64,000 bases of DNA from a bacterium SCSIO 12643 (GTDB taxonomy: Bacteria > Bacteroidota > Bacteroidia > Flavobacteriales_G > Salibacteraceae): the NCBI GenBank assembly GCA_024398135.1, contig CP073750.1, forward strand, positions 1,302,001 through 1,366,000, given 5' to 3'. The stretch's first letter is position 1, and the number at the start of each line of letters is the position of its first letter. Of this stretch, positions 1 through 64,000 are shown piece after piece. The notes beneath the pieces were generated by a model that was given only the letters and a program-made list of their open reading frames with translations, ran no database searches and had not been told where the DNA came from. A program made the position numbers and the translations under genes.

Positions 1-1140
1 ATCATGGCCTACACAAATGCTTTTAGGGATCATCATCTACAACGATTAAACAACAGCCCTGTTCATCTTAAAGTGGAAAGTGATACTTTTTATCTTCGAC
101 AAATTGAAGAAGTGATTCCCAAAACCTCAGCCTCCAAAAAAATCAAATTAAAATATGATCTGGACGTAGACTCTTTAATCAGCATTAAAGATCTCAAAAG
201 AAAATCTTCAAAATATGTGGGTAACAAAGCACAAAACTTTAGAGAACTCTATAAACTTTCTTTAAAGAACAATTTCAAAGTTCCAGAATCTGCTTTTGCA
301 ATCCCATTCTTTTACTACCATCAGCATCTGATAGAAAATAAGATCGACACACGAATTGAACACTTCTTAACCCATTATAAAAGTTTAGAACCGGATTCCA
401 TTCAATTCTATCTTAAACAGATCAGAAGAGAGATCAAAAACACTCCTGTTAATGATCAACTTTTAAAAGATACGGAAAACATGATTTTAGCATTAGGTAC
501 ATACAAGCGAATGAGATTTCGATCTTCTACCAATGCCGAAGATGCTAAAGGTTTTTCAGGAGCCGGACTTTATTCTTCTAAAACGGGAATTCTATATGAC
601 GACCAAAAAACGATTGATCGGGCCATTAAAAAGGTATGGGCAAGTTTATGGAATTATGAAGCCTTTATGGAACGTGAGTTTTTTTCAGTCGATCATCGAC
701 AAGCGTATATGGGAATTCTGGTTCATCGTTCCTTTCCTTCAGAAGTTGTAAATGGCGTTGCCATTACTAAAAATCTATATCGATATGGTTATTTAGGGTT
801 TACGGTAAATGCACAACTGGGAAATGAGAATGTCGTTCAACCTTCTCCTGGTGTGATTTGTGATCAGTTCATCTGCTATCCAAATACGCTTCACAACATG
901 TATGATGAACATCATACGATTGAAATCATCACTACTTCAAGTTTAAATAATGGTGAGCTGGTCATGACTCCAGAAGAAATTTACAATTTGGCGTATCAGC
1001 TGCACGTCATCAAAAAACACTTCTTTTATACGCCATATTCCGGTGGTGAATACGCCCTTTTTGCAATGGATGTAGAATTTAAAATAGATGGTGAAAACCG
1101 TACTTTATACATCAAACAAGCCCGTCCGTTTAATGATTAG
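1..1140 (+). CDS. PEP/pyruvate-binding (PPDK_N, ATP-grasp) domain protein, 5' partial
   Basis: The reading frame is open to the window edge, so the ATG at base 4 need not be the true start and the protein probably extends upstream. What is visible is the nucleotide-binding ATP-grasp half of the pyruvate phosphate dikinase / PEP synthase family: KYVGNKAQN (residues 70-78 from that ATG) matches the family's K-x-G-x-KA opening, RSSTNAED (173-180) the conserved RSS-x-x-ED loop, and DVEF (356-359) plus KQARP (371-375) the metal and ATP-binding end. The protein stops there, with no phosphohistidine swivel domain and no PEP-binding barrel. It is therefore not a complete PEP synthase; a stand-alone dikinase-like enzyme of unknown substrate is the best reading. 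Confidence 0.75.
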   Translation: MMAYTNAFRDHHLQRLNNSPVHLKVESDTFYLRQIEEVIPKTSASKKIKLKYDLDVDSLISIKDLKRKSSKYVGNKAQNFRELYKLSLKNNFKVPESAFAIPFFYYHQHLIENKIDTRIEHFLTHYKSLEPDSIQFYLKQIRREIKNTPVNDQLLKDTENMILALGTYKRMRFRSSTNAEDAKGFSGAGLYSSKTGILYDDQKTIDRAIKKVWASLWNYEAFMEREFFSVDHRQAYMGILVHRSFPSEVVNGVAITKNLYRYGYLGFTVNAQLGNENVVQPSPGVICDQFICYPNTLHNMYDEHHTIEIITTSSLNNGELVMTPEEIYNLAYQLHVIKKHFFYTPYSGGEYALFAMDVEFKIDGENRTLYIKQARPFND

Positions 1141-1321
1141 AAAAAGTTGATATTGTATATCTTGACACTTTTTCGTTTAACAAAACGCATATTCTATTTA
1201 ACTATAAATTCATTTATAAACTTTGACCGAATAGTTACATGCTTTCGTTTTCAGGATGTTCTAATTTCATATCACCAACAAACACCAACTAAATAATTGT
1301 ATAACAAACTAAAACAACACT

Positions 1322-4300
1322 ATGCAACGCAAAGACGCCCCTTTTGCATTGCTCTACGTGATTATATTGTTGTTTGCCCCAATTAACGTTAACGCTCAGG
1401 TTAATGCTAATTTTTCTTCAGTTCAAACCATTGGATGCAGTCCTTTAATGGTTGAATTTAACGATCTCTCCACAGGCTCGAACATTATCTATAGAAAATG
1501 GGAATTTGGAAATGGCAATATGTCCATTGGAAATAATACCCATCCTTACGTGATCTATAATTCTTCCGGATTTTATAGTGTTACACTTACCGTTTCAGAT
1601 GGAATCGATACCTCTACTGTTACCAAGACCAACCTCATCCATGTTACACCTCCCCCAACAGCCGCCATATCACTTCCGGTAAATCATGGTTGTGTTCCTG
1701 TTACTCTGAGTCCTCAAGATATTTCAACCGCATCGGTAGCTCCTATTGTTTCATGGGAATGGGATTTTGATGATGGTGCTTTATTGGACTCCAACCAAAA
1801 TGCAGTTCACACGTATCAAGTTAAAGGAAATTATTCCATTTCATTAAAAGTCACCGATTCACTGGGCTGCTCAGATTACACGATAATCTCACATCCCTTT
1901 AAAGTTTATAAGCCAAAATCGAGATTTTCTTCAATTGGTTCTCGATTCGCATGCAGTCCGCCCTTAAACGTAAACTTATCCAGCCAACCCATTGGCACCA
2001 GCCCTTTTACTTATTCATGGACCGTCAACAACCAAAATTTCACTTCTTCTCAATTAGCGACTGCAATTCATCAATCCGGAAACTATGATGTTGAACTTAT
2101 AGTCACTGATTCAATAGGATGTAAAGACACACTAAACATCAACAACTACCTTAGAATTGGAAATAGCTCTACTTCTATAAATGCACCAGATACAACCTGT
2201 AGAAATACCCTAGAGAACTTTATCGCTGTTGGCCCAACAAACTCTTACTATACATGGGACTATGGAGATGGAAATACCGGGACAGGTATTTCTACCTCTC
2301 ATAGTTATGCTTATCCGGGTACATTCACCATAACTCTCGTTGCTAATAATCCTGGAGGTTGTTCTGATACTGTAACTCAAAATATTGTTGTAGAAACTGT
2401 TTCTGCCGATTTCACTTCTTCACCGCATTATTCTTGTCAACAACCAATGATGGTCAACTTTCAGGATCAATCCACCGGAAATATTACGCAATGGGAATGG
2501 AACTTTGGAGCTCATAATGGGACATCTACCAGTCAAAACCCAACCCATCAAATCAATCACCCTGGCATCTACAATGATACATTGACTGTTACAACTGCTT
2601 TTGGATGTCAAAGTACTGTGGTCAAATTAGCCAATGACTCTTTGATTGTAAATCAGGCCAATTTTACGCCTAGTATTACCGAAGGTTGTGCTCCGCTCAC
2701 CGTACAATTTCAAAATACCACTCCAGCTTTGTTATCCCTTCAAAGTGTATTCTGGGATTTTGATTTTGGATCTGTTTCTTCTACTACAAACACACAAATG
2801 TCGCCAACGCATGTTTTTACTATACCTGGAGTTTACAAGGTAAAGCTAACCGCGATTACGTATTCAGGATGTCAAACGAGTATTATTAAGACCATTAGAG
2901 TTGGAAGTCCTCAAAATGCTGCTTTCGCATTAGATACGAATTTAGCTTGTGGTTCGGAATCTATTCAATGTATCAACAACTCTACAGATACTAATCTCAT
3001 TAACTATTACTCCTGGAATTTTGGGGACGGATCCTTTGAGTATCAACCACAACCACAGCATATTTTTAAGGACACAGGTTATTTAAACATTTCACTTATT
3101 GTGGGCTACAATGGGTGTTATGATACTGCATCTATCGATTCAGCAATTTATATTAAATCACCAATAACAGATTTTAGCTATAACGTAGATTGTACACAAC
3201 CCAATAATGTGGCCTTCTCACCTTCAACTTTGGGGGGTACAAGTTTTTATTGGGATTTCGATGATAACTCACCAATTGATTCAACCAGTTGGAATCATAC
3301 TCATGTATTTCCGAATATCGATGGTGATTACGATGTATCTATTTTAGCGAAGGACTCTACCACAAGTTGTCAATACAAATACACTAAAAAAGTACGTATT
3401 CGTTACCTTCAAGGACAATTATCCAGTACTGATTCCATCACATGTTTAAATGACTCCGTCTTATTCTCAACCAGCGGCTCCAACAATATTTTTGGTTCCA
3501 TTGACTGGTCTTTAAACAATTTCTCAAATCTTGCTTCTGGTATTGGCGCTCATAAATTCAGAATCAACCAACGTGGAAATAATACGATTTATGCTATAAT
3601 CAAAGATTTAAACGGTTGTAGAGATACATTAGCAACCCATGTAAAAGCTTTTAAACCGATCGCAAGAATGAATGTGGATACGATGCTGGGATGTGCACCT
3701 TTTTCTGTTCAGTTTTCGGATTCCTCATCAAGTGACACCAATATCATTTCTTATTTGTGGAACTTTGGGGATGGGACGAATTCTTCTCAAAAGAATTTTA
3801 ATCATGTGTATACACAGCAGCAAGCCACATCATATGATGTCAGCTTAACTGTAACTGATACTTTCGGTTGCTCTCATTCGGTTAAACGATATGACTATAT
3901 CGCAACGACTCTACCTCCTGCATTTTTTAATTCTACCGACTTAGATATTTGTGCACGAGATACAGCAAATTTCATAGATATTCCGAATGGGAATTATACT
4001 TATGCCTGGGATTTTGGAGACAGTTCAAGCAGTACTATTCAAACTCCTTCGCATGCTTACCAAACCGATGGACAATATTCTATCTCTCTTTCCGTAGCAG
4101 ATTCCAATGGCTGTATCAATACATTCACCAGACCATCATTTATTACGGTTAGACCTATTCCAAGCCCACAATTCGCGTCTGATAAACAATCTACTTCTTG
4201 TTACCCTTCCAGTATTATATTCAATAATACTTCAAACATAGCCACTTCATGGGAATGGAATTTTGGAGATACAACCGGTACGAGAATCACAAGTTCCGGC

Positions 4301-5662
4301 ATGGCACAGCATCTATACCATCAACCTGGAGTTTATGATATTACTTTAAAGGTAACTTCAGACTATGGTTGTTCCGATTCTATTAACCTTGGACAACATA
4401 TCAATATACAAGGGCCAACAGCTCAAATTGATCTTCAACCCAATACCGGATGTCTGAATAAGCAATTTAGCTTTAATGTGGCACAAATTAATCCGGCAGC
4501 CAATATCTTCACATGGGATTTTGGCGATGGTACAATCCAAACTTTAAATAATCAAAGTAGTGCGATTTATCACACCTACAATTACGCAACAAGTTACGAC
4601 ATAACTCTTTTGACTTCAGACTCTTTGGGGTTATGCGTTAAAACAGACCAGAGCACAGTACATGTGATCGAAATTAAAGCCGATTTTGACCTTTCTCACC
4701 AATTTGGATGTACTCCTGTAAATCTGAATCTCACTAACAAATCCGCTGGATATAACCAGCAAGCATGGTCTGTTGATGGAATCTTTAAATCATCTTCTAA
4801 AAATCCGAACCTGGATCTCACCCAACCTGGTATGCGTACAATTTCCCTAAAAGTTTGGAATGACTCGGTAAGCTGTATGGATTCCATTCAAAAACAAATC
4901 GAAGTATTTCCGTTACCTCATGTGAGCACCTATTCTGATACTTCTATTTGTTATGGTGATTCTTTGCAATTGTCTGTATCTGGAGCAAATTCATTTCAAT
5001 GGTTCCCTTCCAATTTTTTAACCGCTACAAATATTCCAAACCCGATAACCACAACGACCCAAAACATGCAATATGTAGTTCAGGGAACGGACTCAAATAA
5101 CTGCATTAATACAGATACCCTGGATATCCAAATTGTAACTCCTGCACAGATTTTATCTTTTCCAAAGGATACCATGATCTATGAAGGTCAAAGCTTTGCT
5201 TTGACCGTAAATGCAGATCAAAAACTAAACTATTTATGGACTTCCGATGAATATTTAAGTTGCGAAGATTGTAAAGACCCTTTTGTAGAACCGCAACAAA
5301 AAAGTGTGTACACCTTACACTACGAAGACCCTTTCCAATGTTTTAGCGGAGATACTTCGGTTACCGTTGACATTATTGATTTCAATGTCTATATACCCAA
5401 CTCATTTACGCCAAATAATGACGGAGATAACGATGTCTTTATGCTCGCATCTGATGGTGTAGATCGCTTGATGTATATGTATATTTATGATTATTGGGGC
5501 AATTTAGTATATGAATCAAGAGAGTTGGATCAAGGATGGGATGGTACCTACAATGGTCAGACATTAAATGGTAATACTGCTTATGTATATAAAATAAAGG
5601 TTATTGGTTTTAGCGGTAAAACCGCAGAGTTTGTAGGAACAGTTAATTTAATCAGCAGATAA
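1322..5662 (+). CDS. PKD-repeat surface protein with T9SS type B (gliding-associated) C-terminal domain
   Basis: A 1446-residue exported protein. It opens with a signal peptide ending near NVNAQ (about residue 25). The body is a long string of PKD-type beta-sandwich repeats, seen as recurring W-(D/N)-F-G-D-G and H-x-Y/F...G-x-Y-x-(I/V)-x-L motifs every 80-100 residues. The last 90 residues or so (from IPNSFTPNNDGDND) are the gliding-motility-associated C-terminal domain (CHU_C, T9SS type B sorting signal), ending in the expected beta strands with YDYWGNLVYES and W-D-G-T. Family knowledge says such proteins cross the outer membrane by T9SS and stay on the surface or are released. No catalytic domain is visible, so an adhesive or structural role is inferred. 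A strong terminator follows. Confidence 0.9.
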   Translation: MQRKDAPFALLYVIILLFAPINVNAQVNANFSSVQTIGCSPLMVEFNDLSTGSNIIYRKWEFGNGNMSIGNNTHPYVIYNSSGFYSVTLTVSDGIDTSTVTKTNLIHVTPPPTAAISLPVNHGCVPVTLSPQDISTASVAPIVSWEWDFDDGALLDSNQNAVHTYQVKGNYSISLKVTDSLGCSDYTIISHPFKVYKPKSRFSSIGSRFACSPPLNVNLSSQPIGTSPFTYSWTVNNQNFTSSQLATAIHQSGNYDVELIVTDSIGCKDTLNINNYLRIGNSSTSINAPDTTCRNTLENFIAVGPTNSYYTWDYGDGNTGTGISTSHSYAYPGTFTITLVANNPGGCSDTVTQNIVVETVSADFTSSPHYSCQQPMMVNFQDQSTGNITQWEWNFGAHNGTSTSQNPTHQINHPGIYNDTLTVTTAFGCQSTVVKLANDSLIVNQANFTPSITEGCAPLTVQFQNTTPALLSLQSVFWDFDFGSVSSTTNTQMSPTHVFTIPGVYKVKLTAITYSGCQTSIIKTIRVGSPQNAAFALDTNLACGSESIQCINNSTDTNLINYYSWNFGDGSFEYQPQPQHIFKDTGYLNISLIVGYNGCYDTASIDSAIYIKSPITDFSYNVDCTQPNNVAFSPSTLGGTSFYWDFDDNSPIDSTSWNHTHVFPNIDGDYDVSILAKDSTTSCQYKYTKKVRIRYLQGQLSSTDSITCLNDSVLFSTSGSNNIFGSIDWSLNNFSNLASGIGAHKFRINQRGNNTIYAIIKDLNGCRDTLATHVKAFKPIARMNVDTMLGCAPFSVQFSDSSSSDTNIISYLWNFGDGTNSSQKNFNHVYTQQQATSYDVSLTVTDTFGCSHSVKRYDYIATTLPPAFFNSTDLDICARDTANFIDIPNGNYTYAWDFGDSSSSTIQTPSHAYQTDGQYSISLSVADSNGCINTFTRPSFITVRPIPSPQFASDKQSTSCYPSSIIFNNTSNIATSWEWNFGDTTGTRITSSGMAQHLYHQPGVYDITLKVTSDYGCSDSINLGQHINIQGPTAQIDLQPNTGCLNKQFSFNVAQINPAANIFTWDFGDGTIQTLNNQSSAIYHTYNYATSYDITLLTSDSLGLCVKTDQSTVHVIEIKADFDLSHQFGCTPVNLNLTNKSAGYNQQAWSVDGIFKSSSKNPNLDLTQPGMRTISLKVWNDSVSCMDSIQKQIEVFPLPHVSTYSDTSICYGDSLQLSVSGANSFQWFPSNFLTATNIPNPITTTTQNMQYVVQGTDSNNCINTDTLDIQIVTPAQILSFPKDTMIYEGQSFALTVNADQKLNYLWTSDEYLSCEDCKDPFVEPQQKSVYTLHYEDPFQCFSGDTSVTVDIIDFNVYIPNSFTPNNDGDNDVFMLASDGVDRLMYMYIYDYWGNLVYESRELDQGWDGTYNGQTLNGNTAYVYKIKVIGFSGKTAEFVGTVNLISR

Positions 5663-5679
5663 CGATTTTCATCCCAAAT

Positions 5680-5715
5680 AAAAACCCCCATACAAGTAAT
5701 TGTATGGGGGTTTTT
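5680..5715. terminator. Bidirectional intrinsic terminator
   Basis: A perfect 15-bp inverted repeat (AAAAACCCCCATACA and its complement) around a 6-base loop, with A and T runs on the two sides. It lies between the convergent PKD and T9SS type A genes and can serve both. Confidence 0.9.
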
Positions 5716-5733
5716 CCTTATTAATATATCGAA

Positions 5734-6975
5734 TTATAAATTCAACTTCACAACGTTTTCACCTACCTGAAGCATATAAACTCCGTTTGATAAGTCAGAT
5801 ACATTGATTCTTTCTAAAGTATTTGAAAGAACAACTTGTTTCACAACAGTACCAGTAATGCTGTATAATACTGCAGTACCTTCTCCGTTTCCAACAACGA
5901 TCTCATCATTTGATGTAAATGCGAAGAATTTTCCGCTATCTAAATCATTAATGCTTAATGGATACGCTTTTTGGATTGTAATCGTCTCAGTAGCCACACA
6001 AAACTCCGGGTTGATTGTATATAAACCAACTGAATCAGTTAAAACCACTGTATAATCGTTAGTTTCAACTGCATAAGTATTTGTTTCAGTAGCTGAAGCA
6101 TCAACAGTCATATTACCATCACCGAAGTTGATTGCAGTAGTATTGTTATCTTGTAATAAACCAGTGAAAGTTAAATAAGAACTTCCCATTTGAGAAGCAG
6201 TAATATTGAAAGTTACTTCTTCATTTGGTCCTGATAATTTAGTCACACTAGGAATCACATTGTTCATAACATCATATTGGATCAATGGGTGAATTCTTGG
6301 TACAATTCCACCAATTTGAGCAGAAGCTCCAGGTCTTAACCAGTTACCACCTACTTCTAATGAAGTTGGGTATCCATCAAAACCTCCAGAAAGTACACCA
6401 CCGGTCCATAAAGCAGTTGAATCAGTAGGAGACCCTGCTTCAACAGTGATTACGAAAGAATTGCTCAAGTTTGCTACACTAGAAAATGTAACCAGGTTAT
6501 AAATATCACCTAAAGTTTGGCTATTCGTATCTACACTTACAGTTTGTGTTTCTAAAGCTGTTCCAGTTGGTAATGAATCTGCGCCAGCAGTATAAAGGCT
6601 TACAACAACCGATGAAGCTGAACCATCTGCTTTTCTACTATTCGCAAAGAATTCTAATCCATTTACGCCAACACTTTGACCTGCAGGTACCGGGAAAAAT
6701 AATCCCATTCCTTTGATTGTAGTCATTGAATCTTGTAAAAGTACAGTTGCATAAGTCACCTGACCCGCACTGTTTAATGATCTGTATAATGCATAATCTA
6801 CAGTATCCACACAACTTTGAGTACCTCTAGCTACATCTGCCGAAGCAGCATCTCTTGTAGCAATTACCTCTCCGGTCATCTGTTGTGGCTCAATTTTATA
6901 ATCTAAGTTGTTTTGTGCAAAACTTGCACCTACAAGGCCAACCAAACCTATAGCTAATGTGTAAATTTTTCTCAT
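5734..6975 (-). CDS. Secreted protein with T9SS type A sorting domain
   Basis: I start it at the ATG at 6975 (MRKIYTLAIG), which gives 413 residues and a clean signal peptide ending at SFAQ (about residue 20); an upstream in-frame ATG would add 12 residues ahead of the signal peptide. The last 70-80 residues form a typical T9SS type A C-terminal domain: G-x-V/YSITGTVVKQ, then the strand-turn INVSDLSNGVYMLQV and the final VVKLNL. The middle is Ser/Thr/Asp-rich beta-type sequence with no domain I recognise. It is a likely T9SS cargo protein of unknown function. The low-cysteine, repetitive composition suggests an extracellular binding protein rather than an enzyme. Confidence 0.85.
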   Translation of the reverse strand: MRKIYTLAIGLVGLVGASFAQNNLDYKIEPQQMTGEVIATRDAASADVARGTQSCVDTVDYALYRSLNSAGQVTYATVLLQDSMTTIKGMGLFFPVPAGQSVGVNGLEFFANSRKADGSASSVVVSLYTAGADSLPTGTALETQTVSVDTNSQTLGDIYNLVTFSSVANLSNSFVITVEAGSPTDSTALWTGGVLSGGFDGYPTSLEVGGNWLRPGASAQIGGIVPRIHPLIQYDVMNNVIPSVTKLSGPNEEVTFNITASQMGSSYLTFTGLLQDNNTTAINFGDGNMTVDASATETNTYAVETNDYTVVLTDSVGLYTINPEFCVATETITIQKAYPLSINDLDSGKFFAFTSNDEIVVGNGEGTAVLYSITGTVVKQVVLSNTLERINVSDLSNGVYMLQVGENVVKLNL

Positions 6976-7120
6976 GTGTATTTTGTTTAATACACGCGTA
7001 AACGGACACATTACCCTATTGGTTGGGTAGAATTTTAAGTCTTATGTTAAAAGGTCGTTAAAGCTTATCAGCGGATGATTTCAAGTAGGAAAATTTGACA
7101 CGAAAATTTCATTGAAAATA

Positions 7121-7152
7121 AAAAAAGCCAATGGTTACCCATTGGCTTTTTT
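7121..7152. terminator. Intrinsic terminator after the cyclophilin gene
   Basis: Perfect 14-bp stem AAAAAAGCCAATGG / CCATTGGCTTTTTT with a 4-base loop, placed just beyond the stop codon of the minus-strand cyclophilin gene. Confidence 0.9.
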
Positions 7153-7171
7153 GTTCTATTTAATCGATTAA

Positions 7172-7603
7172 TTAGTCGATTACAATTTCGTTGATTTTGT
7201 CTCCCTGACGAATATCATCAATTACATCTAAACCTTCTACTACTTTTCCAAAACAAGTATGTTGGCGATCTAAATGTGAAGTATTATTTCTACTATGACA
7301 AATGAAGAATTGCGAACCTCCGGTATTTCTACCTGCATGTGCCATAGATAAAACTCCTCTATCATGGTATTGATTATCGCCTGTTAATTCACAATCAATT
7401 TGATATCCAGGACCACCTACTCCTGTTCCTTCAGGACATCCTCCTTGAATTACAAAATCAGGAATAACACGGTGAAAATTTAATCCGTTGTAAAAACCAT
7501 CTTTGGCTAGTTTCACAAAGTTGGCTACTGTATTTGGCGCATCATTATCGTAGAATTCTACTTTCATATCGCCCTTTTCAGTTTTAATAGTTCCAGTTGT
7601 CAT
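7172..7603 (-). CDS. Cyclophilin-type peptidyl-prolyl cis-trans isomerase
   Basis: Small single-domain cyclophilin (143 residues) that interconverts cis and trans prolyl peptide bonds. FHRVIPDFVIQGG (43-55) carries the catalytic Arg45 with Phe50 and Gln53, and GGSQFFI (95-101) and the QHTCFGKV strand (114-121) complete the active site. The tryptophan of the human enzyme is replaced by His110, as bacterial members often vary there. There is no signal peptide, so it acts in the cytoplasm. It is a monocistronic gene: a TACTTTTG promoter box lies 20 bases upstream of the ATG and a terminator follows. Confidence 0.95.
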   Translation of the reverse strand: MTTGTIKTEKGDMKVEFYDNDAPNTVANFVKLAKDGFYNGLNFHRVIPDFVIQGGCPEGTGVGGPGYQIDCELTGDNQYHDRGVLSMAHAGRNTGGSQFFICHSRNNTSHLDRQHTCFGKVVEGLDVIDDIRQGDKINEIVID

Positions 7604-7622
7604 ACATTTATTTTTAGGCCGC

Positions 7623-7630
7623 CAAAAGTA
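7623..7630 (-). promoter_or_regulatory. -7 promoter box (TACTTTTG) of the cyclophilin gene
   Basis: Matches the Bacteroidota -7 consensus TAnnTTTG on the minus strand, 19 bases before the ATG at 7603 and followed by G+C-rich GGCGGCC. A transcript start near 7616 would give a leader of about 13 bases. Confidence 0.6.
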
Positions 7631-7677
7631 ATAAAGTTATAACAAGTATAAATCAAGGGAAATCAGCTGAACAAAAA

Positions 7678-8568
7678 CTATTTAGAACTTTTTATCAGAC
7701 TAATTCCTCCCAAAATCACAAACACAAATACCAATTGGATCATGTTAAATTCTTCTCCATCCAGGATTCCCCATAAGATGGCTATAATTGGAATTAAATA
7801 AGTAACCGAAGAAGCAAATAAAGCCGTGGTATGTTTAATCAGCATATTGAATACCAACACTGCTATTGCTGTTCCTACAACCGCAAGAATAGCAATATAG
7901 CCAAAGCTTTCTATACCACCTGGTTTCTGAATATTCGATACAAAATCAGAAATTCCAAATAAATAGATTCCCGCCAATGGACCAATCATGGCAAACGACC
8001 AGGCAGTAACCGCAACAGGATTAATATTTTGAAGGTAAGTTTTAATGATATTTACATTAATCCCATACGAGGCCGAAGCAATGATCGGGAGTATCATGAA
8101 TATCGTAAAACTCTGCGCAACTTTATGTTCTGCCGAGAAATAAATCAGCCCTACAGCCCCAATTAAACCCAGGCTTACTCCGATCATACTGATCCGTCTT
8201 ACTTTTTGCTTAAAAAAGAAAACTGCAATTATCAGAGTAAATAAGGGAGTCAAAGAATTTAATATTCCACTTAATGAACTACTGATCTCGGTTTGAGCCG
8301 TAACAAATAAAAAGTACGGTAATGCACTTCCGAAAATCCCCACGGCAAAAAACCACCATCTATTGCTCGGCTTTAATGCTGAAAAATGTTGAATCGTACT
8401 GGGCAATAAAACCGCAAATACCAAAAACATCCTCAAAGCCGCAATTTCATCAGCCGGAAATACTTCTAAACCACGTTTCATTAAAATAAACGAACTCCCC
8501 CAAATAATAGAGAGAAAAGCCAGTGTGGCAATTTGAACCGGCCGAGATTTAAAATTGATTCTTTGCAT
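7678..8568 (-). CDS. EamA/DMT-family transporter
   Basis: A 296-residue inner-membrane protein with about ten hydrophobic segments arranged as two five-helix EamA repeats. IIWGSSFILMKRGLEVFP near the N-terminus and the paired glycine-rich helices are typical of drug/metabolite transporters. I chose the ATG at 8568 because the upstream TTG alternative at 8577 falls inside a good promoter box. The substrate cannot be read from sequence. The family includes amino-acid and metabolite exporters. It is separated from the upstream nadE-type operon by about 100 bases and has its own promoter. Confidence 0.85.
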   Translation of the reverse strand: MQRINFKSRPVQIATLAFLSIIWGSSFILMKRGLEVFPADEIAALRMFLVFAVLLPSTIQHFSALKPSNRWWFFAVGIFGSALPYFLFVTAQTEISSSLSGILNSLTPLFTLIIAVFFFKQKVRRISMIGVSLGLIGAVGLIYFSAEHKVAQSFTIFMILPIIASASYGINVNIIKTYLQNINPVAVTAWSFAMIGPLAGIYLFGISDFVSNIQKPGGIESFGYIAILAVVGTAIAVLVFNMLIKHTTALFASSVTYLIPIIAILWGILDGEEFNMIQLVFVFVILGGISLIKSSK

Positions 8569-8574
8569 TGGCGG

Positions 8575-8582
8575 CAAATGTA
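8575..8582 (-). promoter_or_regulatory. -7 promoter box (TACATTTG) almost touching the EamA start codon
   Basis: TAnnTTTG consensus on the minus strand with only six bases (CCGCCA) between it and the ATG at 8568. The usual transcript start about seven bases on would fall on the ATG, implying a leaderless or nearly leaderless mRNA. Confidence 0.55.
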
Positions 8583-8665
8583 CTCCGAATTCTAAGTTTG
8601 CCTCTGATTTTCCAAATTAAAAAAAGCAATTTCCCCCATAGGAAAAACTATGCGTCTGAAAGGTG

Positions 8666-9727
8666 TTAGGTAAAAAGATAGCGATGCACTTTTTCATTAT
8701 CTGCCCGCCAAATCACGTTATCAATAAAATAGTGATGAATATTGATAAACACAGAGAACAAAAACAAAAACAGGCCTTGTCCAAAAAGATCATGATTATA
8801 TGGAATCGTAACATCCATTACGCGCGGTAATGCCTCGAAGAAAACAACTCCTGTTAGCACAGCAAATGCGATATAAGCCACCACCCATTTAGCCACATGA
8901 TTTTTATTTTCAATTTGCGCTGTGATCTCGTTCTTTTTTAGCGCGATCACAAAGGTGAAATACTGAATAGAATGGAAAAACGGCACCGCTAGATTATACA
9001 CCGGGTCATACAAGATAGGAAGAAACCAGGCATAAATAGACAAGAAACTAATAATGGAAATGAATGGAGGCCATTCTTTAGTTTTCAAAATTCTTCGAAG
9101 CATCAATAGGCCAAAAACCATTAATGTCACTGCCGTAACTCCATATGAGATGTAAATACTATACTTTGGAAAATTCAGCGACTCATATGGAATTCCCCAA
9201 TATTCCAAACCGGAATTTTCACCAATATTAAATGACAAAAATGACGTAATCCATAAAGCATACATATTCACTTTTAGAGCCCATCTTTCCCAATGGCTAT
9301 AAAAGTATTTCTTCATACTCGAGGTCACCATCACTGCGCCATAGGCCTGCTTGGTATAATGCCACCCCACAATGACAAACATAAACTCCACGAAATAGGC
9401 CAACATATCTGGACTTTGCTCCACCATGGACCAAATGATATACAATAGAAGCAAAACTGGGACAACAATCCCCGCCCAGATAAACCGATAATCTTTGAGC
9501 AAAAGATGTCTGTAATCACTATATAAAAGTTGATATGATACGGTAAAGTGGGGATAATTAACTACAAAAGCAACAATGTATAGCGAAATGCCAACTTGGT
9601 CCGATAACCCGGCATCATTTGAAATAAAAAAAAGAAAAATGGGTAATATAACTACCGATAATCCCCCAATAGTCAACCAATCTATTTTCGAAGAAAGAAG
9701 ATATGAATGACGTAAAGATTGTTTCAT
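8666..9727 (-). CDS. Uncharacterised polytopic membrane protein with four histidine motifs
   Basis: I cannot name this family. The protein is 353 residues with about nine or ten transmembrane segments. Histidines sit in well-defined motifs at the membrane edges: NYPHF (57-61), GWHYTKQAYG (121-130), FHSIQYF (251-257) and NIHHYFID (329-336), followed by VIWR. Such a set suggests a metal or haem centre, by analogy with membrane di-metal oxygenases and Brp/Blh-type proteins, but no known signature is complete. The gene starts one base after the nadE stop codon, so the two are surely co-transcribed. Confidence 0.7.
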   Translation of the reverse strand: MKQSLRHSYLLSSKIDWLTIGGLSVVILPIFLFFISNDAGLSDQVGISLYIVAFVVNYPHFTVSYQLLYSDYRHLLLKDYRFIWAGIVVPVLLLLYIIWSMVEQSPDMLAYFVEFMFVIVGWHYTKQAYGAVMVTSSMKKYFYSHWERWALKVNMYALWITSFLSFNIGENSGLEYWGIPYESLNFPKYSIYISYGVTAVTLMVFGLLMLRRILKTKEWPPFISIISFLSIYAWFLPILYDPVYNLAVPFFHSIQYFTFVIALKKNEITAQIENKNHVAKWVVAYIAFAVLTGVVFFEALPRVMDVTIPYNHDLFGQGLFLFLFSVFINIHHYFIDNVIWRADNEKVHRYLFT

Positions 9728-9728
9728 A

Positions 9729-10544
9729 TTATTCCTTTAAGTCCTCCGGAATTTCGCATACCGGAATTGGATTCATTTTATGTTGATTGGCCTTCCAACG
9801 ACTGAAATATATCTCCCAAACTTCACGCTCTCTTTCTGACAAGAATTGAATTTGATCTAACGAATCTCCTAATGTTTCATGCTTTCGCATCGCTGCTTCC
9901 AACTCTGCGTAAGTCGCTCCGATTTGATCCTCATCTGTTCTGCCATCATCCCATAAACCATCGGTGGGTGGCGCTTCTAATATATTTTGATTAACGTTCA
10001 GATATTTTGCCAGAGCATAAACTTCGGTTTTAAACAAATCCGCAATGGGAGAAATATCCACTCCTCCATCTCCATATTTGGTAAAGAAACCTACTCCAAA
10101 ATCTTCTACTTTATTTCCAGTACCAGCAACCAGTAATCCCTCAATCCCTGCCACAGCATATAATGCAGACATACGCAATCTGGCTCTGGAATTCCCGAGG
10201 GTTAAATTCTTGATTTCTTCCGAACGATTCAAATCAATATTTGATCTTAACTCAGCTAAAAATACATCATAGGTATCAGTCATGTTCAGTTCTAACGAAG
10301 AACAATTTGGATATTTTTCAACCAAAAAAGAAATGTGCTTCTTCCCTCTTGACACCTGAGATTCATCCTGATGAATCGGCATCTCCACCAAAATCGTTTT
10401 CTTGCCGGTTAACGCGCATAATGTACTGGTAAGAGCACTATCAATACCTCCTGATACTCCAATTACAAATCCATTGGTTCTTGAAGATTCCGTATAGTCT
10501 TTTAACCACCCAACGATATGATCTATGATCTTAGCGTACTCCAT
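9729..10544 (-). CDS. nadE: NH3-dependent NAD+ synthetase
   Basis: Catalyses the last step of NAD synthesis, amidating deamido-NAD with ammonia at the expense of ATP. The PP-loop ATP-pyrophosphatase motif SGGIDSAL lies at residues 31-38. VAGTGNKVEDFGVGFFTKYGDGGVD-type sequence in the middle matches the NadE deamido-NAD binding region, and PPTDGLWDDGRTDEDQIG follows. The 271-residue length and the lack of an N-terminal nitrilase domain mark the ammonia-dependent form. It is the middle gene of a minus-strand operon, six bases after an outer-membrane barrel gene and one base before a membrane protein gene. Confidence 0.95.
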   Translation of the reverse strand: MEYAKIIDHIVGWLKDYTESSRTNGFVIGVSGGIDSALTSTLCALTGKKTILVEMPIHQDESQVSRGKKHISFLVEKYPNCSSLELNMTDTYDVFLAELRSNIDLNRSEEIKNLTLGNSRARLRMSALYAVAGIEGLLVAGTGNKVEDFGVGFFTKYGDGGVDISPIADLFKTEVYALAKYLNVNQNILEAPPTDGLWDDGRTDEDQIGATYAELEAAMRKHETLGDSLDQIQFLSEREREVWEIYFSRWKANQHKMNPIPVCEIPEDLKE

Positions 10545-10549
10545 AATAC

Positions 10550-11299
10550 TTAAAATACAATCGCTAAATTCAGTTCAATAAATTTTAACTTGGTAGATAA
10601 ATCTTTATCCTCTTGCGCTTCGTTGTTTTCTACAATGGTATTTCCATTACCATCCACTGCATACGCTTTGCCTTTCATGATATTATTTAGACCATTGTGA
10701 TAAGTGATTCCAATTCGGTAATAAGCATCACCTGATATATTTCTTTCGATTCCTGCACCAAAAATCATAGAAGTTCTAAACAAGTTAACGTCTCCCGAAA
10801 CATCCTCTGTAACTGTTGCATTTGTCGTCCCGCTGTAACTTGTATTGTATTCTTTTTTGGCATTCACATTAAAACCTAACTCCGTTCCAAATAAACCATA
10901 GAAAATATTATATCCAATTTCATTGGTTTTAAGCCTAATCGCAAAAGGCACATCGATATACGTCAATTTATACGTTGACATATTTCTAGCTGCAATTACA
11001 TTTCCATTACTATTCGTCACATAGGTAGGTTCTGATAATTTCCCTCCTAAATGATTCATCGTAAATCCTGACGCGAGACTATAATTATCGTCACCAAACA
11101 ATCTAAAGTCCATGAGTAAACCATACTTAATTCCTGCTCTAGACCCCTCAGAACTATACCCGGTATTTGTTGGAGCCAACCAACTTGCAGATGGGGAAAC
11201 TGTAAAAGCTAAACCTACTTTTTTATCTCCCTGGGCAATCGAATTTTGGTTGGCCACTAAAATTAATAAGCCTATAACATAAAATTTTAAATCTCGCAT
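10550..11299 (-). CDS. Outer-membrane beta-barrel protein (PorT-like fold)
   Basis: A 249-residue protein with a signal peptide (MRDLKFYVIG... to SIAQ, about residue 22) and alternating amphipathic strands ending in ELNLAIVF, a terminal aromatic residue typical of outer-membrane barrels. The general shape resembles the PorT/OmpW-like small barrels of Bacteroidota. PorT itself is a T9SS component, and the divergent neighbour is gldB, but the sequence is not distinctive enough to call porT. It heads the operon with nadE and the four-histidine membrane protein. Its promoter must lie in the 68 bases shared with gldB. Confidence 0.7.
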   Translation of the reverse strand: MRDLKFYVIGLLILVANQNSIAQGDKKVGLAFTVSPSASWLAPTNTGYSSEGSRAGIKYGLLMDFRLFGDDNYSLASGFTMNHLGGKLSEPTYVTNSNGNVIAARNMSTYKLTYIDVPFAIRLKTNEIGYNIFYGLFGTELGFNVNAKKEYNTSYSGTTNATVTEDVSGDVNLFRTSMIFGAGIERNISGDAYYRIGITYHNGLNNIMKGKAYAVDGNGNTIVENNEAQEDKDLSTKLKFIELNLAIVF

Positions 11300-11321
11300 A
11301 ACGTTACCTTATCCTGTTTTA

Positions 11322-11329
11322 TAGATTTG
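11322..11329 (+). promoter_or_regulatory. -7 promoter box (TAGATTTG) of gldB
   Basis: TAnnTTTG consensus 38 bases before the gldB ATG in the divergent intergenic region. The predicted transcript start near 11336 would leave a leader of about 30 bases. Confidence 0.55.
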
Positions 11330-11367
11330 CCAAATAAAGCGATAAAAGTAGGATATATTCCCAACCA

Positions 11368-12390
11368 ATGAAGTATAAATTTTCATACATTTTCAATAGT
11401 CTATTGTTCCTTATCATTGGATTGAGTTCCTGCGAAGAGAACAAATTTGATGTGGATTTATCCGGTCAAACAACAAACATAAACTGGTTACATTTGGAAA
11501 CGGATTTTACCGGTTTAGTGACTCATTCAAATTTTGAGTCTTATAATGATTCTCTCCTAAAAGTTTATGGTAGTTTTTATCGTCTATATGCCGGGAGAGT
11601 GATGAAATTTGGAAATGTTTCTACTCCTGTATTTAAAGAAAGAGCCGTCCGTTTTCTAATCCATAAAGACATTCATCAACTATACCGAACAGTTGATAGC
11701 AATTTCCATGATATCTCTGCTATCCAATCAGATGTAGAGAAAGCATTTAGCTATTATCAATATTATTTCCCGGAAAAAGAAATCCCTGTGGTAGTTAGTA
11801 TGGTCACGGGTATTTCTAACAACATTGTAGTTACAGACTCTGTCTTAGGAGTCGGGTTGGACTTATACCTGGGAGACTCTAATAAAATCTATCAACTTGC
11901 CGGAATTCCGGAATACATCCGAAAAAAGTCGACTCCGGATTATATGGTTTATGATATGCTCCGTGGATGGGTTTTAAGTGAGTTTGAACCTGAAAACAAA
12001 AAAGACGAAGTCTTATCACAAATGGTAAATTTCGGAAAATCCATGTACTTTATGGATGCCTTATTCCCATTTGCTTCCGACCATTACAAGATCGGTTTTA
12101 CCGCTAATGAAATTCAATGGTGTAAAGAAAATGAAGCCACCATTTGGGCAAAAATGATTGAGGAACAACAACTGTATAGTACAGATGTAAATGTCATTCG
12201 TGCACTTACCGGACCCGGTCCTTTTTCTCCGGGTTTCCCAAAGGAATCTCCTGCACAAATAGGGTACTGGATGGGATGGCAAATCGTGAGAAAATATATG
12301 GATGAACATCCTGAAACAACAATAGAAGAACTAATGAAAATGGAAGACGCACAAAGCTTGTTGCGTCAATCTAAATACAAACCGAGATAA
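11368..12390 (+). CDS. gldB: Gliding motility lipoprotein GldB
   Basis: A 340-residue lipoprotein. The lipobox GLSSC puts the lipidated cysteine at residue 22. The mature part (long helices, DYMVYDMLRGWVL, and IWAKMIEEQQLY) has the look of the GldB family, which is required for gliding motility and T9SS function in Flavobacterium. The start codon of the next gene, gldC, overlaps its stop by one base (TAATG), and gldB-gldC adjacency is itself characteristic of Bacteroidota. GldB is thought to be anchored on the periplasmic face of the envelope. Its biochemical role is not known. Confidence 0.88.
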   Translation: MKYKFSYIFNSLLFLIIGLSSCEENKFDVDLSGQTTNINWLHLETDFTGLVTHSNFESYNDSLLKVYGSFYRLYAGRVMKFGNVSTPVFKERAVRFLIHKDIHQLYRTVDSNFHDISAIQSDVEKAFSYYQYYFPEKEIPVVVSMVTGISNNIVVTDSVLGVGLDLYLGDSNKIYQLAGIPEYIRKKSTPDYMVYDMLRGWVLSEFEPENKKDEVLSQMVNFGKSMYFMDALFPFASDHYKIGFTANEIQWCKENEATIWAKMIEEQQLYSTDVNVIRALTGPGPFSPGFPKESPAQIGYWMGWQIVRKYMDEHPETTIEELMKMEDAQSLLRQSKYKPR

Positions 12391-12749
12391 TGAAAAAATC
12401 AGAAATAAAAATTGAGGTCTCTTTAGATGAGAATCACATTCCGGAACAAATAGATTGGTCTGCTACCGATAGCCAAAATAATGGTTCGGTAAGTGCTTCA
12501 TTTCTGTCTGTTTGGGATCCAGAGTCGCAGAGCGCTTTGCGTATTGACCTTTGGACCAAAGAATTTACCGTAGACGAAATGAAGATGTTTACTTATCAAA
12601 ACATCATGACCATGGCCGATACTTTTGAAAAAGCCACAGGCTTAAGAGAAGAAGCTGAAGACATGAGAGATTTTGGAAGATATATGGGAGAAACTCTTGG
12701 TGTAGTTCAAAAACCAAAAAGTCCGGATTCTTTACCGGATCCAAAATAA
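12390..12749 (+). CDS. gldC: Gliding motility protein GldC
   Basis: A 119-residue protein with no signal peptide, matching GldC in length and in its pattern: a short N-terminal strand (SEIKIEVSLDEN), the tryptophan segment PEQIDWSATDS, DLWTKEFTVDEMKMFTYQ and a helical end (EAEDMRDFGRYMGETLG). GldC supports gliding together with GldB in Flavobacterium and is not strictly essential for it. It is translated with gldB through a one-base stop/start overlap and is followed ten bases later by a TIGR01777 epimerase gene, making a three-gene operon. Confidence 0.9.
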   Translation: MKKSEIKIEVSLDENHIPEQIDWSATDSQNNGSVSASFLSVWDPESQSALRIDLWTKEFTVDEMKMFTYQNIMTMADTFEKATGLREEAEDMRDFGRYMGETLGVVQKPKSPDSLPDPK

Positions 12750-12759
12750 TCAATACTTT

Positions 12760-13665
12760 ATGAAAACTGTCTTAGTCACCGGAGGTACGGGTTTAATTGG
12801 CAAACATCTTTGCCATTTTTTAAAACAATCCGGGTACCATGTGGCCATACTAAGTCAGATTAAGCATAACAAGTCAGAATTTCCTGTTTTTTACTGGAAC
12901 TGGAAAAAACAGGAAATTGATGAAACCGCTTTACAAAATAGTGATTACATCATACATCTCGCGGGAGCAAATATTGCCGGTCAAAGATGGTCGGATAGTC
13001 GCAAAAAACTTATACTGGATTCCAGAGTTCAATCGACCTTGTTCTTACAGAAAAAGATCAAAGAATTGAACTTGAGTCCTTCTGCTTTTATTTCCGCTTC
13101 TGCGGTTGGATATTATGGGATGATTACCGATTCACATATCTATAAAGAATCTGATTCTCCCGCTGATGATTTTCTTGGAGATGTATGTGCTAAATGGGAA
13201 AATGCGGCAACACAAGTTTACGATCCGCGCATTCGAACAGTCCAACTTCGAACCGGAATCGTACTAACCTCAAAAGGTGGTGCACTTCAAAAAATGACTC
13301 AACCCATTCAAGCCGGAATAGGCTCTCCACTAGGCTCGGGAAAGCAATTCATCCCCTGGATTCACATTGATGATCTGTGTCAAATGTATTTGGATGCCAT
13401 CCAAAATACACATCTACATGGTGCGTATAATGCAAGCGCACCCGAACATCATACCAACAGATCATTTACCAAAACAATTGCCCAAAAACTCAACAGACCA
13501 ATCTGGCTCCCTCCGGTGCCTGCATTTGTATTAAAAATGATATTTGGCGATATGGCCAAACTACTTTTATATGGCAGCCGGGCTTCTTCTGAAAAAATAA
13601 AATCTACTGGTTTTTCCTTTAAATATCCAGAATTAAAGGCTGCCCTTGACGACCTGTTAAGCTAA
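12760..13665 (+). CDS. TIGR01777-family NAD(P)-binding epimerase
   Basis: An atypical extended short-chain dehydrogenase of 301 residues, close to YfcH / SDR39U1. The Rossmann motif TGGTGLIG is at residues 7-14, SASAVGYYG (near 112-120) replaces the usual active-site region, and the C-terminal PVPAFVLKMIFGDMA segment is diagnostic of this family. The substrate is unknown for the family. It lies ten bases after gldC, so it is co-transcribed with gldBC, but a link to gliding is only by position. Confidence 0.9.
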   Translation: MKTVLVTGGTGLIGKHLCHFLKQSGYHVAILSQIKHNKSEFPVFYWNWKKQEIDETALQNSDYIIHLAGANIAGQRWSDSRKKLILDSRVQSTLFLQKKIKELNLSPSAFISASAVGYYGMITDSHIYKESDSPADDFLGDVCAKWENAATQVYDPRIRTVQLRTGIVLTSKGGALQKMTQPIQAGIGSPLGSGKQFIPWIHIDDLCQMYLDAIQNTHLHGAYNASAPEHHTNRSFTKTIAQKLNRPIWLPPVPAFVLKMIFGDMAKLLLYGSRASSEKIKSTGFSFKYPELKAALDDLLS

Positions 13666-13754
13666 ATTCAGTAGAACGATAAAATATAAAAAAAATTAAA
13701 TTTTAGCCCTAACATCTATCATTTATCTGACCCTGTCAAGGTCATCAAATGCCG

Positions 13755-13828
13755 TATGAATATTTTCTAGTTTTATACTTTAAAATTTTTAATAAAACAC
13801 TAGAAACTAGTTTTCTAAGATATTCATA
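13755..13828. repeat. Imperfect inverted repeat before the EF-G paralog
   Basis: The left arm at 13755-13776 (TATGAATATTTTCTAG then TTTTAT) is matched in reverse complement by ATAAAAC (13792-13798), TAGAAA (13801-13806) and ATATTCATA (13820-13828), interrupted by short insertions. A smaller nested repeat ACTAG-AAA-CTAGT sits at 13799-13811. It ends 16 bases before the start codon, so it could form an mRNA leader structure or be a regulator site. Confidence 0.5.
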
Positions 13829-13843
13829 TAAAATTATACGGTG

Positions 13844-15964
13844 ATGAAAGTATTTGATGAAAAACACATTAAAAATCTGGTATTACTTGGAAGCTCGAAA
13901 TCCGGCAAGACAACTCTTGCAGAGACCATGTTGTTTGAAGCCGGATTAATTTCTCGTAGAGGTACGATTGAAGATAAAAATACAGTTTCGGATTACCACG
14001 AAATTGAAAAGGAAAGACAAAGTTCTGTATTTGCCACACCATTGCATACTGAATGGAGAAATTATAAGATTAACATTATAGACACTCCGGGATTAGATGA
14101 TTTCGTAGGTGAGGTAGTCGCATCCCTTCGCGTAGCTAACACCAGTTTAATGCTGATCAATGCACAACATGGAGTTGAAGTCGGTACAGATCTCATCTGG
14201 AATCATGTTTCGCATTATAACAAACCTCTCATTTTTGCAATCAACCAATTGGACCACGAAAAAGCGGATTTCGAAATGTCTTTAGAGTCTCTAAAAGAAC
14301 ATTATGGAAATGCTGTAACTCAGATGCAATATCCTATTGATGAAGGAAATGGATTCCATCAAATAGTGGATTTACTAAAGATGAAACTTTACAAGTTTGG
14401 TCCGGATGGAGGAAAACCCGAAAAATTAGAAATTCCGGAATCTGAACTGGATAAAGCGAACAAACTACATAATGAACTGGTTGAAAAAGCTGCTGAAAAT
14501 GATGAAGCTTTAATGGAACTTTATTTTGAAAAAGGGAATCTATCTGAGGATGAGTTGAGAGAAGGTTTAAAACTCGGCATGCGTAATCATGATGTCTTCC
14601 CGGTATTCTGCTTGTCCGCCAAAAAAGATATGGGTTCAGGACGTTTAATGGGCTTTATTGATAATGTGGCGCCATCCGCCATTGATATGCACCCTGAGCA
14701 AACAGATGACGGACATGAAATACAATACAAATTAGACGGCCCTCCGGTACTTTTTATTTTTAAAACTCTTATCGAACCTAATTTGGGTAAGATCTCATTC
14801 TTTAAAGTGATCTCAGGTTCTGTGAAACAAGGAGACCACCTAATCAATCATACAACAGGCGAAAACGAACATCTGAACCAACTTTATATCATGGATGGTC
14901 ACGAGCGTCATGCAGTAGATCAATTGGTGGTAGGGGATATCGGAGCCACCTTAAAATTAAAGAATTCTGATACCAACCATACTTTAAGTTCTAAAAATGA
15001 TAATGTTGGTCTGAAGCCTATTAATTTCCCGGCACCAAGAATCAGAACGGCTGTAGTAGCCAATACGCGTAAGGATGATGAAAAAATTGGTGAGGTCCTC
15101 AAAAAGTTATCTCAAGAAGACCCTACTGTTATTTATGATCAATCTGTAGAACTGAAACAATTGATCATCCATTGTCAGGGAGAACTCCATCTATCAGTGA
15201 TCAAATGGAACATGGAAAATATCTATGGCATGGATATCCGATTCGAAGATCCCAAAATTCCGTATCGCGAAACCATCCAAAAAAGTGCAACTGCTTATTA
15301 CAAGCATAAAAAACAATCAGGTGGCTCCGGTCAATTTGCTGAAGTACATATGGAAATTGAACCATGGTATGAAGGTATGGAAAAACCAACACATCATCCG
15401 GTAAGAGGTGAGGAACTGGTGGATCTCCCATGGGGTGGAAAATTACATTTTGTAAAATCTATTGTGGGAGGTGTAATTGATGCTCGATTCTTACCAGCAA
15501 TTCAGAAAGGGATTATGGAAAAAATGGAAGAAGGTCCAATTACCGGTTCTTATGTTCGTGACGTTCGCGTTATCGTATATGATGGTAAAATGCACTCTGT
15601 AGACTCAAATGAAATCTCTTTCAAGATCGCAGGTTCACATGCTTTTCAGGATGCTTTCAGAGATGCTGCTCCTAAAATTTTAGAACCAATCTATAAAGTA
15701 ACGGTAACAGCTCCGGAAGATGTGGTTGGGGAAGTAATGACTGATTTACAAAGTAGACGTGCAATCATAATGGGAATTGAGTCCAAAGGGAAAAATCAAA
15801 TTATTCAATCTCATGTGCCTTTGGCTGAATTAAATAAATACAGTACTGCATTAAGATCGCTCACTCATGGTATGGCCAGTTTTACAAGTACATTCTTAGA
15901 ATATGCCCCAGTACCAGGTGATGAACAAAAGAAGTTAGCTGAGAAATTTATGGAACACGCATAA
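13844..15964 (+). CDS. Elongation factor G paralog with altered GTPase motifs (EF-G2-like)
   Basis: A full-length EF-G-type protein (706 residues from the ATG at 13844; a GTG lies one codon earlier). All five domains are present: G domain (about 1-270), domain II, III, IV with MHSVDSNEISFKIAGSHAF, and the C-terminal domain V with a LQSRRA segment. The P-loop GSSKSGKT (16-23) is intact. Three GTPase motifs are not: DTPGLDDF (80-87) has Leu84 where canonical EF-G has the catalytic His of DTPGH, switch I reads ERQSSVF instead of ERGITI, and the base-recognition motif is NQLD (134-137) rather than NKxD. It resembles the Bacteroides EF-G2 paralog, which is reported to lack GTPase activity. The housekeeping fusA is presumably elsewhere. 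Confidence 0.9.
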   Translation: MKVFDEKHIKNLVLLGSSKSGKTTLAETMLFEAGLISRRGTIEDKNTVSDYHEIEKERQSSVFATPLHTEWRNYKINIIDTPGLDDFVGEVVASLRVANTSLMLINAQHGVEVGTDLIWNHVSHYNKPLIFAINQLDHEKADFEMSLESLKEHYGNAVTQMQYPIDEGNGFHQIVDLLKMKLYKFGPDGGKPEKLEIPESELDKANKLHNELVEKAAENDEALMELYFEKGNLSEDELREGLKLGMRNHDVFPVFCLSAKKDMGSGRLMGFIDNVAPSAIDMHPEQTDDGHEIQYKLDGPPVLFIFKTLIEPNLGKISFFKVISGSVKQGDHLINHTTGENEHLNQLYIMDGHERHAVDQLVVGDIGATLKLKNSDTNHTLSSKNDNVGLKPINFPAPRIRTAVVANTRKDDEKIGEVLKKLSQEDPTVIYDQSVELKQLIIHCQGELHLSVIKWNMENIYGMDIRFEDPKIPYRETIQKSATAYYKHKKQSGGSGQFAEVHMEIEPWYEGMEKPTHHPVRGEELVDLPWGGKLHFVKSIVGGVIDARFLPAIQKGIMEKMEEGPITGSYVRDVRVIVYDGKMHSVDSNEISFKIAGSHAFQDAFRDAAPKILEPIYKVTVTAPEDVVGEVMTDLQSRRAIIMGIESKGKNQIIQSHVPLAELNKYSTALRSLTHGMASFTSTFLEYAPVPGDEQKKLAEKFMEHA

Positions 15965-15985
15965 ATTTAAAATATCTCAAATTCG

Positions 15986-16014
15986 AAGCCTTCTCAAATA
16001 TTGGGGAGGCTTTT
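15986..16014. terminator. Terminator overlapping the 3' end of the O-antigen ligase gene
   Basis: AAGCCTTCTC / GGGGAGGCTT pair over ten positions (two G-T pairs) around a 7-base loop and are followed by a T-rich run. It ends the EF-G paralog on the plus strand, and its sequence also encodes the last residues of the convergent ligase. Confidence 0.75.
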
Positions 16015-17445
16015 CTTTTGCGAAGAATCTGGGTTACGTTCGTAGTATACATCCATAGCTACGATAATCGCTACAAACGCCCAAAAAGGAACTGCTGCCT
16101 TATCCACATCTAAGAAATTGTTCAAGATTCCGTGTACCAGATAAGTGGTCAAACCCAACAACGTCCCCATCATTAAACCTTTGTTTTCTTTTTGTTCCAA
16201 TCTATAATAAGTCGTCACTCCTCGATAATAAATAAAGAATATCAACACTAACCATATCGCCAGTCCCGGAACACCCTGTTCGGCCAGTGGTCCAAAATAT
16301 TCCGAATGCGCATTTCCCAAATCACCGAAATTGGTAGAAATCACAGTTAGATTTGAACTTAATTGATATGGTGCATATAAAAATGCATACGTCCCCGGTC
16401 CTGTACCCACCACCGGACTTTCATAAAACATTTGAAACGCAGCACTCCATCTATTCAGACGCTCCAGGTTACTCGCATCCGTAGCGACATTACTCATTGA
16501 CTCTACGTGTTCAGCTAAATCTCCAGAAGAATCCTGACGGTTTTTTTCCAGCTTATGCATAATCGGTACCCAAAACATAAATAGTAGTGCCACTATTGTG
16601 ACTCCGGATAATCCAACTATCCACCATCTGATACGCAACTTAATTAAAGCAAATAATGCTACTGCAGCAACCAAACTCACCCATGCCGCACGCGTATACG
16701 ATAATACGGTACCAATCATAAAAATAGCGGTTAATACTCCAGCTAAAATCTTCGTATTAATTTCCCATTTTAAACTACTGATATGTGCAAACATCGATGG
16801 AATAAAAAATGCCATCATGGCCCCATAAGAAGTATGATCGCTAAAAAAAGGCTGCATTACCCAGTGTGCAGCTTGCATATCAAACCCTCTCACATATTGT
16901 CTGATAATAGTGTAAATGATTACACCAGACATCGGAACTGCAAACAACCAGGTCAGTTTAATCACATTCTTTCGATTCTTAAACAACAATACGCCTGCAA
17001 AAAAGAACGGTACAATAAACCATAATTTGGCAATAAAGAACTTCAATGAAACGACCGGAAGTCTGCTAAAAAGAAATGAAATAAACATCCACATCAACAT
17101 GACAATAATGGATATGGAAATCGGATTTTTTAAAATTCTACCATCGTAATCTCCCGTAAACAAATTTTTCAGAATAAATACGAGCATGGCTCCAAAGAGT
17201 AAAGGTTCCGTGGGCAATGTGAGCCCCATCCCCATTCCAACTTCTTCTAAAGTTAATGAAACCGGAACCAAAAAGAAGATCAGCATCAAGAGCCAATCCA
17301 ATTTAAACAATGCGATTGCAATAATGGCTAATGCCACAGGCACCGCCATGAAATAAAATATTTCAAAATAGATAAACAGGGCATTAATAATTGCAAATGC
17401 CCCAAGAATCTGGTAAAATAACTTATATGATAGTTTGTCTTCCAA
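15994..17445 (-). CDS. O-antigen ligase / polymerase family (Wzy_C) membrane protein
   Basis: A 483-residue inner-membrane protein with about eleven or twelve transmembrane helices and one large periplasmic loop near residues 290-390. In the loop, NRWSAAFQMF, VVGTGPGTY and NAHSEYFGPLAEQGVPGL match the conserved Wzy_C/O-antigen ligase signature (G-x-G-x-x and H-(N/S)-x-x-x...E-x-G). Such enzymes join or polymerise lipid-linked glycans in the periplasm. It is transcribed 14 bases after a Wzz-like chain-length gene, so the pair probably controls one surface polysaccharide. No glycosyltransferase genes lie nearby. Confidence 0.88.
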   Translation of the reverse strand: MEDKLSYKLFYQILGAFAIINALFIYFEIFYFMAVPVALAIIAIALFKLDWLLMLIFFLVPVSLTLEEVGMGMGLTLPTEPLLFGAMLVFILKNLFTGDYDGRILKNPISISIIVMLMWMFISFLFSRLPVVSLKFFIAKLWFIVPFFFAGVLLFKNRKNVIKLTWLFAVPMSGVIIYTIIRQYVRGFDMQAAHWVMQPFFSDHTSYGAMMAFFIPSMFAHISSLKWEINTKILAGVLTAIFMIGTVLSYTRAAWVSLVAAVALFALIKLRIRWWIVGLSGVTIVALLFMFWVPIMHKLEKNRQDSSGDLAEHVESMSNVATDASNLERLNRWSAAFQMFYESPVVGTGPGTYAFLYAPYQLSSNLTVISTNFGDLGNAHSEYFGPLAEQGVPGLAIWLVLIFFIYYRGVTTYYRLEQKENKGLMMGTLLGLTTYLVHGILNNFLDVDKAAVPFWAFVAIIVAMDVYYERNPDSSQKKSLPNI

Positions 17446-17459
17446 ATGAAAGGTTACTT

Positions 17460-18491
17460 CTATTCATTTTTAAGTTGCGCAGCATAGCGGTTGTAATTTT
17501 CAACACCGATGATTACTAATACTGCCAATAACAAAGATGCTAATGTTGAAACCAAAACAATTAACCATCTGATTGGATACGCTTTCTTTTCAGCTGGTAC
17601 AGCTTCGTTTACCACGAATTTCCAGGTTAAATCTTTAGTTGCATCTACTTTAATCTCATCATATTTACCTTTCAATAAAACCAAACGCTCTCTCAAAAAC
17701 TCCAGATTTTCTGTCATCGATTTTGAAGCTGAACCGTATTTCGCAAGAGTATCTAACTGCATTTGTAACTGATTTACGGCACGCGTATTATTCTCAGCCA
17801 AAGCCTGATAATACACCCCGGTAATCATCTCAATCTGCTTCTCATAATCTTGAACACCTTTCTTTCTAAGTACCGTCAATGAGTCATCCAATTGTTTCAT
17901 GTAACCTACCATACTGTTGTACTCTTCGTCCATAATCTTGTATGCTTCTTGCGCTCTGGCATGGATCATTTCGTTACGCATGGTATCTACCAACGCTGCA
18001 ATCTCATTCGCCAAAGTAGCCGCCAAATCTTTATCAGTATCCAGTACATCAATTCGAATGGAGTTAAACTCTGTTCTTTTAAAGCTTACGTTGTTTTCCC
18101 AGGTCTTTGATAATTTTGTTTGAGCATATTCTTCACCTGGGTCAATTTCGTAGTGCTCCATCATGTTATACTTTGCCCAAAGTCTCCAACGAATTTTATC
18201 ACTATTCAAAATCTGAAGCATCGCTTCCGCTTGCTCTTCCTCTCCAAATTTTGATAAGTCATTCTTACCCTGCGCATCCTCAGTCATCAAACCTTTAGAT
18301 AATGATGAGTTATTTGCCGGGAAGAATATCGCGGTAGACAAAAACTTTGGTGTAATCATCAAAGAAACTACAGCTGAAGCCACTGCGGTTACTGCCATTA
18401 CAATGATCAATGGCTTTCTCCATTTTAATAAAAAGAACAGTAAACTTGATGATGAAAAATCGCTTTCCCGAGTAGAATTGTTTTCAGACAT
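17460..18491 (-). CDS. Wzz/GumC-type polysaccharide chain-length determinant
   Basis: A 343-residue protein with the classic two-helix topology: a transmembrane helix near residues 28-48, a long periplasmic coiled-coil region (about 170-275), and a second helix near 307-330 preceded by the proline-containing AVPAEKKAYPIRW segment. There is no C-terminal tyrosine-kinase domain, so it is of the separate Wzz type. It regulates the length or export of surface glycans together with polymerases, and the ligase gene downstream fits that role. It has its own promoter box and is separated from the upstream acyltransferase gene by a hairpin. Confidence 0.88.
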   Translation of the reverse strand: MSENNSTRESDFSSSSLLFFLLKWRKPLIIVMAVTAVASAVVSLMITPKFLSTAIFFPANNSSLSKGLMTEDAQGKNDLSKFGEEEQAEAMLQILNSDKIRWRLWAKYNMMEHYEIDPGEEYAQTKLSKTWENNVSFKRTEFNSIRIDVLDTDKDLAATLANEIAALVDTMRNEMIHARAQEAYKIMDEEYNSMVGYMKQLDDSLTVLRKKGVQDYEKQIEMITGVYYQALAENNTRAVNQLQMQLDTLAKYGSASKSMTENLEFLRERLVLLKGKYDEIKVDATKDLTWKFVVNEAVPAEKKAYPIRWLIVLVSTLASLLLAVLVIIGVENYNRYAAQLKNE

Positions 18492-18524
18492 TTAATTGTA
18501 TTTATTTCTGCGAATAATAGTTGC

Positions 18525-18532
18525 CAAATGTA
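18525..18532 (-). promoter_or_regulatory. -7 promoter box (TACATTTG) of the Wzz-ligase operon
   Basis: TAnnTTTG match on the minus strand, 33 bases before the Wzz ATG at 18491. Confidence 0.55.
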
Positions 18533-18549
18533 AATAAATACGTGTAACG

Positions 18550-18579
18550 AAATAAGCCTTCTGATATTTTGGCTTATTT
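18550..18579. terminator. Hairpin terminator between the acyltransferase gene and the Wzz promoter
   Basis: A 9-bp stem AAATAAGCC / GGCTTATTT with a 12-base loop, lying downstream of the minus-strand acyltransferase gene and just upstream of the Wzz promoter. Confidence 0.55.
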
Positions 18580-18627
18580 GTTTTTAAATAATTAAAAATC
18601 ACCCACTATGTCAAATACAAAACAATT

Positions 18628-19974
18628 CTAAACCGCATTCATTTGCTCTAGTTCCGATTTATATTTTTCAGAATACATCACAATCTCCCTGATGATTTCA
18701 TTACGCTCCTCAAACAAAGCCTTTAATACGTTTCTATCCTTACGCAGCAATCGATTCAATTTGCCCTGTTGACGCATTTGAAAAATCAAACTCAAATATT
18801 TTAATGTAAACCTACCAGCCAGATAAACTACCGAAATCAACAAAAACCCAAACCACCAATATCCGATAAAGCTGGAGGCATATACACCCCATCCAATATA
18901 CCAGATTAAATACAAGACCATCCCAATACTCATTCCAATAGAGCCATGAAATGATGGATCAATCTTAAACCTTCTAAAAATCCAAATCGTTGCGTAATAG
19001 GGTAAACTATTCGCCAGAAACCCAAATACAAATACCGGAATGCCTAAAATGATTCTCATATAGTCGTACCAACTTATTTGTCCTACTCCTCTGGATATGG
19101 TAGAATCACTAACCCCATAAAAATCTGATCTTCGAATATAATTATCTAAATTTCGAGTGATTATTTCCAATACCTCAGGATGTTTATTCGCATAATATGC
19201 CATGCCATCCTGTATTTCCTGATCTAATTTAAACTTATCTTCTAACCCCAGTTTTTGATCATTAGACACACGTAATTCATGTGCAGAAACTCTTCTTACC
19301 TTTTCAAAAAGTGCTTCTAATTTTTCGTCTTCCAAATGAATTAGATTCTCCTTCAATCTATCTTCAATAATTTGAGTTAAAGCTTTCGCTTTTTCAAATT
19401 CATCTTCTAATTGAAGAGAATCAATATCTAATGTTAAAATAGGCTTTCCTATTCGCACATATAATTCTGATTGAAAAGAATGCGGGTCAGAATAATTCAA
19501 GCCTATTGGAATAATTTGCACCTGCACATCATGCCGTTTTTCTGCTCCAAATGCAATTCTAGCTACTCCAGTTTTTAATGGTCGCAGCTTTTTCTCCGTA
19601 ATCGAGCTCCCTTCCGGAAAAATCAAAATTGATCCGTTATTTGACAAATGCGTAAAACACTTTTCAAATACATCACCATTCTTTGCGGATTTATCGGGTA
19701 ACGTGTTTGGGCGATATATCGGAATCATGTTAAACAACTTTTGCATCAACCAGGTCACGATTCCTTTTCCCATAAATTCAGCTGCAGCCAAAAAGTACAA
19801 TTGTGGTCGAACGATCGCACCAATAACCACCGGATCCATCAAAGTGCTAGGATGATTTGCCACAAAAATAATCGGTCCATCATTCGGGATATTTTCTTTC
19901 CCGGTTACCTTCAAAACTTTGAAATACGATTTTAGGGTTAATCGCATCAGGTATTTTAAAACAACATAGAGCAT
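18628..19974 (-). CDS. PlsC-like glycerolphosphate acyltransferase with C-terminal membrane extension
   Basis: I start it at the ATG at 19974 (448 residues). The first 200 residues are a lysophospholipid acyltransferase domain: NHPSTLMD (40-47) gives the catalytic His-x4-Asp pair and FPEGSS (119-124) the glycerophosphate-binding block. The C-terminal part is unusual for simple PlsC: a helical region followed by three or four hydrophobic segments (about 310-410) and a charged coiled tail. This resembles the long 1-acyl-sn-glycerol-3-phosphate acyltransferases of Bacteroidota, possibly used for phosphatidic acid or ornithine-lipid type synthesis. The acyl acceptor is not certain. Confidence 0.85.
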   Translation of the reverse strand: MLYVVLKYLMRLTLKSYFKVLKVTGKENIPNDGPIIFVANHPSTLMDPVVIGAIVRPQLYFLAAAEFMGKGIVTWLMQKLFNMIPIYRPNTLPDKSAKNGDVFEKCFTHLSNNGSILIFPEGSSITEKKLRPLKTGVARIAFGAEKRHDVQVQIIPIGLNYSDPHSFQSELYVRIGKPILTLDIDSLQLEDEFEKAKALTQIIEDRLKENLIHLEDEKLEALFEKVRRVSAHELRVSNDQKLGLEDKFKLDQEIQDGMAYYANKHPEVLEIITRNLDNYIRRSDFYGVSDSTISRGVGQISWYDYMRIILGIPVFVFGFLANSLPYYATIWIFRRFKIDPSFHGSIGMSIGMVLYLIWYIGWGVYASSFIGYWWFGFLLISVVYLAGRFTLKYLSLIFQMRQQGKLNRLLRKDRNVLKALFEERNEIIREIVMYSEKYKSELEQMNAV

Positions 19975-20116
19975 TCGCAAAGAATTTGAATTCGCTAAAT
20001 TAAGGAATCCATCTTTAGGGAAATGTTATTTAAATCTAATATAATCTTAGCTGTGCACTGATGAAATCCATGTTGAAATACTACTTTTACAGCCATACAA
20101 ATGAAAACAAAAGAGG

Positions 20117-21559
20117 ATGCAAAAAATTCAAAATTATATTAATGGTGAACTCATAGCTCCAAGCAGTGATTTATATATTGATAATATTGAACCTGCTACC
20201 GGACAAGTCTATTCACTCATTCCGGATTCTGATGAACGTGATATCGAATTGGCCGTAAAAGCTGCAAAAGATGCGTTTGAATCGTGGGGATCTAAACCAA
20301 AAGAATTTAGATCCAATGTAATGCTAAAAGTAGCACAACTCATTGAAGAAAGACTTCCCGAATTGGCTGCTGCGGAAAGTAGAGATAATGGGAAACCTTT
20401 AAAACTGGCGACTGCAGTAGATATTCCTCGCGCCAGAGATAACTTTCACTTTTTTGCTACCGGTATATTACACTTTGCATCTGAATCGCATGAAATGGAA
20501 GGCGTGGCAATGAACTATACCACCAGACATCCTTTAGGAGTTGTAGGATGTATTTCTCCCTGGAATCTACCACTATATCTATTTACCTGGAAAATTGCTC
20601 CGGCCCTGGCTGCCGGAAACTGTGTGGTTGCCAAACCATCTGAAGTAACTCCGATGACAGCTTATCTGCTTTCAGAAATTTGTATTGAAGCCGGAATGCC
20701 TCCAGGTGTTTTAAACATTGTACATGGTTTAGGACATAAAGTTGGAGAAGCAATTTCACAAAACGATCATATCAAAGCTATCAGTTTTACTGGTGGGACT
20801 AAAACCGGAGCACATATTGCATCCATAGCAGCTCCAAAATTCAAAAAACTATCTTTAGAATTAGGAGGAAAAAATCCAAATATCATTTTTGCTGATGCAG
20901 ACTTTGACGAAGCATTAAAAACTACAGTTCGCTCTTCATTTGCGAACCAGGGACAAATTTGTTTATGTGGATCGAGAATTTTTGTAGAAAGACCGATCTA
21001 TGAAAAATTCAGAGATGCTTTTGTAGAACGTGTTCAAAATATGAAAGTAAGTTACCCGAATGATCCGGATGCCAAATTAGGCGCAGTAGTATCAAAACCA
21101 CATATGGAAAAGGTACTTTCTTACATCGAACTTGCAAAAGAAGAAGGTGGTAAAGTATTGGCTGGAGGACATCAGGTTCAAATGAACGGAGAATATGCGG
21201 ATGGTTATTATATCGCACCAACGATTATCGAAGGTTTGGCCTACACCTGTAGAACCAATCAAGAAGAAATTTTTGGGCCGGTCGTTACCATTACTCCATT
21301 TGACACCGAAGATGAAGTGTTGATGATGGCCAACAGTGTAGAATACGGATTATCTTCTACCATTTGGACAGAAAATCTCAAACGTGCACATCGCGTAGCT
21401 AGCAAAGTAGAAGCGGGAATCGTGTGGATCAATTGCTGGTTAGTACGCGATTTAAGAACTCCATTTGGTGGCGTTAAGAATTCTGGAGTAGGTCGAGAAG
21501 GTGGTTTTGAAGCCCTGAAATTTTTCACAGAACCTAAAAATGTTTGTATTAAATTTTAA
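20117..21559 (+). CDS. NAD-dependent aldehyde dehydrogenase, 2-aminomuconic semialdehyde dehydrogenase-like
   Basis: A complete aldehyde dehydrogenase of 480 residues. The catalytic residues are in place: Asn150 (SPWN), Lys173 (AKPSE), Glu248 (LELGGKN) and Cys282 in GQICLCGSR. The double-cysteine sequence ICLCGSRIFVERPIYE matches the ALDH8A1 / 2-aminomuconic and 2-hydroxymuconic semialdehyde dehydrogenase branch, which oxidises semialdehydes in kynurenine or aromatic-ring breakdown. No other kynurenine gene is in the window, so the physiological substrate is an inference. The threonine dehydrogenase gene that follows has its own promoter box. Confidence 0.88.
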   Translation: MQKIQNYINGELIAPSSDLYIDNIEPATGQVYSLIPDSDERDIELAVKAAKDAFESWGSKPKEFRSNVMLKVAQLIEERLPELAAAESRDNGKPLKLATAVDIPRARDNFHFFATGILHFASESHEMEGVAMNYTTRHPLGVVGCISPWNLPLYLFTWKIAPALAAGNCVVAKPSEVTPMTAYLLSEICIEAGMPPGVLNIVHGLGHKVGEAISQNDHIKAISFTGGTKTGAHIASIAAPKFKKLSLELGGKNPNIIFADADFDEALKTTVRSSFANQGQICLCGSRIFVERPIYEKFRDAFVERVQNMKVSYPNDPDAKLGAVVSKPHMEKVLSYIELAKEEGGKVLAGGHQVQMNGEYADGYYIAPTIIEGLAYTCRTNQEEIFGPVVTITPFDTEDEVLMMANSVEYGLSSTIWTENLKRAHRVASKVEAGIVWINCWLVRDLRTPFGGVKNSGVGREGGFEALKFFTEPKNVCIKF

Positions 21560-21581
21560 CTTCTTCAAATAGATTTTGAAG

Positions 21582-21589
21582 TACATTTG
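21582..21589 (+). promoter_or_regulatory. -7 promoter box (TACATTTG) of tdh
   Basis: TAnnTTTG match starting 22 bases after the ALDH stop codon and ending 36 bases before the tdh ATG at 21626, followed by ACGGC. It suggests tdh can be transcribed independently. Confidence 0.5.
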
Positions 21590-21625
21590 ACGGCATTATT
21601 TTCACCACGAAAACGGAATCATAAT

Positions 21626-22549
21626 ATGGAAGGGAATATACTGGTTATTGGCGCTTTAGGTCAAGTAGGAAGTGAACTTGTGGAAACCTTGAGAGCTAAA
21701 TATGGAGCATCTTCTGTGATCGCTGCAGATATTAAAGATGAAGGAGGAACCGGAATCTATGAAAAACTAGATGTTTTAGATGACGCTGCTCTTCGCCAGA
21801 TTATAGAGAAGCATCAAATTCGAAATGTATTTAATCTTGCCGCATTGCTATCTGCTACTGCTGAAAAGCATCTGGAATATGCTTGGAAATTAAATATGGA
21901 TGGTCATTTCAATATTTTAAACATTGCCAAGGAAGGCAAATTAGATAAAATCTTCTGGCCAAGCTCTATTGCTGTTTTCGGGCCTACAACACCAAAACAA
22001 AATACGCCACAGGATACTGTGATGGATCCAAATACCGTATATGGAATTTCTAAACAAGCTGGAGAGCGTTGGAACGAGTATTATTTTGAGAAGTTTGGTG
22101 TTGATGTACGTAGTGTACGTTACCCTGGACTTATCGGATGGAAATCTCTTCCTGGAGGGGGAACAACCGATTATGCTGTAGATATTTTTTATCATGCACG
22201 CAAAACCAACTCATATGAGTGTTTTTTGAATAAAAATGCGAGTTTACCTATGATGATGATGGAAGATGCGGTTAGAGCTACTATTGAAATCATGGAGGCA
22301 CCTTCTGAAAATATCAAAGTCAGATCAAGTTATAATTTATCGGCAGCTTCATTTTCTCCTGCGGAATTGGCCAATGAAATTGCTGAGCAAAAAGAGGGTT
22401 TTACGATTTCTTATAAACCGGATGAAAGAGATGCTATTGCTGCATCATGGCCACAAAGCATTGATGACGCTCCTGCGCGTGCCGACTGGGGGTGGAAACA
22501 TCAATATGGCACCACAGAATTAGTAACAGAAATGTTGGCTCATATTTAA
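21626..22549 (+). CDS. tdh: L-threonine 3-dehydrogenase, short-chain (SDR) type
   Basis: A 307-residue extended SDR enzyme. The Rossmann motif GALGQVG follows NILVI at the N-terminus, PSSIAVFG supplies the catalytic serine region and TVYGISKQAGE the Tyr-x3-Lys pair. YPGLIGWKSLPGGGTTDYA is a signature of the SDR threonine dehydrogenases that oxidise L-threonine to 2-amino-3-ketobutyrate with NAD. I chose MEGNILVIG at 21626. An upstream in-frame start overlaps the promoter region. The usual partner, glycine C-acetyltransferase (kbl), is not adjacent here. Confidence 0.9.
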   Translation: MEGNILVIGALGQVGSELVETLRAKYGASSVIAADIKDEGGTGIYEKLDVLDDAALRQIIEKHQIRNVFNLAALLSATAEKHLEYAWKLNMDGHFNILNIAKEGKLDKIFWPSSIAVFGPTTPKQNTPQDTVMDPNTVYGISKQAGERWNEYYFEKFGVDVRSVRYPGLIGWKSLPGGGTTDYAVDIFYHARKTNSYECFLNKNASLPMMMMEDAVRATIEIMEAPSENIKVRSSYNLSAASFSPAELANEIAEQKEGFTISYKPDERDAIAASWPQSIDDAPARADWGWKHQYGTTELVTEMLAHI

Positions 22550-22571
22550 GCATTTAAAAAAATAATTCAAT

Positions 22572-22600
22572 AAAAAAGGCGCTCAATGAGCGCCTTTTTT
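22572..22600. terminator. Bidirectional intrinsic terminator between tdh and the RND permease gene
   Basis: A perfect 13-bp stem (AAAAAAGGCGCTC / GAGCGCCTTTTTT) with a 3-base loop between convergent genes. Confidence 0.92.
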
Positions 22601-22619
22601 ATTGAATATATTCTGATTT

Positions 22620-25600
22620 CTATAACGCATTTGCAATACGATATTTCAATCTATTTACGATAAAGTACATTACAGGTACAATGACTAATGTCAAGAAAGT
22701 CGCAAACGTCAATCCGAAGATAATTGTCCATGACATAGGTCCCCAGAATTGTACGTTCTCACCACCTACATAGATATGTGGATCTAACTCCGTAAAGAAT
22801 CCAAAGAAGTCCACGTTCAATCCAACCGCTAATGGTAATAATCCCAATACTGTGGTAATTGCTGTCAACAATACCGGACGTAAACGCGTTTTACCACCTT
22901 CTTCAATCGCTTCAACGAAATCAGCAAAAGGTAATTTCTCATCTAAAGACAATCCTTGCTCTTTCTTCTTACGATCCACGATAATATTGGTATAATCTAT
23001 CAATACAATCGCATTGTTTACCACAATTCCGGCCAGTGAAATGATACCAATCATGGTCATGATCACAACGAAATCCATTTGGAAGATTACCAGACCCAAT
23101 AATACCCCAATCAATGAGAACAATACAGAAGTACCGATAATCACAGGAGTTGAAGTCGCATTAAATTGAAGAACAATGATGAAGATTATCAATAAAAATG
23201 CAATTAAAAGTGCATTACTCAAGAATGCCATCTCCTTAGCCTGTTCCTCTTGTTGCCCAGTAAACTTATAGGTATTCTCTGCTGGGAAATCGTATGAATT
23301 TAAAGTCGCTTTAATTTCATTTACCACTTCCGTTGGATTGTACCCTTCAAGAACATTAGAAGAAATAGTAATAATTCTATTCAAATCCTTACGTTTCACT
23401 GCACTAAACGTTGATGTCTTTTGCACATCAATCAAAGATGAAATTGGAATTTGAATGATCTTACCGTTATTCATATTCTTAAACGTAATTCTCTGATTGA
23501 TCAACGCATCCGGATTATCACGGAATATCTTAGCAGATCTGATATTGATCGGATAATCATCCTCTCCATCTTTATACGTAGATACTTCCTTACCGAAAAG
23601 CGATGTTCTTAAAGCGCCCCCAATTTGTGCGGTAGATACCCCTAATCTTCTTGCTTTATCTCTATCAATCTTAATTGGCATTTCAGGTTTCCCCTGATCC
23701 ACATCCAGTTTCAACTCTTCAATACCTCCAATGTTGGCGTTATTGATAAATGTCTTCACTTTATTGGCTTCAGTGATTAATTGTTCATAATCGTCACCTG
23801 TAATTTCAATGTTAATTGGTGCCCCAGTAGGCGGTCCATTCGCATCTTTATCAACAGTAATTTTTACTCCTGGTATGCCTTTAAACATTTCTCTAAAGTC
23901 AGATAATACATCATTGGTATTAATCAGTTCCTTATCTGTAAACTTATGACGCTCGGTATATTTGACAAACGAAACCGTAATTCTTGCTTTATTAGGAGTT
24001 GAGCCAGCGGTAAATCCTTGAGCCGGATCAGAAGTCCCTTTTCCTACTTGTGCAATCACAGAAGATACCAGATAGTTTTCCACTTTTCCAGTTGCTGGAT
24101 TTACTTCCTCATACTTCTTAATCGCATTCAATACCTTCTTCTCTAAATCCATGGTCAACTTATTGGTTTCTTCAATATCAGTCCCAATAGGTTTTTCAAT
24201 AAAGATGTTGAGATACTTCGGTTCATTGTTTGGGAAAAACAACACCTTAGGCATAAACGCAATCAGGAATACGATCGATAAGATCAACATACCAAATGTA
24301 CCTCCTAAGAATTTGTATGCATTTCTACCTCTTAATGCGAATCGGATAAATCTATCATAGATCACCTCTAATCTTGGCATAAACGCATCTTTAAACCAAA
24401 TACTAGCCGGATAAATCAAATAAGCATTTACAATTAAGAATGTTGCGGTAATACCAATAAAGTTCGCACTTACCGTTTGACCTGTAAAATGATATACAAG
24501 GGAAATTCCCATGAAAATCAAATTAGGTATTAAAATTCGTTTCTTATCTGTATCCACTGATAAGAACATCATACGACTCATAACAAACAATAAGACTCCT
24601 GAAACGATCACATATGATAATCCTCGTAAAAAGGAAATTAAACCAACAATATCACCTACTTGAAATTCTACGTTATTTGCAGTCATCCCAGGAAGTAATC
24701 CTAATAAGAATGCTACAGCCAACCCAAGGTATGATATCATTAACGCTTTTCTGGAGAATACCACATCTTCTTCATGAATTTTCATAAATAAAGTCGTTAA
24801 CACAGGATTAATGACCAATGCCACAAACAATGAAGAACTCAGTACAATCATAAGGGTAATCGGTAAGTAACGCATAAACTCACCCATCATTCCCGGCCAC
24901 AATGCCAATGGAACGAATGCGGCTAAAGTAGTTGCTGTAGATGCAATAATCGGCCACGCCACTTCACTTGCTCCTTCTAATGCCGCTTTGGCTGGTGGTA
25001 ATCCTTCATCCATCAAACGATAGATATTTTCAACTACCACAATACCGTTATCCACCAACATACCTAATGCCAACACCAGAGAGAACAATACCATAATGTT
25101 TAGGGTCACTCCTAAAGAACTTAGAATTAAGAACGACAATAACATCGATAATGGAATCGCTACCCCAACGAATAGAGCATTACGCAGACCTAAGAAGAAT
25201 AACAATACAGCAATTACCAGTACCATTCCGAATAAGATTGAATTCTCTAACTCATTCAACTGGTCTTTTGTTTGATCTGTTTGATCATTCGTAATGGTAA
25301 TATTCAATCCTTCAGGAAGGTAGTTTTTCTGTGCTTCTTTAATCACCTCGTTAATTGCTGCAGATGCTTCAATTAAGTTTTCTCCTCCACGCTTCTTCAC
25401 ATCCAAACTCACCACAGATTTCATATACTCACGTGCATAACTTTCTTTCTCTTTCTCACCGAAAGAAACTGTTCCTATATCACGTAGATAAACAATGTTT
25501 CCATTTTCTCTTCCTACGATAATATCCTGAATGTCATGCCAATCACTAAATTCGCCTACCACACGGATCGAACGCTTAAACCCATCGATAAGTACATTAC

Positions 25601-26291
25601 CACCAGAAACAGTCATATTTTCAAAGTTGATCGCATCCTCTACATTTTGGAAATTGATCTTGGTTGCTTCCATTTTTAGCAGATCCAACTCTACTTTAAC
25701 CTCCTTATCATTGATTCCTCGAATATCTACTTCGTTAATCTGTGGGATGTCTTCAATTTTATCCTCCAGATACTCCGCATATTCGTTTAGCATATCTAAT
25801 GAGAAATCTCCGGATAGATTGATATTCAAAATCGGCATCAACTCCGAGAAGTTCATATCAAACACATTTGGATCCGCAGGTAAATCAGAAGGGAAATCAG
25901 GGTCGGCCATAGCCACATCCACTTTATCCTTCACTTTTCGCAACGCTTGCTCAGGAGTTACACTAAAATCGAACTTAATCTTAATTGAAGAAACACCTTG
26001 CAATGAAGAAGATGTAATTTCATCTATTCCGGTAATCCCTTTTACTTCTTTCTCAATCGGACGGGTAATTAGTTTCTCAATATCCAATGGACTATTCCCC
26101 GGGTAGATTGTACTAATGTATATCTCCGGCATTACAATTTCCGGAAATGCTTCTTTTGGCATAGAGTTATACGCTCCTAACCCTGCCAAAAAGATAATCA
26201 GAGTCAATACCATCACCGTTGTACGGTTCTTGATTGACATCGCGGTAATACCGAACGGTTTTACCTGTTTCTTTTCTTCTTGATTACTCAT
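22620..26291 (-). CDS. RND-family efflux permease with an extra membrane block
   Basis: An inner-membrane proton-driven exporter, the pump of a tripartite system (1223 residues from the ATG at 26291). The two RND halves are clear: TM1 near 25-40, periplasmic porter domains (45-340), TM2-TM6 (350-505, with GMLVDNGIVVVENIY at about 410-424 giving the proton-relay Asp414), then a second porter region and TM8-12 (GIVVNNAIVLIDY). Unlike AcrB (about 1050 residues) there is an insertion at about 510-643 carrying some four hydrophobic segments before the second half begins with FIRFALRGR. It is the last gene of the TetR-TolC-adaptor-pump operon. The substrate is unknown. Confidence 0.93.
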   Translation of the reverse strand: MSNQEEKKQVKPFGITAMSIKNRTTVMVLTLIIFLAGLGAYNSMPKEAFPEIVMPEIYISTIYPGNSPLDIEKLITRPIEKEVKGITGIDEITSSSLQGVSSIKIKFDFSVTPEQALRKVKDKVDVAMADPDFPSDLPADPNVFDMNFSELMPILNINLSGDFSLDMLNEYAEYLEDKIEDIPQINEVDIRGINDKEVKVELDLLKMEATKINFQNVEDAINFENMTVSGGNVLIDGFKRSIRVVGEFSDWHDIQDIIVGRENGNIVYLRDIGTVSFGEKEKESYAREYMKSVVSLDVKKRGGENLIEASAAINEVIKEAQKNYLPEGLNITITNDQTDQTKDQLNELENSILFGMVLVIAVLLFFLGLRNALFVGVAIPLSMLLSFLILSSLGVTLNIMVLFSLVLALGMLVDNGIVVVENIYRLMDEGLPPAKAALEGASEVAWPIIASTATTLAAFVPLALWPGMMGEFMRYLPITLMIVLSSSLFVALVINPVLTTLFMKIHEEDVVFSRKALMISYLGLAVAFLLGLLPGMTANNVEFQVGDIVGLISFLRGLSYVIVSGVLLFVMSRMMFLSVDTDKKRILIPNLIFMGISLVYHFTGQTVSANFIGITATFLIVNAYLIYPASIWFKDAFMPRLEVIYDRFIRFALRGRNAYKFLGGTFGMLILSIVFLIAFMPKVLFFPNNEPKYLNIFIEKPIGTDIEETNKLTMDLEKKVLNAIKKYEEVNPATGKVENYLVSSVIAQVGKGTSDPAQGFTAGSTPNKARITVSFVKYTERHKFTDKELINTNDVLSDFREMFKGIPGVKITVDKDANGPPTGAPINIEITGDDYEQLITEANKVKTFINNANIGGIEELKLDVDQGKPEMPIKIDRDKARRLGVSTAQIGGALRTSLFGKEVSTYKDGEDDYPINIRSAKIFRDNPDALINQRITFKNMNNGKIIQIPISSLIDVQKTSTFSAVKRKDLNRIITISSNVLEGYNPTEVVNEIKATLNSYDFPAENTYKFTGQQEEQAKEMAFLSNALLIAFLLIIFIIVLQFNATSTPVIIGTSVLFSLIGVLLGLVIFQMDFVVIMTMIGIISLAGIVVNNAIVLIDYTNIIVDRKKKEQGLSLDEKLPFADFVEAIEEGGKTRLRPVLLTAITTVLGLLPLAVGLNVDFFGFFTELDPHIYVGGENVQFWGPMSWTIIFGLTFATFLTLVIVPVMYFIVNRLKYRIANAL

Positions 26292-26320
26292 ATACAATAA
26301 TTTGCAATAACCAAAAAGGG

Positions 26321-27451
26321 TTATTTAGTCACTCTAATTAATTGATTATCACTTACACTTCTCGATCCTTTATCAATAATCATATCCTGATCATGTAATC
26401 CGGAAAGTACTTCAGTCACTCCATTATAAGTCATCCCTACTTCAATAGGCTTCAGGATGGAATAAGTCGCATCTCCTTCTGTTTTCACTGTGAAAATATA
26501 ACTATCTCCCTGTGCATTTTCCTGAATCAAACGTGCAGGAATTACTAAAGCTGAATCTTGTTGGTAATCTTGAATCTCTAACATCCCCAATAGATTCGGA
26601 TACAATTTATTGTTTTGATTTTCCAGATTAATTCTCGCGGTAAATGTTCTGTTCGCAGGGTTAATAAATCTACCGGTCTCATTAATATTTGTTTTTACCG
26701 ACTCATTAATAGACGGGAACGTCACGTTTACCGGAGTTCCTCTTCCAATTGTTTTAATATACCCTTCCGGAACGTCTGCTTTCAAGTAAACTTTATCCAA
26801 ATTTACAATACGCATGGTTGCCACTCCAGGGCTTACCAATTGACCATTTTTAATCATGATTTCATCAATGGTTCCAGAAAATGGTGCTGTAACATTCGTC
26901 TTACTAATTTGTGCTTTTAAAGTTTCTTTTTTCGTGTTCAAAGCATCCAAATTGTTTTTGGCTCTCAAGTAATCCATTTCAGAACCAATGTTTTGTTTCC
27001 AAAGTTTCTCTTGTTTGTTGTAAACATCTTTAGCCAATTCGATCTGAACCTTTACTTCGTCCATACTCTTTCTTAAGATTTCCGAATCAATAGCATATAA
27101 AGTCTGACCTTTACTTACTGGTTGACCTTCTTCTACAAAAACTCTGGTGATCTCGCCTTGAGCTGATGGGTATACCAAAGTGTTGTTATCCGTTTGAATA
27201 GATCCGTAAATCTTGAAAAAGTGACGGAATGTAGTTCTATCTGCTTTTCTTGCAGTTACATTCACCACTTTTCTCGTGGTATCCAGAGCCGTGATTTGCG
27301 CTTCAATTTTAGCCAATTCTGCTCCTAAAGTTCTATATTCAGCCTTAATACTATCTCGCTTTGTATTCAATTCCGTTAGATAGTCTTCGGTAGTCTTAGA
27401 CGCACATGATGCGGCTACAAAAGCTAAGGATATATATATTAATTTTTTCAT
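26321..27451 (-). CDS. RND efflux periplasmic adaptor (membrane fusion) lipoprotein
   Basis: A 376-residue adaptor that links the inner-membrane pump to the TolC channel. The N-terminus has a lipobox (VAASC, Cys16). An early coiled-coil (about 20-60) precedes the first barrel-sandwich half (VEEGQPVSKGQTLYAID, about 105-122), the alpha-hairpin (about 125-190) and the second lipoyl half (VTAPFSGTIDEIMIKNGQLV). A beta-barrel and a membrane-proximal domain end the protein. It lies 29 bases ahead of the pump gene and 26 bases behind the TolC gene. Confidence 0.93.
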   Translation of the reverse strand: MKKLIYISLAFVAASCASKTTEDYLTELNTKRDSIKAEYRTLGAELAKIEAQITALDTTRKVVNVTARKADRTTFRHFFKIYGSIQTDNNTLVYPSAQGEITRVFVEEGQPVSKGQTLYAIDSEILRKSMDEVKVQIELAKDVYNKQEKLWKQNIGSEMDYLRAKNNLDALNTKKETLKAQISKTNVTAPFSGTIDEIMIKNGQLVSPGVATMRIVNLDKVYLKADVPEGYIKTIGRGTPVNVTFPSINESVKTNINETGRFINPANRTFTARINLENQNNKLYPNLLGMLEIQDYQQDSALVIPARLIQENAQGDSYIFTVKTEGDATYSILKPIEVGMTYNGVTEVLSGLHDQDMIIDKGSRSVSDNQLIRVTK

Positions 27452-27477
27452 CTGATTATATTGAAATGTTGTTGTTT

Positions 27478-28821
27478 TTAGTAATTGCTTAAAATTCTAT
27501 CCATTGCCGAACGTGCATTAATCATTTGCATGATAGACTGTATGTAGGCTCCCTGGATTTGGAAAAATTGTATTTGTGCGTTAGCTAAATTCAATGAGGA
27601 GGACATTCCTTCCTGATACTTTATGGTTTCTTTATTTACCACCTTTTGCACCAAATCCAGATTGTCTTTCGAATTTTTATATTGATCAATAGCAAATTGA
27701 TACTCCGACTTTTTAGTCAAGAACTCTACCATTAAACCTTCTTCAGCTTGTCTGGTATCAATTTGAGATTTTTGCCAGTCCAAATCAGCTTGCTGCATCG
27801 CGTACCAGCGTTGACCACTACTAAAGATTGGAATATTCATTTGTAATCCCCATACAGAAGTTGGGAACCAATATTCACTCTTTAATGAAAGATCATTAAA
27901 CTGGTAGTTTTGTTGATACTGGAAAAAACCATTCAAAGTTGGCAAAAATGCCACTTTGGTATTCTTCAAATTCAACTGTTGTAAGTCCTGATTGTTTAAA
28001 GCGATTTTGTAATCGATATGTGCATTTACATCAAACGCCTGATTCACAATTGAAGAATCATTTCCATAATTCACAATCTTATCCAGACTATCGGTTAATA
28101 CAATAGTAGTTGTTGATGGAATACCCATTTTAAACTTTAAAAGATTGTCAGAAATCTCACGTAAACGGTCAGCTCTGTTGAATTCAATTTCTGCCGTTTG
28201 CACTAAAATTCTTAACTGGTCTACATCCTGCTCTTTTGCAAAACCACTTTGATATAAAGCCTGGGTCTCAGTCAATGTTTTTTCAAGATAGTCCTTATTC
28301 CCTTTTAAGGTCTCATAGTTTTCTCTTGAAACAATGGCATTACCATATGCAATGGTCACTTCATCCTTGATTTCACGCTCAGATTTTATCACCATTTTCT
28401 CGCTCATATCACGATACACCTTCGCAGCCTGTAATCCAACAATATAAGAACCATTAAATAATAACTGGTTCAATTGTAAAGTACCTCCTACATTGTAATC
28501 TGTACCAAATTGGATTGGAACCAATTCCCCGCTACTTGGATTAGTAAAATCCGGAGCTAAAGATGTTGGAATTTCCAGGAAGTTTTTAAAATCAGCCGTA
28601 GCAGAAATTTGTGGTAAACCAATAGCGGTTGTTTCCTTTAATTTCTTCTCAGCCATGGCCTGATCTAAAACAGCTTTACGCGTGCTATAACTATGCTCTA
28701 CCGCGTAAGTTCTAGCTTGTTCTAATGAGAATTCAAGCTGTTCAGCTTGTCCGTACACACTACCTATACTCAAAATGGTAAGTAGTGCGACAAACACACT
28801 GATTTGTTTAATTTTATTCAT
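27478..28821 (-). CDS. TolC-family outer-membrane efflux channel
   Basis: A 447-residue outer-membrane factor. A signal peptide ends near SVYGQ (residue 25). LEFSLEQARTYAVEHS is the typical TolC opening, and two long coiled-coil repeats with FLTKKSEYQFAIDQYK and YQEGMSSSLNLANAQ show the duplicated helical-barrel structure. It forms the exit duct for the adaptor and RND pump encoded just downstream. It starts only five bases after the stop codon of a TetR gene, so the regulator and channel share one transcript. Confidence 0.93.
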   Translation of the reverse strand: MNKIKQISVFVALLTILSIGSVYGQAEQLEFSLEQARTYAVEHSYSTRKAVLDQAMAEKKLKETTAIGLPQISATADFKNFLEIPTSLAPDFTNPSSGELVPIQFGTDYNVGGTLQLNQLLFNGSYIVGLQAAKVYRDMSEKMVIKSEREIKDEVTIAYGNAIVSRENYETLKGNKDYLEKTLTETQALYQSGFAKEQDVDQLRILVQTAEIEFNRADRLREISDNLLKFKMGIPSTTTIVLTDSLDKIVNYGNDSSIVNQAFDVNAHIDYKIALNNQDLQQLNLKNTKVAFLPTLNGFFQYQQNYQFNDLSLKSEYWFPTSVWGLQMNIPIFSSGQRWYAMQQADLDWQKSQIDTRQAEEGLMVEFLTKKSEYQFAIDQYKNSKDNLDLVQKVVNKETIKYQEGMSSSLNLANAQIQFFQIQGAYIQSIMQMINARSAMDRILSNY

Positions 28822-28826
28822 GTATG

Positions 28827-29429
28827 TTAACTTAAATATTGATTGATTAATTTGATTCCTTTTTCATTTGCAATCCCTCTGATGTGATAGTTGAATATCT
28901 GGAAATAATATTCAGACATCGCAATACCACTGGATAAGAATTTTGTGTTTTGAAAAATTCCCTGTACCACCGATACATAAATTTCTGCAATAAGATCTAT
29001 ATTCATATCATCTCTATACAGACCTTCATCTATACCTTGTTGGAGATTGCTTTTTGTAACTTCTAGTATGGTTTTATCTTCAAAATTTCTGATAATCGCC
29101 CAGGCTTCCGGGTGATATTTTTGAAGGTCGTAAAAAATGGAAGGATGAATCTGTTTCATTTTTTCCCCTGCGATCTTACTGAAGTTAATCACTTCCTCAA
29201 CCGCATTACTTGAAACATCACAGGCTTCATTTATTTCGCACTCATTGGTTTCAATGTGAAATAGAATACACTTCTTCACCAAATCATTTTTGTCAGACAC
29301 ATAGTTATATAATGTCTTCTTTGATATTCCCAACTTGCTGGCAATATCATTCATCGTTAAACTTTTTATACCAAAACTTAAAAAGATTTGAGATGCTTTA
29401 ATAATTAATTCTTTCTCTTTTTCACTCAT
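28827..29429 (-). CDS. TetR/AcrR-family regulator of the RND efflux operon
   Basis: A 200-residue regulator. The N-terminal helix-turn-helix is clear (IIKASQIFLSFGIKSLTMND, SKLGISKKTLYNYVSDKNDL), followed by an all-helical ligand-binding domain. I take the ATG at 29429; a TTG three codons upstream lies in the promoter box. The gene is first in the tetR-tolC-adaptor-pump operon, so it most likely represses its own operon. A 10-bp inverted repeat at 29461-29490, just upstream of the promoter box, is a candidate operator. Confidence 0.92.
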   Translation of the reverse strand: MSEKEKELIIKASQIFLSFGIKSLTMNDIASKLGISKKTLYNYVSDKNDLVKKCILFHIETNECEINEACDVSSNAVEEVINFSKIAGEKMKQIHPSIFYDLQKYHPEAWAIIRNFEDKTILEVTKSNLQQGIDEGLYRDDMNIDLIAEIYVSVVQGIFQNTKFLSSGIAMSEYYFQIFNYHIRGIANEKGIKLINQYLS

Positions 29430-29435
29430 CGGCCG

Positions 29436-29443
29436 CAAATGTA
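29436..29443 (-). promoter_or_regulatory. -7 promoter box (TACATTTG) of the efflux operon
   Basis: TAnnTTTG match on the minus strand, separated by six bases (CGGCCG) from the regulator ATG at 29429. The transcript would start at or next to the ATG. Confidence 0.6.
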
Positions 29444-29460
29444 AATCGCATTTCCGATAT

Positions 29461-29490
29461 AGGAAACGTTTTTCGGGTAAAATGTTTCCT
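29461..29490. promoter_or_regulatory. Candidate TetR operator of the efflux operon
   Basis: AGGAAACGTT and AATGTTTCCT form an inverted repeat matching at 9 of 10 positions with a 10-base spacer. It sits 18 bases upstream of the -7 box, over the expected -33 region, a sensible repressor position. The link to the regulator is inferred. Confidence 0.45.
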
Positions 29491-29629
29491 AAGTAACGTT
29501 AAAAAACTCAAAAGCCAATTAAATACTTAAATAACAGTGTTTTAAGCATGATTTTGTTTTATCACATTTTTACACTTTTTTGGATGAATGGCAACTTCAA
29601 ATACTTGAAGAGTGAAAAAAGAGCACAAA

Positions 29630-29653
29630 AAAAGCCGCTAAAAAGCGGCTTTT
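29630..29653. terminator. Intrinsic terminator after pyrH
   Basis: A 10-bp stem AAAAGCCGCT / AGCGGCTTTT with an AAAA loop, immediately beyond the pyrH stop codon on the minus strand. Confidence 0.88.
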
Positions 29654-29675
29654 CAATAGTATATCTTGTTGAACC

Positions 29676-30380
29676 TTACTTTACTAAAGTTCCCACATTT
29701 TCTCCATTCGCTAATTTGATCAGATTGCCTCCTGAATCCATATCAAATACCATAATTGGCAGACCATTTTCTTTACACAATGCAAATGCAGTCAAATCCA
29801 TTACACTTAATCCCTTATCAATACATTCCTGATAAGATACAGTATCATATTTGGTCGCATTTGGATCTTTTTCCGGATCTGCAGAATAGATACCATCTAC
29901 ACGTGTTCCTTTTAACATCACCTCTGCACCAATTTCACTTGCTCTTAACGCTGCAGCAGTATCAGTAGTAAAATATGGATTACCTGTACCTGCACCAAAA
30001 ATCACCACACGACCTTTTTCCAAATGGCGTGTTGCTCTTCTTTTGATAAAAGGCTCCGCAATTTGCTCCATTTTGATTGCGGATAACAAACGAGTTTTCA
30101 CCCCACATGCTTCTAATGATGATTGTAAAGCCATACTATTAATCATAGTCGCCAACATTCCCATGTAATCACCCTGCACACGATCAATAGCTCCATCTTC
30201 TTCCTGAATACCCCTAAAGATATTTCCGCCTCCAATTACAATAGCTACTTCAACTCCAGCATCTACCAATTCTTTAATTTCTTTGGAATAGCCTGACAAT
30301 CTGTTATGATCAATTCCGAACTGTTTCTCTCCCAATAAAGATTCACCGCTTAATTTCAGTAAAACTCGTTTAAATTTCAT
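29676..30380 (-). CDS. pyrH: UMP kinase (uridylate kinase)
   Basis: A 234-residue bacterial UMP kinase of the amino-acid kinase fold, phosphorylating UMP to UDP with [12 protein letters not shown] near the N-terminus binds ATP phosphate, [10 protein letters not shown] (about 47-56) the glycine-rich loop, and [17 protein letters not shown] the UMP site. It lies downstream of tsf, as in many bacteria, but a strong terminator (30424-30456) separates the two, and frr, a common neighbour, is not found after it. Confidence 0.96.
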
Positions 30381-30423
30381 TCTTTGTTTTTATAAATGAT
30401 ACGATTTGCGAAAATTAGGACAA

Positions 30424-30456
30424 AAAAAAGAGAGATTGAAACAATCTCTCTTTTTT
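30424..30456. terminator. Intrinsic terminator after tsf
   Basis: A perfect 15-bp stem (AAAAAAGAGAGATTG and complement) with an AAA loop, ending the rplM-rpsI-rpsB-tsf operon on the minus strand. Confidence 0.9.
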
Positions 30457-30471
30457 AATTCCTCTATCATA

Positions 30472-31293
30472 TTAAGACAATGATACTCTAGAAAACTCAG
30501 TAACTGTAAGTCCTTTGCTTACACCATCTAAGTATTTCTGAACAGATGATTTATTGTCTTTAATAAATGCTTGATCTAATAAAGTAGCTTCTTTGAAGAA
30601 TTTACCTAAACGACCTTGAGCAATTTTATCTGCCATTGCCTCTGGTTTACCTTCTTGAATAGCTAAATCTCTACCAATTTCTAATTCCTTAGCGATAATA
30701 TCTTCTGGAATAGAATCTTTGTTTAATGCTACAGGATTCATAGCCGCTACTTGCATAGCTACATCTTTACCTGCATCAGCAACATTATCACCAGCCTGGT
30801 TCAAACCTACCAAAGTAGCCACCTGGTTTCCCGGGTGATTGTAAGCTACAACTGTATCAGCAGCAATATGGCTTACAGCAGACAAATCTAACTTTTCACC
30901 AATTTTACCAATTTGATCAGTAATAGCAGCTTCAACAGTTAATCCATCGAAATCTTGAGTTTTCAACTCATCGATAGATTTTGCTCCTGAATTTAAAGCG
31001 ATCTCAGCTAATTTTGTTACCAAAGAATTGAAGTTTGCATTCTTTGCAACGAAATCAGTTTCACAGTTCAAACGAACAACAACACCGTTAGTTCCATTTG
31101 ACATTGAAACAGCTAAACCTTCCTTAGCTTCATTATCACCTCTTTTTGCAGCAACTTTTTGTCCTTTCTTTCTTAGGATTTCAATCGCTTTTTCTGCATC
31201 ACCCTCAGCTTCTACAAGGGCTTTTTTACAGTCCATCATTCCTGCACCCGTTTGCTTACGTAGTGCATTTACTTCTGCGGCAGTAATTTTCAT
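30472..31293 (-). CDS. tsf: Translation elongation factor Ts
   Basis: A 273-residue EF-Ts, the nucleotide exchange factor that regenerates EF-Tu-GTP. The UBA-like N-terminal domain (VNALRKQTGAGMMDCKKAL) and the core motif NCETDFVAKN (about 76-85) are diagnostic. QVAAMNPVAL in the second core half also matches. It follows rpsB by 18 bases in the usual ribosomal order, and a strong terminator closes the operon after it. Confidence 0.97.
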   Translation of the reverse strand: MKITAAEVNALRKQTGAGMMDCKKALVEAEGDAEKAIEILRKKGQKVAAKRGDNEAKEGLAVSMSNGTNGVVVRLNCETDFVAKNANFNSLVTKLAEIALNSGAKSIDELKTQDFDGLTVEAAITDQIGKIGEKLDLSAVSHIAADTVVAYNHPGNQVATLVGLNQAGDNVADAGKDVAMQVAAMNPVALNKDSIPEDIIAKELEIGRDLAIQEGKPEAMADKIAQGRLGKFFKEATLLDQAFIKDNKSSVQKYLDGVSKGLTVTEFSRVSLS

Positions 31294-31311
31294 TGTAAAA
31301 TTTTATTAGAA

Positions 31312-32109
31312 TTATTTTTCGGCAACAGCTTCGTCAGCTGGAGCACTTTTTTCTTCTGTAGCTTCTTCTTTCTTCTCAGCTTTTGGCGCAGCAGGAGCAT
31401 CTTTTGCAGCTGCTTTTGCTGAATTACGCTCTTTTAATCCTTCGATTACAGCATCAGCCAATGCACCTACGATTACATCAATTGAAGATGATGCATCATC
31501 ATTTGCAGGAATTGGAAAATCGATTGTAGAAGGATCTGTATTGGTATCTACCATAGCGAATGTAGGGATACCTAATTTGATTGCTTCAGATGTTGCAATG
31601 TTCTCACGGTTAATATCCACGATGAAAATTGCAGCTGGTAAACGTGTCAAATCTTTAATCGGACCTAAGTTACGATTTAATTTTTCACGTTGACGGCTCA
31701 TCATTAAACGCTCACGTTTCGCAATGTTAGTAGAATTTGGATCAGCCAATAGCTTATCGATGTTATCCATTTTTCTAATCGCTTTACGAATAGTAGAGAA
31801 ATTGGTTAACATACCCCCTGGCCAACGCTCAGTTACATACGGCATTCCTGCTCTTTCTGCATGCTTAGAAACGATAGCTTTAGCTTGTTTTTTTGTAGCT
31901 ACAAACATGATCTTACGACCAGATTTAGCCATTTGTCTCATGGCAGCTGCAGCTTCCTCAAGTTTAGCTTGAGTTTTATTTAAATCAATAATATGGATTC
32001 CGTTTTTCTTCATGAAGATATACGGAGCCATTTTGGGATTCCACTTACGAGAAAGGTGTCCGAAGTGTACACCTGCTTCCATAAGTTCTTTATATGATAC
32101 TTTTGACAT
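31312..32109 (-). CDS. rpsB: 30S ribosomal protein S2
   Basis: I start at the ATG at 32109 ([13 protein letters not shown]), giving 265 residues; a longer reading frame adds 15 Lys-rich residues that do not belong to S2. The sequence [20 protein letters not shown] and [14 protein letters not shown] are typical S2. The C-terminal 45 residues are an Ala/Lys/Glu-rich low-complexity tail, like that of L21 in this window. It lies between rpsI and tsf in a ribosomal operon. Confidence 0.96.
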
Positions 32110-32210
32110 TTTTTTACTTTTAATTTTGTTCACTTTCTTTTTACCCAGCGGCAACTCTCAAGTATTGCATCAACAGTCTTGAAAGTTTAGATTCTGAACC
32201 CAAAAACGGA

Positions 32211-32597
32211 TTAACGTTTTGAGAATTGGAATTTTTTACGCGCTTTTGGTTGTCCGAATTTCTTACGTTCAACCATTCTAGGATCTCTGGTCATCAAGCT
32301 TTCAGCTTTCAATAATGGCTTATACTCAGCATCAATTTTCACTAATGCTCTAGAAATTGCCAATCTGATCGCTTCTACTTGACCTGTAGTACCACCACCT
32401 TTTACATTAACTTTAACATCGTATTTTTCAACTGTTTCAGTTAATTCGAATGGTCTGAATAACTTAGCTCTTTGTGTAGCTAATGGAAAGAAGTTTTCTG
32501 GTGTACGACCGTTGATAGTTACTGCTCCATTTCCTGAAGACAAGTAAACACGAGCAACAGAACTTTTTCTTCTTCCTAATGCGTTGATCATTTCCAT
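32211..32597 (-). CDS. rpsI: 30S ribosomal protein S9
   Basis: A 128-residue S9, with the N-terminal LGRRKSSVARVYL, the central VKGGGTTGQVEAIRLAISRAL and the basic C-terminus ending in FSKR, whose last residues reach the decoding-site tRNA in ribosome structures. It starts one base after rplM, the universal L13-S9 pair. Confidence 0.97.
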   Translation of the reverse strand: MEMINALGRRKSSVARVYLSSGNGAVTINGRTPENFFPLATQRAKLFRPFELTETVEKYDVKVNVKGGGTTGQVEAIRLAISRALVKIDAEYKPLLKAESLMTRDPRMVERKKFGQPKARKKFQFSKR

Positions 32598-32598
32598 A

Positions 32599-33042
32599 TT
32601 ATAATTCTACTTTTGTCGGTTTTTGTGCTTCATGTGCATGCTCAGTTCCAGCATATACATGCATATTTTTATAGATCGCTCTTCCTAATTTGTTTTTTGG
32701 AAGCATTCCTTTTACAGCACTTTCAAAAACTTTTGTAGGCTTTTTATCCATCACCTCATCCGCAGTCAAAGTTCTTTGACCACCTGGGTATCCAGTGTGA
32801 CGAATGTAAGTTTTAGTTGTAGCCTTTGTTCCTGTTAATCTGATTTTGTCTGCATTTAATACAACAACATAATCACCAGTGTCTGAATGAGGCGTGTAAG
32901 CAGGCTTATGCTTACCTCTTAGCAATTTTGCTACCTCAGATGCAGCACGACCTAATACTAGGTTCTCTACATCTACAACCAACCATTTTTTATCGGCTGA
33001 TTCTTTGTTGACCGATTTGGTCTTGTAACTTAAAGTATCCAA
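32599..33042 (-). CDS. rplM: 50S ribosomal protein L13
   Basis: A 147-residue L13, an early assembly protein of the large subunit. Key segments are WLVVDVENLVLGRAASEVA, GDYVVVLNADKIRLTG and MLPKNKLGRAIYKNMHVY. It is the first gene of the rplM-rpsI-rpsB-tsf operon, with a TATCTTTG promoter box 54 bases upstream. Confidence 0.97.
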   Translation of the reverse strand: MDTLSYKTKSVNKESADKKWLVVDVENLVLGRAASEVAKLLRGKHKPAYTPHSDTGDYVVVLNADKIRLTGTKATTKTYIRHTGYPGGQRTLTADEVMDKKPTKVFESAVKGMLPKNKLGRAIYKNMHVYAGTEHAHEAQKPTKVEL

Positions 33043-33096
33043 TGTGTTACGCTTTAATTCAATTCATTAATCCAATTCCCCGAAAAAATCGGGCTG

Positions 33097-33104
33097 CAAA
33101 GATA
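33097..33104 (-). promoter_or_regulatory. -7 promoter box (TATCTTTG) of the ribosomal operon
   Basis: TAnnTTTG match on the minus strand followed by the G+C-rich CAGCCCG, 54 bases before the rplM ATG. Confidence 0.55.
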
Positions 33105-33394
33105 GATTTTTAATCTTTTCAAACAAGCAGTTATTAACAATCAATTTAAAACATTTTTAAACCCGCTTAAATTTCGCGCAAAAATATGGCTTTCAGAGAG
33201 TTTAATCCCACTTTTCAATGTGATCATTTTGGGTGTGGTCAAAAAATGAGTTCTTGTTCACTGTTTTTTGATGTTTTTGCACAATGGTGAAAACCTGCAT
33301 TTTATACTAAAACTATAAATTCCTGTTGTTTTTCACAATTTCAGCTTTTCTTATGTTCATTTCGTTCGAATAGAATTCTTTTTCACGGTAACTT

Positions 33395-33408
33395 GTGTTA
33401 CGTTACAC
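33395..33408. promoter_or_regulatory. Near-palindromic 14-mer upstream of the rhodanese-thioredoxin promoter
   Basis: GTGTTACGTTACAC pairs at six of seven positions and lies 15 bases upstream of the -7 box at 33424, where an operator or activator site could sit. An overlapping GTAAC-TTGT-GTTAC repeat begins just before it. Confidence 0.35.
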
Positions 33409-33423
33409 CTCATTTATAGCCCG

Positions 33424-33431
33424 TAATTTTG
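33424..33431 (+). promoter_or_regulatory. -7 promoter box (TAATTTTG) of the rhodanese-thioredoxin gene
   Basis: TAnnTTTG match, 18 bases before the ATG at 33450. An apparent upstream TTG start at 33429 falls inside it. Confidence 0.55.
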
Positions 33432-33449
33432 GCCAAATTTATTTTGACA

Positions 33450-34241
33450 ATGAAATCTACATATATATCTGTTTTACTCGCAATTCCTTTTTTATACGTA
33501 TCATGTTCTGATACTCCTTCTCAACGTCAAAAAGAACGAACTACCAAAAAATCGGTAAAAGTCGCATCGGTCTCACAAAAAGGTGTTTTCAAAAATCTAT
33601 CCGCTAAAGAATTTCATGACCAAATTTCATCTGGCGAAGGAATTATACTGGATGTCAGAACGCCACAAGAAACTCAAAGAGGAGCGATTCAAAATGCCAG
33701 CTTTATCAGTTTAAATGATCCCAAATTCATCCAAAAGATCAACGTGATGCAAAAGGATCAACCTATTTTTATATACTGCGCATCAGGTAGTAGAAGTTAT
33801 CGTGCCAGTCAAATTATGATTCAAAACGGATTTAAGGTAGTATACAATTTAAATGGTGGAATCATTGCCTGGAATAGTTCCGGTTTTCCTATTGTACGCC
33901 CCTCCTCCTCTTCTTCATCAGAAGCCAAACAACTTTCAATAGATGAGTTCAATCACATTATTAATAAAGACCAACCCGTACTGATTGACTTTAATACGGC
34001 CTGGTGTGCTCCATGTAAAAAAATGAGTCCCATCATTGATCAACTAAAAAAGGAATATGGTCAAAAAGCGACCATTTCTAAAATAGATGTAGATCAAAAT
34101 ACGGATGTTGCAAAAAAAATGGGCGTTCGTGGTGTTCCTGTTTTTGTATTGTTTAGAAATGGAAAAGAGGTCTGGAGACATTCCGGGGTAATTACCAAAT
34201 CAGATCTAAAAAAGGTTATCGACAAAGAAATCCAGAATTAA
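33450..34241 (+). CDS. Rhodanese-thioredoxin fusion lipoprotein
   Basis: A 263-residue exported protein that joins two redox or sulfur domains. The N-terminus has a lipobox (YVSC, Cys19). A rhodanese domain (about 50-150) contains LDVRTPQE and the active-site loop CASGSRS (Cys110). After a serine-rich linker a thioredoxin domain (about 160-263) has the WCAPC motif (Cys186 and Cys189) and the cis-proline segment GVRGVPVFVLF. Lipidation places both domains in the periplasm or at the outer membrane. The fusion suggests sulfane-sulfur transfer coupled to dithiol reduction, but the substrate is unknown. The gene is flanked by its own promoter and a perfect terminator. Confidence 0.9.
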   Translation: MKSTYISVLLAIPFLYVSCSDTPSQRQKERTTKKSVKVASVSQKGVFKNLSAKEFHDQISSGEGIILDVRTPQETQRGAIQNASFISLNDPKFIQKINVMQKDQPIFIYCASGSRSYRASQIMIQNGFKVVYNLNGGIIAWNSSGFPIVRPSSSSSSEAKQLSIDEFNHIINKDQPVLIDFNTAWCAPCKKMSPIIDQLKKEYGQKATISKIDVDQNTDVAKKMGVRGVPVFVLFRNGKEVWRHSGVITKSDLKKVIDKEIQN

Positions 34242-34270
34242 GATTATGCTCTATTTGGTTTATCAAAATA

Positions 34271-34300
34271 AAAAAGGTCATCAATATTGATGACCTTTTT
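34271..34300. terminator. Bidirectional intrinsic terminator (perfect palindrome)
   Basis: A perfect 30-base palindrome (15-bp arms beginning AAAAAGGTCATCAAT) between the convergent rhodanese-thioredoxin and hppD genes. Confidence 0.92.
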
Positions 34301-34323
34301 TATTTTGAATATTTAAGTCCTTA

Positions 34324-35484
34324 TTACAAGGTACCTCTGTTTGCTTGTTCTCTTTCAATCGCTTCAAATAATGCTTTGAAGTTACCTACTCCGAAAGATT
34401 GTGCTCCTTTACGTTGGATAATCTCAAAGAACATTGTTGGACGATCTACAACTGGTTTAGTAAACAATTGTAACAAGTATCCTTCATCATCACGATCAAT
34501 CAAGATTCCATGTTTTTTCAATACTTCTACATCCTCATCAATATCGCCAACACGCTCTAACAAATCATCATAATAAGTTTCTGGAACATATAGGAACTCC
34601 ACACCACGGTCACGCATTGCAGATACTGTTGCTACAATATCATTAGTCGCTACAGCGATATGCTGAACACCCGGTCCTTTGTAGAAATCAATATATTCCT
34701 CAATTTGAGATTTCTTCTTTCCTTCTGCCGGCTCGTTAATAGGGAATTTGATACGTCCGTTACCGTTACTCATCACCTTACTCATCAAAGCAGTATAATC
34801 AGTAGAAATGTCGTCATCCGTAAACGAAACGATTTGCGCAAACCCCATCACTTTCGCGTAGAACTCACACCATTCTTTCATTTCACCCCAATCTACATTT
34901 CCTACCATGTGGTCAATATATTTTAACCCTACTGGCTCTGGATTGTAATGAGACTCCCATTTCACATAACCTGGTAAGAATACTCCATTGTAATTCTTAC
35001 GCTCTACAAAAATGTGAACTGTTTCTCCATATGTATGGATACCTGCTCTTACGACTTCACCATGCGCGTCTTTTTCAACGGTTGGTTCCATGAAAGATTT
35101 CGCTCCGCGTTTTGTAGTTTCTTCCCAGGCTGAACGTGCATCTTCTACCCAAAGCGCTACCACTTTTACTCCGTCACCATGTTTATCGATGTGCGCATTA
35201 ATTGCACCTCCTGGCTCCAATGGAGTAGTTAATACCAAACGAATTTTATCTTGTTTTAATACGTAAGAAACACGATCTTTCACTCCAGTTTCCATTCCAC
35301 AAAATGCTTCGGACTGGAATCCAAATGCGGTTTTATAAAAGTGTGCAGATTGTTTTGCATTCCCAACATACAACTCTACATAGTCCGTACCTAGTAATGG
35401 CAAAAAGTCTTCTGCTTCCTCAAATAACTTTTCTAACCCGTACTCCGTATTCTGGAGGTTTTTTAAATTTTTAATCTCTGCCAT
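34324..35484 (-). CDS. hppD: 4-hydroxyphenylpyruvate dioxygenase
   Basis: A 386-residue Fe(II) dioxygenase that turns 4-hydroxyphenylpyruvate into homogentisate in tyrosine breakdown. The two vicinal-oxygen-chelate halves are visible, and the C-terminal half supplies the metal ligands His192 (IDHMVGNV), His275 (VQHIAVATNDI) and Glu354 (FFEIIQRKG). The closing FGVGNFKALFEAIEREQ helix is also typical. It lies 28 bases downstream of hmgA, the next enzyme of the pathway, on the same strand. Confidence 0.96.
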   Translation of the reverse strand: MAEIKNLKNLQNTEYGLEKLFEEAEDFLPLLGTDYVELYVGNAKQSAHFYKTAFGFQSEAFCGMETGVKDRVSYVLKQDKIRLVLTTPLEPGGAINAHIDKHGDGVKVVALWVEDARSAWEETTKRGAKSFMEPTVEKDAHGEVVRAGIHTYGETVHIFVERKNYNGVFLPGYVKWESHYNPEPVGLKYIDHMVGNVDWGEMKEWCEFYAKVMGFAQIVSFTDDDISTDYTALMSKVMSNGNGRIKFPINEPAEGKKKSQIEEYIDFYKGPGVQHIAVATNDIVATVSAMRDRGVEFLYVPETYYDDLLERVGDIDEDVEVLKKHGILIDRDDEGYLLQLFTKPVVDRPTMFFEIIQRKGAQSFGVGNFKALFEAIEREQANRGTL

Positions 35485-35512
35485 ATCGATCTTATTTGTC
35501 TAAATTGATTGT

Positions 35513-36673
35513 TTAGTGATTATTCCATGATTTATAATAGTCCGGATCTGATATTTCCACACCTACTTTTGTAATCATTAAAGGTGCAAATGTATCTACC
35601 ATTACTGCTAATTCTTCTGTTTCTGTTTTACCAATACTTCTTTCAGCAGCACCTGGATGTGGACCGTGAACTAATCCAGCTGGGTGCAAAGATATATGAC
35701 CTGCTTCAATATCGTTACGACTCATGAAATCTCCATCCACATAATACAACAATTCATCAGAATCAATATTGCTATGGTTATATGGAGCAGGAATTGCTTC
35801 CGGATGATAATCGTATAAACGTGGCACAAAAGAACAAATCACAAATGAAGCTGCTTCAAATGTTTGGTGAATTGGAGGTGGCAAGTGAATTCTACCTGTG
35901 ATTGGTTCAAAATCATGGATAGAAAACTTGTAAGGGAAATTATACCCATCCCATCCTACAACATCAAATGGATGGCTTGCATATACCACTTCATGAATTA
36001 CATCTTGCTTACGGATTTTCACCATAAACTCGCCAAGTTCATCATGTGTTTCTAATTCTGAAGGGCCATGAATATCTCTTTCACAGAATGGAGAATGTTC
36101 CAAAAGTTGTCCGAAGTTATTACGGTATCTTTTTGGTGTAAAAACAGGATCGGTACTTTCTACAATAAACAATCTGTTTTCTTCTGTATCAAATTGAATT
36201 TGGTATACCATTCCTCTTGGCACTACCAAGTAATCACCATATTCAAAAGAAATATTTCCCATTAAGGTCTTTAAAGTACCGGTACCTTTATGAATAAATA
36301 TCACTTCATCAGAATCTGCATTTTTAAAGAAATATTCTGTCATTGACTTTTGCGGTGCTGCTAATGTGATATTAACAGTTGCGTTAGTCAGCACTGTTTT
36401 TCTACTCTCCAAATAATCTGCTTCAGGTTTAATTTGAAACCCTTTCATACGGGTCATTTTCAAATTACGTTCCACAGCTATTTCAGGAGCCACAGAATAC
36501 TCTTTCCCATATCTCGACACAATTGTTGGTGGATGCATATGGTATAAGTTTGATGTCATTCCTGCAAACCCTGCAGTACCAAATACCTGCTCACTGATCA
36601 ACTCTCCATTCTCTTTTCTATTGACAGTGTGCCTCTTAGCCGGTACTTTTCCTAATTTCTGATAAAATGGCAT
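35513..36673 (-). CDS. hmgA: Homogentisate 1,2-dioxygenase
   Basis: A 386-residue cupin-type Fe(II) dioxygenase that opens the ring of homogentisate to maleylacetoacetate. Conserved iron-site segments are NHSNIDSDELLYY (299-311, His300 with the acidic pair Asp306/Glu307) and HPAGLVHGPHPGA (330-342, His336). It is shorter than the human enzyme (445 residues), as in many bacteria of this group. With hppD it forms a two-gene tyrosine catabolism operon. Maleylacetoacetate isomerase and fumarylacetoacetase are not in the window. Confidence 0.93.
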   Translation of the reverse strand: MPFYQKLGKVPAKRHTVNRKENGELISEQVFGTAGFAGMTSNLYHMHPPTIVSRYGKEYSVAPEIAVERNLKMTRMKGFQIKPEADYLESRKTVLTNATVNITLAAPQKSMTEYFFKNADSDEVIFIHKGTGTLKTLMGNISFEYGDYLVVPRGMVYQIQFDTEENRLFIVESTDPVFTPKRYRNNFGQLLEHSPFCERDIHGPSELETHDELGEFMVKIRKQDVIHEVVYASHPFDVVGWDGYNFPYKFSIHDFEPITGRIHLPPPIHQTFEAASFVICSFVPRLYDYHPEAIPAPYNHSNIDSDELLYYVDGDFMSRNDIEAGHISLHPAGLVHGPHPGAAERSIGKTETEELAVMVDTFAPLMITKVGVEISDPDYYKSWNNH

Positions 36674-36782
36674 ATTCTATTATTTTTTACGTTCACGGCA
36701 AATATGGTGTTAATGTTTTCAAAAAAACATGATTTCTATCAGTCCGTCATTTATATCTAATTGTGATTTATATCTTTACAAA

Positions 36783-37322
36783 ATGTTTCAACTCGAACGC
36801 ACAAAACAGCTGGTATCACTGACCTTTTTATGGGTTCTATTCTTATGTGCTGCACCTGCTTTTGGTCAATATTCGCTTGGGTTAGACAAAAAAGGGAAAG
36901 TTAAACGCATCCATTTTTATGCAGGTGATCATATTAAAATCAAATTGTTAACCAAAGAAAAAGTCGTTGGCCGAATTGATGCTATTTATGATTCTTCTTT
37001 TGTGATCGAAGGGCGTAAAATTAACCTCACAGATGTCGATCGGGTATATAGTGTGAGAAAGGGCTTAAGATTTTTAGGAGGCGCCCTGGTGGTATCTGGT
37101 TCTTTTTTCTTCACGTTAGATGCCATTAATAATATTTTAAATTATAGTGCACGTGGATATGTGATCAGTAATTCAGTTTGGCTCCCTTCGGCTATAGCAG
37201 TAGGCACGGGAGCAATTATTTACTTTTTTAGCACCCGAAGGACCAAGGTAGCCGGAAAAGGAAATTTCAGAGTATTCAACACTTCTCCAATCCCTATCAC
37301 CGATCAAAACACAGAGCCATGA
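36783..37322 (+). CDS. Uncharacterised exported membrane protein
   Basis: I start at the ATG at 36783 (179 residues), which gives a signal peptide ending at PAFGQ; an in-frame ATG 54 bases upstream would precede it with an unlikely leader. A small beta-rich domain follows (KVKRIHFYAGDHIKIKLLTKEKVVGRI), then two hydrophobic segments (about 95-115 and 135-155) and a basic tail. The first domain resembles small SH3-like barrels but I cannot assign a family. Its last four bases overlap the start of the next lipoprotein gene, so the two are translated together. Confidence 0.6.
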   Translation: MFQLERTKQLVSLTFLWVLFLCAAPAFGQYSLGLDKKGKVKRIHFYAGDHIKIKLLTKEKVVGRIDAIYDSSFVIEGRKINLTDVDRVYSVRKGLRFLGGALVVSGSFFFTLDAINNILNYSARGYVISNSVWLPSAIAVGTGAIIYFFSTRRTKVAGKGNFRVFNTSPIPITDQNTEP

Positions 37323-37660
37323 AATATCTTATCATTTTCGCATTTTTGATTTCCACTTCATGTGCCAATCAAAAGATCATTGAATCTCAACCCGATCCTG
37401 TTCCTACGCAAACACAAAAATGTGATGACGGTGTTTCAGCCACACTCAAAAAAATACAATTAGATGGTTGTAATTGGGTGATTGAGTTAGATCAAGAGGA
37501 AAAACTAGAACCTCAAAACATTAGAGACTTCCTTTCAGAATCTGACTTTAGCTCATCAAAAGAGTTTAAGGTTAAAATCCAGTATTACGAGACGAAATCT
37601 GCCAGCATTTGTATGGTGGGGAAAACTATCGCGATTACTTGTTTGGAAATTGTGCCTTAA
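37319..37660 (+). CDS. Small uncharacterised lipoprotein
   Basis: A 113-residue protein with a lipobox (STSC, Cys15), then a short linker rich in Pro/Gln/Thr and a compact domain with four further cysteines (KCDDG, LDGCNW, SICMVG and the near-terminal TCLEIV). These could form two disulfides in the periplasm. I do not recognise the family. It overlaps the preceding membrane protein gene by four bases (ATGA), which suggests a functional pair in the envelope. Confidence 0.6.
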   Translation: MKYLIIFAFLISTSCANQKIIESQPDPVPTQTQKCDDGVSATLKKIQLDGCNWVIELDQEEKLEPQNIRDFLSESDFSSSKEFKVKIQYYETKSASICMVGKTIAITCLEIVP

Positions 37661-37719
37661 TTGTGTCATAATCTGATCGAATTCTAATGCTTTTAACTCT
37701 TTAACATTTCCGCATGATA

Positions 37720-37727
37720 TACTTTTG
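37720..37727 (+). promoter_or_regulatory. -7 promoter box (TACTTTTG) five bases before the queA ATG
   Basis: TAnnTTTG match followed by CGGTC and then the ATG at 37733. A transcript starting at the usual distance would begin on or next to the start codon. Confidence 0.6.
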
Positions 37728-37732
37728 CGGTC

Positions 37733-38941
37733 ATGAAAAATCAGGTTCAAAATCTTTCCATTGGTGATTTCACTTATGAATTACCAGCTGATAGAATTGC
37801 AAAGAAACCAGCAGAGAATAGATCTGGATCAAAATTATTGATTTACGAGAATCAACATATTTCGGAGTCTACATTTGATCAGCTTCCACAAGTTTTAGAT
37901 CCAAATTCTCATTTAGTATTTAACAATACAAAAGTTGTTCAGGCGCGGATCATTTTCCAGAACCGAAATGGTCGTGATATTGAAATTTTCTGTCTGGAAC
38001 CCGCTGGAGAAAATATCGACTTGAGTATTGCCATGTCCACTCAAAAAAGCACACAATGGATTTGCTTAGTGGGAGGAGCTAAAAAATGGAAGGAGCCTTT
38101 TTTAGCTATTTCCGATCAAAATGGTTTTGAACTCAAAGCAGAGCTTACTGAAAGATTGGATGGTGAATTTCTCATTACATTTAACTGGACACCTGAACAA
38201 TTGACTTTTTCTGAGGTTTTGGAAAATGTAGGTAAGATTCCCTTACCGCCATATATCAAAAGGGATGTCACGGATTCTGATAAAGACCGATATCAAACGG
38301 TCTTTGCCAAAGAAGAAGGTTCAGTTGCAGCTCCAACTGCGGGGCTACATTTCACAAAGAATATTCTCCACCAACTCCAAAGTCAACAAATTTCATCCTC
38401 ACAAATTACATTACATGTGGGAGCCGGAACCTTCAAACCGGTATCTTCAGATACCATGAAAGATCATCCCATGCACGCAGAATGGATAGAAGTAGATCTT
38501 TCTACTATTCAGGAATTGGCTACTACCGACAAAAGGATCACACCGGTTGGAACGACATCTATGCGTACCTTAGAAAGTTTATATTGGTTTGGTGTAAAAA
38601 TATTGACTCATCCAGAAACTAATCTCTCCGAACTAGGACAATGGGACGCTTATGAACTTCCTCAAGATTATTCTAAAACAGAAGCTCTAAATGCACTTGC
38701 TGGTTATCTTGAAGCAAATAAAGTCACGCATTTTATGGCAAAGTCCAGATTAATCATTGCTCCAGGATATACGCCAAGAATTTGTGGTGCTTTGATCACC
38801 AACTTCCACCAACCGGGTAGTACTCTTTTACTATTGGTTTCAGCATTGGTTGGTGAAAATTGGAAAGACATCTACCAATACGCACTTCAAAATGATTTCC
38901 GTTTCTTAAGTTACGGGGATTCGAATTATTTAAAGTTTTAA
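37733..38941 (+). CDS. queA: SAM:tRNA ribosyltransferase-isomerase (QueA family, long form)
   Basis: QueA transfers and isomerises the ribosyl part of SAM onto preQ1 in tRNA to make epoxyqueuosine. Family landmarks are FNNTKVVQARI, PTAGLHFT, HVGAGTFKPV and TTSMRTLES, with GSTLLLLVSALVG and FLSYGDSNYL at the end. It is 402 residues against about 340-350 for typical QueA; the extra 50-60 residues lie mainly between the LES motif and the PGYTPRICGALITNFHQPGS segment. MHAEWIEV replaces the usual MHSEYY. It may be a QueA paralog with changed substrate or tRNA choice. purN follows 29 bases later. Confidence 0.88.
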   Translation: MKNQVQNLSIGDFTYELPADRIAKKPAENRSGSKLLIYENQHISESTFDQLPQVLDPNSHLVFNNTKVVQARIIFQNRNGRDIEIFCLEPAGENIDLSIAMSTQKSTQWICLVGGAKKWKEPFLAISDQNGFELKAELTERLDGEFLITFNWTPEQLTFSEVLENVGKIPLPPYIKRDVTDSDKDRYQTVFAKEEGSVAAPTAGLHFTKNILHQLQSQQISSSQITLHVGAGTFKPVSSDTMKDHPMHAEWIEVDLSTIQELATTDKRITPVGTTSMRTLESLYWFGVKILTHPETNLSELGQWDAYELPQDYSKTEALNALAGYLEANKVTHFMAKSRLIIAPGYTPRICGALITNFHQPGSTLLLLVSALVGENWKDIYQYALQNDFRFLSYGDSNYLKF

Positions 38942-38970
38942 AACGGAATACAATTTAACATAAAACGACT

Positions 38971-39537
38971 ATGAAAAACATTGCCATATTTGCTTCCGGT
39001 TCGGGCACCAATGCTCAAAAAATCATGGAACATTTTGAAAATGAGTCAGATGTTCAGATAAGCTTGATTTTGGTAAACAATCCCAACGCTGGAGTGATTC
39101 AAAGAGCTAAAAAGTTCAATGTACCGGTAGTTAAATTCAACCGACAACAATTCAGTTATAGTGATGAAATTGTCAACGTTTTATTATCTCATCAAATTGA
39201 TTTAGTTGTACTCGCTGGTTTTTTATGGTTGGTTCCTCAAAACATGGTAGCCGCTTTTCCAGACCAGATCATTAATATCCATCCTGCATTACTTCCAAAA
39301 TACGGAGGAAAAGGGATGTATGGTCATCATGTTCATGAAGCTGTTATTGCAGCTAAAGAAAAAGAAAGTGGAATTACAATTCACTATGTGAACGAAAAAT
39401 ATGATGATGGAAATATTATCGCACAATATAAATGTGAAGTCTCTCCTACTGACACACCAGATTCGTTAGCCCATAACATTCACAAGTTGGAACACCAGTA
39501 TTTTCCTAAAGTCATTGAAAACATATTAAATAGTTAA
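38971..39537 (+). CDS. purN: Phosphoribosylglycinamide formyltransferase
   Basis: A 188-residue GAR transformylase that adds a formyl group from 10-formyl-THF in purine synthesis. FASGSGTNAQKI binds the ribonucleotide phosphate, and NIHPALLPKYGGKGMYG carries the catalytic Asn and His. The third active-site residue, an aspartate, is in VNEKYDDGNII. Length and motifs are those of the standard PurN. Confidence 0.95.
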   Translation: MKNIAIFASGSGTNAQKIMEHFENESDVQISLILVNNPNAGVIQRAKKFNVPVVKFNRQQFSYSDEIVNVLLSHQIDLVVLAGFLWLVPQNMVAAFPDQIINIHPALLPKYGGKGMYGHHVHEAVIAAKEKESGITIHYVNEKYDDGNIIAQYKCEVSPTDTPDSLAHNIHKLEHQYFPKVIENILNS

Positions 39538-39545
39538 TAAAGAAC

Positions 39546-39553
39546 TAACTTTG
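39546..39553 (+). promoter_or_regulatory. -7 promoter box (TAACTTTG) of the marC-like gene
   Basis: TAnnTTTG match starting eight bases after the purN stop codon and ending 42 bases before the next ATG. Confidence 0.45.
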
Positions 39554-39595
39554 GTATGAAATCGATGTACTCCATTTGCATTTAAAACAAACATC

Positions 39596-40174
39596 ATGAA
39601 TCTTGATTTAAACCAAATTTTACCAGCTACGATGATTTTATTTGCGGTAGTTGATATCATTGGCTCTATTCCAATGATCATTGACTTAAGGCAAAAAGTC
39701 GGACATATTCAATCAGAAAAAGCAAGTATTGTTTCGGCCGTTATTATGATCGCTTTTGTCTTCATTGGCGAAAGTATCTTAAAGATCATTGGCATTGATG
39801 TTTACTCTTTTGCGGTAGCGGGTGCATTTGTACTTTTAGCTTTAGCACTTGAAATGGTTCTTGGGATTACGATCTTTAAAGATGATGTTCCTGCATCAGC
39901 TGCGGTATTTCCATTGGCATTCCCGTTAATTGCAGGAGCTGGTTCTTTAACCACCATTTTAGCACTTAAATCCGAATTTGACACCAGTAATATTATTGTA
40001 GCAATTATCCTTAATATTGTTGTGGTTTATGGTGTTCTTAAATCTTCAGCGAAAATTGAACAAATCATTGGTGTCAATGGAATTAAAATCATCCGTAAAG
40101 TATTTGGGGTTATTCTTTTGGCTATTTCGGTTAAGCTTTTTGCCAACAACATCCCATTATTACTTAATCAATAA
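39596..40174 (+). CDS. MarC-family integral membrane protein
   Basis: A 192-residue inner-membrane protein with six hydrophobic segments and the MarC-type opening (PATMILFAVVDIIGSIPMII), a GESILKIIGID loop and the FPLAFPLIAGAGSLTTIL segment. MarC/UPF0056 proteins have no established transport substrate, and the old link to antibiotic resistance is not supported for the family. It lies nine bases ahead of the GH3 gene and is likely co-transcribed with it. Confidence 0.92.
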   Translation: MNLDLNQILPATMILFAVVDIIGSIPMIIDLRQKVGHIQSEKASIVSAVIMIAFVFIGESILKIIGIDVYSFAVAGAFVLLALALEMVLGITIFKDDVPASAAVFPLAFPLIAGAGSLTTILALKSEFDTSNIIVAIILNIVVVYGVLKSSAKIEQIIGVNGIKIIRKVFGVILLAISVKLFANNIPLLLNQ

Positions 40175-40183
40175 TCGAAACTT

Positions 40184-41683
40184 ATGAGTATAAAATCATT
40201 TGCCGGAAAGCTTTATGCTCAAATTATGGTCAACAAATTGCGGAAAGTATCCGCAAAACCAATTGACCATCAACAAAAAATATTTCATCAGTTAATTCAG
40301 GAAGCTTCTAATACTACTTTTGGAAAGGATCATCAGTTTGAGGACATCAACAATTATGAGGATTTTAAAAAACTGGTTCCGGTTAGAGATTACGAAGCTT
40401 TAAAAGAATACATTCAAAAATCGGTAGACGGCCAAGCTGATATTTTGTGGCCAGGACGTCCTGCGTATTTTTGTAAAACTTCTGGAACCACTTCAGGTGC
40501 CAAGTACATCCCCATTTCGAAAGACTCTATTGCCCATCATGTAGATGCAGCCAAAATGGCGCTACTGTGTTATGTAAAAGAATCCGGTAAAGCAGATTTC
40601 TTAGATGGCAAAATGATTTTCTTACAAGGGAGTCCGGAGCTCAGTGATTTGAACGGAACTCCATTAGGTAGATTATCTGGGATTACTGCGCACTGGGTAC
40701 CGTCATATCTTCAAAAAAACAGACTTCCCAGTTGGGAAACTAATATGATCGATGATTGGGAAACGAAGGTAGATGCTATTGTTGAAGAGACTATTCCGGA
40801 AGATCTTCGATTGATCAGTGGTATTCCTTCCTGGGTTCAAATGTATTTTGAAAAACTCGTTGAAACATCTGGAAAGTCGACAGTAGCAGAAGTGTTTCCA
40901 AATTTCTCTTTGTTTGTACATGGTGGGGTGAATTACAAACCTTATCAAGCCATTTTTGAGAAACTGATAGGCAAAAAGATTCCATCTATAGAAACCTATC
41001 CCGCTTCCGAGGGATTCATCGCTTTTCAGGACACCCAAAATGAGCAAGGTTTACTATTAAATGTAGATGCAGGGATTTTCTTTGAGTTTATTCCTGTGGA
41101 TGAATTCTTTGATGAACAGCCAACCAGAGTCAGTCTTCAAGATGTTAAATTGGATGTCAACTACGCCATCATATTAAACACTAACGCAGGTTTATGGGGA
41201 TACAATATCGGTGATACGGTGAAATTTGTTTCACTTAGACCATATAGAATTGTAGTAACCGGTCGGATCAAACATTTCACTTCAGCCTTTGGTGAGCATG
41301 TCATTGCAGAGGAGGTAGAACAATCTATGAACGAGGTTATTCCTCAATTTGATATTCGGGTACGTGAATTTCATTTAGCACCTCAAATTGCACCTACCGA
41401 TGGACTACCTTATCATGAATGGTTTATTGAATTTGATCAGGAACCTGCCAATATTGATGCACTACGTTTGAAATTAGATCAAACTCTACAAAACAAAAAC
41501 CCGTATTATAAAGATCTGATTACCGGTAAAGTTTTAACGCCTCTTAAAATCACGAAGATTGAAAAAGACGGATTCTTAAATATGATGAAATCCAGAGGTA
41601 AGTTAGGCGGGCAAAATAAAATTCCTAGATTATCGAATGATCGGGTTGTCGCTGATTTATTATCAGAATATAAACTTTCCTAA
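40184..41683 (+). CDS. GH3-family acyl-amido synthetase-like protein
   Basis: A 499-residue member of the GH3 family, named from plant auxin-responsive enzymes that adenylate an acyl acid and couple it to an amino acid. TSGTTSGAKYIPIS (about 102-115) is the ATP-binding P-loop-like motif, YPASEGF (near 272-278) the second nucleotide site, and VVTGRIKHFTSAFGEHV the hinge motif. GH3 homologs are widespread in Bacteroidota but their substrates are unknown. The 3' end overlaps the convergent T9SS gene by four bases. Confidence 0.9.
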   Translation: MSIKSFAGKLYAQIMVNKLRKVSAKPIDHQQKIFHQLIQEASNTTFGKDHQFEDINNYEDFKKLVPVRDYEALKEYIQKSVDGQADILWPGRPAYFCKTSGTTSGAKYIPISKDSIAHHVDAAKMALLCYVKESGKADFLDGKMIFLQGSPELSDLNGTPLGRLSGITAHWVPSYLQKNRLPSWETNMIDDWETKVDAIVEETIPEDLRLISGIPSWVQMYFEKLVETSGKSTVAEVFPNFSLFVHGGVNYKPYQAIFEKLIGKKIPSIETYPASEGFIAFQDTQNEQGLLLNVDAGIFFEFIPVDEFFDEQPTRVSLQDVKLDVNYAIILNTNAGLWGYNIGDTVKFVSLRPYRIVVTGRIKHFTSAFGEHVIAEEVEQSMNEVIPQFDIRVREFHLAPQIAPTDGLPYHEWFIEFDQEPANIDALRLKLDQTLQNKNPYYKDLITGKVLTPLKITKIEKDGFLNMMKSRGKLGGQNKIPRLSNDRVVADLLSEYKLS

Positions 41684-44600
41684 TTCTTACGATTCAGGGT
41701 GATATAACCTGTTTTATTGACATTCTCGCCATCATATCTACAGTAGCTTAGAATGTAATAATACACTCCATCAGAAACTTCTTGTCCAGTTTTTTCCATA
41801 GTTCCATCCCAACTTTCTTCCTGACTTTCCAGTTCTGCAACTAAGATGCCCCAACGGTTATAAATTTCTACTTTAAAACATGTTGCTCCCAATATTTTTA
41901 TGGAGAAATAATCATTTATTCCATCACCATTTGGCGTGAATACATTAGTAATTTCAATGTCATCACAATCTTCCGTAGAAATCGTAACCGAAGCATACTC
42001 ACTATAACATGGTGGTTTCTCTGTACGCACATAGAATGTGGTGGTAGAAGTCAAATTTTGCAATAACGAATCTCCTGAATGAATAGGTGGGGAACCTAAA
42101 GGGCTGTACCAAACGATTGAATCTGCTCCTGCTGACGCATACATCGTTACATCTGTTCCTGCACAAATCAGAGTATCATCCGATATTGTTGGAATAGTTA
42201 AATGATTCGAATCCATCTGCACATTAAAAGTATCGGAATATGCCTCACACCCAAATGAATCAGTGGTCATCAATGCATAGGTACCACTTTCGTATACGGT
42301 TAAAGTTGGTGTTTGCTCATTCCCGGGATACCATGTATACTGGTTCATTCCCGTTACTTGTGCTTTTAGCACTACTGAGTCACCTTCACAAAAATGTTGT
42401 GCGCCAATGGCAGTTATCGGTGCAAACGTATCAGGAATAATCACTTTAATTGGGTCCGCAATTCCTGGGCAGCCCACACTATCCGTAACAGTTAAACCGT
42501 ATGTTCCGGCCTGATAAATTGTGATTTGTTGCGTGGTGTCTTGGTTTGGACTCCATTGATATTGATCCATTCCCGGTGTTCCGGTTAATGTCAGCGAATC
42601 TCCTGAACAAAATCCCAGGGCAGATGAAGAAATCCCAGCTGTAACCACCACTTGCGTAACCGTAACGGTATCAGATGCCACACACCCTGTAGAATCTACT
42701 ACAGATAAAGTATAGGTTCCTCCACTGTTGACCGAAATACTTTGGGTTGTTTGATTTCCTGGCGTCCACGCGTAACTTGCCATTCCCGGCAATCCTGAGA
42801 GTATTGTAGTGGAATCCTCACAAATCAAATCCTTTCCACTTATTTGGGCAAGGACCGCACTGGAATGAATGGTAATACTCGCATATGTTGAAATCCCACA
42901 AGACGTAATTTTACAAGTATATGTCCCGGCAGAATCAATCACCTGGGTCATACCACTTCCTGCCAAAGGTGCTTGCCACTCTATAATACTATTGCTAGTG
43001 GCCTGAACCGATATTAATGTAGAGTCTCCCGGACAAATAAAAGTATCTCCGGTTGGAATCAACATTGGTGTGGTATACTGTTCCAGAATAATCGTGTTCG
43101 AAACCAATCCACAACTATCAGAATCATTGACTACCGTATAATATTGTCCAGGGTCGGTAACGAAAATGAATGATCCGCCCGGAATAGGGCCATTGGGACC
43201 TTCCCAGAAATTCCCATTGAGCTGATCACAACTCAGGACGACCGAATCATTTGGGCATATAATTGTATTCCCAGCCGTTATCGTGGGCTGGGGCTTTTCC
43301 TGGATCGTTATGCTCTCCATGACCGTCATCTGGGCCGTACAACCATAAATATTGGTATCATACACTGAAGACGTCACCATATATACGCCAGACTGCCATA
43401 CATAAATAGAACTATCGGTCAATCCATTAACTCCAGGGCCAGTCCAGGTATAATTCGGGCCGCCCATTGCCGTAATCATAACAGAATCACCAGGACAATA
43501 AAACGGACCTCCTACAATGGTATCTGTGAATGGAGTAATTACCGGGGATGGATTCACCATAACATAAATAGTTTTCGAAACAATAAAGGTATCCTTCATA
43601 CAAAAGTTTTCTCGAATCAACATCGCTGATATCGTATAAGTTCCTGTAGTCGAAGGGTTGAAAAACGCATATGTTCCACAAGAGGTGGTAAATGGCACTA
43701 CTGGATTTACGGTCCAATAGGTCAAAATACTATATGCCGGATCACCCAGACATAATGGAGCTCCTGATGGATTTAGCACACTATCATATAACTGTACAGA
43801 AAAGGCTTCCGCGTCACAAACCGATACGGTATCATCCGCTTTTATCTCCAAATCAAATGGAGGCAAGGAAGTGTAAATACTCACATTTACCTGATTGTAA
43901 ATCTCACATCCATTTGGCCCTTGAATATGAAACTGATATACACCTGTTGCTGTTGCAGTAATCACAGAATCATATACCCCGCCAGCCGGTAATCCTGGCC
44001 CAGTCCACCAATACAAATTTGAAGGATCAAAACCGCTTCCTGTAATCACAACAGAATCCGGATGGCATAATTCTATTTGTTGCGTAACCAGCGCATTGAC
44101 ATTCACCTGTTCATCATCACTAATTAAAGGTGTATTAGGCGAAGACTCGATAACGACCTCCACAGAATCTATGGTTGAAAAACAACCATCTCCTGAGGTT
44201 TGGGTCACAAAATAGGTTCCGGACGTATTCACCAAAACATTGGGTGTTCCGGCTATAGGTGCTCCTCCCGACCAGTTAAAAATAGGAACAGGTCCTGCTG
44301 ATGCGCAAAAAGATGATATCGGATGTAATACTGCGGTGTTACAGTTCGTAATCGTATCCGGGCACAGCGAATCAATGCACACACTTACCGGATCTCGCTG
44401 ACATCCACTTCCTGTTCTGATATAGTAATCATACGGTTCTCTGTTTGAATCAAATCCATTTAAAATAAAAACATCACTATTTCCTCCTGACCCCATTTGA
44501 TAAAACTTCCCATAGTCAGGATCACCACAATAAGGTGAGTTTCCATTACAACTTATATCACTCCATAAAGCAAGATTGGTTGAACTAAAATTGGAAGAAA

Positions 44601-45933
44601 CAGGAATATTTATAGAACCATGAAAACTTCCTGCCGCATGAATCTGTCCAAAAGCATTGGCCGCAACGCCAAAACATTTATCCTCTGCTTGACCTCCGGC
44701 ATGACGGCTATATTGCCAGGTTCCAGAAGAATTATACTTGGTTACATAAATATCAAATCCTCCAACAGAGTTAAAAATTGCAGATCCATATGCATCTGAA
44801 TACTCATCCAGTTTACACTTAAAGTGTCCTCCTATATATACATTCCCACCATTATCTACTGCAATATTTTTGGAAGTGAGATCACTATCTGAGCCATCAG
44901 ATTCCGCCCACTGGAATGTACCTCCACTATTGTATTTTGCTATAAAAACCCTTTCGGAATAGGTATTCGTTAAAATATTATTTGGCGGGCCGAAAAATGT
45001 GAGGCCTCCGGTAAAATCTCCTGTTAAATGACTATTCCCATTGCTGGATACCGCAATTCCATTCACTATATTTGAAGCAGCCGCTCCAATAGTTCTAAAC
45101 CATTGTTCAGCTCCTGTAGAATTGAATTTGATCAGGAAAATCGCATTTAGCATTTGATTATTATGCTGTACATCGAATGTAATGGTATCACTAAAATGTC
45201 CGGTTACATAGACATTACCATTATTATCACATCCCAGATCCACTCCTCGATTATTATAGTTTCCCTTCCCGGATTTAGCCCATTGAAAAGCTCCGGTCGA
45301 ATTCAATTTAGTTACAAAAACATTTGACGTGGTATTTGGACTTGTAAGTGTTGTGGTTCCAAATGTAGCAGAACCTTTATATGACCCGGTAACAAATACT
45401 CCTCCGGTATTATTAAATGATATTCCTGATCCCTGATCAGCACCAGTTCCACCAGCTTGTTTTACCCATTGCAACACACCCGCATTATCATACATTGCAA
45501 TAAATATATCTTGTAAACCTGAAGAAGTAATAGTTGTCGTTCCAAATGTGGCTGAACCATTAAAATAACCGGTCACATATGTATTTCCTAAAAAATCTGC
45601 TGCAATGGCTAATCCTCTATCAGATCCTGTTCCTCCTGCTTTCTGCGCCCAAACAAAATTCCCCTGATTATCTGTTTTTACCACGAAAATATCTGTAGAT
45701 CCTGAAGAGGTTAAAGAAGTCGTCCCAAATGTGGCAGTTCCGGTAAAATAACCTGTGGTATATGTATTTCCTTGTCCATCGACTGCTATATCATAAGCCT
45801 CATCAATGGTTATACCTCCTCCTCTTTGCATCCAATAGGGTGTTTGTGCCTGTGTGACGGATCCCAAAAAGATCGACAATACACACATCCACATGAGATT
45901 GGCAAAGTCTCGGTAAGTATAATTTTTAATCAA
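41680..45933 (-). CDS. SBBP-repeat surface protein with T9SS type B C-terminal domain
   Basis: A 1417-residue exported protein. A signal peptide ends at VTQAQ. Residues about 35-460 are SBBP-type beta-propeller repeats, with the unit Y-x-T-G-x-F/Y-x-G-x-x-x-F-G followed by D-I-F-x-x-K/Y repeated seven or more times. A long region of PKD/Ig-like strands with WTGPG and Y-x-W-x-P-G motifs and many cysteines follows, and the last 90 residues are a gliding-associated type B T9SS signal (VFTPNGDGINDYF, YNRWGILV, SWDGT). It is a probable surface or released protein. Its stop codon overlaps the GH3 stop on the other strand. Confidence 0.9.
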   Translation of the reverse strand: MIKNYTYRDFANLMWMCVLSIFLGSVTQAQTPYWMQRGGGITIDEAYDIAVDGQGNTYTTGYFTGTATFGTTSLTSSGSTDIFVVKTDNQGNFVWAQKAGGTGSDRGLAIAADFLGNTYVTGYFNGSATFGTTTITSSGLQDIFIAMYDNAGVLQWVKQAGGTGADQGSGISFNNTGGVFVTGSYKGSATFGTTTLTSPNTTSNVFVTKLNSTGAFQWAKSGKGNYNNRGVDLGCDNNGNVYVTGHFSDTITFDVQHNNQMLNAIFLIKFNSTGAEQWFRTIGAAASNIVNGIAVSSNGNSHLTGDFTGGLTFFGPPNNILTNTYSERVFIAKYNSGGTFQWAESDGSDSDLTSKNIAVDNGGNVYIGGHFKCKLDEYSDAYGSAIFNSVGGFDIYVTKYNSSGTWQYSRHAGGQAEDKCFGVAANAFGQIHAAGSFHGSINIPVSSNFSSTNLALWSDISCNGNSPYCGDPDYGKFYQMGSGGNSDVFILNGFDSNREPYDYYIRTGSGCQRDPVSVCIDSLCPDTITNCNTAVLHPISSFCASAGPVPIFNWSGGAPIAGTPNVLVNTSGTYFVTQTSGDGCFSTIDSVEVVIESSPNTPLISDDEQVNVNALVTQQIELCHPDSVVITGSGFDPSNLYWWTGPGLPAGGVYDSVITATATGVYQFHIQGPNGCEIYNQVNVSIYTSLPPFDLEIKADDTVSVCDAEAFSVQLYDSVLNPSGAPLCLGDPAYSILTYWTVNPVVPFTTSCGTYAFFNPSTTGTYTISAMLIRENFCMKDTFIVSKTIYVMVNPSPVITPFTDTIVGGPFYCPGDSVMITAMGGPNYTWTGPGVNGLTDSSIYVWQSGVYMVTSSVYDTNIYGCTAQMTVMESITIQEKPQPTITAGNTIICPNDSVVLSCDQLNGNFWEGPNGPIPGGSFIFVTDPGQYYTVVNDSDSCGLVSNTIILEQYTTPMLIPTGDTFICPGDSTLISVQATSNSIIEWQAPLAGSGMTQVIDSAGTYTCKITSCGISTYASITIHSSAVLAQISGKDLICEDSTTILSGLPGMASYAWTPGNQTTQSISVNSGGTYTLSVVDSTGCVASDTVTVTQVVVTAGISSSALGFCSGDSLTLTGTPGMDQYQWSPNQDTTQQITIYQAGTYGLTVTDSVGCPGIADPIKVIIPDTFAPITAIGAQHFCEGDSVVLKAQVTGMNQYTWYPGNEQTPTLTVYESGTYALMTTDSFGCEAYSDTFNVQMDSNHLTIPTISDDTLICAGTDVTMYASAGADSIVWYSPLGSPPIHSGDSLLQNLTSTTTFYVRTEKPPCYSEYASVTISTEDCDDIEITNVFTPNGDGINDYFSIKILGATCFKVEIYNRWGILVAELESQEESWDGTMEKTGQEVSDGVYYYILSYCRYDGENVNKTGYITLNRKN

Positions 45934-46109
45934 AAAAGGTCTTTTTAAAGATGAATAATTTTATCCTTTGATCTTTGACGACAAAGTATATAAGTAGGTT
46001 GTCTCTTTCCCGAGCAATATACGAAGAGCCAATGAGTTATTCAAATCTACTTTTTATCCCTACTTAGATTATTTTAACAATTAATAAAAGTCAGATATGG
46101 AGAAAAATT

Positions 46110-46117
46110 TACTTTTG
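46110..46117 (+). promoter_or_regulatory. -7 promoter box (TACTTTTG) of the TetR-MBL module
   Basis: TAnnTTTG match 21 bases before the GTG start at 46139, its final G shared with the first operator. Confidence 0.6.
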
Positions 46118-46132
46118 TAAGTAATTACTCAC
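46117..46132. promoter_or_regulatory. Candidate TetR operator 1
   Basis: GTAAGTAATTACTCAC is symmetric at seven of eight pairs about its centre. It directly follows the -7 box, covering the likely transcript start, and shares a 13-base core (AGTAATTACTCAC) with operator 2 before the neighbouring gene. Confidence 0.6.
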
Positions 46133-46138
46133 AACACT

Positions 46139-46660
46139 GTGACTAAAAAGCAAGAAAAAATATTAGATGTGGCTTTGCAGCTTTTTGCTGCAAAGGGGTA
46201 TGATGCAACTTCTACCAGCAAAATTGCGAAAGTTGCCGAAGTATCAGAAGGGCTTATCTTCCGGCACTTTGGAAACAAAGAAGGTCTTTTGAATGCCATT
46301 ATGGATCAGGCCATGGAAAAGGCAGAAAAAATGTATGAAGAAGTGTTGATTCATGATGATCCGAAAAAGGTCATAAAAAGTATCATCTTGTTTCCTTTTC
46401 AAATCGAATCTAAAGAGTTTTCCTATTGGAAACTGATGTATGCTTTAAAATGGCAAGCAGAGGTATATGATCATTCCGGCTCAAAACCTGTCAGAAACAT
46501 TCTCATTCAGGCATTTAAAGATTTAGGTTATCCAAATCCTACAGCAGAGGCTGATCTCATCCTAATATTATTGGATGGTGTAGCCACAAATATTTTACTT
46601 AAAAAGAATACAAATCTACTAGATGTACAAACAGCACTTTTAAATAAATACGACCTGTAA
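46139..46660 (+). CDS. TetR-family regulator (autoregulated candidate)
   Basis: A 173-residue TetR protein beginning with a GTG codon. The N-terminal DNA-binding domain is typical: DVALQLFAAKGYDATSTSKI and AEVSEGLIFRHFGNKEGLL. The rest is a helical ligand domain ending in a hydrophobic helix. A near-palindromic operator overlaps its own transcript start, and the same core motif lies before the metallo-beta-lactamase-fold gene 54 bases downstream, so it probably controls both. The ligand is unknown; lipids would be a guess from the neighbour. Confidence 0.9.
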   Translation: MTKKQEKILDVALQLFAAKGYDATSTSKIAKVAEVSEGLIFRHFGNKEGLLNAIMDQAMEKAEKMYEEVLIHDDPKKVIKSIILFPFQIESKEFSYWKLMYALKWQAEVYDHSGSKPVRNILIQAFKDLGYPNPTAEADLILILLDGVATNILLKKNTNLLDVQTALLNKYDL

Positions 46661-46682
46661 TTATTTTTTTTATCACTAAAAA

Positions 46683-46695
46683 AGTAATTACTCAC
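46683..46695. promoter_or_regulatory. Candidate TetR operator 2
   Basis: AGTAATTACTCAC, identical over 13 bases to the core of operator 1, in the 54-base gap between the regulator gene and the metallo-hydrolase gene, 20 bases before its ATG. Confidence 0.55.
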
Positions 46696-46714
46696 TTATA
46701 TAAAAAATCAAAAA

Positions 46715-47857
46715 ATGAAATCAATCATAATTAAATCTATAAAAATGATCGGCATTGTACTTTTATCCATTATTGGTCTCATCGTCATTATCGGTGCTCT
46801 ATTTGTAAACATAAGTCCAGAATTTGGAGGCAAGTATTCTAAAGCAAAACAGAACGCTTATGAACAAACCGGTCACTACGAAAAAGGGAAATTCCTAAAT
46901 CAAATTGAAACCAATCTTGATTTAAAGGTTGGAGATATGTTGGGAACCATGAAGGATTTTATTCTGGGGACTCCTAACCGCGAACCTGACTTTAATATTC
47001 CAGTAGAACACGTAGATTCATTAAGTTTAGAAAAAGACAAAAATGAACCTCGATTGATTTGGTTTGGACACTCGGCTTTCTTACTACAAATCGATAATAA
47101 AAACATCTTATTGGATCCAATGTTTGGAGATGTTCCTGCACCACATCCTATGTTGGGAAACAAAAGATATAGCACGTCATTACCTATTGAGATTGAAAAA
47201 CTTCCACATATAGATGCCATCGTTATTTCACATGATCATTACGACCATCTGGATTATGGGTCTATAGAAAAGCTTAAATCAAAAACTCAAAAGTTCTGTG
47301 TTCCTCTTGGGGTAGGTGCTCACTTTCAGGCATGGGGGATTGCACCGGAGAATATCATTGAATTAGACTGGTGGGAAAACGCCCATATAGATTCTCTCGA
47401 ATTTGTTTTTACTCCTTCGCGTCATTTTTCAGGTAGAGGATTAACAGATCGCAATAGAACTCTATGGGGCTCCTGGATTATTAATGGCTCGAATCATAAA
47501 ATTTATTTTAGTGGGGATAGTGGTTATGGTCCTCATTTTAAAGAAATCGGAGAGAAATATGGGCCTTTTGATTTGGCTATGGTTGAATGCGGACAATACA
47601 ACGAAAAATGGAGTCAAATTCACATGATGCCTGAAGAATCTGCACAAGCTGGTAAGGATCTTCAAGCAAAAAAAGTGATGCCAATCCATTGGGGTGCATT
47701 TTCACTGGCGCTGCATTCCTGGACCGATCCAGTGGAACGTATTCTGAAAAAGTCTAATGAACTAGGTTTAAATATTATCACACCAAGGATCGGAGAATTT
47801 ATACAGGTGGACGCGCAGAATTCTGCATATCACACACAGTGGTGGTTAAATCCTTAA
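46715..47857 (+). CDS. Membrane-anchored metallo-beta-lactamase-fold hydrolase (NAPE-PLD/UlaG-like)
   Basis: A 380-residue protein with an N-terminal transmembrane anchor (about 11-31) and then a metallo-beta-lactamase-fold domain. The zinc motif HDHYDH is at 173-178. FGHSAFLLQID, ILLDPMFGD, FSGDSGYGPHF and PIHWGAFSLALHSW complete the NAPE-PLD/UlaG-like pattern. N-acyl-phosphatidylethanolamine phospholipase D or a related lipid phosphodiesterase is the nearest named activity, but substrate calls in this family are unsafe. It appears to be controlled by the adjacent TetR through a shared operator and overlaps the convergent methyltransferase gene by four bases. Confidence 0.88.
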   Translation: MKSIIIKSIKMIGIVLLSIIGLIVIIGALFVNISPEFGGKYSKAKQNAYEQTGHYEKGKFLNQIETNLDLKVGDMLGTMKDFILGTPNREPDFNIPVEHVDSLSLEKDKNEPRLIWFGHSAFLLQIDNKNILLDPMFGDVPAPHPMLGNKRYSTSLPIEIEKLPHIDAIVISHDHYDHLDYGSIEKLKSKTQKFCVPLGVGAHFQAWGIAPENIIELDWWENAHIDSLEFVFTPSRHFSGRGLTDRNRTLWGSWIINGSNHKIYFSGDSGYGPHFKEIGEKYGPFDLAMVECGQYNEKWSQIHMMPEESAQAGKDLQAKKVMPIHWGAFSLALHSWTDPVERILKKSNELGLNIITPRIGEFIQVDAQNSAYHTQWWLNP

Positions 47858-48627
47858 GTGGGTTTTAATTTACAAACAGCAAAACATGAAAGTCCGGGAA
47901 TATGTATCCTCAACTTTCTAAACAACTCTCCTATTTTATAGTCAGTTAATAAAATTGTCTGAATGGTTTTTGTAAGCCATTCGGACTTTTCCCAATTACC
48001 CAAATGTTGAAGTTCTTCCTCGGATTTAGGACTCAGCTTTTCCTTGATTACCTGTAACAGCCTTGGAGGGATCAGAGACATAAAAAAGTAACCTCCATAA
48101 ATGATTTCCAAACCACATTTATCCGTGGTATTTCGCAGCAACTTCATATCGTACCGTCTATAGTGCTTTAACAAAGCATCATGATGGCTAAATAAACTCT
48201 GATATGCCGGAACAGTAATCAATACATAAGTCTCTTTTCCAACCAATCCACTGGAAATAATTTCATTTATCAAAGCAGCATCATCTGGTACGTGTTCTAT
48301 CACATCTAACAAAGTGACAACATCCATCTCTTTCTTAGGAGACACCTGACTTAATGCTTCATATAAACTCAAATCGGGATTATTATATAACGCGCCAATT
48401 TTCTGCATCGAATCAGATGTATAACCAATATCCAGACATTTACATTCCGCATTTAATGCTCTGGTAAATCCGTCTGCAACGTACGCATCACCACTTCCCA
48501 CATCCAGAATTTGTTTCTTCCGATCTGATTTCACAAACCTTTGAATAAGTTCTGTAACAATTGATGAACGTGATAATTCCCAGGGGTGGCGTTGGGTAAT
48601 GTTAAAATTCGATTCTACTAAATCCAT
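47854..48627 (-). CDS. Class I SAM-dependent methyltransferase
   Basis: A 257-residue cytoplasmic methyltransferase. Motif I is ILDVGSGDAYVA (about 39-50), the acidic motif II region is AECKCLDIGYT, and VVTLLDVIEHVPDD (about 101-114) is motif IV of the Methyltransf_11/Ubi-type fold. The C-terminal third is hydrophobic and basic (SLIPPRLLQVIKEKLSP), as in small-molecule or glycan methyltransferases. The substrate is not evident. The 3' end overlaps the metallo-hydrolase gene by four bases. Confidence 0.88.
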   Translation of the reverse strand: MDLVESNFNITQRHPWELSRSSIVTELIQRFVKSDRKKQILDVGSGDAYVADGFTRALNAECKCLDIGYTSDSMQKIGALYNNPDLSLYEALSQVSPKKEMDVVTLLDVIEHVPDDAALINEIISSGLVGKETYVLITVPAYQSLFSHHDALLKHYRRYDMKLLRNTTDKCGLEIIYGGYFFMSLIPPRLLQVIKEKLSPKSEEELQHLGNWEKSEWLTKTIQTILLTDYKIGELFRKLRIHIPGLSCFAVCKLKPT

Positions 48628-48684
48628 TCAATTACATTTTTAGAATTGATCTACTGGATATCATCAGGTTAACCCGATTCCTCA

Positions 48685-48692
48685 CAAATATA
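48685..48692 (-). promoter_or_regulatory. -7 promoter box (TATATTTG) of the methyltransferase gene
   Basis: TAnnTTTG match on the minus strand, 57 bases before the ATG at 48627. Confidence 0.4.
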
Positions 48693-48772
48693 ATAATGTA
48701 AAACTACTTACCGCTGTTGTTTATAAAAACGAATAAAAAATCAATTTTATTAAACTTAAAATAAATTTTATT

Positions 48773-48780
48773 TAGTTTTG
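48773..48780 (+). promoter_or_regulatory. -7 promoter box (TAGTTTTG) of the DUF2089 operon
   Basis: TAnnTTTG match 20 bases before the ATG at 48801, giving a predicted leader of about 14 bases. Confidence 0.55.
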
Positions 48781-48800
48781 AGTAAAATTAATTCAACAAA

Positions 48801-49076
48801 ATGAAAAAACTTCCGGTTCAATGCCCGAGTTGTAGTGGCACTTTAGATGTGAGTGAATTGACCTGTGGTCAGTGTGAAACCAAGATCATGGGGAGTTACT
48901 CATTACCTATTCTCCTACAGTTAACTCCAGAGGAACTCACATTTGTTACTGAATTCATTCTAAATAGCGGCAGTCTGAAAAAAATGGCAGTAAAAATGGA
49001 GAAAAGTTACCCTACGGTAAGAAACAAACTAGATGACATTATAGAAAAGTTAAACCAACTTCAAAACGATCAATAA
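48801..49076 (+). CDS. DUF2089 family zinc-ribbon/HTH protein
   Basis: A 91-residue protein with a rubredoxin-like zinc ribbon at the N-terminus (Cys8-x2-Cys11 and Cys22-x2-Cys25) and a helical C-terminal half (LTPEELTFVTEFILNSGSLK and MEKSYPTVRNKLDDIIEKL) that looks like a sigma-like or Arc-type helix-turn-helix. This arrangement is that of DUF2089, often a small regulator encoded beside membrane proteins. Here it starts an operon with a membrane protein (one-base gap) and a secreted hydrolase, so it may regulate them. Confidence 0.85.
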   Translation: MKKLPVQCPSCSGTLDVSELTCGQCETKIMGSYSLPILLQLTPEELTFVTEFILNSGSLKKMAVKMEKSYPTVRNKLDDIIEKLNQLQNDQ

Positions 49077-49077
49077 C

Positions 49078-49671
49078 ATGCTTAAGATTCTTATAAATCC
49101 ATTTGAAAAACTACAGGAAAATCAACTGCTAAGTATTGGAGTATTTGCCATGCTTATTGGTTCTTTTATTGGTGGAACTTTAAATGCACGTTTCGATGGC
49201 TTTTTAGATTTACACTTTACCCATCACACCAATTTCGCAGCGGTCATCCTGGATAATCTAATCAACACGACTACATCTATCATTATTCTATTTGGACTCG
49301 GGAAGTACATCAATTCGAAAACACGCTTAATTGATATTATTACGACCATCCTGATCGCAAGAATACCTTTTTACCTTTTACCTATCTTTAATATATCTGG
49401 TGATATTATTCAGGCTTCAGATCTTGTTATCGCATTATCTCAAAACCAAATTTCCATAGAGGACATCCCGCAATTTAAATTCGTTTTCTTTATCGTATTT
49501 GCGATTTTTACATTGATGGCCATAGTATGGGTAATTACATTATTATATAATGGCTTCAAAACCGCATGTAATACTAAAACAACTACGCATATTATCATGT
49601 TTGCTGCTGGTGTCTTACTATCCGAGGTCATCTCTAAAACTTTAATCATCCTTTTTAATGTCTCCATATGA
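49078..49671 (+). CDS. Polytopic membrane protein, possibly Yip1-like
   Basis: A 197-residue protein with five or six hydrophobic segments spaced about 30 residues apart (for example 17-37, 60-80, 93-110, 139-162, 172-196). NPFEKLQENQ opens it, and the general shape is that of Yip1-type small membrane proteins often paired with DUF2089, but no decisive motif is visible. Its start is one base after the DUF2089 stop and its end overlaps the next gene by four bases, so all three genes are translationally linked. Confidence 0.7.
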   Translation: MLKILINPFEKLQENQLLSIGVFAMLIGSFIGGTLNARFDGFLDLHFTHHTNFAAVILDNLINTTTSIIILFGLGKYINSKTRLIDIITTILIARIPFYLLPIFNISGDIIQASDLVIALSQNQISIEDIPQFKFVFFIVFAIFTLMAIVWVITLLYNGFKTACNTKTTTHIIMFAAGVLLSEVISKTLIILFNVSI

Positions 49672-50900
49672 AACCTTTTCTTACACTTTTAGCTATTATT
49701 GGATGCTTTCAGATTTCCATTTCTCAGGAAACTAATATTACATTCCCAAGTGATAATTTCACCATAGAAGGGACTCTATCTATGCCGTCAGGAACAGGGC
49801 CTTTTCCGACCATAATTTTAGTCCATGGTTCCGGAGCTAATGATAGAAATCAAACGCTCACCTTAACCGGAGCAAATGCGGTATGTCTTTACCCGAATTT
49901 AGTAAATGCTACAATCGAAAACTTCAAAGATCTGGCTCAAGAACTTTCTGCCAATGGCTATGCTGTACTACGATATGACAAACGAACTTATACCTATGGT
50001 GCGCAAATCGATCTCAAAAGCATCACATTAGACGATTTTATTACGGACATTCACTCTGCAGTAGATTTTGTTAAAACACAACCAAAAATTGACACCAATT
50101 GTATTTCGTTATTAGGGCATAGCCAAGGTTCAAATCTCATCCCTATTGTAGCTTTAAATCGCACAGATATACAGTCATTAATCAGTTTGGGAGGCTCTTC
50201 TTCTAGAATTGATAGTCTGGTAGCCATGCAAATTCGCAACATTTATTATACCTGTAATCATGATACTGCAACGGGTGATCAAAATTATACTCAGATTTTA
50301 AACGCGTTTAATCTTATTGCGAACAATTCATGGAATCCCAACACCCCTTTGATGGGAGGATATCCTGATTTTTGGAAAGGCTGGCTTCAAATTTCACAAA
50401 TGGCAATTTCCAACTATCAAACTGTAACCGTACCCAAACTATTCATTCATGGTATGGACGATTTAAATGTTCCAATCAGTGATGCGCAAAAAATGGAAAA
50501 TGCTTTGACAGGTACGAATACAGATGTTGTGTATTTACCCGGAATTAATCATTACATGACGAGTTCAACACATCCTAATGTTGATTCTACAGTCATCAAC
50601 TCGATACTGAATTGGAAAAATCAAAATAGCTGTATCTCCACAGATATTAAATCCGAACCGGTAATTCTCCCCCAAATAAGCTGGTGGCAAAACGACTCTC
50701 AAATCACCATTCAACTTGCGAATCCTTTAACATCGTATAGTTTTACACTATATGATATCTCAGGAAAAAAGATATTGCAACGAACTACAAGCGCTCATCA
50801 TTCTATACAAATAGACAAAACCACTCTTTCATCTGGGGTTTACATCATTTCTGCGGAAACTTCAACCTCTCAAATTCGGGAAAAAATAGTGATCTGGTAA
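49668..50900 (+). CDS. Secreted alpha/beta hydrolase with T9SS type A sorting domain
   Basis: A 410-residue secreted esterase-like enzyme. A signal peptide ends near ISISQ (residue 20). The alpha/beta hydrolase domain (about 25-315) has the oxyanion motif LVHGSGANDR, nucleophile Ser152 in GHSQG, an acid at Asp264/265 (HGMDDLNVP) and His295 (GINHYM). The final 75 residues are a T9SS type A sorting signal (YDISGKKILQR, LSSGVYIISAE, REKIVIW). The substrate is unknown, perhaps a sugar ester or acylated peptide. It is the last gene of the DUF2089 operon. Confidence 0.9.
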   Translation: MKPFLTLLAIIGCFQISISQETNITFPSDNFTIEGTLSMPSGTGPFPTIILVHGSGANDRNQTLTLTGANAVCLYPNLVNATIENFKDLAQELSANGYAVLRYDKRTYTYGAQIDLKSITLDDFITDIHSAVDFVKTQPKIDTNCISLLGHSQGSNLIPIVALNRTDIQSLISLGGSSSRIDSLVAMQIRNIYYTCNHDTATGDQNYTQILNAFNLIANNSWNPNTPLMGGYPDFWKGWLQISQMAISNYQTVTVPKLFIHGMDDLNVPISDAQKMENALTGTNTDVVYLPGINHYMTSSTHPNVDSTVINSILNWKNQNSCISTDIKSEPVILPQISWWQNDSQITIQLANPLTSYSFTLYDISGKKILQRTTSAHHSIQIDKTTLSSGVYIISAETSTSQIREKIVIW

Positions 50901-50969
50901 ATTCACATATTGTTTACAAATGGTGAATAACAAACACCTTCGGGATATTCTCTAAGAAAAATCACGTTC

Positions 50970-50977
50970 TAATTTTG
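50970..50977 (+). promoter_or_regulatory. -7 promoter box (TAATTTTG) of the hydrolase gene
   Basis: TAnnTTTG match 24 bases before the GTG at 51002. ATTTTGAAA recurs 14 bases later, directly after CCTCA. Confidence 0.45.
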
Positions 50978-51001
50978 AAACCTCAATTTTGAAATTGGAA
51001 C

Positions 51002-51796
51002 GTGACAAAGTTTGCTGAGTTTAAAGGAGGTAAAATCAGATATACGGACACTGGAAAAGGTCGTACCGTAGTATTCTTACATGGTTTTCTAGAGTCATCG
51101 GATATGTGGAAGTATTATCGAACCCATCTTCCCAAACATATTCGTTCCATTTGTATTGATCTTCCCGGACATGGTAAATCTGATAATTTCGGTTACAATC
51201 ATTCCATGGAAATGATGGCCGAAAGTATTTATGCGGTTTTAAAAAAAGAAGGTATTCGAAAAATCGTGTTGGTAGGTCATTCTATGGGAGGATATGCTGC
51301 TTTGGCTTTTGCAGAATTGTATCCGGATATCATTAAAGGACTCATCATGTATTTTTCTTCTGCCGCTTCTGATTCTGACGAAAAAAAGATCAATCGAAAT
51401 CGTGCGATTAAATTGGTTGAACGTAACAAAGAATCCTTTGTTCGAAATTCCATCCCTTTATTATTTACTGAGAAAAACAGAGTCAAATATCAAAAGAGTA
51501 TTTCCACCCTAATCAAAAGAGCAAATACGATGGGGATTCAAAGTATCATCGCTTCTTTAGGCGGAATGAGAGATCGATCAGACAGAGAAATCATTTTACG
51601 TTTTGCCCCCTTCCCAGTAAAATTTATTGTGGGCGATCAAGACCCTGTACTTCCTGTAGAACAACTCATACAACAAGCCCAACTTCCTGAAAAATCATAT
51701 TTAACGGTATTAAAAAATACCGGACATATGGGGTTTATTGAAAATAAAAAAGCCACATTTCTAGCCGTAAAGGATTTTTTGGATCTGGTGTATTAA
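51002..51796 (+). CDS. Alpha/beta hydrolase (cytoplasmic)
   Basis: A 264-residue alpha/beta hydrolase with a GTG start, no signal peptide and an intact catalytic triad: Ser94 in GHSMGG, an acid in GDQDPVLP (Asp212/214) and His242 in NTGHMGFIE. VFLHGFLES and DLPGHGKS are the oxyanion and strand motifs of the epoxide-hydrolase/MhpC type. A specific substrate is not apparent. It has its own promoter box and is not close to an obvious pathway. Confidence 0.88.
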   Translation: MTKFAEFKGGKIRYTDTGKGRTVVFLHGFLESSDMWKYYRTHLPKHIRSICIDLPGHGKSDNFGYNHSMEMMAESIYAVLKKEGIRKIVLVGHSMGGYAALAFAELYPDIIKGLIMYFSSAASDSDEKKINRNRAIKLVERNKESFVRNSIPLLFTEKNRVKYQKSISTLIKRANTMGIQSIIASLGGMRDRSDREIILRFAPFPVKFIVGDQDPVLPVEQLIQQAQLPEKSYLTVLKNTGHMGFIENKKATFLAVKDFLDLVY

Positions 51797-51877
51797 CGTT
51801 TTTTTAGATTAATCTCCCCTGCTTTTATAATAATTCGAATATTTCTATGTTACTTTGTAATTCAAAGCACTCTGAAA

Positions 51878-52504
51878 ATGGAAAAAGAAAAATACATCCA
51901 AGACCTGGCCGACATCAAAGACATGATGGAAAAATCATCTCGTTTTATTTCTCTAAGTGGATTGTCAGGGGTCCTGGCTGGTACTTTTGCATTAATTGGA
52001 GCGTATTTGGCCTGGGGCGTTCTTTATAATTTTGACGCCTATTTTTCAAGAGCGTTTGTCACTTACTTACCTAAAATAGTTCTTTTCAAACTCATCATGA
52101 TTGGTGCTGGTGTTCTATTCCTAAGTATAGCTGCCGGAATGTTCTTTACTCAAAAAATGGCTAGAAAACATGGACGACAAATTTGGGATGAAACAACTAA
52201 GAGATTACTACTCCATTTATTTATTCCGCTCGCAACGGGTGGAATATTTCTAAGTATTTTACTTTTCAAAGGCTTTGTGGCTATTGTGGCTCCCGGCACT
52301 TTGGTTTTCTATGGTCTGGCTTTGATCAATGCGAGTAAATACACCCTTCGAGACATTCAATATTTAGGAATATCTGAAATCATTATAGGTCTTATTGCCA
52401 CTTACTTTATTGGGTATGGGCTTTTCTTTTGGGCTTTCGGTTTTGGAGTATTACATATTATTTATGGGATCGTAATGTATCTCAAATACGAAAAAGGACA
52501 ATAA
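51878..52504 (+). CDS. Uncharacterised polytopic membrane protein of the CreD module
   Basis: A 208-residue membrane protein. A short cytoplasmic N-terminus (DLADIKDMMEKSS) precedes about six hydrophobic segments in pairs (30-50, 70-92, 113-135, 137-155, 165-185, 185-200). I do not know the family beyond its recurring place in this three-gene layout. The stop codon TAA forms part of the promoter box of the small regulator that follows 21 bases later. Together with that regulator and creD it makes a same-strand module. Confidence 0.7.
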   Translation: MEKEKYIQDLADIKDMMEKSSRFISLSGLSGVLAGTFALIGAYLAWGVLYNFDAYFSRAFVTYLPKIVLFKLIMIGAGVLFLSIAAGMFFTQKMARKHGRQIWDETTKRLLLHLFIPLATGGIFLSILLFKGFVAIVAPGTLVFYGLALINASKYTLRDIQYLGISEIIIGLIATYFIGYGLFFWAFGFGVLHIIYGIVMYLKYEKGQ

Positions 52505-52509
52505 ATTTG
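52502..52509 (+). promoter_or_regulatory. -7 promoter box (TAAATTTG) of the small regulator gene
   Basis: TAnnTTTG match that overlaps the stop codon of the preceding gene and is followed by CGCC, 16 bases before the ATG at 52526. Confidence 0.5.
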
Positions 52510-52525
52510 CGCCTCAATTTTTGCC

Positions 52526-52828
52526 ATGAACAATCCGATTCAAAAATTAGACAAAGCATTCAACAACAAGATCCGTTTGGGGATCATGTCGGCACTTGCT
52601 GTGAACGATTTTTTGGATTTTAAGGCACTTAAAAATCTATTGGAAGTGACAGATGGTAACTTAGCCAGTCATACCAGCGCGCTTGAAAAACTGGACTACA
52701 TCCAAATCTCAAAATCATTTATTGGCAAAAAACCAAATACCAAATACGTCATTACTTCTAAGGGGAAAAAGGCATTTAATAGTCACCTGGAAGGTTTAGA
52801 AGAAATTATTAAAGCCACCTCAAGCTAA
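52526..52828 (+). CDS. Small winged-helix (MarR/ArsR-type) transcriptional regulator
   Basis: A 100-residue one-domain regulator. IRLGIMSALAVNDFLDFKAL and TDGNLASHTSALEKLDYIQI are the helix-turn-helix pair of the winged-helix fold, and PNTKYVITSKGKKAF is the wing. There is no ligand-binding domain, so it may sense through dimerisation or a partner. It lies between a membrane protein gene and creD, and regulation of that pair is the natural inference. Confidence 0.88.
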   Translation: MNNPIQKLDKAFNNKIRLGIMSALAVNDFLDFKALKNLLEVTDGNLASHTSALEKLDYIQISKSFIGKKPNTKYVITSKGKKAFNSHLEGLEEIIKATSS

Positions 52829-52885
52829 ATTTTTTTTACTCATATACTTTGAAAAACAAAGTACTTTAATTTTAAATATAACACT

Positions 52886-54250
52886 ATGGAAAACGAACAA
52901 AACGGATTTGTAGACAAAGCGCGCCACTGGGCCAAAACCTCCATCATGCTCAAAATGATCACCATCGGTTTTTTAATCGTCATTCTATTGATTCCAGAAT
53001 CGATGATTCAATCTCTTATTCGTGAGCGCTCATATGCCAGAGATGGTGCAGTAAACGAAGTCAGCAATAAATGGGGTCAAAGTCAAACCATCACCGGACC
53101 CATTCTAACTATTCCATATGAAAGCGAAGTTTTCAAAGATGGAAAGCTTCGAAAAGTGAAACAATTTGCACACTTTCTTCCTTCTAAAGTGCTTATTGAC
53201 GGAGCAGTGAATCCACATCAAAAACACCGTGGAATTTATGACATCATACTCTATGATACCGATCTAAAAGTTTCCGGTCAATTCGATAAACTTGACCTAT
53301 CCAGCCTTAATCTGGAAGATGAAGATATGATCTGGGAAGAAGCTAAAATTGCGATTGGTATTAGTGATCTCCGTGGACTAACAGACGTAATTCAACTCAA
53401 CTGGGATGGAGATAAAATCCCTATGAACCCAGGTGTAGAAAATGCCCAGATGATTAATTCAGGCGTACATACCATTATTAATATTCCTGAAAAAAGAAAT
53501 CAAAATGAAGATGGCACATTCACGATATCCAGAGCATTCGAAAACATCTCTTTTTCATATAGCCTTCAAGTAAACGGAAGCAGTAATTTACGGTTCACAC
53601 CTATTGGTAAACAAACCACTGTTGATCTCAACTCAAACTGGCCTTCACCAAAATTTGATGGAGCCTTTTTACCACAAAGTCATGACGTCAATGATTCCGG
53701 ATTTGTATGTCAATGGAAGGTAATCAACTTAAACAGAAACTACCCACAACAATGGGTGAATAGCAATTACCATATCAATAATTCTGATTTTGGTGTAGAT
53801 CTGATCTTACCCGTAGACGAATATCAAAAATCATTAAGATCCGCCAAATACGCAAGTTTGATCATACTACTCACTTTTCTGGCATTTTTCTTTATCGAAA
53901 TTGCTAACAACAAACGTATTCACCCACTTCAATACATATTGGTGGGTGCAGCATTGGTCTTATTCTATTCCCTCTTACTCTCCATTTCTGAACATTTTGG
54001 GTTTAACATCGCCTATAGCATTTCAACAGTAATGATTGCCGGATTAATTGGCATGTACTCATCATTCATTTTTAAAAGTGGTAAAATGGCATCATTTCTA
54101 ACCGCAGGCCTGGGAGGTATTTATTGCTTTATGTTCTTTGTTCTTAATTCTGAAGATTACGCGCTGCTTATGGGAAGTATCGGTTTATTCGTCATTCTTT
54201 CTATAGTGATGTATGCCACCCGAAATATTAATTTTTACAAATCAGCTTAA
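52886..54250 (+). CDS. creD: CreD-family cell envelope integrity protein
   Basis: A 454-residue inner-membrane protein. The N-terminal helix (about 20-38, MITIGFLIVILLIP) is followed by a family motif region (IRERSYARDGAVNEVSNKWG, ITGPILTIPY) and a periplasmic beta domain of about 250 residues; the C-terminal third has five or six transmembrane helices. CreD (also called CreD/Cet) links envelope stress and colicin E2 tolerance in gammaproteobacteria; in Bacteroidota its role is unknown. It is followed by a long hairpin. Confidence 0.92.
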   Translation: MENEQNGFVDKARHWAKTSIMLKMITIGFLIVILLIPESMIQSLIRERSYARDGAVNEVSNKWGQSQTITGPILTIPYESEVFKDGKLRKVKQFAHFLPSKVLIDGAVNPHQKHRGIYDIILYDTDLKVSGQFDKLDLSSLNLEDEDMIWEEAKIAIGISDLRGLTDVIQLNWDGDKIPMNPGVENAQMINSGVHTIINIPEKRNQNEDGTFTISRAFENISFSYSLQVNGSSNLRFTPIGKQTTVDLNSNWPSPKFDGAFLPQSHDVNDSGFVCQWKVINLNRNYPQQWVNSNYHINNSDFGVDLILPVDEYQKSLRSAKYASLIILLTFLAFFFIEIANNKRIHPLQYILVGAALVLFYSLLLSISEHFGFNIAYSISTVMIAGLIGMYSSFIFKSGKMASFLTAGLGGIYCFMFFVLNSEDYALLMGSIGLFVILSIVMYATRNINFYKSA

Positions 54251-54262
54251 CCCTAAATTTAC

Positions 54263-54312
54263 GATTAAAAGCACTTCCCAACTTATTAACCCTTTCGGGA
54301 AGGCTTTTAATC
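54263..54312. terminator. Long hairpin terminator after creD
   Basis: GATTAAAAGC and CTTCCC pair with GGGAAG and GCTTTTAATC, a 16-bp stem with one bulged A around a 17-base loop. There is only a short T-rich run after it. Confidence 0.65.
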
Positions 54313-54372
54313 ATTTTAATATCAAACATTTATTAATCACATTTAAACTATTGCCCAAATCAATTCTTTAAT

Positions 54373-54380
54373 TAATTTTG
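54373..54380 (+). promoter_or_regulatory. -7 promoter box (TAATTTTG) of rplU-rpmA
   Basis: TAnnTTTG match followed by CATCCCC, 40 bases before the rplU ATG. Confidence 0.55.
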
Positions 54381-54420
54381 CATCCCCATATTTGGGAATA
54401 CTAATTTAAACAACAGAATA

Positions 54421-54903
54421 ATGTACGCAATCGTAGAGATGGCAGGGCAACAATTCAAAGTTGAAAAAGATCAACAAGTATTTGTTCACCGTTTAGATAG
54501 TAAAGAAGGATCAAAAGTTACTTTTGATAACGTTTTACTAATCGATAACGGAGGAAAAGTAAATGTTGGCGCCCCAGCTATAAAAGGTGCTACAGTAGTA
54601 GCTACCGTTCTTGAGCACGTAAAAGGCGATAAAGTAATCGTTTTCAAGAAAAAAAGAAGAAAAGGGTATAAAGTACGTAACGGTCACCGTCAGTATTTAA
54701 CCTCAGTAAAAATCGAGGCGATTAACGAGAAAGGCGCTAAAGCTGCTCCTAAAGCTGCTGCTAAAAAAGAAACAGCTCCGAAGAAAGAAGCTGCACCTAA
54801 AAAAGCTGCACCAAAGGCCGCTGCTAAGAAAGAAGCCGCTCCTAAAGCTGAGACCAAAAAAGCTGCTGCTAAAAAGCCAGCTGCTAAGAAAGAAGACAAA
54901 TAA
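54421..54903 (+). CDS. rplU: 50S ribosomal protein L21 with long Ala/Lys tail
   Basis: Residues 1-103 are an ordinary L21 (MYAIVEMAGQQFKVEKDQQV, KGDKVIVFKKKRRKGYKVRNGHRQ). The remaining 55 residues are a repetitive Ala/Lys/Pro tail with APKKEAAP-type units ending in KEDK, which is beyond the usual 103-residue length. Such tails occur on other Bacteroidota ribosomal proteins and probably lie on the ribosome surface. rpmA follows 19 bases later, the standard L21-L27 pair. Confidence 0.96.
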   Translation: MYAIVEMAGQQFKVEKDQQVFVHRLDSKEGSKVTFDNVLLIDNGGKVNVGAPAIKGATVVATVLEHVKGDKVIVFKKKRRKGYKVRNGHRQYLTSVKIEAINEKGAKAAPKAAAKKETAPKKEAAPKKAAPKAAAKKEAAPKAETKKAAAKKPAAKKEDK

Positions 54904-54922
54904 TATTTAAAACTATTAAGAC

Positions 54923-55186
54923 ATGGCTCATAAGAAAGGTGTAGGTAGTTCTAATAACGGACGTGAATCAGCAAGTAAACGTTTAGGCGTGAAAATTTTT
55001 GGTGGACAAGCTGCCATTGCTGGAAATATTATTGTACGTCAAAGAGGTACAAAACATCACCCTGGAGATAACGTAGGTATCGGTAAAGATGATACTTTAT
55101 ACTCTCTAATTGATGGAACTGTAAAGTTTACTAAGAAAGCAAACAATAGATCATACGTTTCGGTTATTCCAACTGAGAAGAACTAG
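54923..55186 (+). CDS. rpmA: 50S ribosomal protein L27
   Basis: An 87-residue L27 that starts [22 protein letters not shown] and contains [15 protein letters not shown], the canonical segments. The N-terminal tail reaches the peptidyl transferase centre and does not appear to be processed here, since no cleavage-type extension precedes MAHKKG. A UUCG-looped terminator follows. Confidence 0.97.
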
Positions 55187-55211
55187 TCGTTGATTTATTT
55201 CATAAAATAAG

Positions 55212-55241
55212 ATCCTCGGCTTCGGTCGGGGATTTTTTTTT
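55212..55241 (+). terminator. Terminator with UUCG loop after rpmA
   Basis: ATCCTCGGC-TTCG-GTCGGGGAT is a 9-bp stem (two G-T pairs) with a C(UUCG)G tetraloop, followed by a run of eight or nine T. Confidence 0.85.
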
Positions 55242-55363
55242 GCATTAAACAAGAATATTTAATCTCACTTTCCTGTATGACGGGTTAAAACAGATATTTA
55301 ATTTTACCCTTTTTTTGATGACGCATCAAACTTTGTCATACCGTTTTACAAATTCGATCAAAA

Positions 55364-56635
55364 ATGCTTCAAGTACCATATATCAGAGAAAATAAAGATC
55401 TCATCATCCAGAGACTAAAACTAAGAAATCTGGATGCCGCTGAGATTATTGATAAAATCATTGACACGGATAAAAACCGTAGAGAAACCCAAAAAAAATT
55501 AGACGAGACATTAGCTTCTTCGAATGCTAAGGCTAAAGAAATAGGTATGCTTTTCAAGCAAGGAAAGGGTGCAGAAGCCAATGCATTAAAAGAAGAAACT
55601 TCAAAACTGAAGGAAGAATCTAAACAGCTTCAAGAAACATTCAATAATTATTCAACAGAACTTACGCAATTACTATATCAGGTTCCTAATGTCCCAAATG
55701 AAATTGTACCTGAAGGTAATTCTGATGAAGATAATGTAGAAATTTTCACTGCGGGCACCGTTCCAACTCTTCATGATGAAGCACAGCCACATTGGGAATT
55801 GACTAAAAAATATAGTCTGATTGATTTTGAATTAGGTGTTAAAATTTCAGGCGCAGGTTTTCCGGTATATACAGGAAAAGGCGCAAGAATTCAGCGTGCA
55901 TTGGTCAACTTCTTTTTGGATAATTCTACAGAAATGGGCTACCGCGAGGTTCAACCACCTTTATTGATTAATGAAACTAGTGGATACGGAACTGGCCAAT
56001 TACCAGATAAAGAAGGTCAAATGTATCACGTAGGTGCCGATGATTTATATCTCATCCCTACGGCAGAAGTTCCAGTGACCAATATTTACCGTGATGTTAT
56101 TCTGGATGCAGATCAATTACCGATTAAAAACACCGCATATTCTCAGTGTTTTAGACGTGAGGCAGGATCTTATGGTTCTGATGTAAGAGGTTTAAACAGA
56201 TTACATCAATTTGATAAAGTAGAAATTGTGCAACTGGTTCACCCTTCTAAATCTTATGAAGCTTTAGAAGAAATGGTCGAATATGTAAAAACACTACTTG
56301 AAAAATTAGAATTACCATATAGAATTGTAAGATTATGTGGAGGTGATTTAGGCTTTACTTCTGCTCTGACTTATGACTTTGAGGTATATTCTGCCGCACA
56401 GGATAAATGGTTAGAAGTAAGTTCTGTTTCTAACTTTGAGACTTTCCAGGCGAATCGTTTGAAGTGTCGTTACAGAGATGAAAACGGGAAACCTCAATTG
56501 GTACATACGCTAAATGGTTCTGCGTTAGCATTCCCTAGAATCTTAGCTGCGCTACTAGAAAACAATCAAACTCCTGATGGAATCAAAATTCCAAAAGCAT
56601 TAGCTAAATATACAGGATTTGACATGATATCATAA
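55364..56635 (+). CDS. serS: Seryl-tRNA synthetase
   Basis: A 423-residue class II synthetase that charges tRNA-Ser. The N-terminal 110 residues form the long coiled-coil arm (DTDKNRRETQKKLDE), and motif 2 (FRREAGSYGSDVRGLNRLHQFDKVE) and motif 3 (HTLNGSALAFPRILAALLEN) are intact. It lies alone between rpmA and two small genes, with a hairpin after its stop codon. Confidence 0.97.
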   Translation: MLQVPYIRENKDLIIQRLKLRNLDAAEIIDKIIDTDKNRRETQKKLDETLASSNAKAKEIGMLFKQGKGAEANALKEETSKLKEESKQLQETFNNYSTELTQLLYQVPNVPNEIVPEGNSDEDNVEIFTAGTVPTLHDEAQPHWELTKKYSLIDFELGVKISGAGFPVYTGKGARIQRALVNFFLDNSTEMGYREVQPPLLINETSGYGTGQLPDKEGQMYHVGADDLYLIPTAEVPVTNIYRDVILDADQLPIKNTAYSQCFRREAGSYGSDVRGLNRLHQFDKVEIVQLVHPSKSYEALEEMVEYVKTLLEKLELPYRIVRLCGGDLGFTSALTYDFEVYSAAQDKWLEVSSVSNFETFQANRLKCRYRDENGKPQLVHTLNGSALAFPRILAALLENNQTPDGIKIPKALAKYTGFDMIS

Positions 56636-56640
56636 TGAAT

Positions 56641-56668
56641 GTTGGTATGCGTTTAGGCGCATACCAAC
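56641..56668 (+). terminator. Hairpin after serS
   Basis: A perfect 11-bp stem GTTGGTATGCG / CGCATACCAAC with a 6-base loop, followed by TTCTTATTTT. Confidence 0.65.
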
Positions 56669-56706
56669 TTCTTATTTTGATCCATCGTGATCAATAGAAA
56701 TTGCAA

Positions 56707-56714
56707 TACTTTTG
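56707..56714 (+). promoter_or_regulatory. -7 promoter box (TACTTTTG) four bases before a start codon
   Basis: TAnnTTTG match with TTTT between it and the ATG at 56719, so the transcript should begin within the first codons or right at the ATG. The apparent earlier TTG start at 56701 is upstream of the promoter. Confidence 0.55.
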
Positions 56715-56718
56715 TTTT

Positions 56719-57273
56719 ATGCGACTTATTTCTTCAAAATTCATTTTAGTTCTCTTCTTTTCGAGCGCCATCATTTCATGCGTAAGTGAAAAAACGCAAC
56801 AAAAAACATTGGCTATTGGGAAGCTACAAACCCAGGTAGACTCCTGTAATAAAGAATTCAAAACACTGGATTTAGAAAAAATCAAGGCCTATAAAACCAA
56901 CGCTAAAACTCAGCTTGATTTTTTAGAGCAAAATTTCCACGACACCAATTTCCAAAGTGCACGATTTATTGATGTGTATTACAGGAACTATAAACTGATG
57001 ACCAAAATCATCAAAGGCGCAGATCGTCTAAAATCGGAAATCACCTATTCTCAAAGTCAATTGGAAAAATTGCATAATGATGTGGAAAATGGCTTTTTCA
57101 CGGATTCCCTTTATCAAGAATATTTTGATGGGGAACAAAAAGCAGTAGAAAAAATTAAAAATACTACTAAAGTATTATCCGACTGGGAGACTAAATCCAT
57201 CAACAGATATGATGGCATGACCACATCTATCGATTCTGTAATTACTGAATTACAAAATCAAGGCTACCGTTAA
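56719..57273 (+). CDS. Uncharacterised coiled-coil lipoprotein
   Basis: I start at the ATG at 56719 (184 residues). A lipobox (IISC, Cys21) follows a hydrophobic signal (MRLISSKFILVLFFSSAI). The mature protein is almost entirely helical with heptad-like patterns (about 35-80 and 95-180). No family is recognised. It lies six bases ahead of a small double-membrane-span protein, so both may belong to one envelope assembly. Confidence 0.65.
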   Translation: MRLISSKFILVLFFSSAIISCVSEKTQQKTLAIGKLQTQVDSCNKEFKTLDLEKIKAYKTNAKTQLDFLEQNFHDTNFQSARFIDVYYRNYKLMTKIIKGADRLKSEITYSQSQLEKLHNDVENGFFTDSLYQEYFDGEQKAVEKIKNTTKVLSDWETKSINRYDGMTTSIDSVITELQNQGYR

Positions 57274-57279
57274 GAGGAT

Positions 57280-57507
57280 ATGAAAATATCCAGAGTCAGT
57301 TTCATAATCACCCTAATATTCCTTTCTCTAGAACTCCTTGTTCTTGGGTATTTCAACCAAAACTGGATTCATTGTGTGCCATGTACCGATTCTTCCGATT
57401 GCCCTCCATGCATAAGTACTGAGCAATACTATGCTATTATCACAGGAATCATTCTGCTCCTGATTTATCTGAGTTACATCGTCTACCTAAGCGTTAAAAA
57501 GAGATAA
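57280..57507 (+). CDS. Small two-helix membrane protein with a CxxC-x5-CxxC loop
   Basis: A 75-residue membrane protein: one transmembrane helix at about 7-26, a polar loop with Cys32-x2-Cys35 and Cys41-x2-Cys44, a second helix at about 52-71 and a basic end (KKR) that places the C-terminus in the cytoplasm and the loop outside. The four cysteines could bind a metal or form disulfides. I know no family with this exact pattern. It is co-transcribed with the lipoprotein gene just before it. Confidence 0.6.
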   Translation: MKISRVSFIITLIFLSLELLVLGYFNQNWIHCVPCTDSSDCPPCISTEQYYAIITGIILLLIYLSYIVYLSVKKR

Positions 57508-57548
57508 TGAATCCTGTTCACTAGAAGATGATTCTCATGGAGTTCATT
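57506..57548 (+). terminator. Weak hairpin overlapping the next promoter
   Basis: AATGAATCC pairs with GGA-(G)-TTCATT, a 9-bp stem with one bulge. The final T is the first base of the following promoter box, so terminator and promoter would be fused here. Confidence 0.35.
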
Positions 57549-57555
57549 ATTTTTG
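57548..57555 (+). promoter_or_regulatory. -7 promoter box (TATTTTTG) of the TPR gene
   Basis: TAnnTTTG match 20 bases before the ATG at 57576. Confidence 0.45.
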
Positions 57556-57575
57556 TGACATAGACCAAATAGCAC

Positions 57576-59405
57576 ATGCGATATTTACAAATAATCATTT
57601 TCTCAGCACTTTTCCTGATTTCTTCATGGACATCAAACCTTGTGGCTCAAACTGGAAATGATTACCAGATCGCAGAGCAATATTTTAAGCAAAATAGTTT
57701 TGACAAGGCTGCTGAATATTATTTAAAAGCTTACAAAAAATCAAAATCCATCAGTCATTTCGATAAGTACATTGTTGCTTTAGTTAATGCGAAAGATTAT
57801 AAATCTGCAGAAAAAGCTTTAAAGAAAGAGATTAAACGCAGACCTAATCGTTTTGCGTTGAGAGTAACTCTTGGAGATGTATACTGGCAAGCTAAAGACG
57901 AAACATCCGCCAAAGCCACATGGGAAACGGTCATTCGGGATTTACCCGGGCGACAAAATGAGATCATTCCGGTGGCTTACTTGTTTACACAATTGAATCA
58001 ACCGGAATATGCCATCAAAGCCTACGAAGTGGGTAAAAAATATATCTCCGGTTTTTATTCATACTACCCGCAAATGGCTGACTTATATGGAATTATTGGG
58101 GATTATGAGAATATGATTGATCTGTATTTGGAGCTCATAGAATTTAATCCGGGTTACCTACAAACAGTACAGAATTTATTAAATCGAAATTTTGATTTTA
58201 CAGAAACGAACAACAATACCACACTACTCAAGCAAAAGCTTTTGCAAAAAACAAATCAACATCCCGACAATACTTTATATGCCGAAATGCTGATTTGGTT
58301 GAATTTGCAACAATCCAACTTTTCTGGAGCTTATATTCAGGTTAAAAGTCTGGATAAAAGATTTAAAGAAAATGGAAGCCGTTTGATCAATTTTGCAAGA
58401 TTAGCCAACAACAATGCGCACTATAATGTCGCGCAAAAGGCTTATCAAACAGTAATTGATAAAGGTGACCATTTACCTTATTATGAAACAGCCAAAGTGG
58501 AGATTTTATCTACACAGAAAAACGTACTGGATCAAAACCTAAGTACAGAAAGAGAAACATATGAAACGCTTTCAGAAGAATACCTCGCTACATTAGATGT
58601 TTTAGGTATTGCAGATTATACCGCGTCATCTGTTCGGGAACTTGCAGAGATTTATTCACAACAACTACATCAAAACTTACAAGCTATCCAATGGTTAGAA
58701 AAAGTAGTGGAAACCCGGGGTATAAGCAAAAGAGAAATTGCGCTTACTAAAATTGATTTGGGAGATTATCTATTGGCTGAAAATCAAATCTGGGATGCCG
58801 TTCTTTATTATATGCAGGCAGAAAAAGCTTTTAAATATGATGAACTTGGAGATCTTGCCAAATTAAAAGCTGCTAAAGTATATTATTACAATGGAGATTT
58901 TGCCTGGGCAGCAGCCAAGCTTGATGTATTAAAAGGATCGACATCTAAACTGATTAGTAATGACGCATTGTATTTATCCAATCTAATTACAGACAATACA
59001 ACTATTGATACTAATTTACATCCAATGCAACTATATGCAAAGGCTGATTTATTGATGGTTCAGAAAAATTACGATGAAGCCCTATTAGTTTTAGATACAC
59101 TCGAATCTTTTTATCCAGGACATATGTTGTCTGACGAAACATTGATGCAGAAGTATCACATCTATTACGCTCAGAAAAACTACAAACAAGCTGCTAAAGA
59201 ACTAGAGACACTTTATGGCGGTTATGCTTTCGATATTTTAGGAGATGATGCAATATTTCTACTGGGTCAATTATATGAAATGCATCTTGATGATTCGCAA
59301 AAAGCAATGGAGTATTATTTACTTCTAATGACCGATTATCCGGATTCTGTATTTATTACTGAAGCGCGAAAACGTTATAGAAAATTAAGAGGAGATTCTG
59401 TTTGA
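57576..59405 (+). CDS. Exported tetratricopeptide repeat protein
   Basis: A 609-residue protein with a signal peptide ending near LVAQ (residue 25) and TPR-type helical hairpins through most of its length (for example AEQYFKQNSFDKAAEYYLKA, YNGDFAWAAAKLDVL and the C-terminal AMEYYLLLMTDYPDSVF). The periplasmic location fits a scaffold for envelope or outer-membrane complexes. No other domain is apparent, and the partner is unknown. Its promoter overlaps a weak hairpin after the small membrane protein gene, and asd lies convergently 16 bases beyond its stop. Confidence 0.85.
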   Translation: MRYLQIIIFSALFLISSWTSNLVAQTGNDYQIAEQYFKQNSFDKAAEYYLKAYKKSKSISHFDKYIVALVNAKDYKSAEKALKKEIKRRPNRFALRVTLGDVYWQAKDETSAKATWETVIRDLPGRQNEIIPVAYLFTQLNQPEYAIKAYEVGKKYISGFYSYYPQMADLYGIIGDYENMIDLYLELIEFNPGYLQTVQNLLNRNFDFTETNNNTTLLKQKLLQKTNQHPDNTLYAEMLIWLNLQQSNFSGAYIQVKSLDKRFKENGSRLINFARLANNNAHYNVAQKAYQTVIDKGDHLPYYETAKVEILSTQKNVLDQNLSTERETYETLSEEYLATLDVLGIADYTASSVRELAEIYSQQLHQNLQAIQWLEKVVETRGISKREIALTKIDLGDYLLAENQIWDAVLYYMQAEKAFKYDELGDLAKLKAAKVYYYNGDFAWAAAKLDVLKGSTSKLISNDALYLSNLITDNTTIDTNLHPMQLYAKADLLMVQKNYDEALLVLDTLESFYPGHMLSDETLMQKYHIYYAQKNYKQAAKELETLYGGYAFDILGDDAIFLLGQLYEMHLDDSQKAMEYYLLLMTDYPDSVFITEARKRYRKLRGDSV

Positions 59406-59421
59406 TCCCCTCTTATGATTT

Positions 59422-60411
59422 TTAAACTAATTCTTCCGTAATTAAGTGTTCAGCGATTTGAATCGCATTCGTAGCCGCACCTTTACGTAAGTTATCTGCA
59501 ACGACCCACATATTTAAAGTTTTCGGTTGACTTTCATCTCTTCGTAGACGTCCTACAAAAACTTCATCCTTATGATGCGCATATTTAGGCATCGGATAGG
59601 TATTTGTTGCTGGATTGTCTTGCAAAACCAATCCGGGAGTTTCGTGAATCATTTTTCTTACATCAGAAATGTCAAACTCCTGGTGAAACTCTACATTAAG
59701 AGATTCCGAATGCCCCCCCTCTAACGGGACTCTTACTGCAGTAGCAGTAATGGCTATTTGATCGTCATCCAAAATTTTACGTGGTTCGTTCACCAACTTC
59801 ATTTCTTCTTTGGTATAATCGTTATCCATGAATACATCACAATGCGGTAAACAATTCTTATCTATGGTGTATGGATAAACCATCTCTCCATTCACTCCAT
59901 TACGCTCATTCTCCATTTGCGCAACCGCAGCTTTCCCGGTTCCGGAAATAGATTGATATGTAGATACGATCACTCTTTTTAACCCATATTTCACTTTTAG
60001 AGGAGCCAGTGCCATCACCATCTGAATGGTTGAACAATTTGGATTAGCAATGATTTTGTCTTCTGAAGTTAAAATCTCCGCATTGATTTCCGGTACAATT
60101 AACTTGTGATCCGGATGCATTCTCCAGGCTGAGGAATTATCAATAACGGTTGTACCTGCTTCCGCAAATTTTGGTGCCCATTCCAAAGAGGTATCCCCAC
60201 CGGCAGAAAACAATGCGATTTCAGGTTTTGCAGCAACAGCATCTTCCATAGATACAATCTTCACCTGTTTACCCTTAAAGGTAATTTCCTTACCCACAGA
60301 CTTCTTTGAAGCTACAGGTAATAAGGTATCTACGTTCACATTACGCTCCTCAAGCAATTGGAGCATCACTCTGCCCACCATTCCGGTGGCGCCTACTACT
60401 GCAATTTTCAT
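59422..60411 (-). CDS. asd: Aspartate-semialdehyde dehydrogenase
   Basis: A 329-residue NADP-dependent enzyme that reduces aspartyl phosphate to aspartate semialdehyde for lysine, methionine and threonine synthesis. GATGMVGRVML (about 7-17) binds NADP, NPNCSTIQM (123-131) carries catalytic Cys126, and EGGHSESLNVEF contains the active-site His region. It is complete and has the usual length. Its neighbour on the minus strand side is a convergent TPR gene. Confidence 0.96.
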   Translation of the reverse strand: MKIAVVGATGMVGRVMLQLLEERNVNVDTLLPVASKKSVGKEITFKGKQVKIVSMEDAVAAKPEIALFSAGGDTSLEWAPKFAEAGTTVIDNSSAWRMHPDHKLIVPEINAEILTSEDKIIANPNCSTIQMVMALAPLKVKYGLKRVIVSTYQSISGTGKAAVAQMENERNGVNGEMVYPYTIDKNCLPHCDVFMDNDYTKEEMKLVNEPRKILDDDQIAITATAVRVPLEGGHSESLNVEFHQEFDISDVRKMIHETPGLVLQDNPATNTYPMPKYAHHKDEVFVGRLRRDESQPKTLNMWVVADNLRKGAATNAIQIAEHLITEELV

Positions 60412-60648
60412 ATTATAAATTTTCGTGCAATATTAAATTTTATTTTTACTTCTTAAAACTTTAAAAACACCTTCTAAACATTTGTAAACATTGACATTAC
60501 GCTGACAAATCATTTTCGCAAAAACGACCGCATTAAAAAAATATTATGCGTAGTGCAACACTAAAAAAATTGCACAAGTCTATTAACTAACAAAGTCAAA
60601 ATCTAAAACGTACAAAGACAATTGTAATACACTATTAAAACTATAATC

Positions 60649-61515
60649 ATGAAGCATATTTTTACAACGTTTATTTGCTTAGCTCTGCTATATCCTGCTT
60701 TTGGGCAAAATGAAACCAATACCGTACCTGAAATTCCAGAACCAGTAACCTATAAAAAAGATACTTCTGAAGTAAGAATGAATGGTAAAAAAATTATCAT
60801 TATAAAAGACCAGGAAATTGAATCAGGCACAGAAAAACACACCAGTTCTTCTACTACCATTAGTATGTGGTCTTCTCGTAGAAACAGAGTTTGGCAAGGG
60901 TTCGAAATTGGTTTTACCGGAGTAAGTTATACTGAAGAATTTAATACTGATATTCCACCTGGACTTGAGTTTTTTGATCCAATAGTATCTAACTCTATTA
61001 ACTGGGCGATCAACCCATTTGAAGTAGATATGAGAATTGTTGGTGAATACGTGAAATTCTCAACTGGCTTAGGATATATGGCCAAAAACTTTTCACTGGC
61101 CAACAACTACCGACTGACGAAAGATAGTGATGGGATAACTACCGGTTTTCAGGATCATAGAGTAACAATGGTCAGAAACAGATTTCGTACAGGATATATT
61201 ACTGCACCTGCAATGATTCATTTCAATACCAATAAAAACCCATCGCATGCATTTAGAATTGGAGCCGGAGTGGTTGGCGGTGTTAAAATTTTCGAAGCGT
61301 ATCGTGTTAAACACTACTACGATGGGCATAAAACAAGAGAAAAATATAATGGTGGTTATAATGCCAATCCTTTCCTGCTGGACTTAAGAGCTGTTGTTGG
61401 ATATGGAGGTGTAAACCTTTATGCAACTTACTCTACGCAAGGGTTATTTAAAGATAATCGTGGGCCGGAGGTCTATCCATTCACAGTTGGCATCTCTTTT
61501 GTTAATAGCTACTAG
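60649..61515 (+). CDS. Probable outer-membrane beta-barrel protein
   Basis: A 288-residue exported protein with a signal peptide ending at AFGQ (about residue 20), a polar N-terminal region (residues 20-70) and alternating aromatic strands ending in FTVGISFVNSY. The pattern (YVKFSTGLGYMAKNFSL, FRIGAGVVGGVKIF) is that of Bacteroidota outer-membrane barrel proteins. No known family name can be assigned. It is monocistronic with a terminator after it, and the long 237-base upstream gap probably holds divergent promoters with asd. Confidence 0.75.
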   Translation: MKHIFTTFICLALLYPAFGQNETNTVPEIPEPVTYKKDTSEVRMNGKKIIIIKDQEIESGTEKHTSSSTTISMWSSRRNRVWQGFEIGFTGVSYTEEFNTDIPPGLEFFDPIVSNSINWAINPFEVDMRIVGEYVKFSTGLGYMAKNFSLANNYRLTKDSDGITTGFQDHRVTMVRNRFRTGYITAPAMIHFNTNKNPSHAFRIGAGVVGGVKIFEAYRVKHYYDGHKTREKYNGGYNANPFLLDLRAVVGYGGVNLYATYSTQGLFKDNRGPEVYPFTVGISFVNSY

Positions 61516-61540
61516 AACATTTTTTTAGCATAGATTATTG

Positions 61541-61576
61541 AAGCCTGGTTTTTGTGAAAAAGCCAGGCTTTTTTTT
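61541..61576 (+). terminator. Intrinsic terminator after the barrel gene
   Basis: AAGCCTGG-TTTTT pairs with AAAAA-(G)-CCAGGCTT, a 13-bp stem with one bulge, followed by a run of T. Confidence 0.85.
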
Positions 61577-61694
61577 ACCTCTAAAACCAGCAAAAACAAG
61601 CCTTGTTTTTTTTCTATAAAACACTCATTCCTAAGAGAATTGTCATTTTAATAAAAAAAGTGATTTTTGATTATTATCAGCGTAGAAATTTACA

Positions 61695-61702
61695 TACTTT
61701 TG
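61695..61702 (+). promoter_or_regulatory. -7 promoter box (TACTTTTG) of atpD-atpC
   Basis: TAnnTTTG match followed by the G+C-rich CCGCC, 45 bases before the atpD ATG. Confidence 0.6.
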
Positions 61703-61729
61703 CCGCCTTAAATTGAAACTGAGTTTTAA

Positions 61730-63256
<1,527 letters not shown>

Positions 63257-63270
63257 TAAAACCAAAGAAT

Positions 63271-63558
63271 ATGCAATTAGATATTCTAACACCAGAAAGA
63301 AAGCTTTATAGCGGTGAAGTTACTTACGTAGAAATGCCTGGTATTGATGGGTATTTCGGAGTATTAGATGATCACGCTGCTATGATATCGGCTTTAGGTG
63401 CGGGTAAAATTACTGTGGATCAGGTAAAGGCAATGACTCCAGATGAGGATGCTATTGATACCTTTTTAGAAGATGCACAAAACAAACGTTTTACTTTAGA
63501 CGTTAAAGGTGGCGTTGCTGAAGTATTTCGTAATAAAGTAATTGTCTTATTAGACTAA
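63271..63558 (+). CDS. atpC: F1 ATP synthase subunit epsilon, short form
   Basis: A 95-residue epsilon subunit containing the N-terminal beta-sandwich (LTPERKLYSGEV, GYFGVLDDHAAMISAL) with an extra acidic segment at about 50-72. The C-terminal two-helix domain of E. coli epsilon, which can block the enzyme, is absent. Bacteroidota and green sulfur bacteria have similarly short forms. It lies 14 bases after atpD and a perfect terminator follows. Confidence 0.92.
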   Translation: MQLDILTPERKLYSGEVTYVEMPGIDGYFGVLDDHAAMISALGAGKITVDQVKAMTPDEDAIDTFLEDAQNKRFTLDVKGGVAEVFRNKVIVLLD

Positions 63559-63577
63559 TATTTAAAATAATATAAAT

Positions 63578-63607
63578 AAAAAAGGGAACCAATTGGTTCC
63601 CTTTTTT
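63578..63607. terminator. Bidirectional intrinsic terminator (perfect palindrome)
   Basis: A perfect 30-base palindrome with arms beginning AAAAAAGGGAACC between the convergent atpC and rsmA genes. Confidence 0.93.
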
Positions 63608-63627
63608 ATTGCTTGTATATTTCTCAA

Positions 63628-64000
63628 TTACTTGTTCTTTGCCTCAAATAGCAACCCTGTAATTTCTAAAAACTCATCGACAGAAAGTTGCTCCGGACGT
63701 AATTTTTCAAACTTTTCCGGCAATGCCACGTTACATTCGTTTAGGACTGATTTTAGCGAATTTCGAAGTGTTTTTCTTCTTTGGCCAAAAGCCGTCTTCA
63801 CCACACGCTTATAGAATTTTTCCGGGAAATCAAGTTCTTTACGTTCATTACGAACCATACTGATCACTCCCGATTGCACTTTTGGAGGTGGATCAAAATG
63901 CTCAGGTCCTACTGAAAACAAATACTCTATATCGTACCAGGTTTGAAGTAAAACACTGGTTAATCCATATTGTTTATTTCCAGGAGGAGAAGCCAAACGT
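63628..64000 (-). CDS. rsmA: 16S rRNA dimethyladenosine transferase RsmA/KsgA, 5' partial
   Basis: The C-terminal 124 residues of RsmA, which dimethylates two adenines in helix 45 of 16S rRNA. The frame is open past the window edge. RLASPPGNKQYG and FDPPPKVQSGVI are hallmark segments just after the catalytic domain, and KTAFGQRRKTLRNSL begins the C-terminal helical domain. The apparent start at 63996 is only an internal leucine codon (TTG). The catalytic Rossmann part, including the NLPY-type motif, lies outside the window. Confidence 0.95.
   Translation of the reverse strand, partial: RLASPPGNKQYGLTSVLLQTWYDIEYLFSVGPEHFDPPPKVQSGVISMVRNERKELDFPEKFYKRVVKTAFGQRRKTLRNSLKSVLNECNVALPEKFEKLRPEQLSVDEFLEITGLLFEAKNK

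Follow-up and report, generated by a model that had tools for sequence, protein, structure and literature searches.

Genes and promoter boxes in the window

The window, a stretch of 64,000 bases, corresponds to positions 1,302,001-1,366,000 of a single-contig genome of 4,118,273 bases. It was inspected for genes preceded at very short distance by the -7 promoter box of the Bacteroidota, TAnnTTTG. The relevant features are as follows.

7678..8568, minus strand: EamA-family transporter gene, ATG start (Pfam EamA, E 3.3e-39)
8575..8582, minus strand: -7 promoter box TACATTTG, followed by CCGCCA (6 bases) and the EamA ATG at 8568
28827..29429, minus strand: TetR-family regulator gene (Pfam TetR_N)
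29436..29443, minus strand: -7 promoter box TACATTTG, followed by CGGCCG (6 bases) and the TetR ATG at 29429
29460..29491, upstream of the TetR box: operator-like inverted repeat (TAGGAAACGTTTT / AAAATGTTTCCTA)
37720..37727, plus strand: -7 promoter box TACTTTTG, followed by CGGTC (5 bases) and the queA ATG at 37733
37733..38941, plus strand: queA-family gene, ATG start (Pfam Queuosine_synth, E 8.3e-97)
56641..56678, plus strand: intrinsic terminator 3' of the upstream gene, with a stem at 56641-56668 and then TTCTTATTTT
56707..56714, plus strand: -7 promoter box TACTTTTG, followed by TTTT (4 bases) and the lipoprotein ATG at 56719
56719..57273, plus strand: lipoprotein-like gene, ATG start

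An earlier note on this DNA had reported TAnnTTTG ahead of four ATGs with gaps of 6, 6, 5 and 4 bases, and both the coordinates and the gaps proved correct. All four boxes also matched TAHHTTTG, and the start codon was ATG in every case. Among the 52 genes called in the window, four had a box at a gap of 4-6 bases and 13 had a box within 51 bases.

The TetR gene is the first of a TetR-OEP-HlyD-AcrB efflux cluster (Pfam TetR_N, OEP, HlyD_D23 and ACR_tran). Based on this position and the upstream inverted repeat, the regulator is likely to control its own expression. A similar inverted repeat was visible upstream of the TetR orthologs in G001, G002 and G003.

No Pfam match was found for the lipoprotein-like gene. 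The terminator ahead of it has a predicted fold of -20.9 kcal/mol (z -6.0), and between this terminator and the ATG the box at 56707-56714 was the only one in the motif list of the window. In several relatives the lipoprotein gene lies close behind its upstream neighbour, whereas in this genome the terminator stands between them. The box was found in none of the upstream sequences of seven relatives (0/7). Since the terminator separates off the upstream gene and no other box precedes the ATG, a lineage-specific promoter for the lipoprotein gene is likely.

Two QueA-family genes were found in the genome, the copy in the window (37733-38941) and a second at G000:C1:2046073-2046876. The window copy is of a long (402 aa), divergent form common to many Bacteroidota.

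Box-to-start distances across the genome

The earlier note had suggested a genome scan against controls, and the outcome depended on what was counted. Across the whole window, TANNTTTG occurred 74 times against 82.0 expected. In the raw genome, the pattern TANNTTTGN{4,6}ATG was found 139+120 = 259 times compared to 137+126 = 263 for the reversed control. Neither count showed an excess, as might be expected if the four boxes were chance matches in AT-rich intergenic DNA and the true promoters lay farther upstream. However, in raw motif counts gene starts are diluted by coding DNA, and they were therefore replaced with counts at called starts. These starts came from a home-made gene caller that scores coding hexamers and takes no account of upstream signals. 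Over 1.6 Mb of the genome it gave 1,162 genes; it overlooked a small ORF ahead of queA (37319-37660). After 61 of these were dropped as non-ATG or too close to an end, 1,101 ATG-start genes remained.

On the sense strand of these genes, TAHHTTTG was found at gaps 0-3 in 1, 1, 0 and 2 genes, and at gaps 4, 5 and 6 in 15, 12 and 4 genes, respectively. It was then scarce at gaps 7-13 (3, 1, 1, 2, 0, 1 and 1 genes, nine in all), and a second, broad mode of distances began from about gap 16. The 27 genes at gaps 4-5 compare with a mean of 1.46 in a Markov simulation and a maximum of 5 in 300 simulations, so that at called ATG starts the enrichment was strong. For gap 6, the distance of two of the four window sites, four genes were seen where 0.75 would be expected, and the simulations reached up to 5. 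Gap 6 by position alone therefore does not exceed chance, a point in favour of chance matches.

The peak at gaps 4 and 5 was missing from six permuted motifs and from the antisense strand. It was also specific to the start codon: the 15 and 12 cases at gene-start ATGs contrast with at most one each for out-of-frame or other in-frame ATGs nearby, and the rate at 9,417 internal in-frame ATGs would predict no more than 0.35 genes for any one gap from 4 to 6. With looser rules for choosing starts, the profile was similar (16, 12 and 4 at gaps 4, 5 and 6). No clear gap-4/5 peak was seen for GTG and TTG starts in this genome (one GTG and two TTG cases). According to the simulation, about two chance cases would be expected among all 1,101 genes, which argues against chance matches, as does the enrichment itself.

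Genes with a box at gap 4-6 and their relatives

Three sets of genes were compared: 36 with TANNTTTG at gap 4-6 (the leaderless set), 201 with the box at gaps 14-45 (leadered) and 823 that were box-free; 41 genes whose boxes lay at other gaps were excluded. Only 3/36 genes of the leaderless set and 12/201 leadered genes had a same-strand neighbour no more than 40 bases upstream, compared to 321/823 of the box-free genes (Fisher p 7e-5 for 3/36 against 321/823). The genes of the leaderless set were thus placed as first genes of transcription units, a bias that speaks against chance matches. The bases just before their ATG were also unusual. The -1 base was C or T in 28/36, with C in 47% compared to 14% in both leadered and box-free genes, and A at -2 was seen in 8% compared to 48% and 36%, respectively. 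For the gap-5 genes, the -1 base was C or T in 11/12, which suggests that the A of the ATG may be the first transcribed base. The leaderless set included a SUI1-family translation initiation factor gene (G000:C1:805058-805399, L121:5058-5399; TAACTTTG, gap 4) and RNA-modification genes, encoding MiaE, an RlmL-like protein, RsmG/GidB and QueA, which hints at a possible enrichment of such functions.

If the boxes were real promoters but the annotated ATGs wrong, translation would begin at a downstream in-frame ATG behind a normal leader. Such an ATG within about 30 codons was present in 12/36 genes of the set, including EamA and TetR, where the next one lies 29 and 25 codons on, respectively. 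It was absent, however, from the other 24, and 33/36 of the encoded proteins matched a Pfam family at E 0.001 or better, a few of them below Pfam's own cut-off; together, these make the starts hard to move. The sharp gap peak also belongs to the annotated ATG, and the similarity of queA, EamA and TetR to their orthologs in G001 and G002 extends to residue 1. Misplaced starts are accordingly regarded as extremely unlikely.

A further alternative is that each gene has two promoters, the proximal box giving a leaderless form and a distal or non-housekeeping promoter a leadered form under some conditions. Sufficient room ahead of the gene to look for such a promoter was available for 34 members of the leaderless set; a second TAHHTTTG upstream was found in three of these and was absent from the other 31. 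Alternative sigma motifs lacking the full box exist in Flavobacterium psychrophilum (PMC9723704), and a distal promoter without the consensus box could add longer transcripts. Such a dual arrangement is judged unlikely. No -33 motif (TTTG) was detectable, with TTG at its position in 6/36 leaderless, 31/201 leadered and 81/459 control genes; the -33 element is described as weak in Flavobacterium johnsoniae too (PMC6847099).

Conservation of the boxes differed between genes. For TetR, the box lay 4-9 bases ahead of the start in 6/6 full-length orthologs, at gaps of 6 (G001, G002 and G005), 4 (G003) and 9 (G008 and G014). For EamA, it lay 4 bases ahead of the start in 5/12 orthologs. Both same-genus orthologs carried TACTTTTG 4 bases before ATG, and by-eye reading placed the box at gap 4 before an apparent GTG in G005 and G018 and before an apparent TTG in G022. 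The gap was 8 in G013 and G014, and the remaining 5/12 orthologs had no box near the start. The apparent GTG or TTG starts 4 bases after the box, seen in three EamA orthologs (L195, L199 and L200), suggest that leaderless starts without AUG may occur there.

For queA, the box was 4-6 bases before the ATG in 3/46 relatives (L002, L011 and L018). This comparison was made without L025 (partial) and L184-L190 (partial or of a shorter paralog type), and L161-L163 in it are repeats of the present genome, L001 and L002. Within the genus, the gap was 4 in G001 (L002/L163) and 54 in G002 (L001/L162). The nearest named relatives by QueA protein were two uncultured Flavobacteriales metagenome assemblies, with 77% and 75% identity.

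The absence of the box from the lipoprotein orthologs and from most distant queA orthologs would suit chance matches. Against this, the TetR box was kept throughout and the EamA box in part, and the strong terminator leaves the lipoprotein gene this one box. Taken with the enrichment and the first-gene bias, these observations make chance matches very unlikely.

In other Bacteroidota, boxes at gap 4-6 were found in 4/273 genes of G013 (Markov mean 0.39) and 6/294 of G040 (mean 0.80). Across 27 Bacteroidota loci, the count was 3/242 (mean 0.56), two of the three being queA genes that had been used as bait, while 0/538 genes were found in 53 non-Bacteroidota loci. In G013, gaps 7-9 were as frequent as gaps 4-6 (four and four), and the scarcity beyond gap 6 therefore does not hold everywhere. 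None of five distant orthologs of non-queA set members had the leaderless layout. Across these genomes, the predicted leaderless state turns over, with individual genes changing state.

Predicted leaders and comparison with known systems

The box, its spacing, the genome-wide enrichment, the first-gene position and the partial conservation are all directly observed. They are best explained if ordinary housekeeping promoters of the Bacteroidota drive these genes and the transcripts are leaderless or nearly so, a reading that we consider highly probable. The primary sigma factor (sigma-ABfr type) would bind TAnnTTTG at -12 to -5, and transcription would start 4-5, perhaps 6, bases past the box, at or no more than 2 bases from the A of the AUG. 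The start codon would then open the mRNA, and translation would follow a 5'-AUG-dependent route rather than one through a leader. Both the actual transcript start and this route of translation we infer.

The earlier note had put the transcript start about seven bases past the box. This distance does not agree with F. johnsoniae, where the box is reported to span -12 to -5 with 4 or 5 bases from box to start (PMC6847099), and a start seven bases past the box would fall inside the gene, so that the mRNA would lose all or part of its AUG. With a spacing of 4-5, gap 4 places +1 on the A of the ATG, and leaders would be 0-1 base long at gap 5 and 1-2 bases long at gap 6. Based on the box positions and this published spacing, the predicted transcript starts are 8570-8568 for EamA, 29431-29429 for TetR, 37732 or 37733 for queA and 56719 for the lipoprotein gene, and the leaders of these genes should be 0-2 bases. 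The low number of boxes at gaps 0-3 also fits a spacing of 4-5, as transcripts from them would lack the AUG. Support for the near-leaderless mRNAs proposed in the earlier note comes from the peak at gaps 4 and 5, the placement as first genes, the unusual -1 and -2 bases and the partial conservation.

Two further proposals of the earlier note held in part. These mRNAs were said to have no ribosome-binding site; this is less special than it appears, as Shine-Dalgarno sequences are seldom used in Bacteroidota anyway, about 0.1-7% in the examples tabulated for the phylum (PMC10783764). What the mRNAs would lack is an A-rich leader. The box was also said to decide the start codon. This applied to EamA and TetR, with an in-frame TTG inside the promoter box, and to the lipoprotein gene, with a TTG at 56701 just ahead of it, but not to queA, which has no in-frame alternative upstream. 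A box-to-start rule of 4-6 bases corrects annotation where, as in EamA and TetR, the in-frame TTG inside the box can mislead gene finders.

It is possible, though doubtful, that leaders in this lineage come in two discrete kinds, of 0-2 or at least about 10 bases, with lengths of 3-9 bases selected against. If so, initiation would follow two distinct routes, and there would be a permanent leaderless class, including queA, miaE, the RlmL-like gene, rsmG and the SUI1-family initiation factor, whose output might depend on the condition of the ribosome or initiation factors and not on leader sequence. The split in box distances in this genome (gap 4-6 against about 14 or more) provides a sequence-only listing of likely leaderless genes in uncultured Bacteroidota. 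Such lists would offer a test set for leaderless initiation by ribosomes that ignore Shine-Dalgarno sequences.

The arrangement with a promoter box just ahead of the start codon is real here and belongs to a known minority gene layout in Bacteroidota, of which these genes are a new instance. In F. psychrophilum, 5.5% of 890 mRNAs are reported as leaderless (PMC9723704), and in F. johnsoniae leaders were 10 nt or less in about 13% of genes with a probable promoter and longer than 10 nt in 87% (PMC6847099). Both share with the present genome the phylum, the TAnnTTTG box and a leaderless minority; the Flavobacterium evidence consists of RNA maps, whereas here the class was predicted from sequence by counting box-to-ATG distances. 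Bacteroides thetaiotaomicron, in which 5' UTRs of less than 10 nt make up about 3.7%, has the sigma-ABfr box in common with the genes described here, and the examples given for it are transposases, sensor kinases and transporters, in part different from these (PMC7366714). In the present genome, 31/220 (14%) of the TAHHTTTG boxes at gaps 0-45 lay at gap 4-6, which is of similar order to the published leaderless and short-leader fractions in the phylum. Nucleotide biases in Bacteroidetes have also been interpreted as possible leaderless signals (PMC5397173). The leaderless genes of Actinobacteria and Deinococcus-Thermus likewise have a promoter box immediately before the start codon but, unlike here, the box is TANNNT, lies about 10-12 bases away and is found for more than 20% of genes; the survey behind these figures took the E. 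coli-type box as its reference and listed the Bacteroidetes signals as atypical (PMC3160421).
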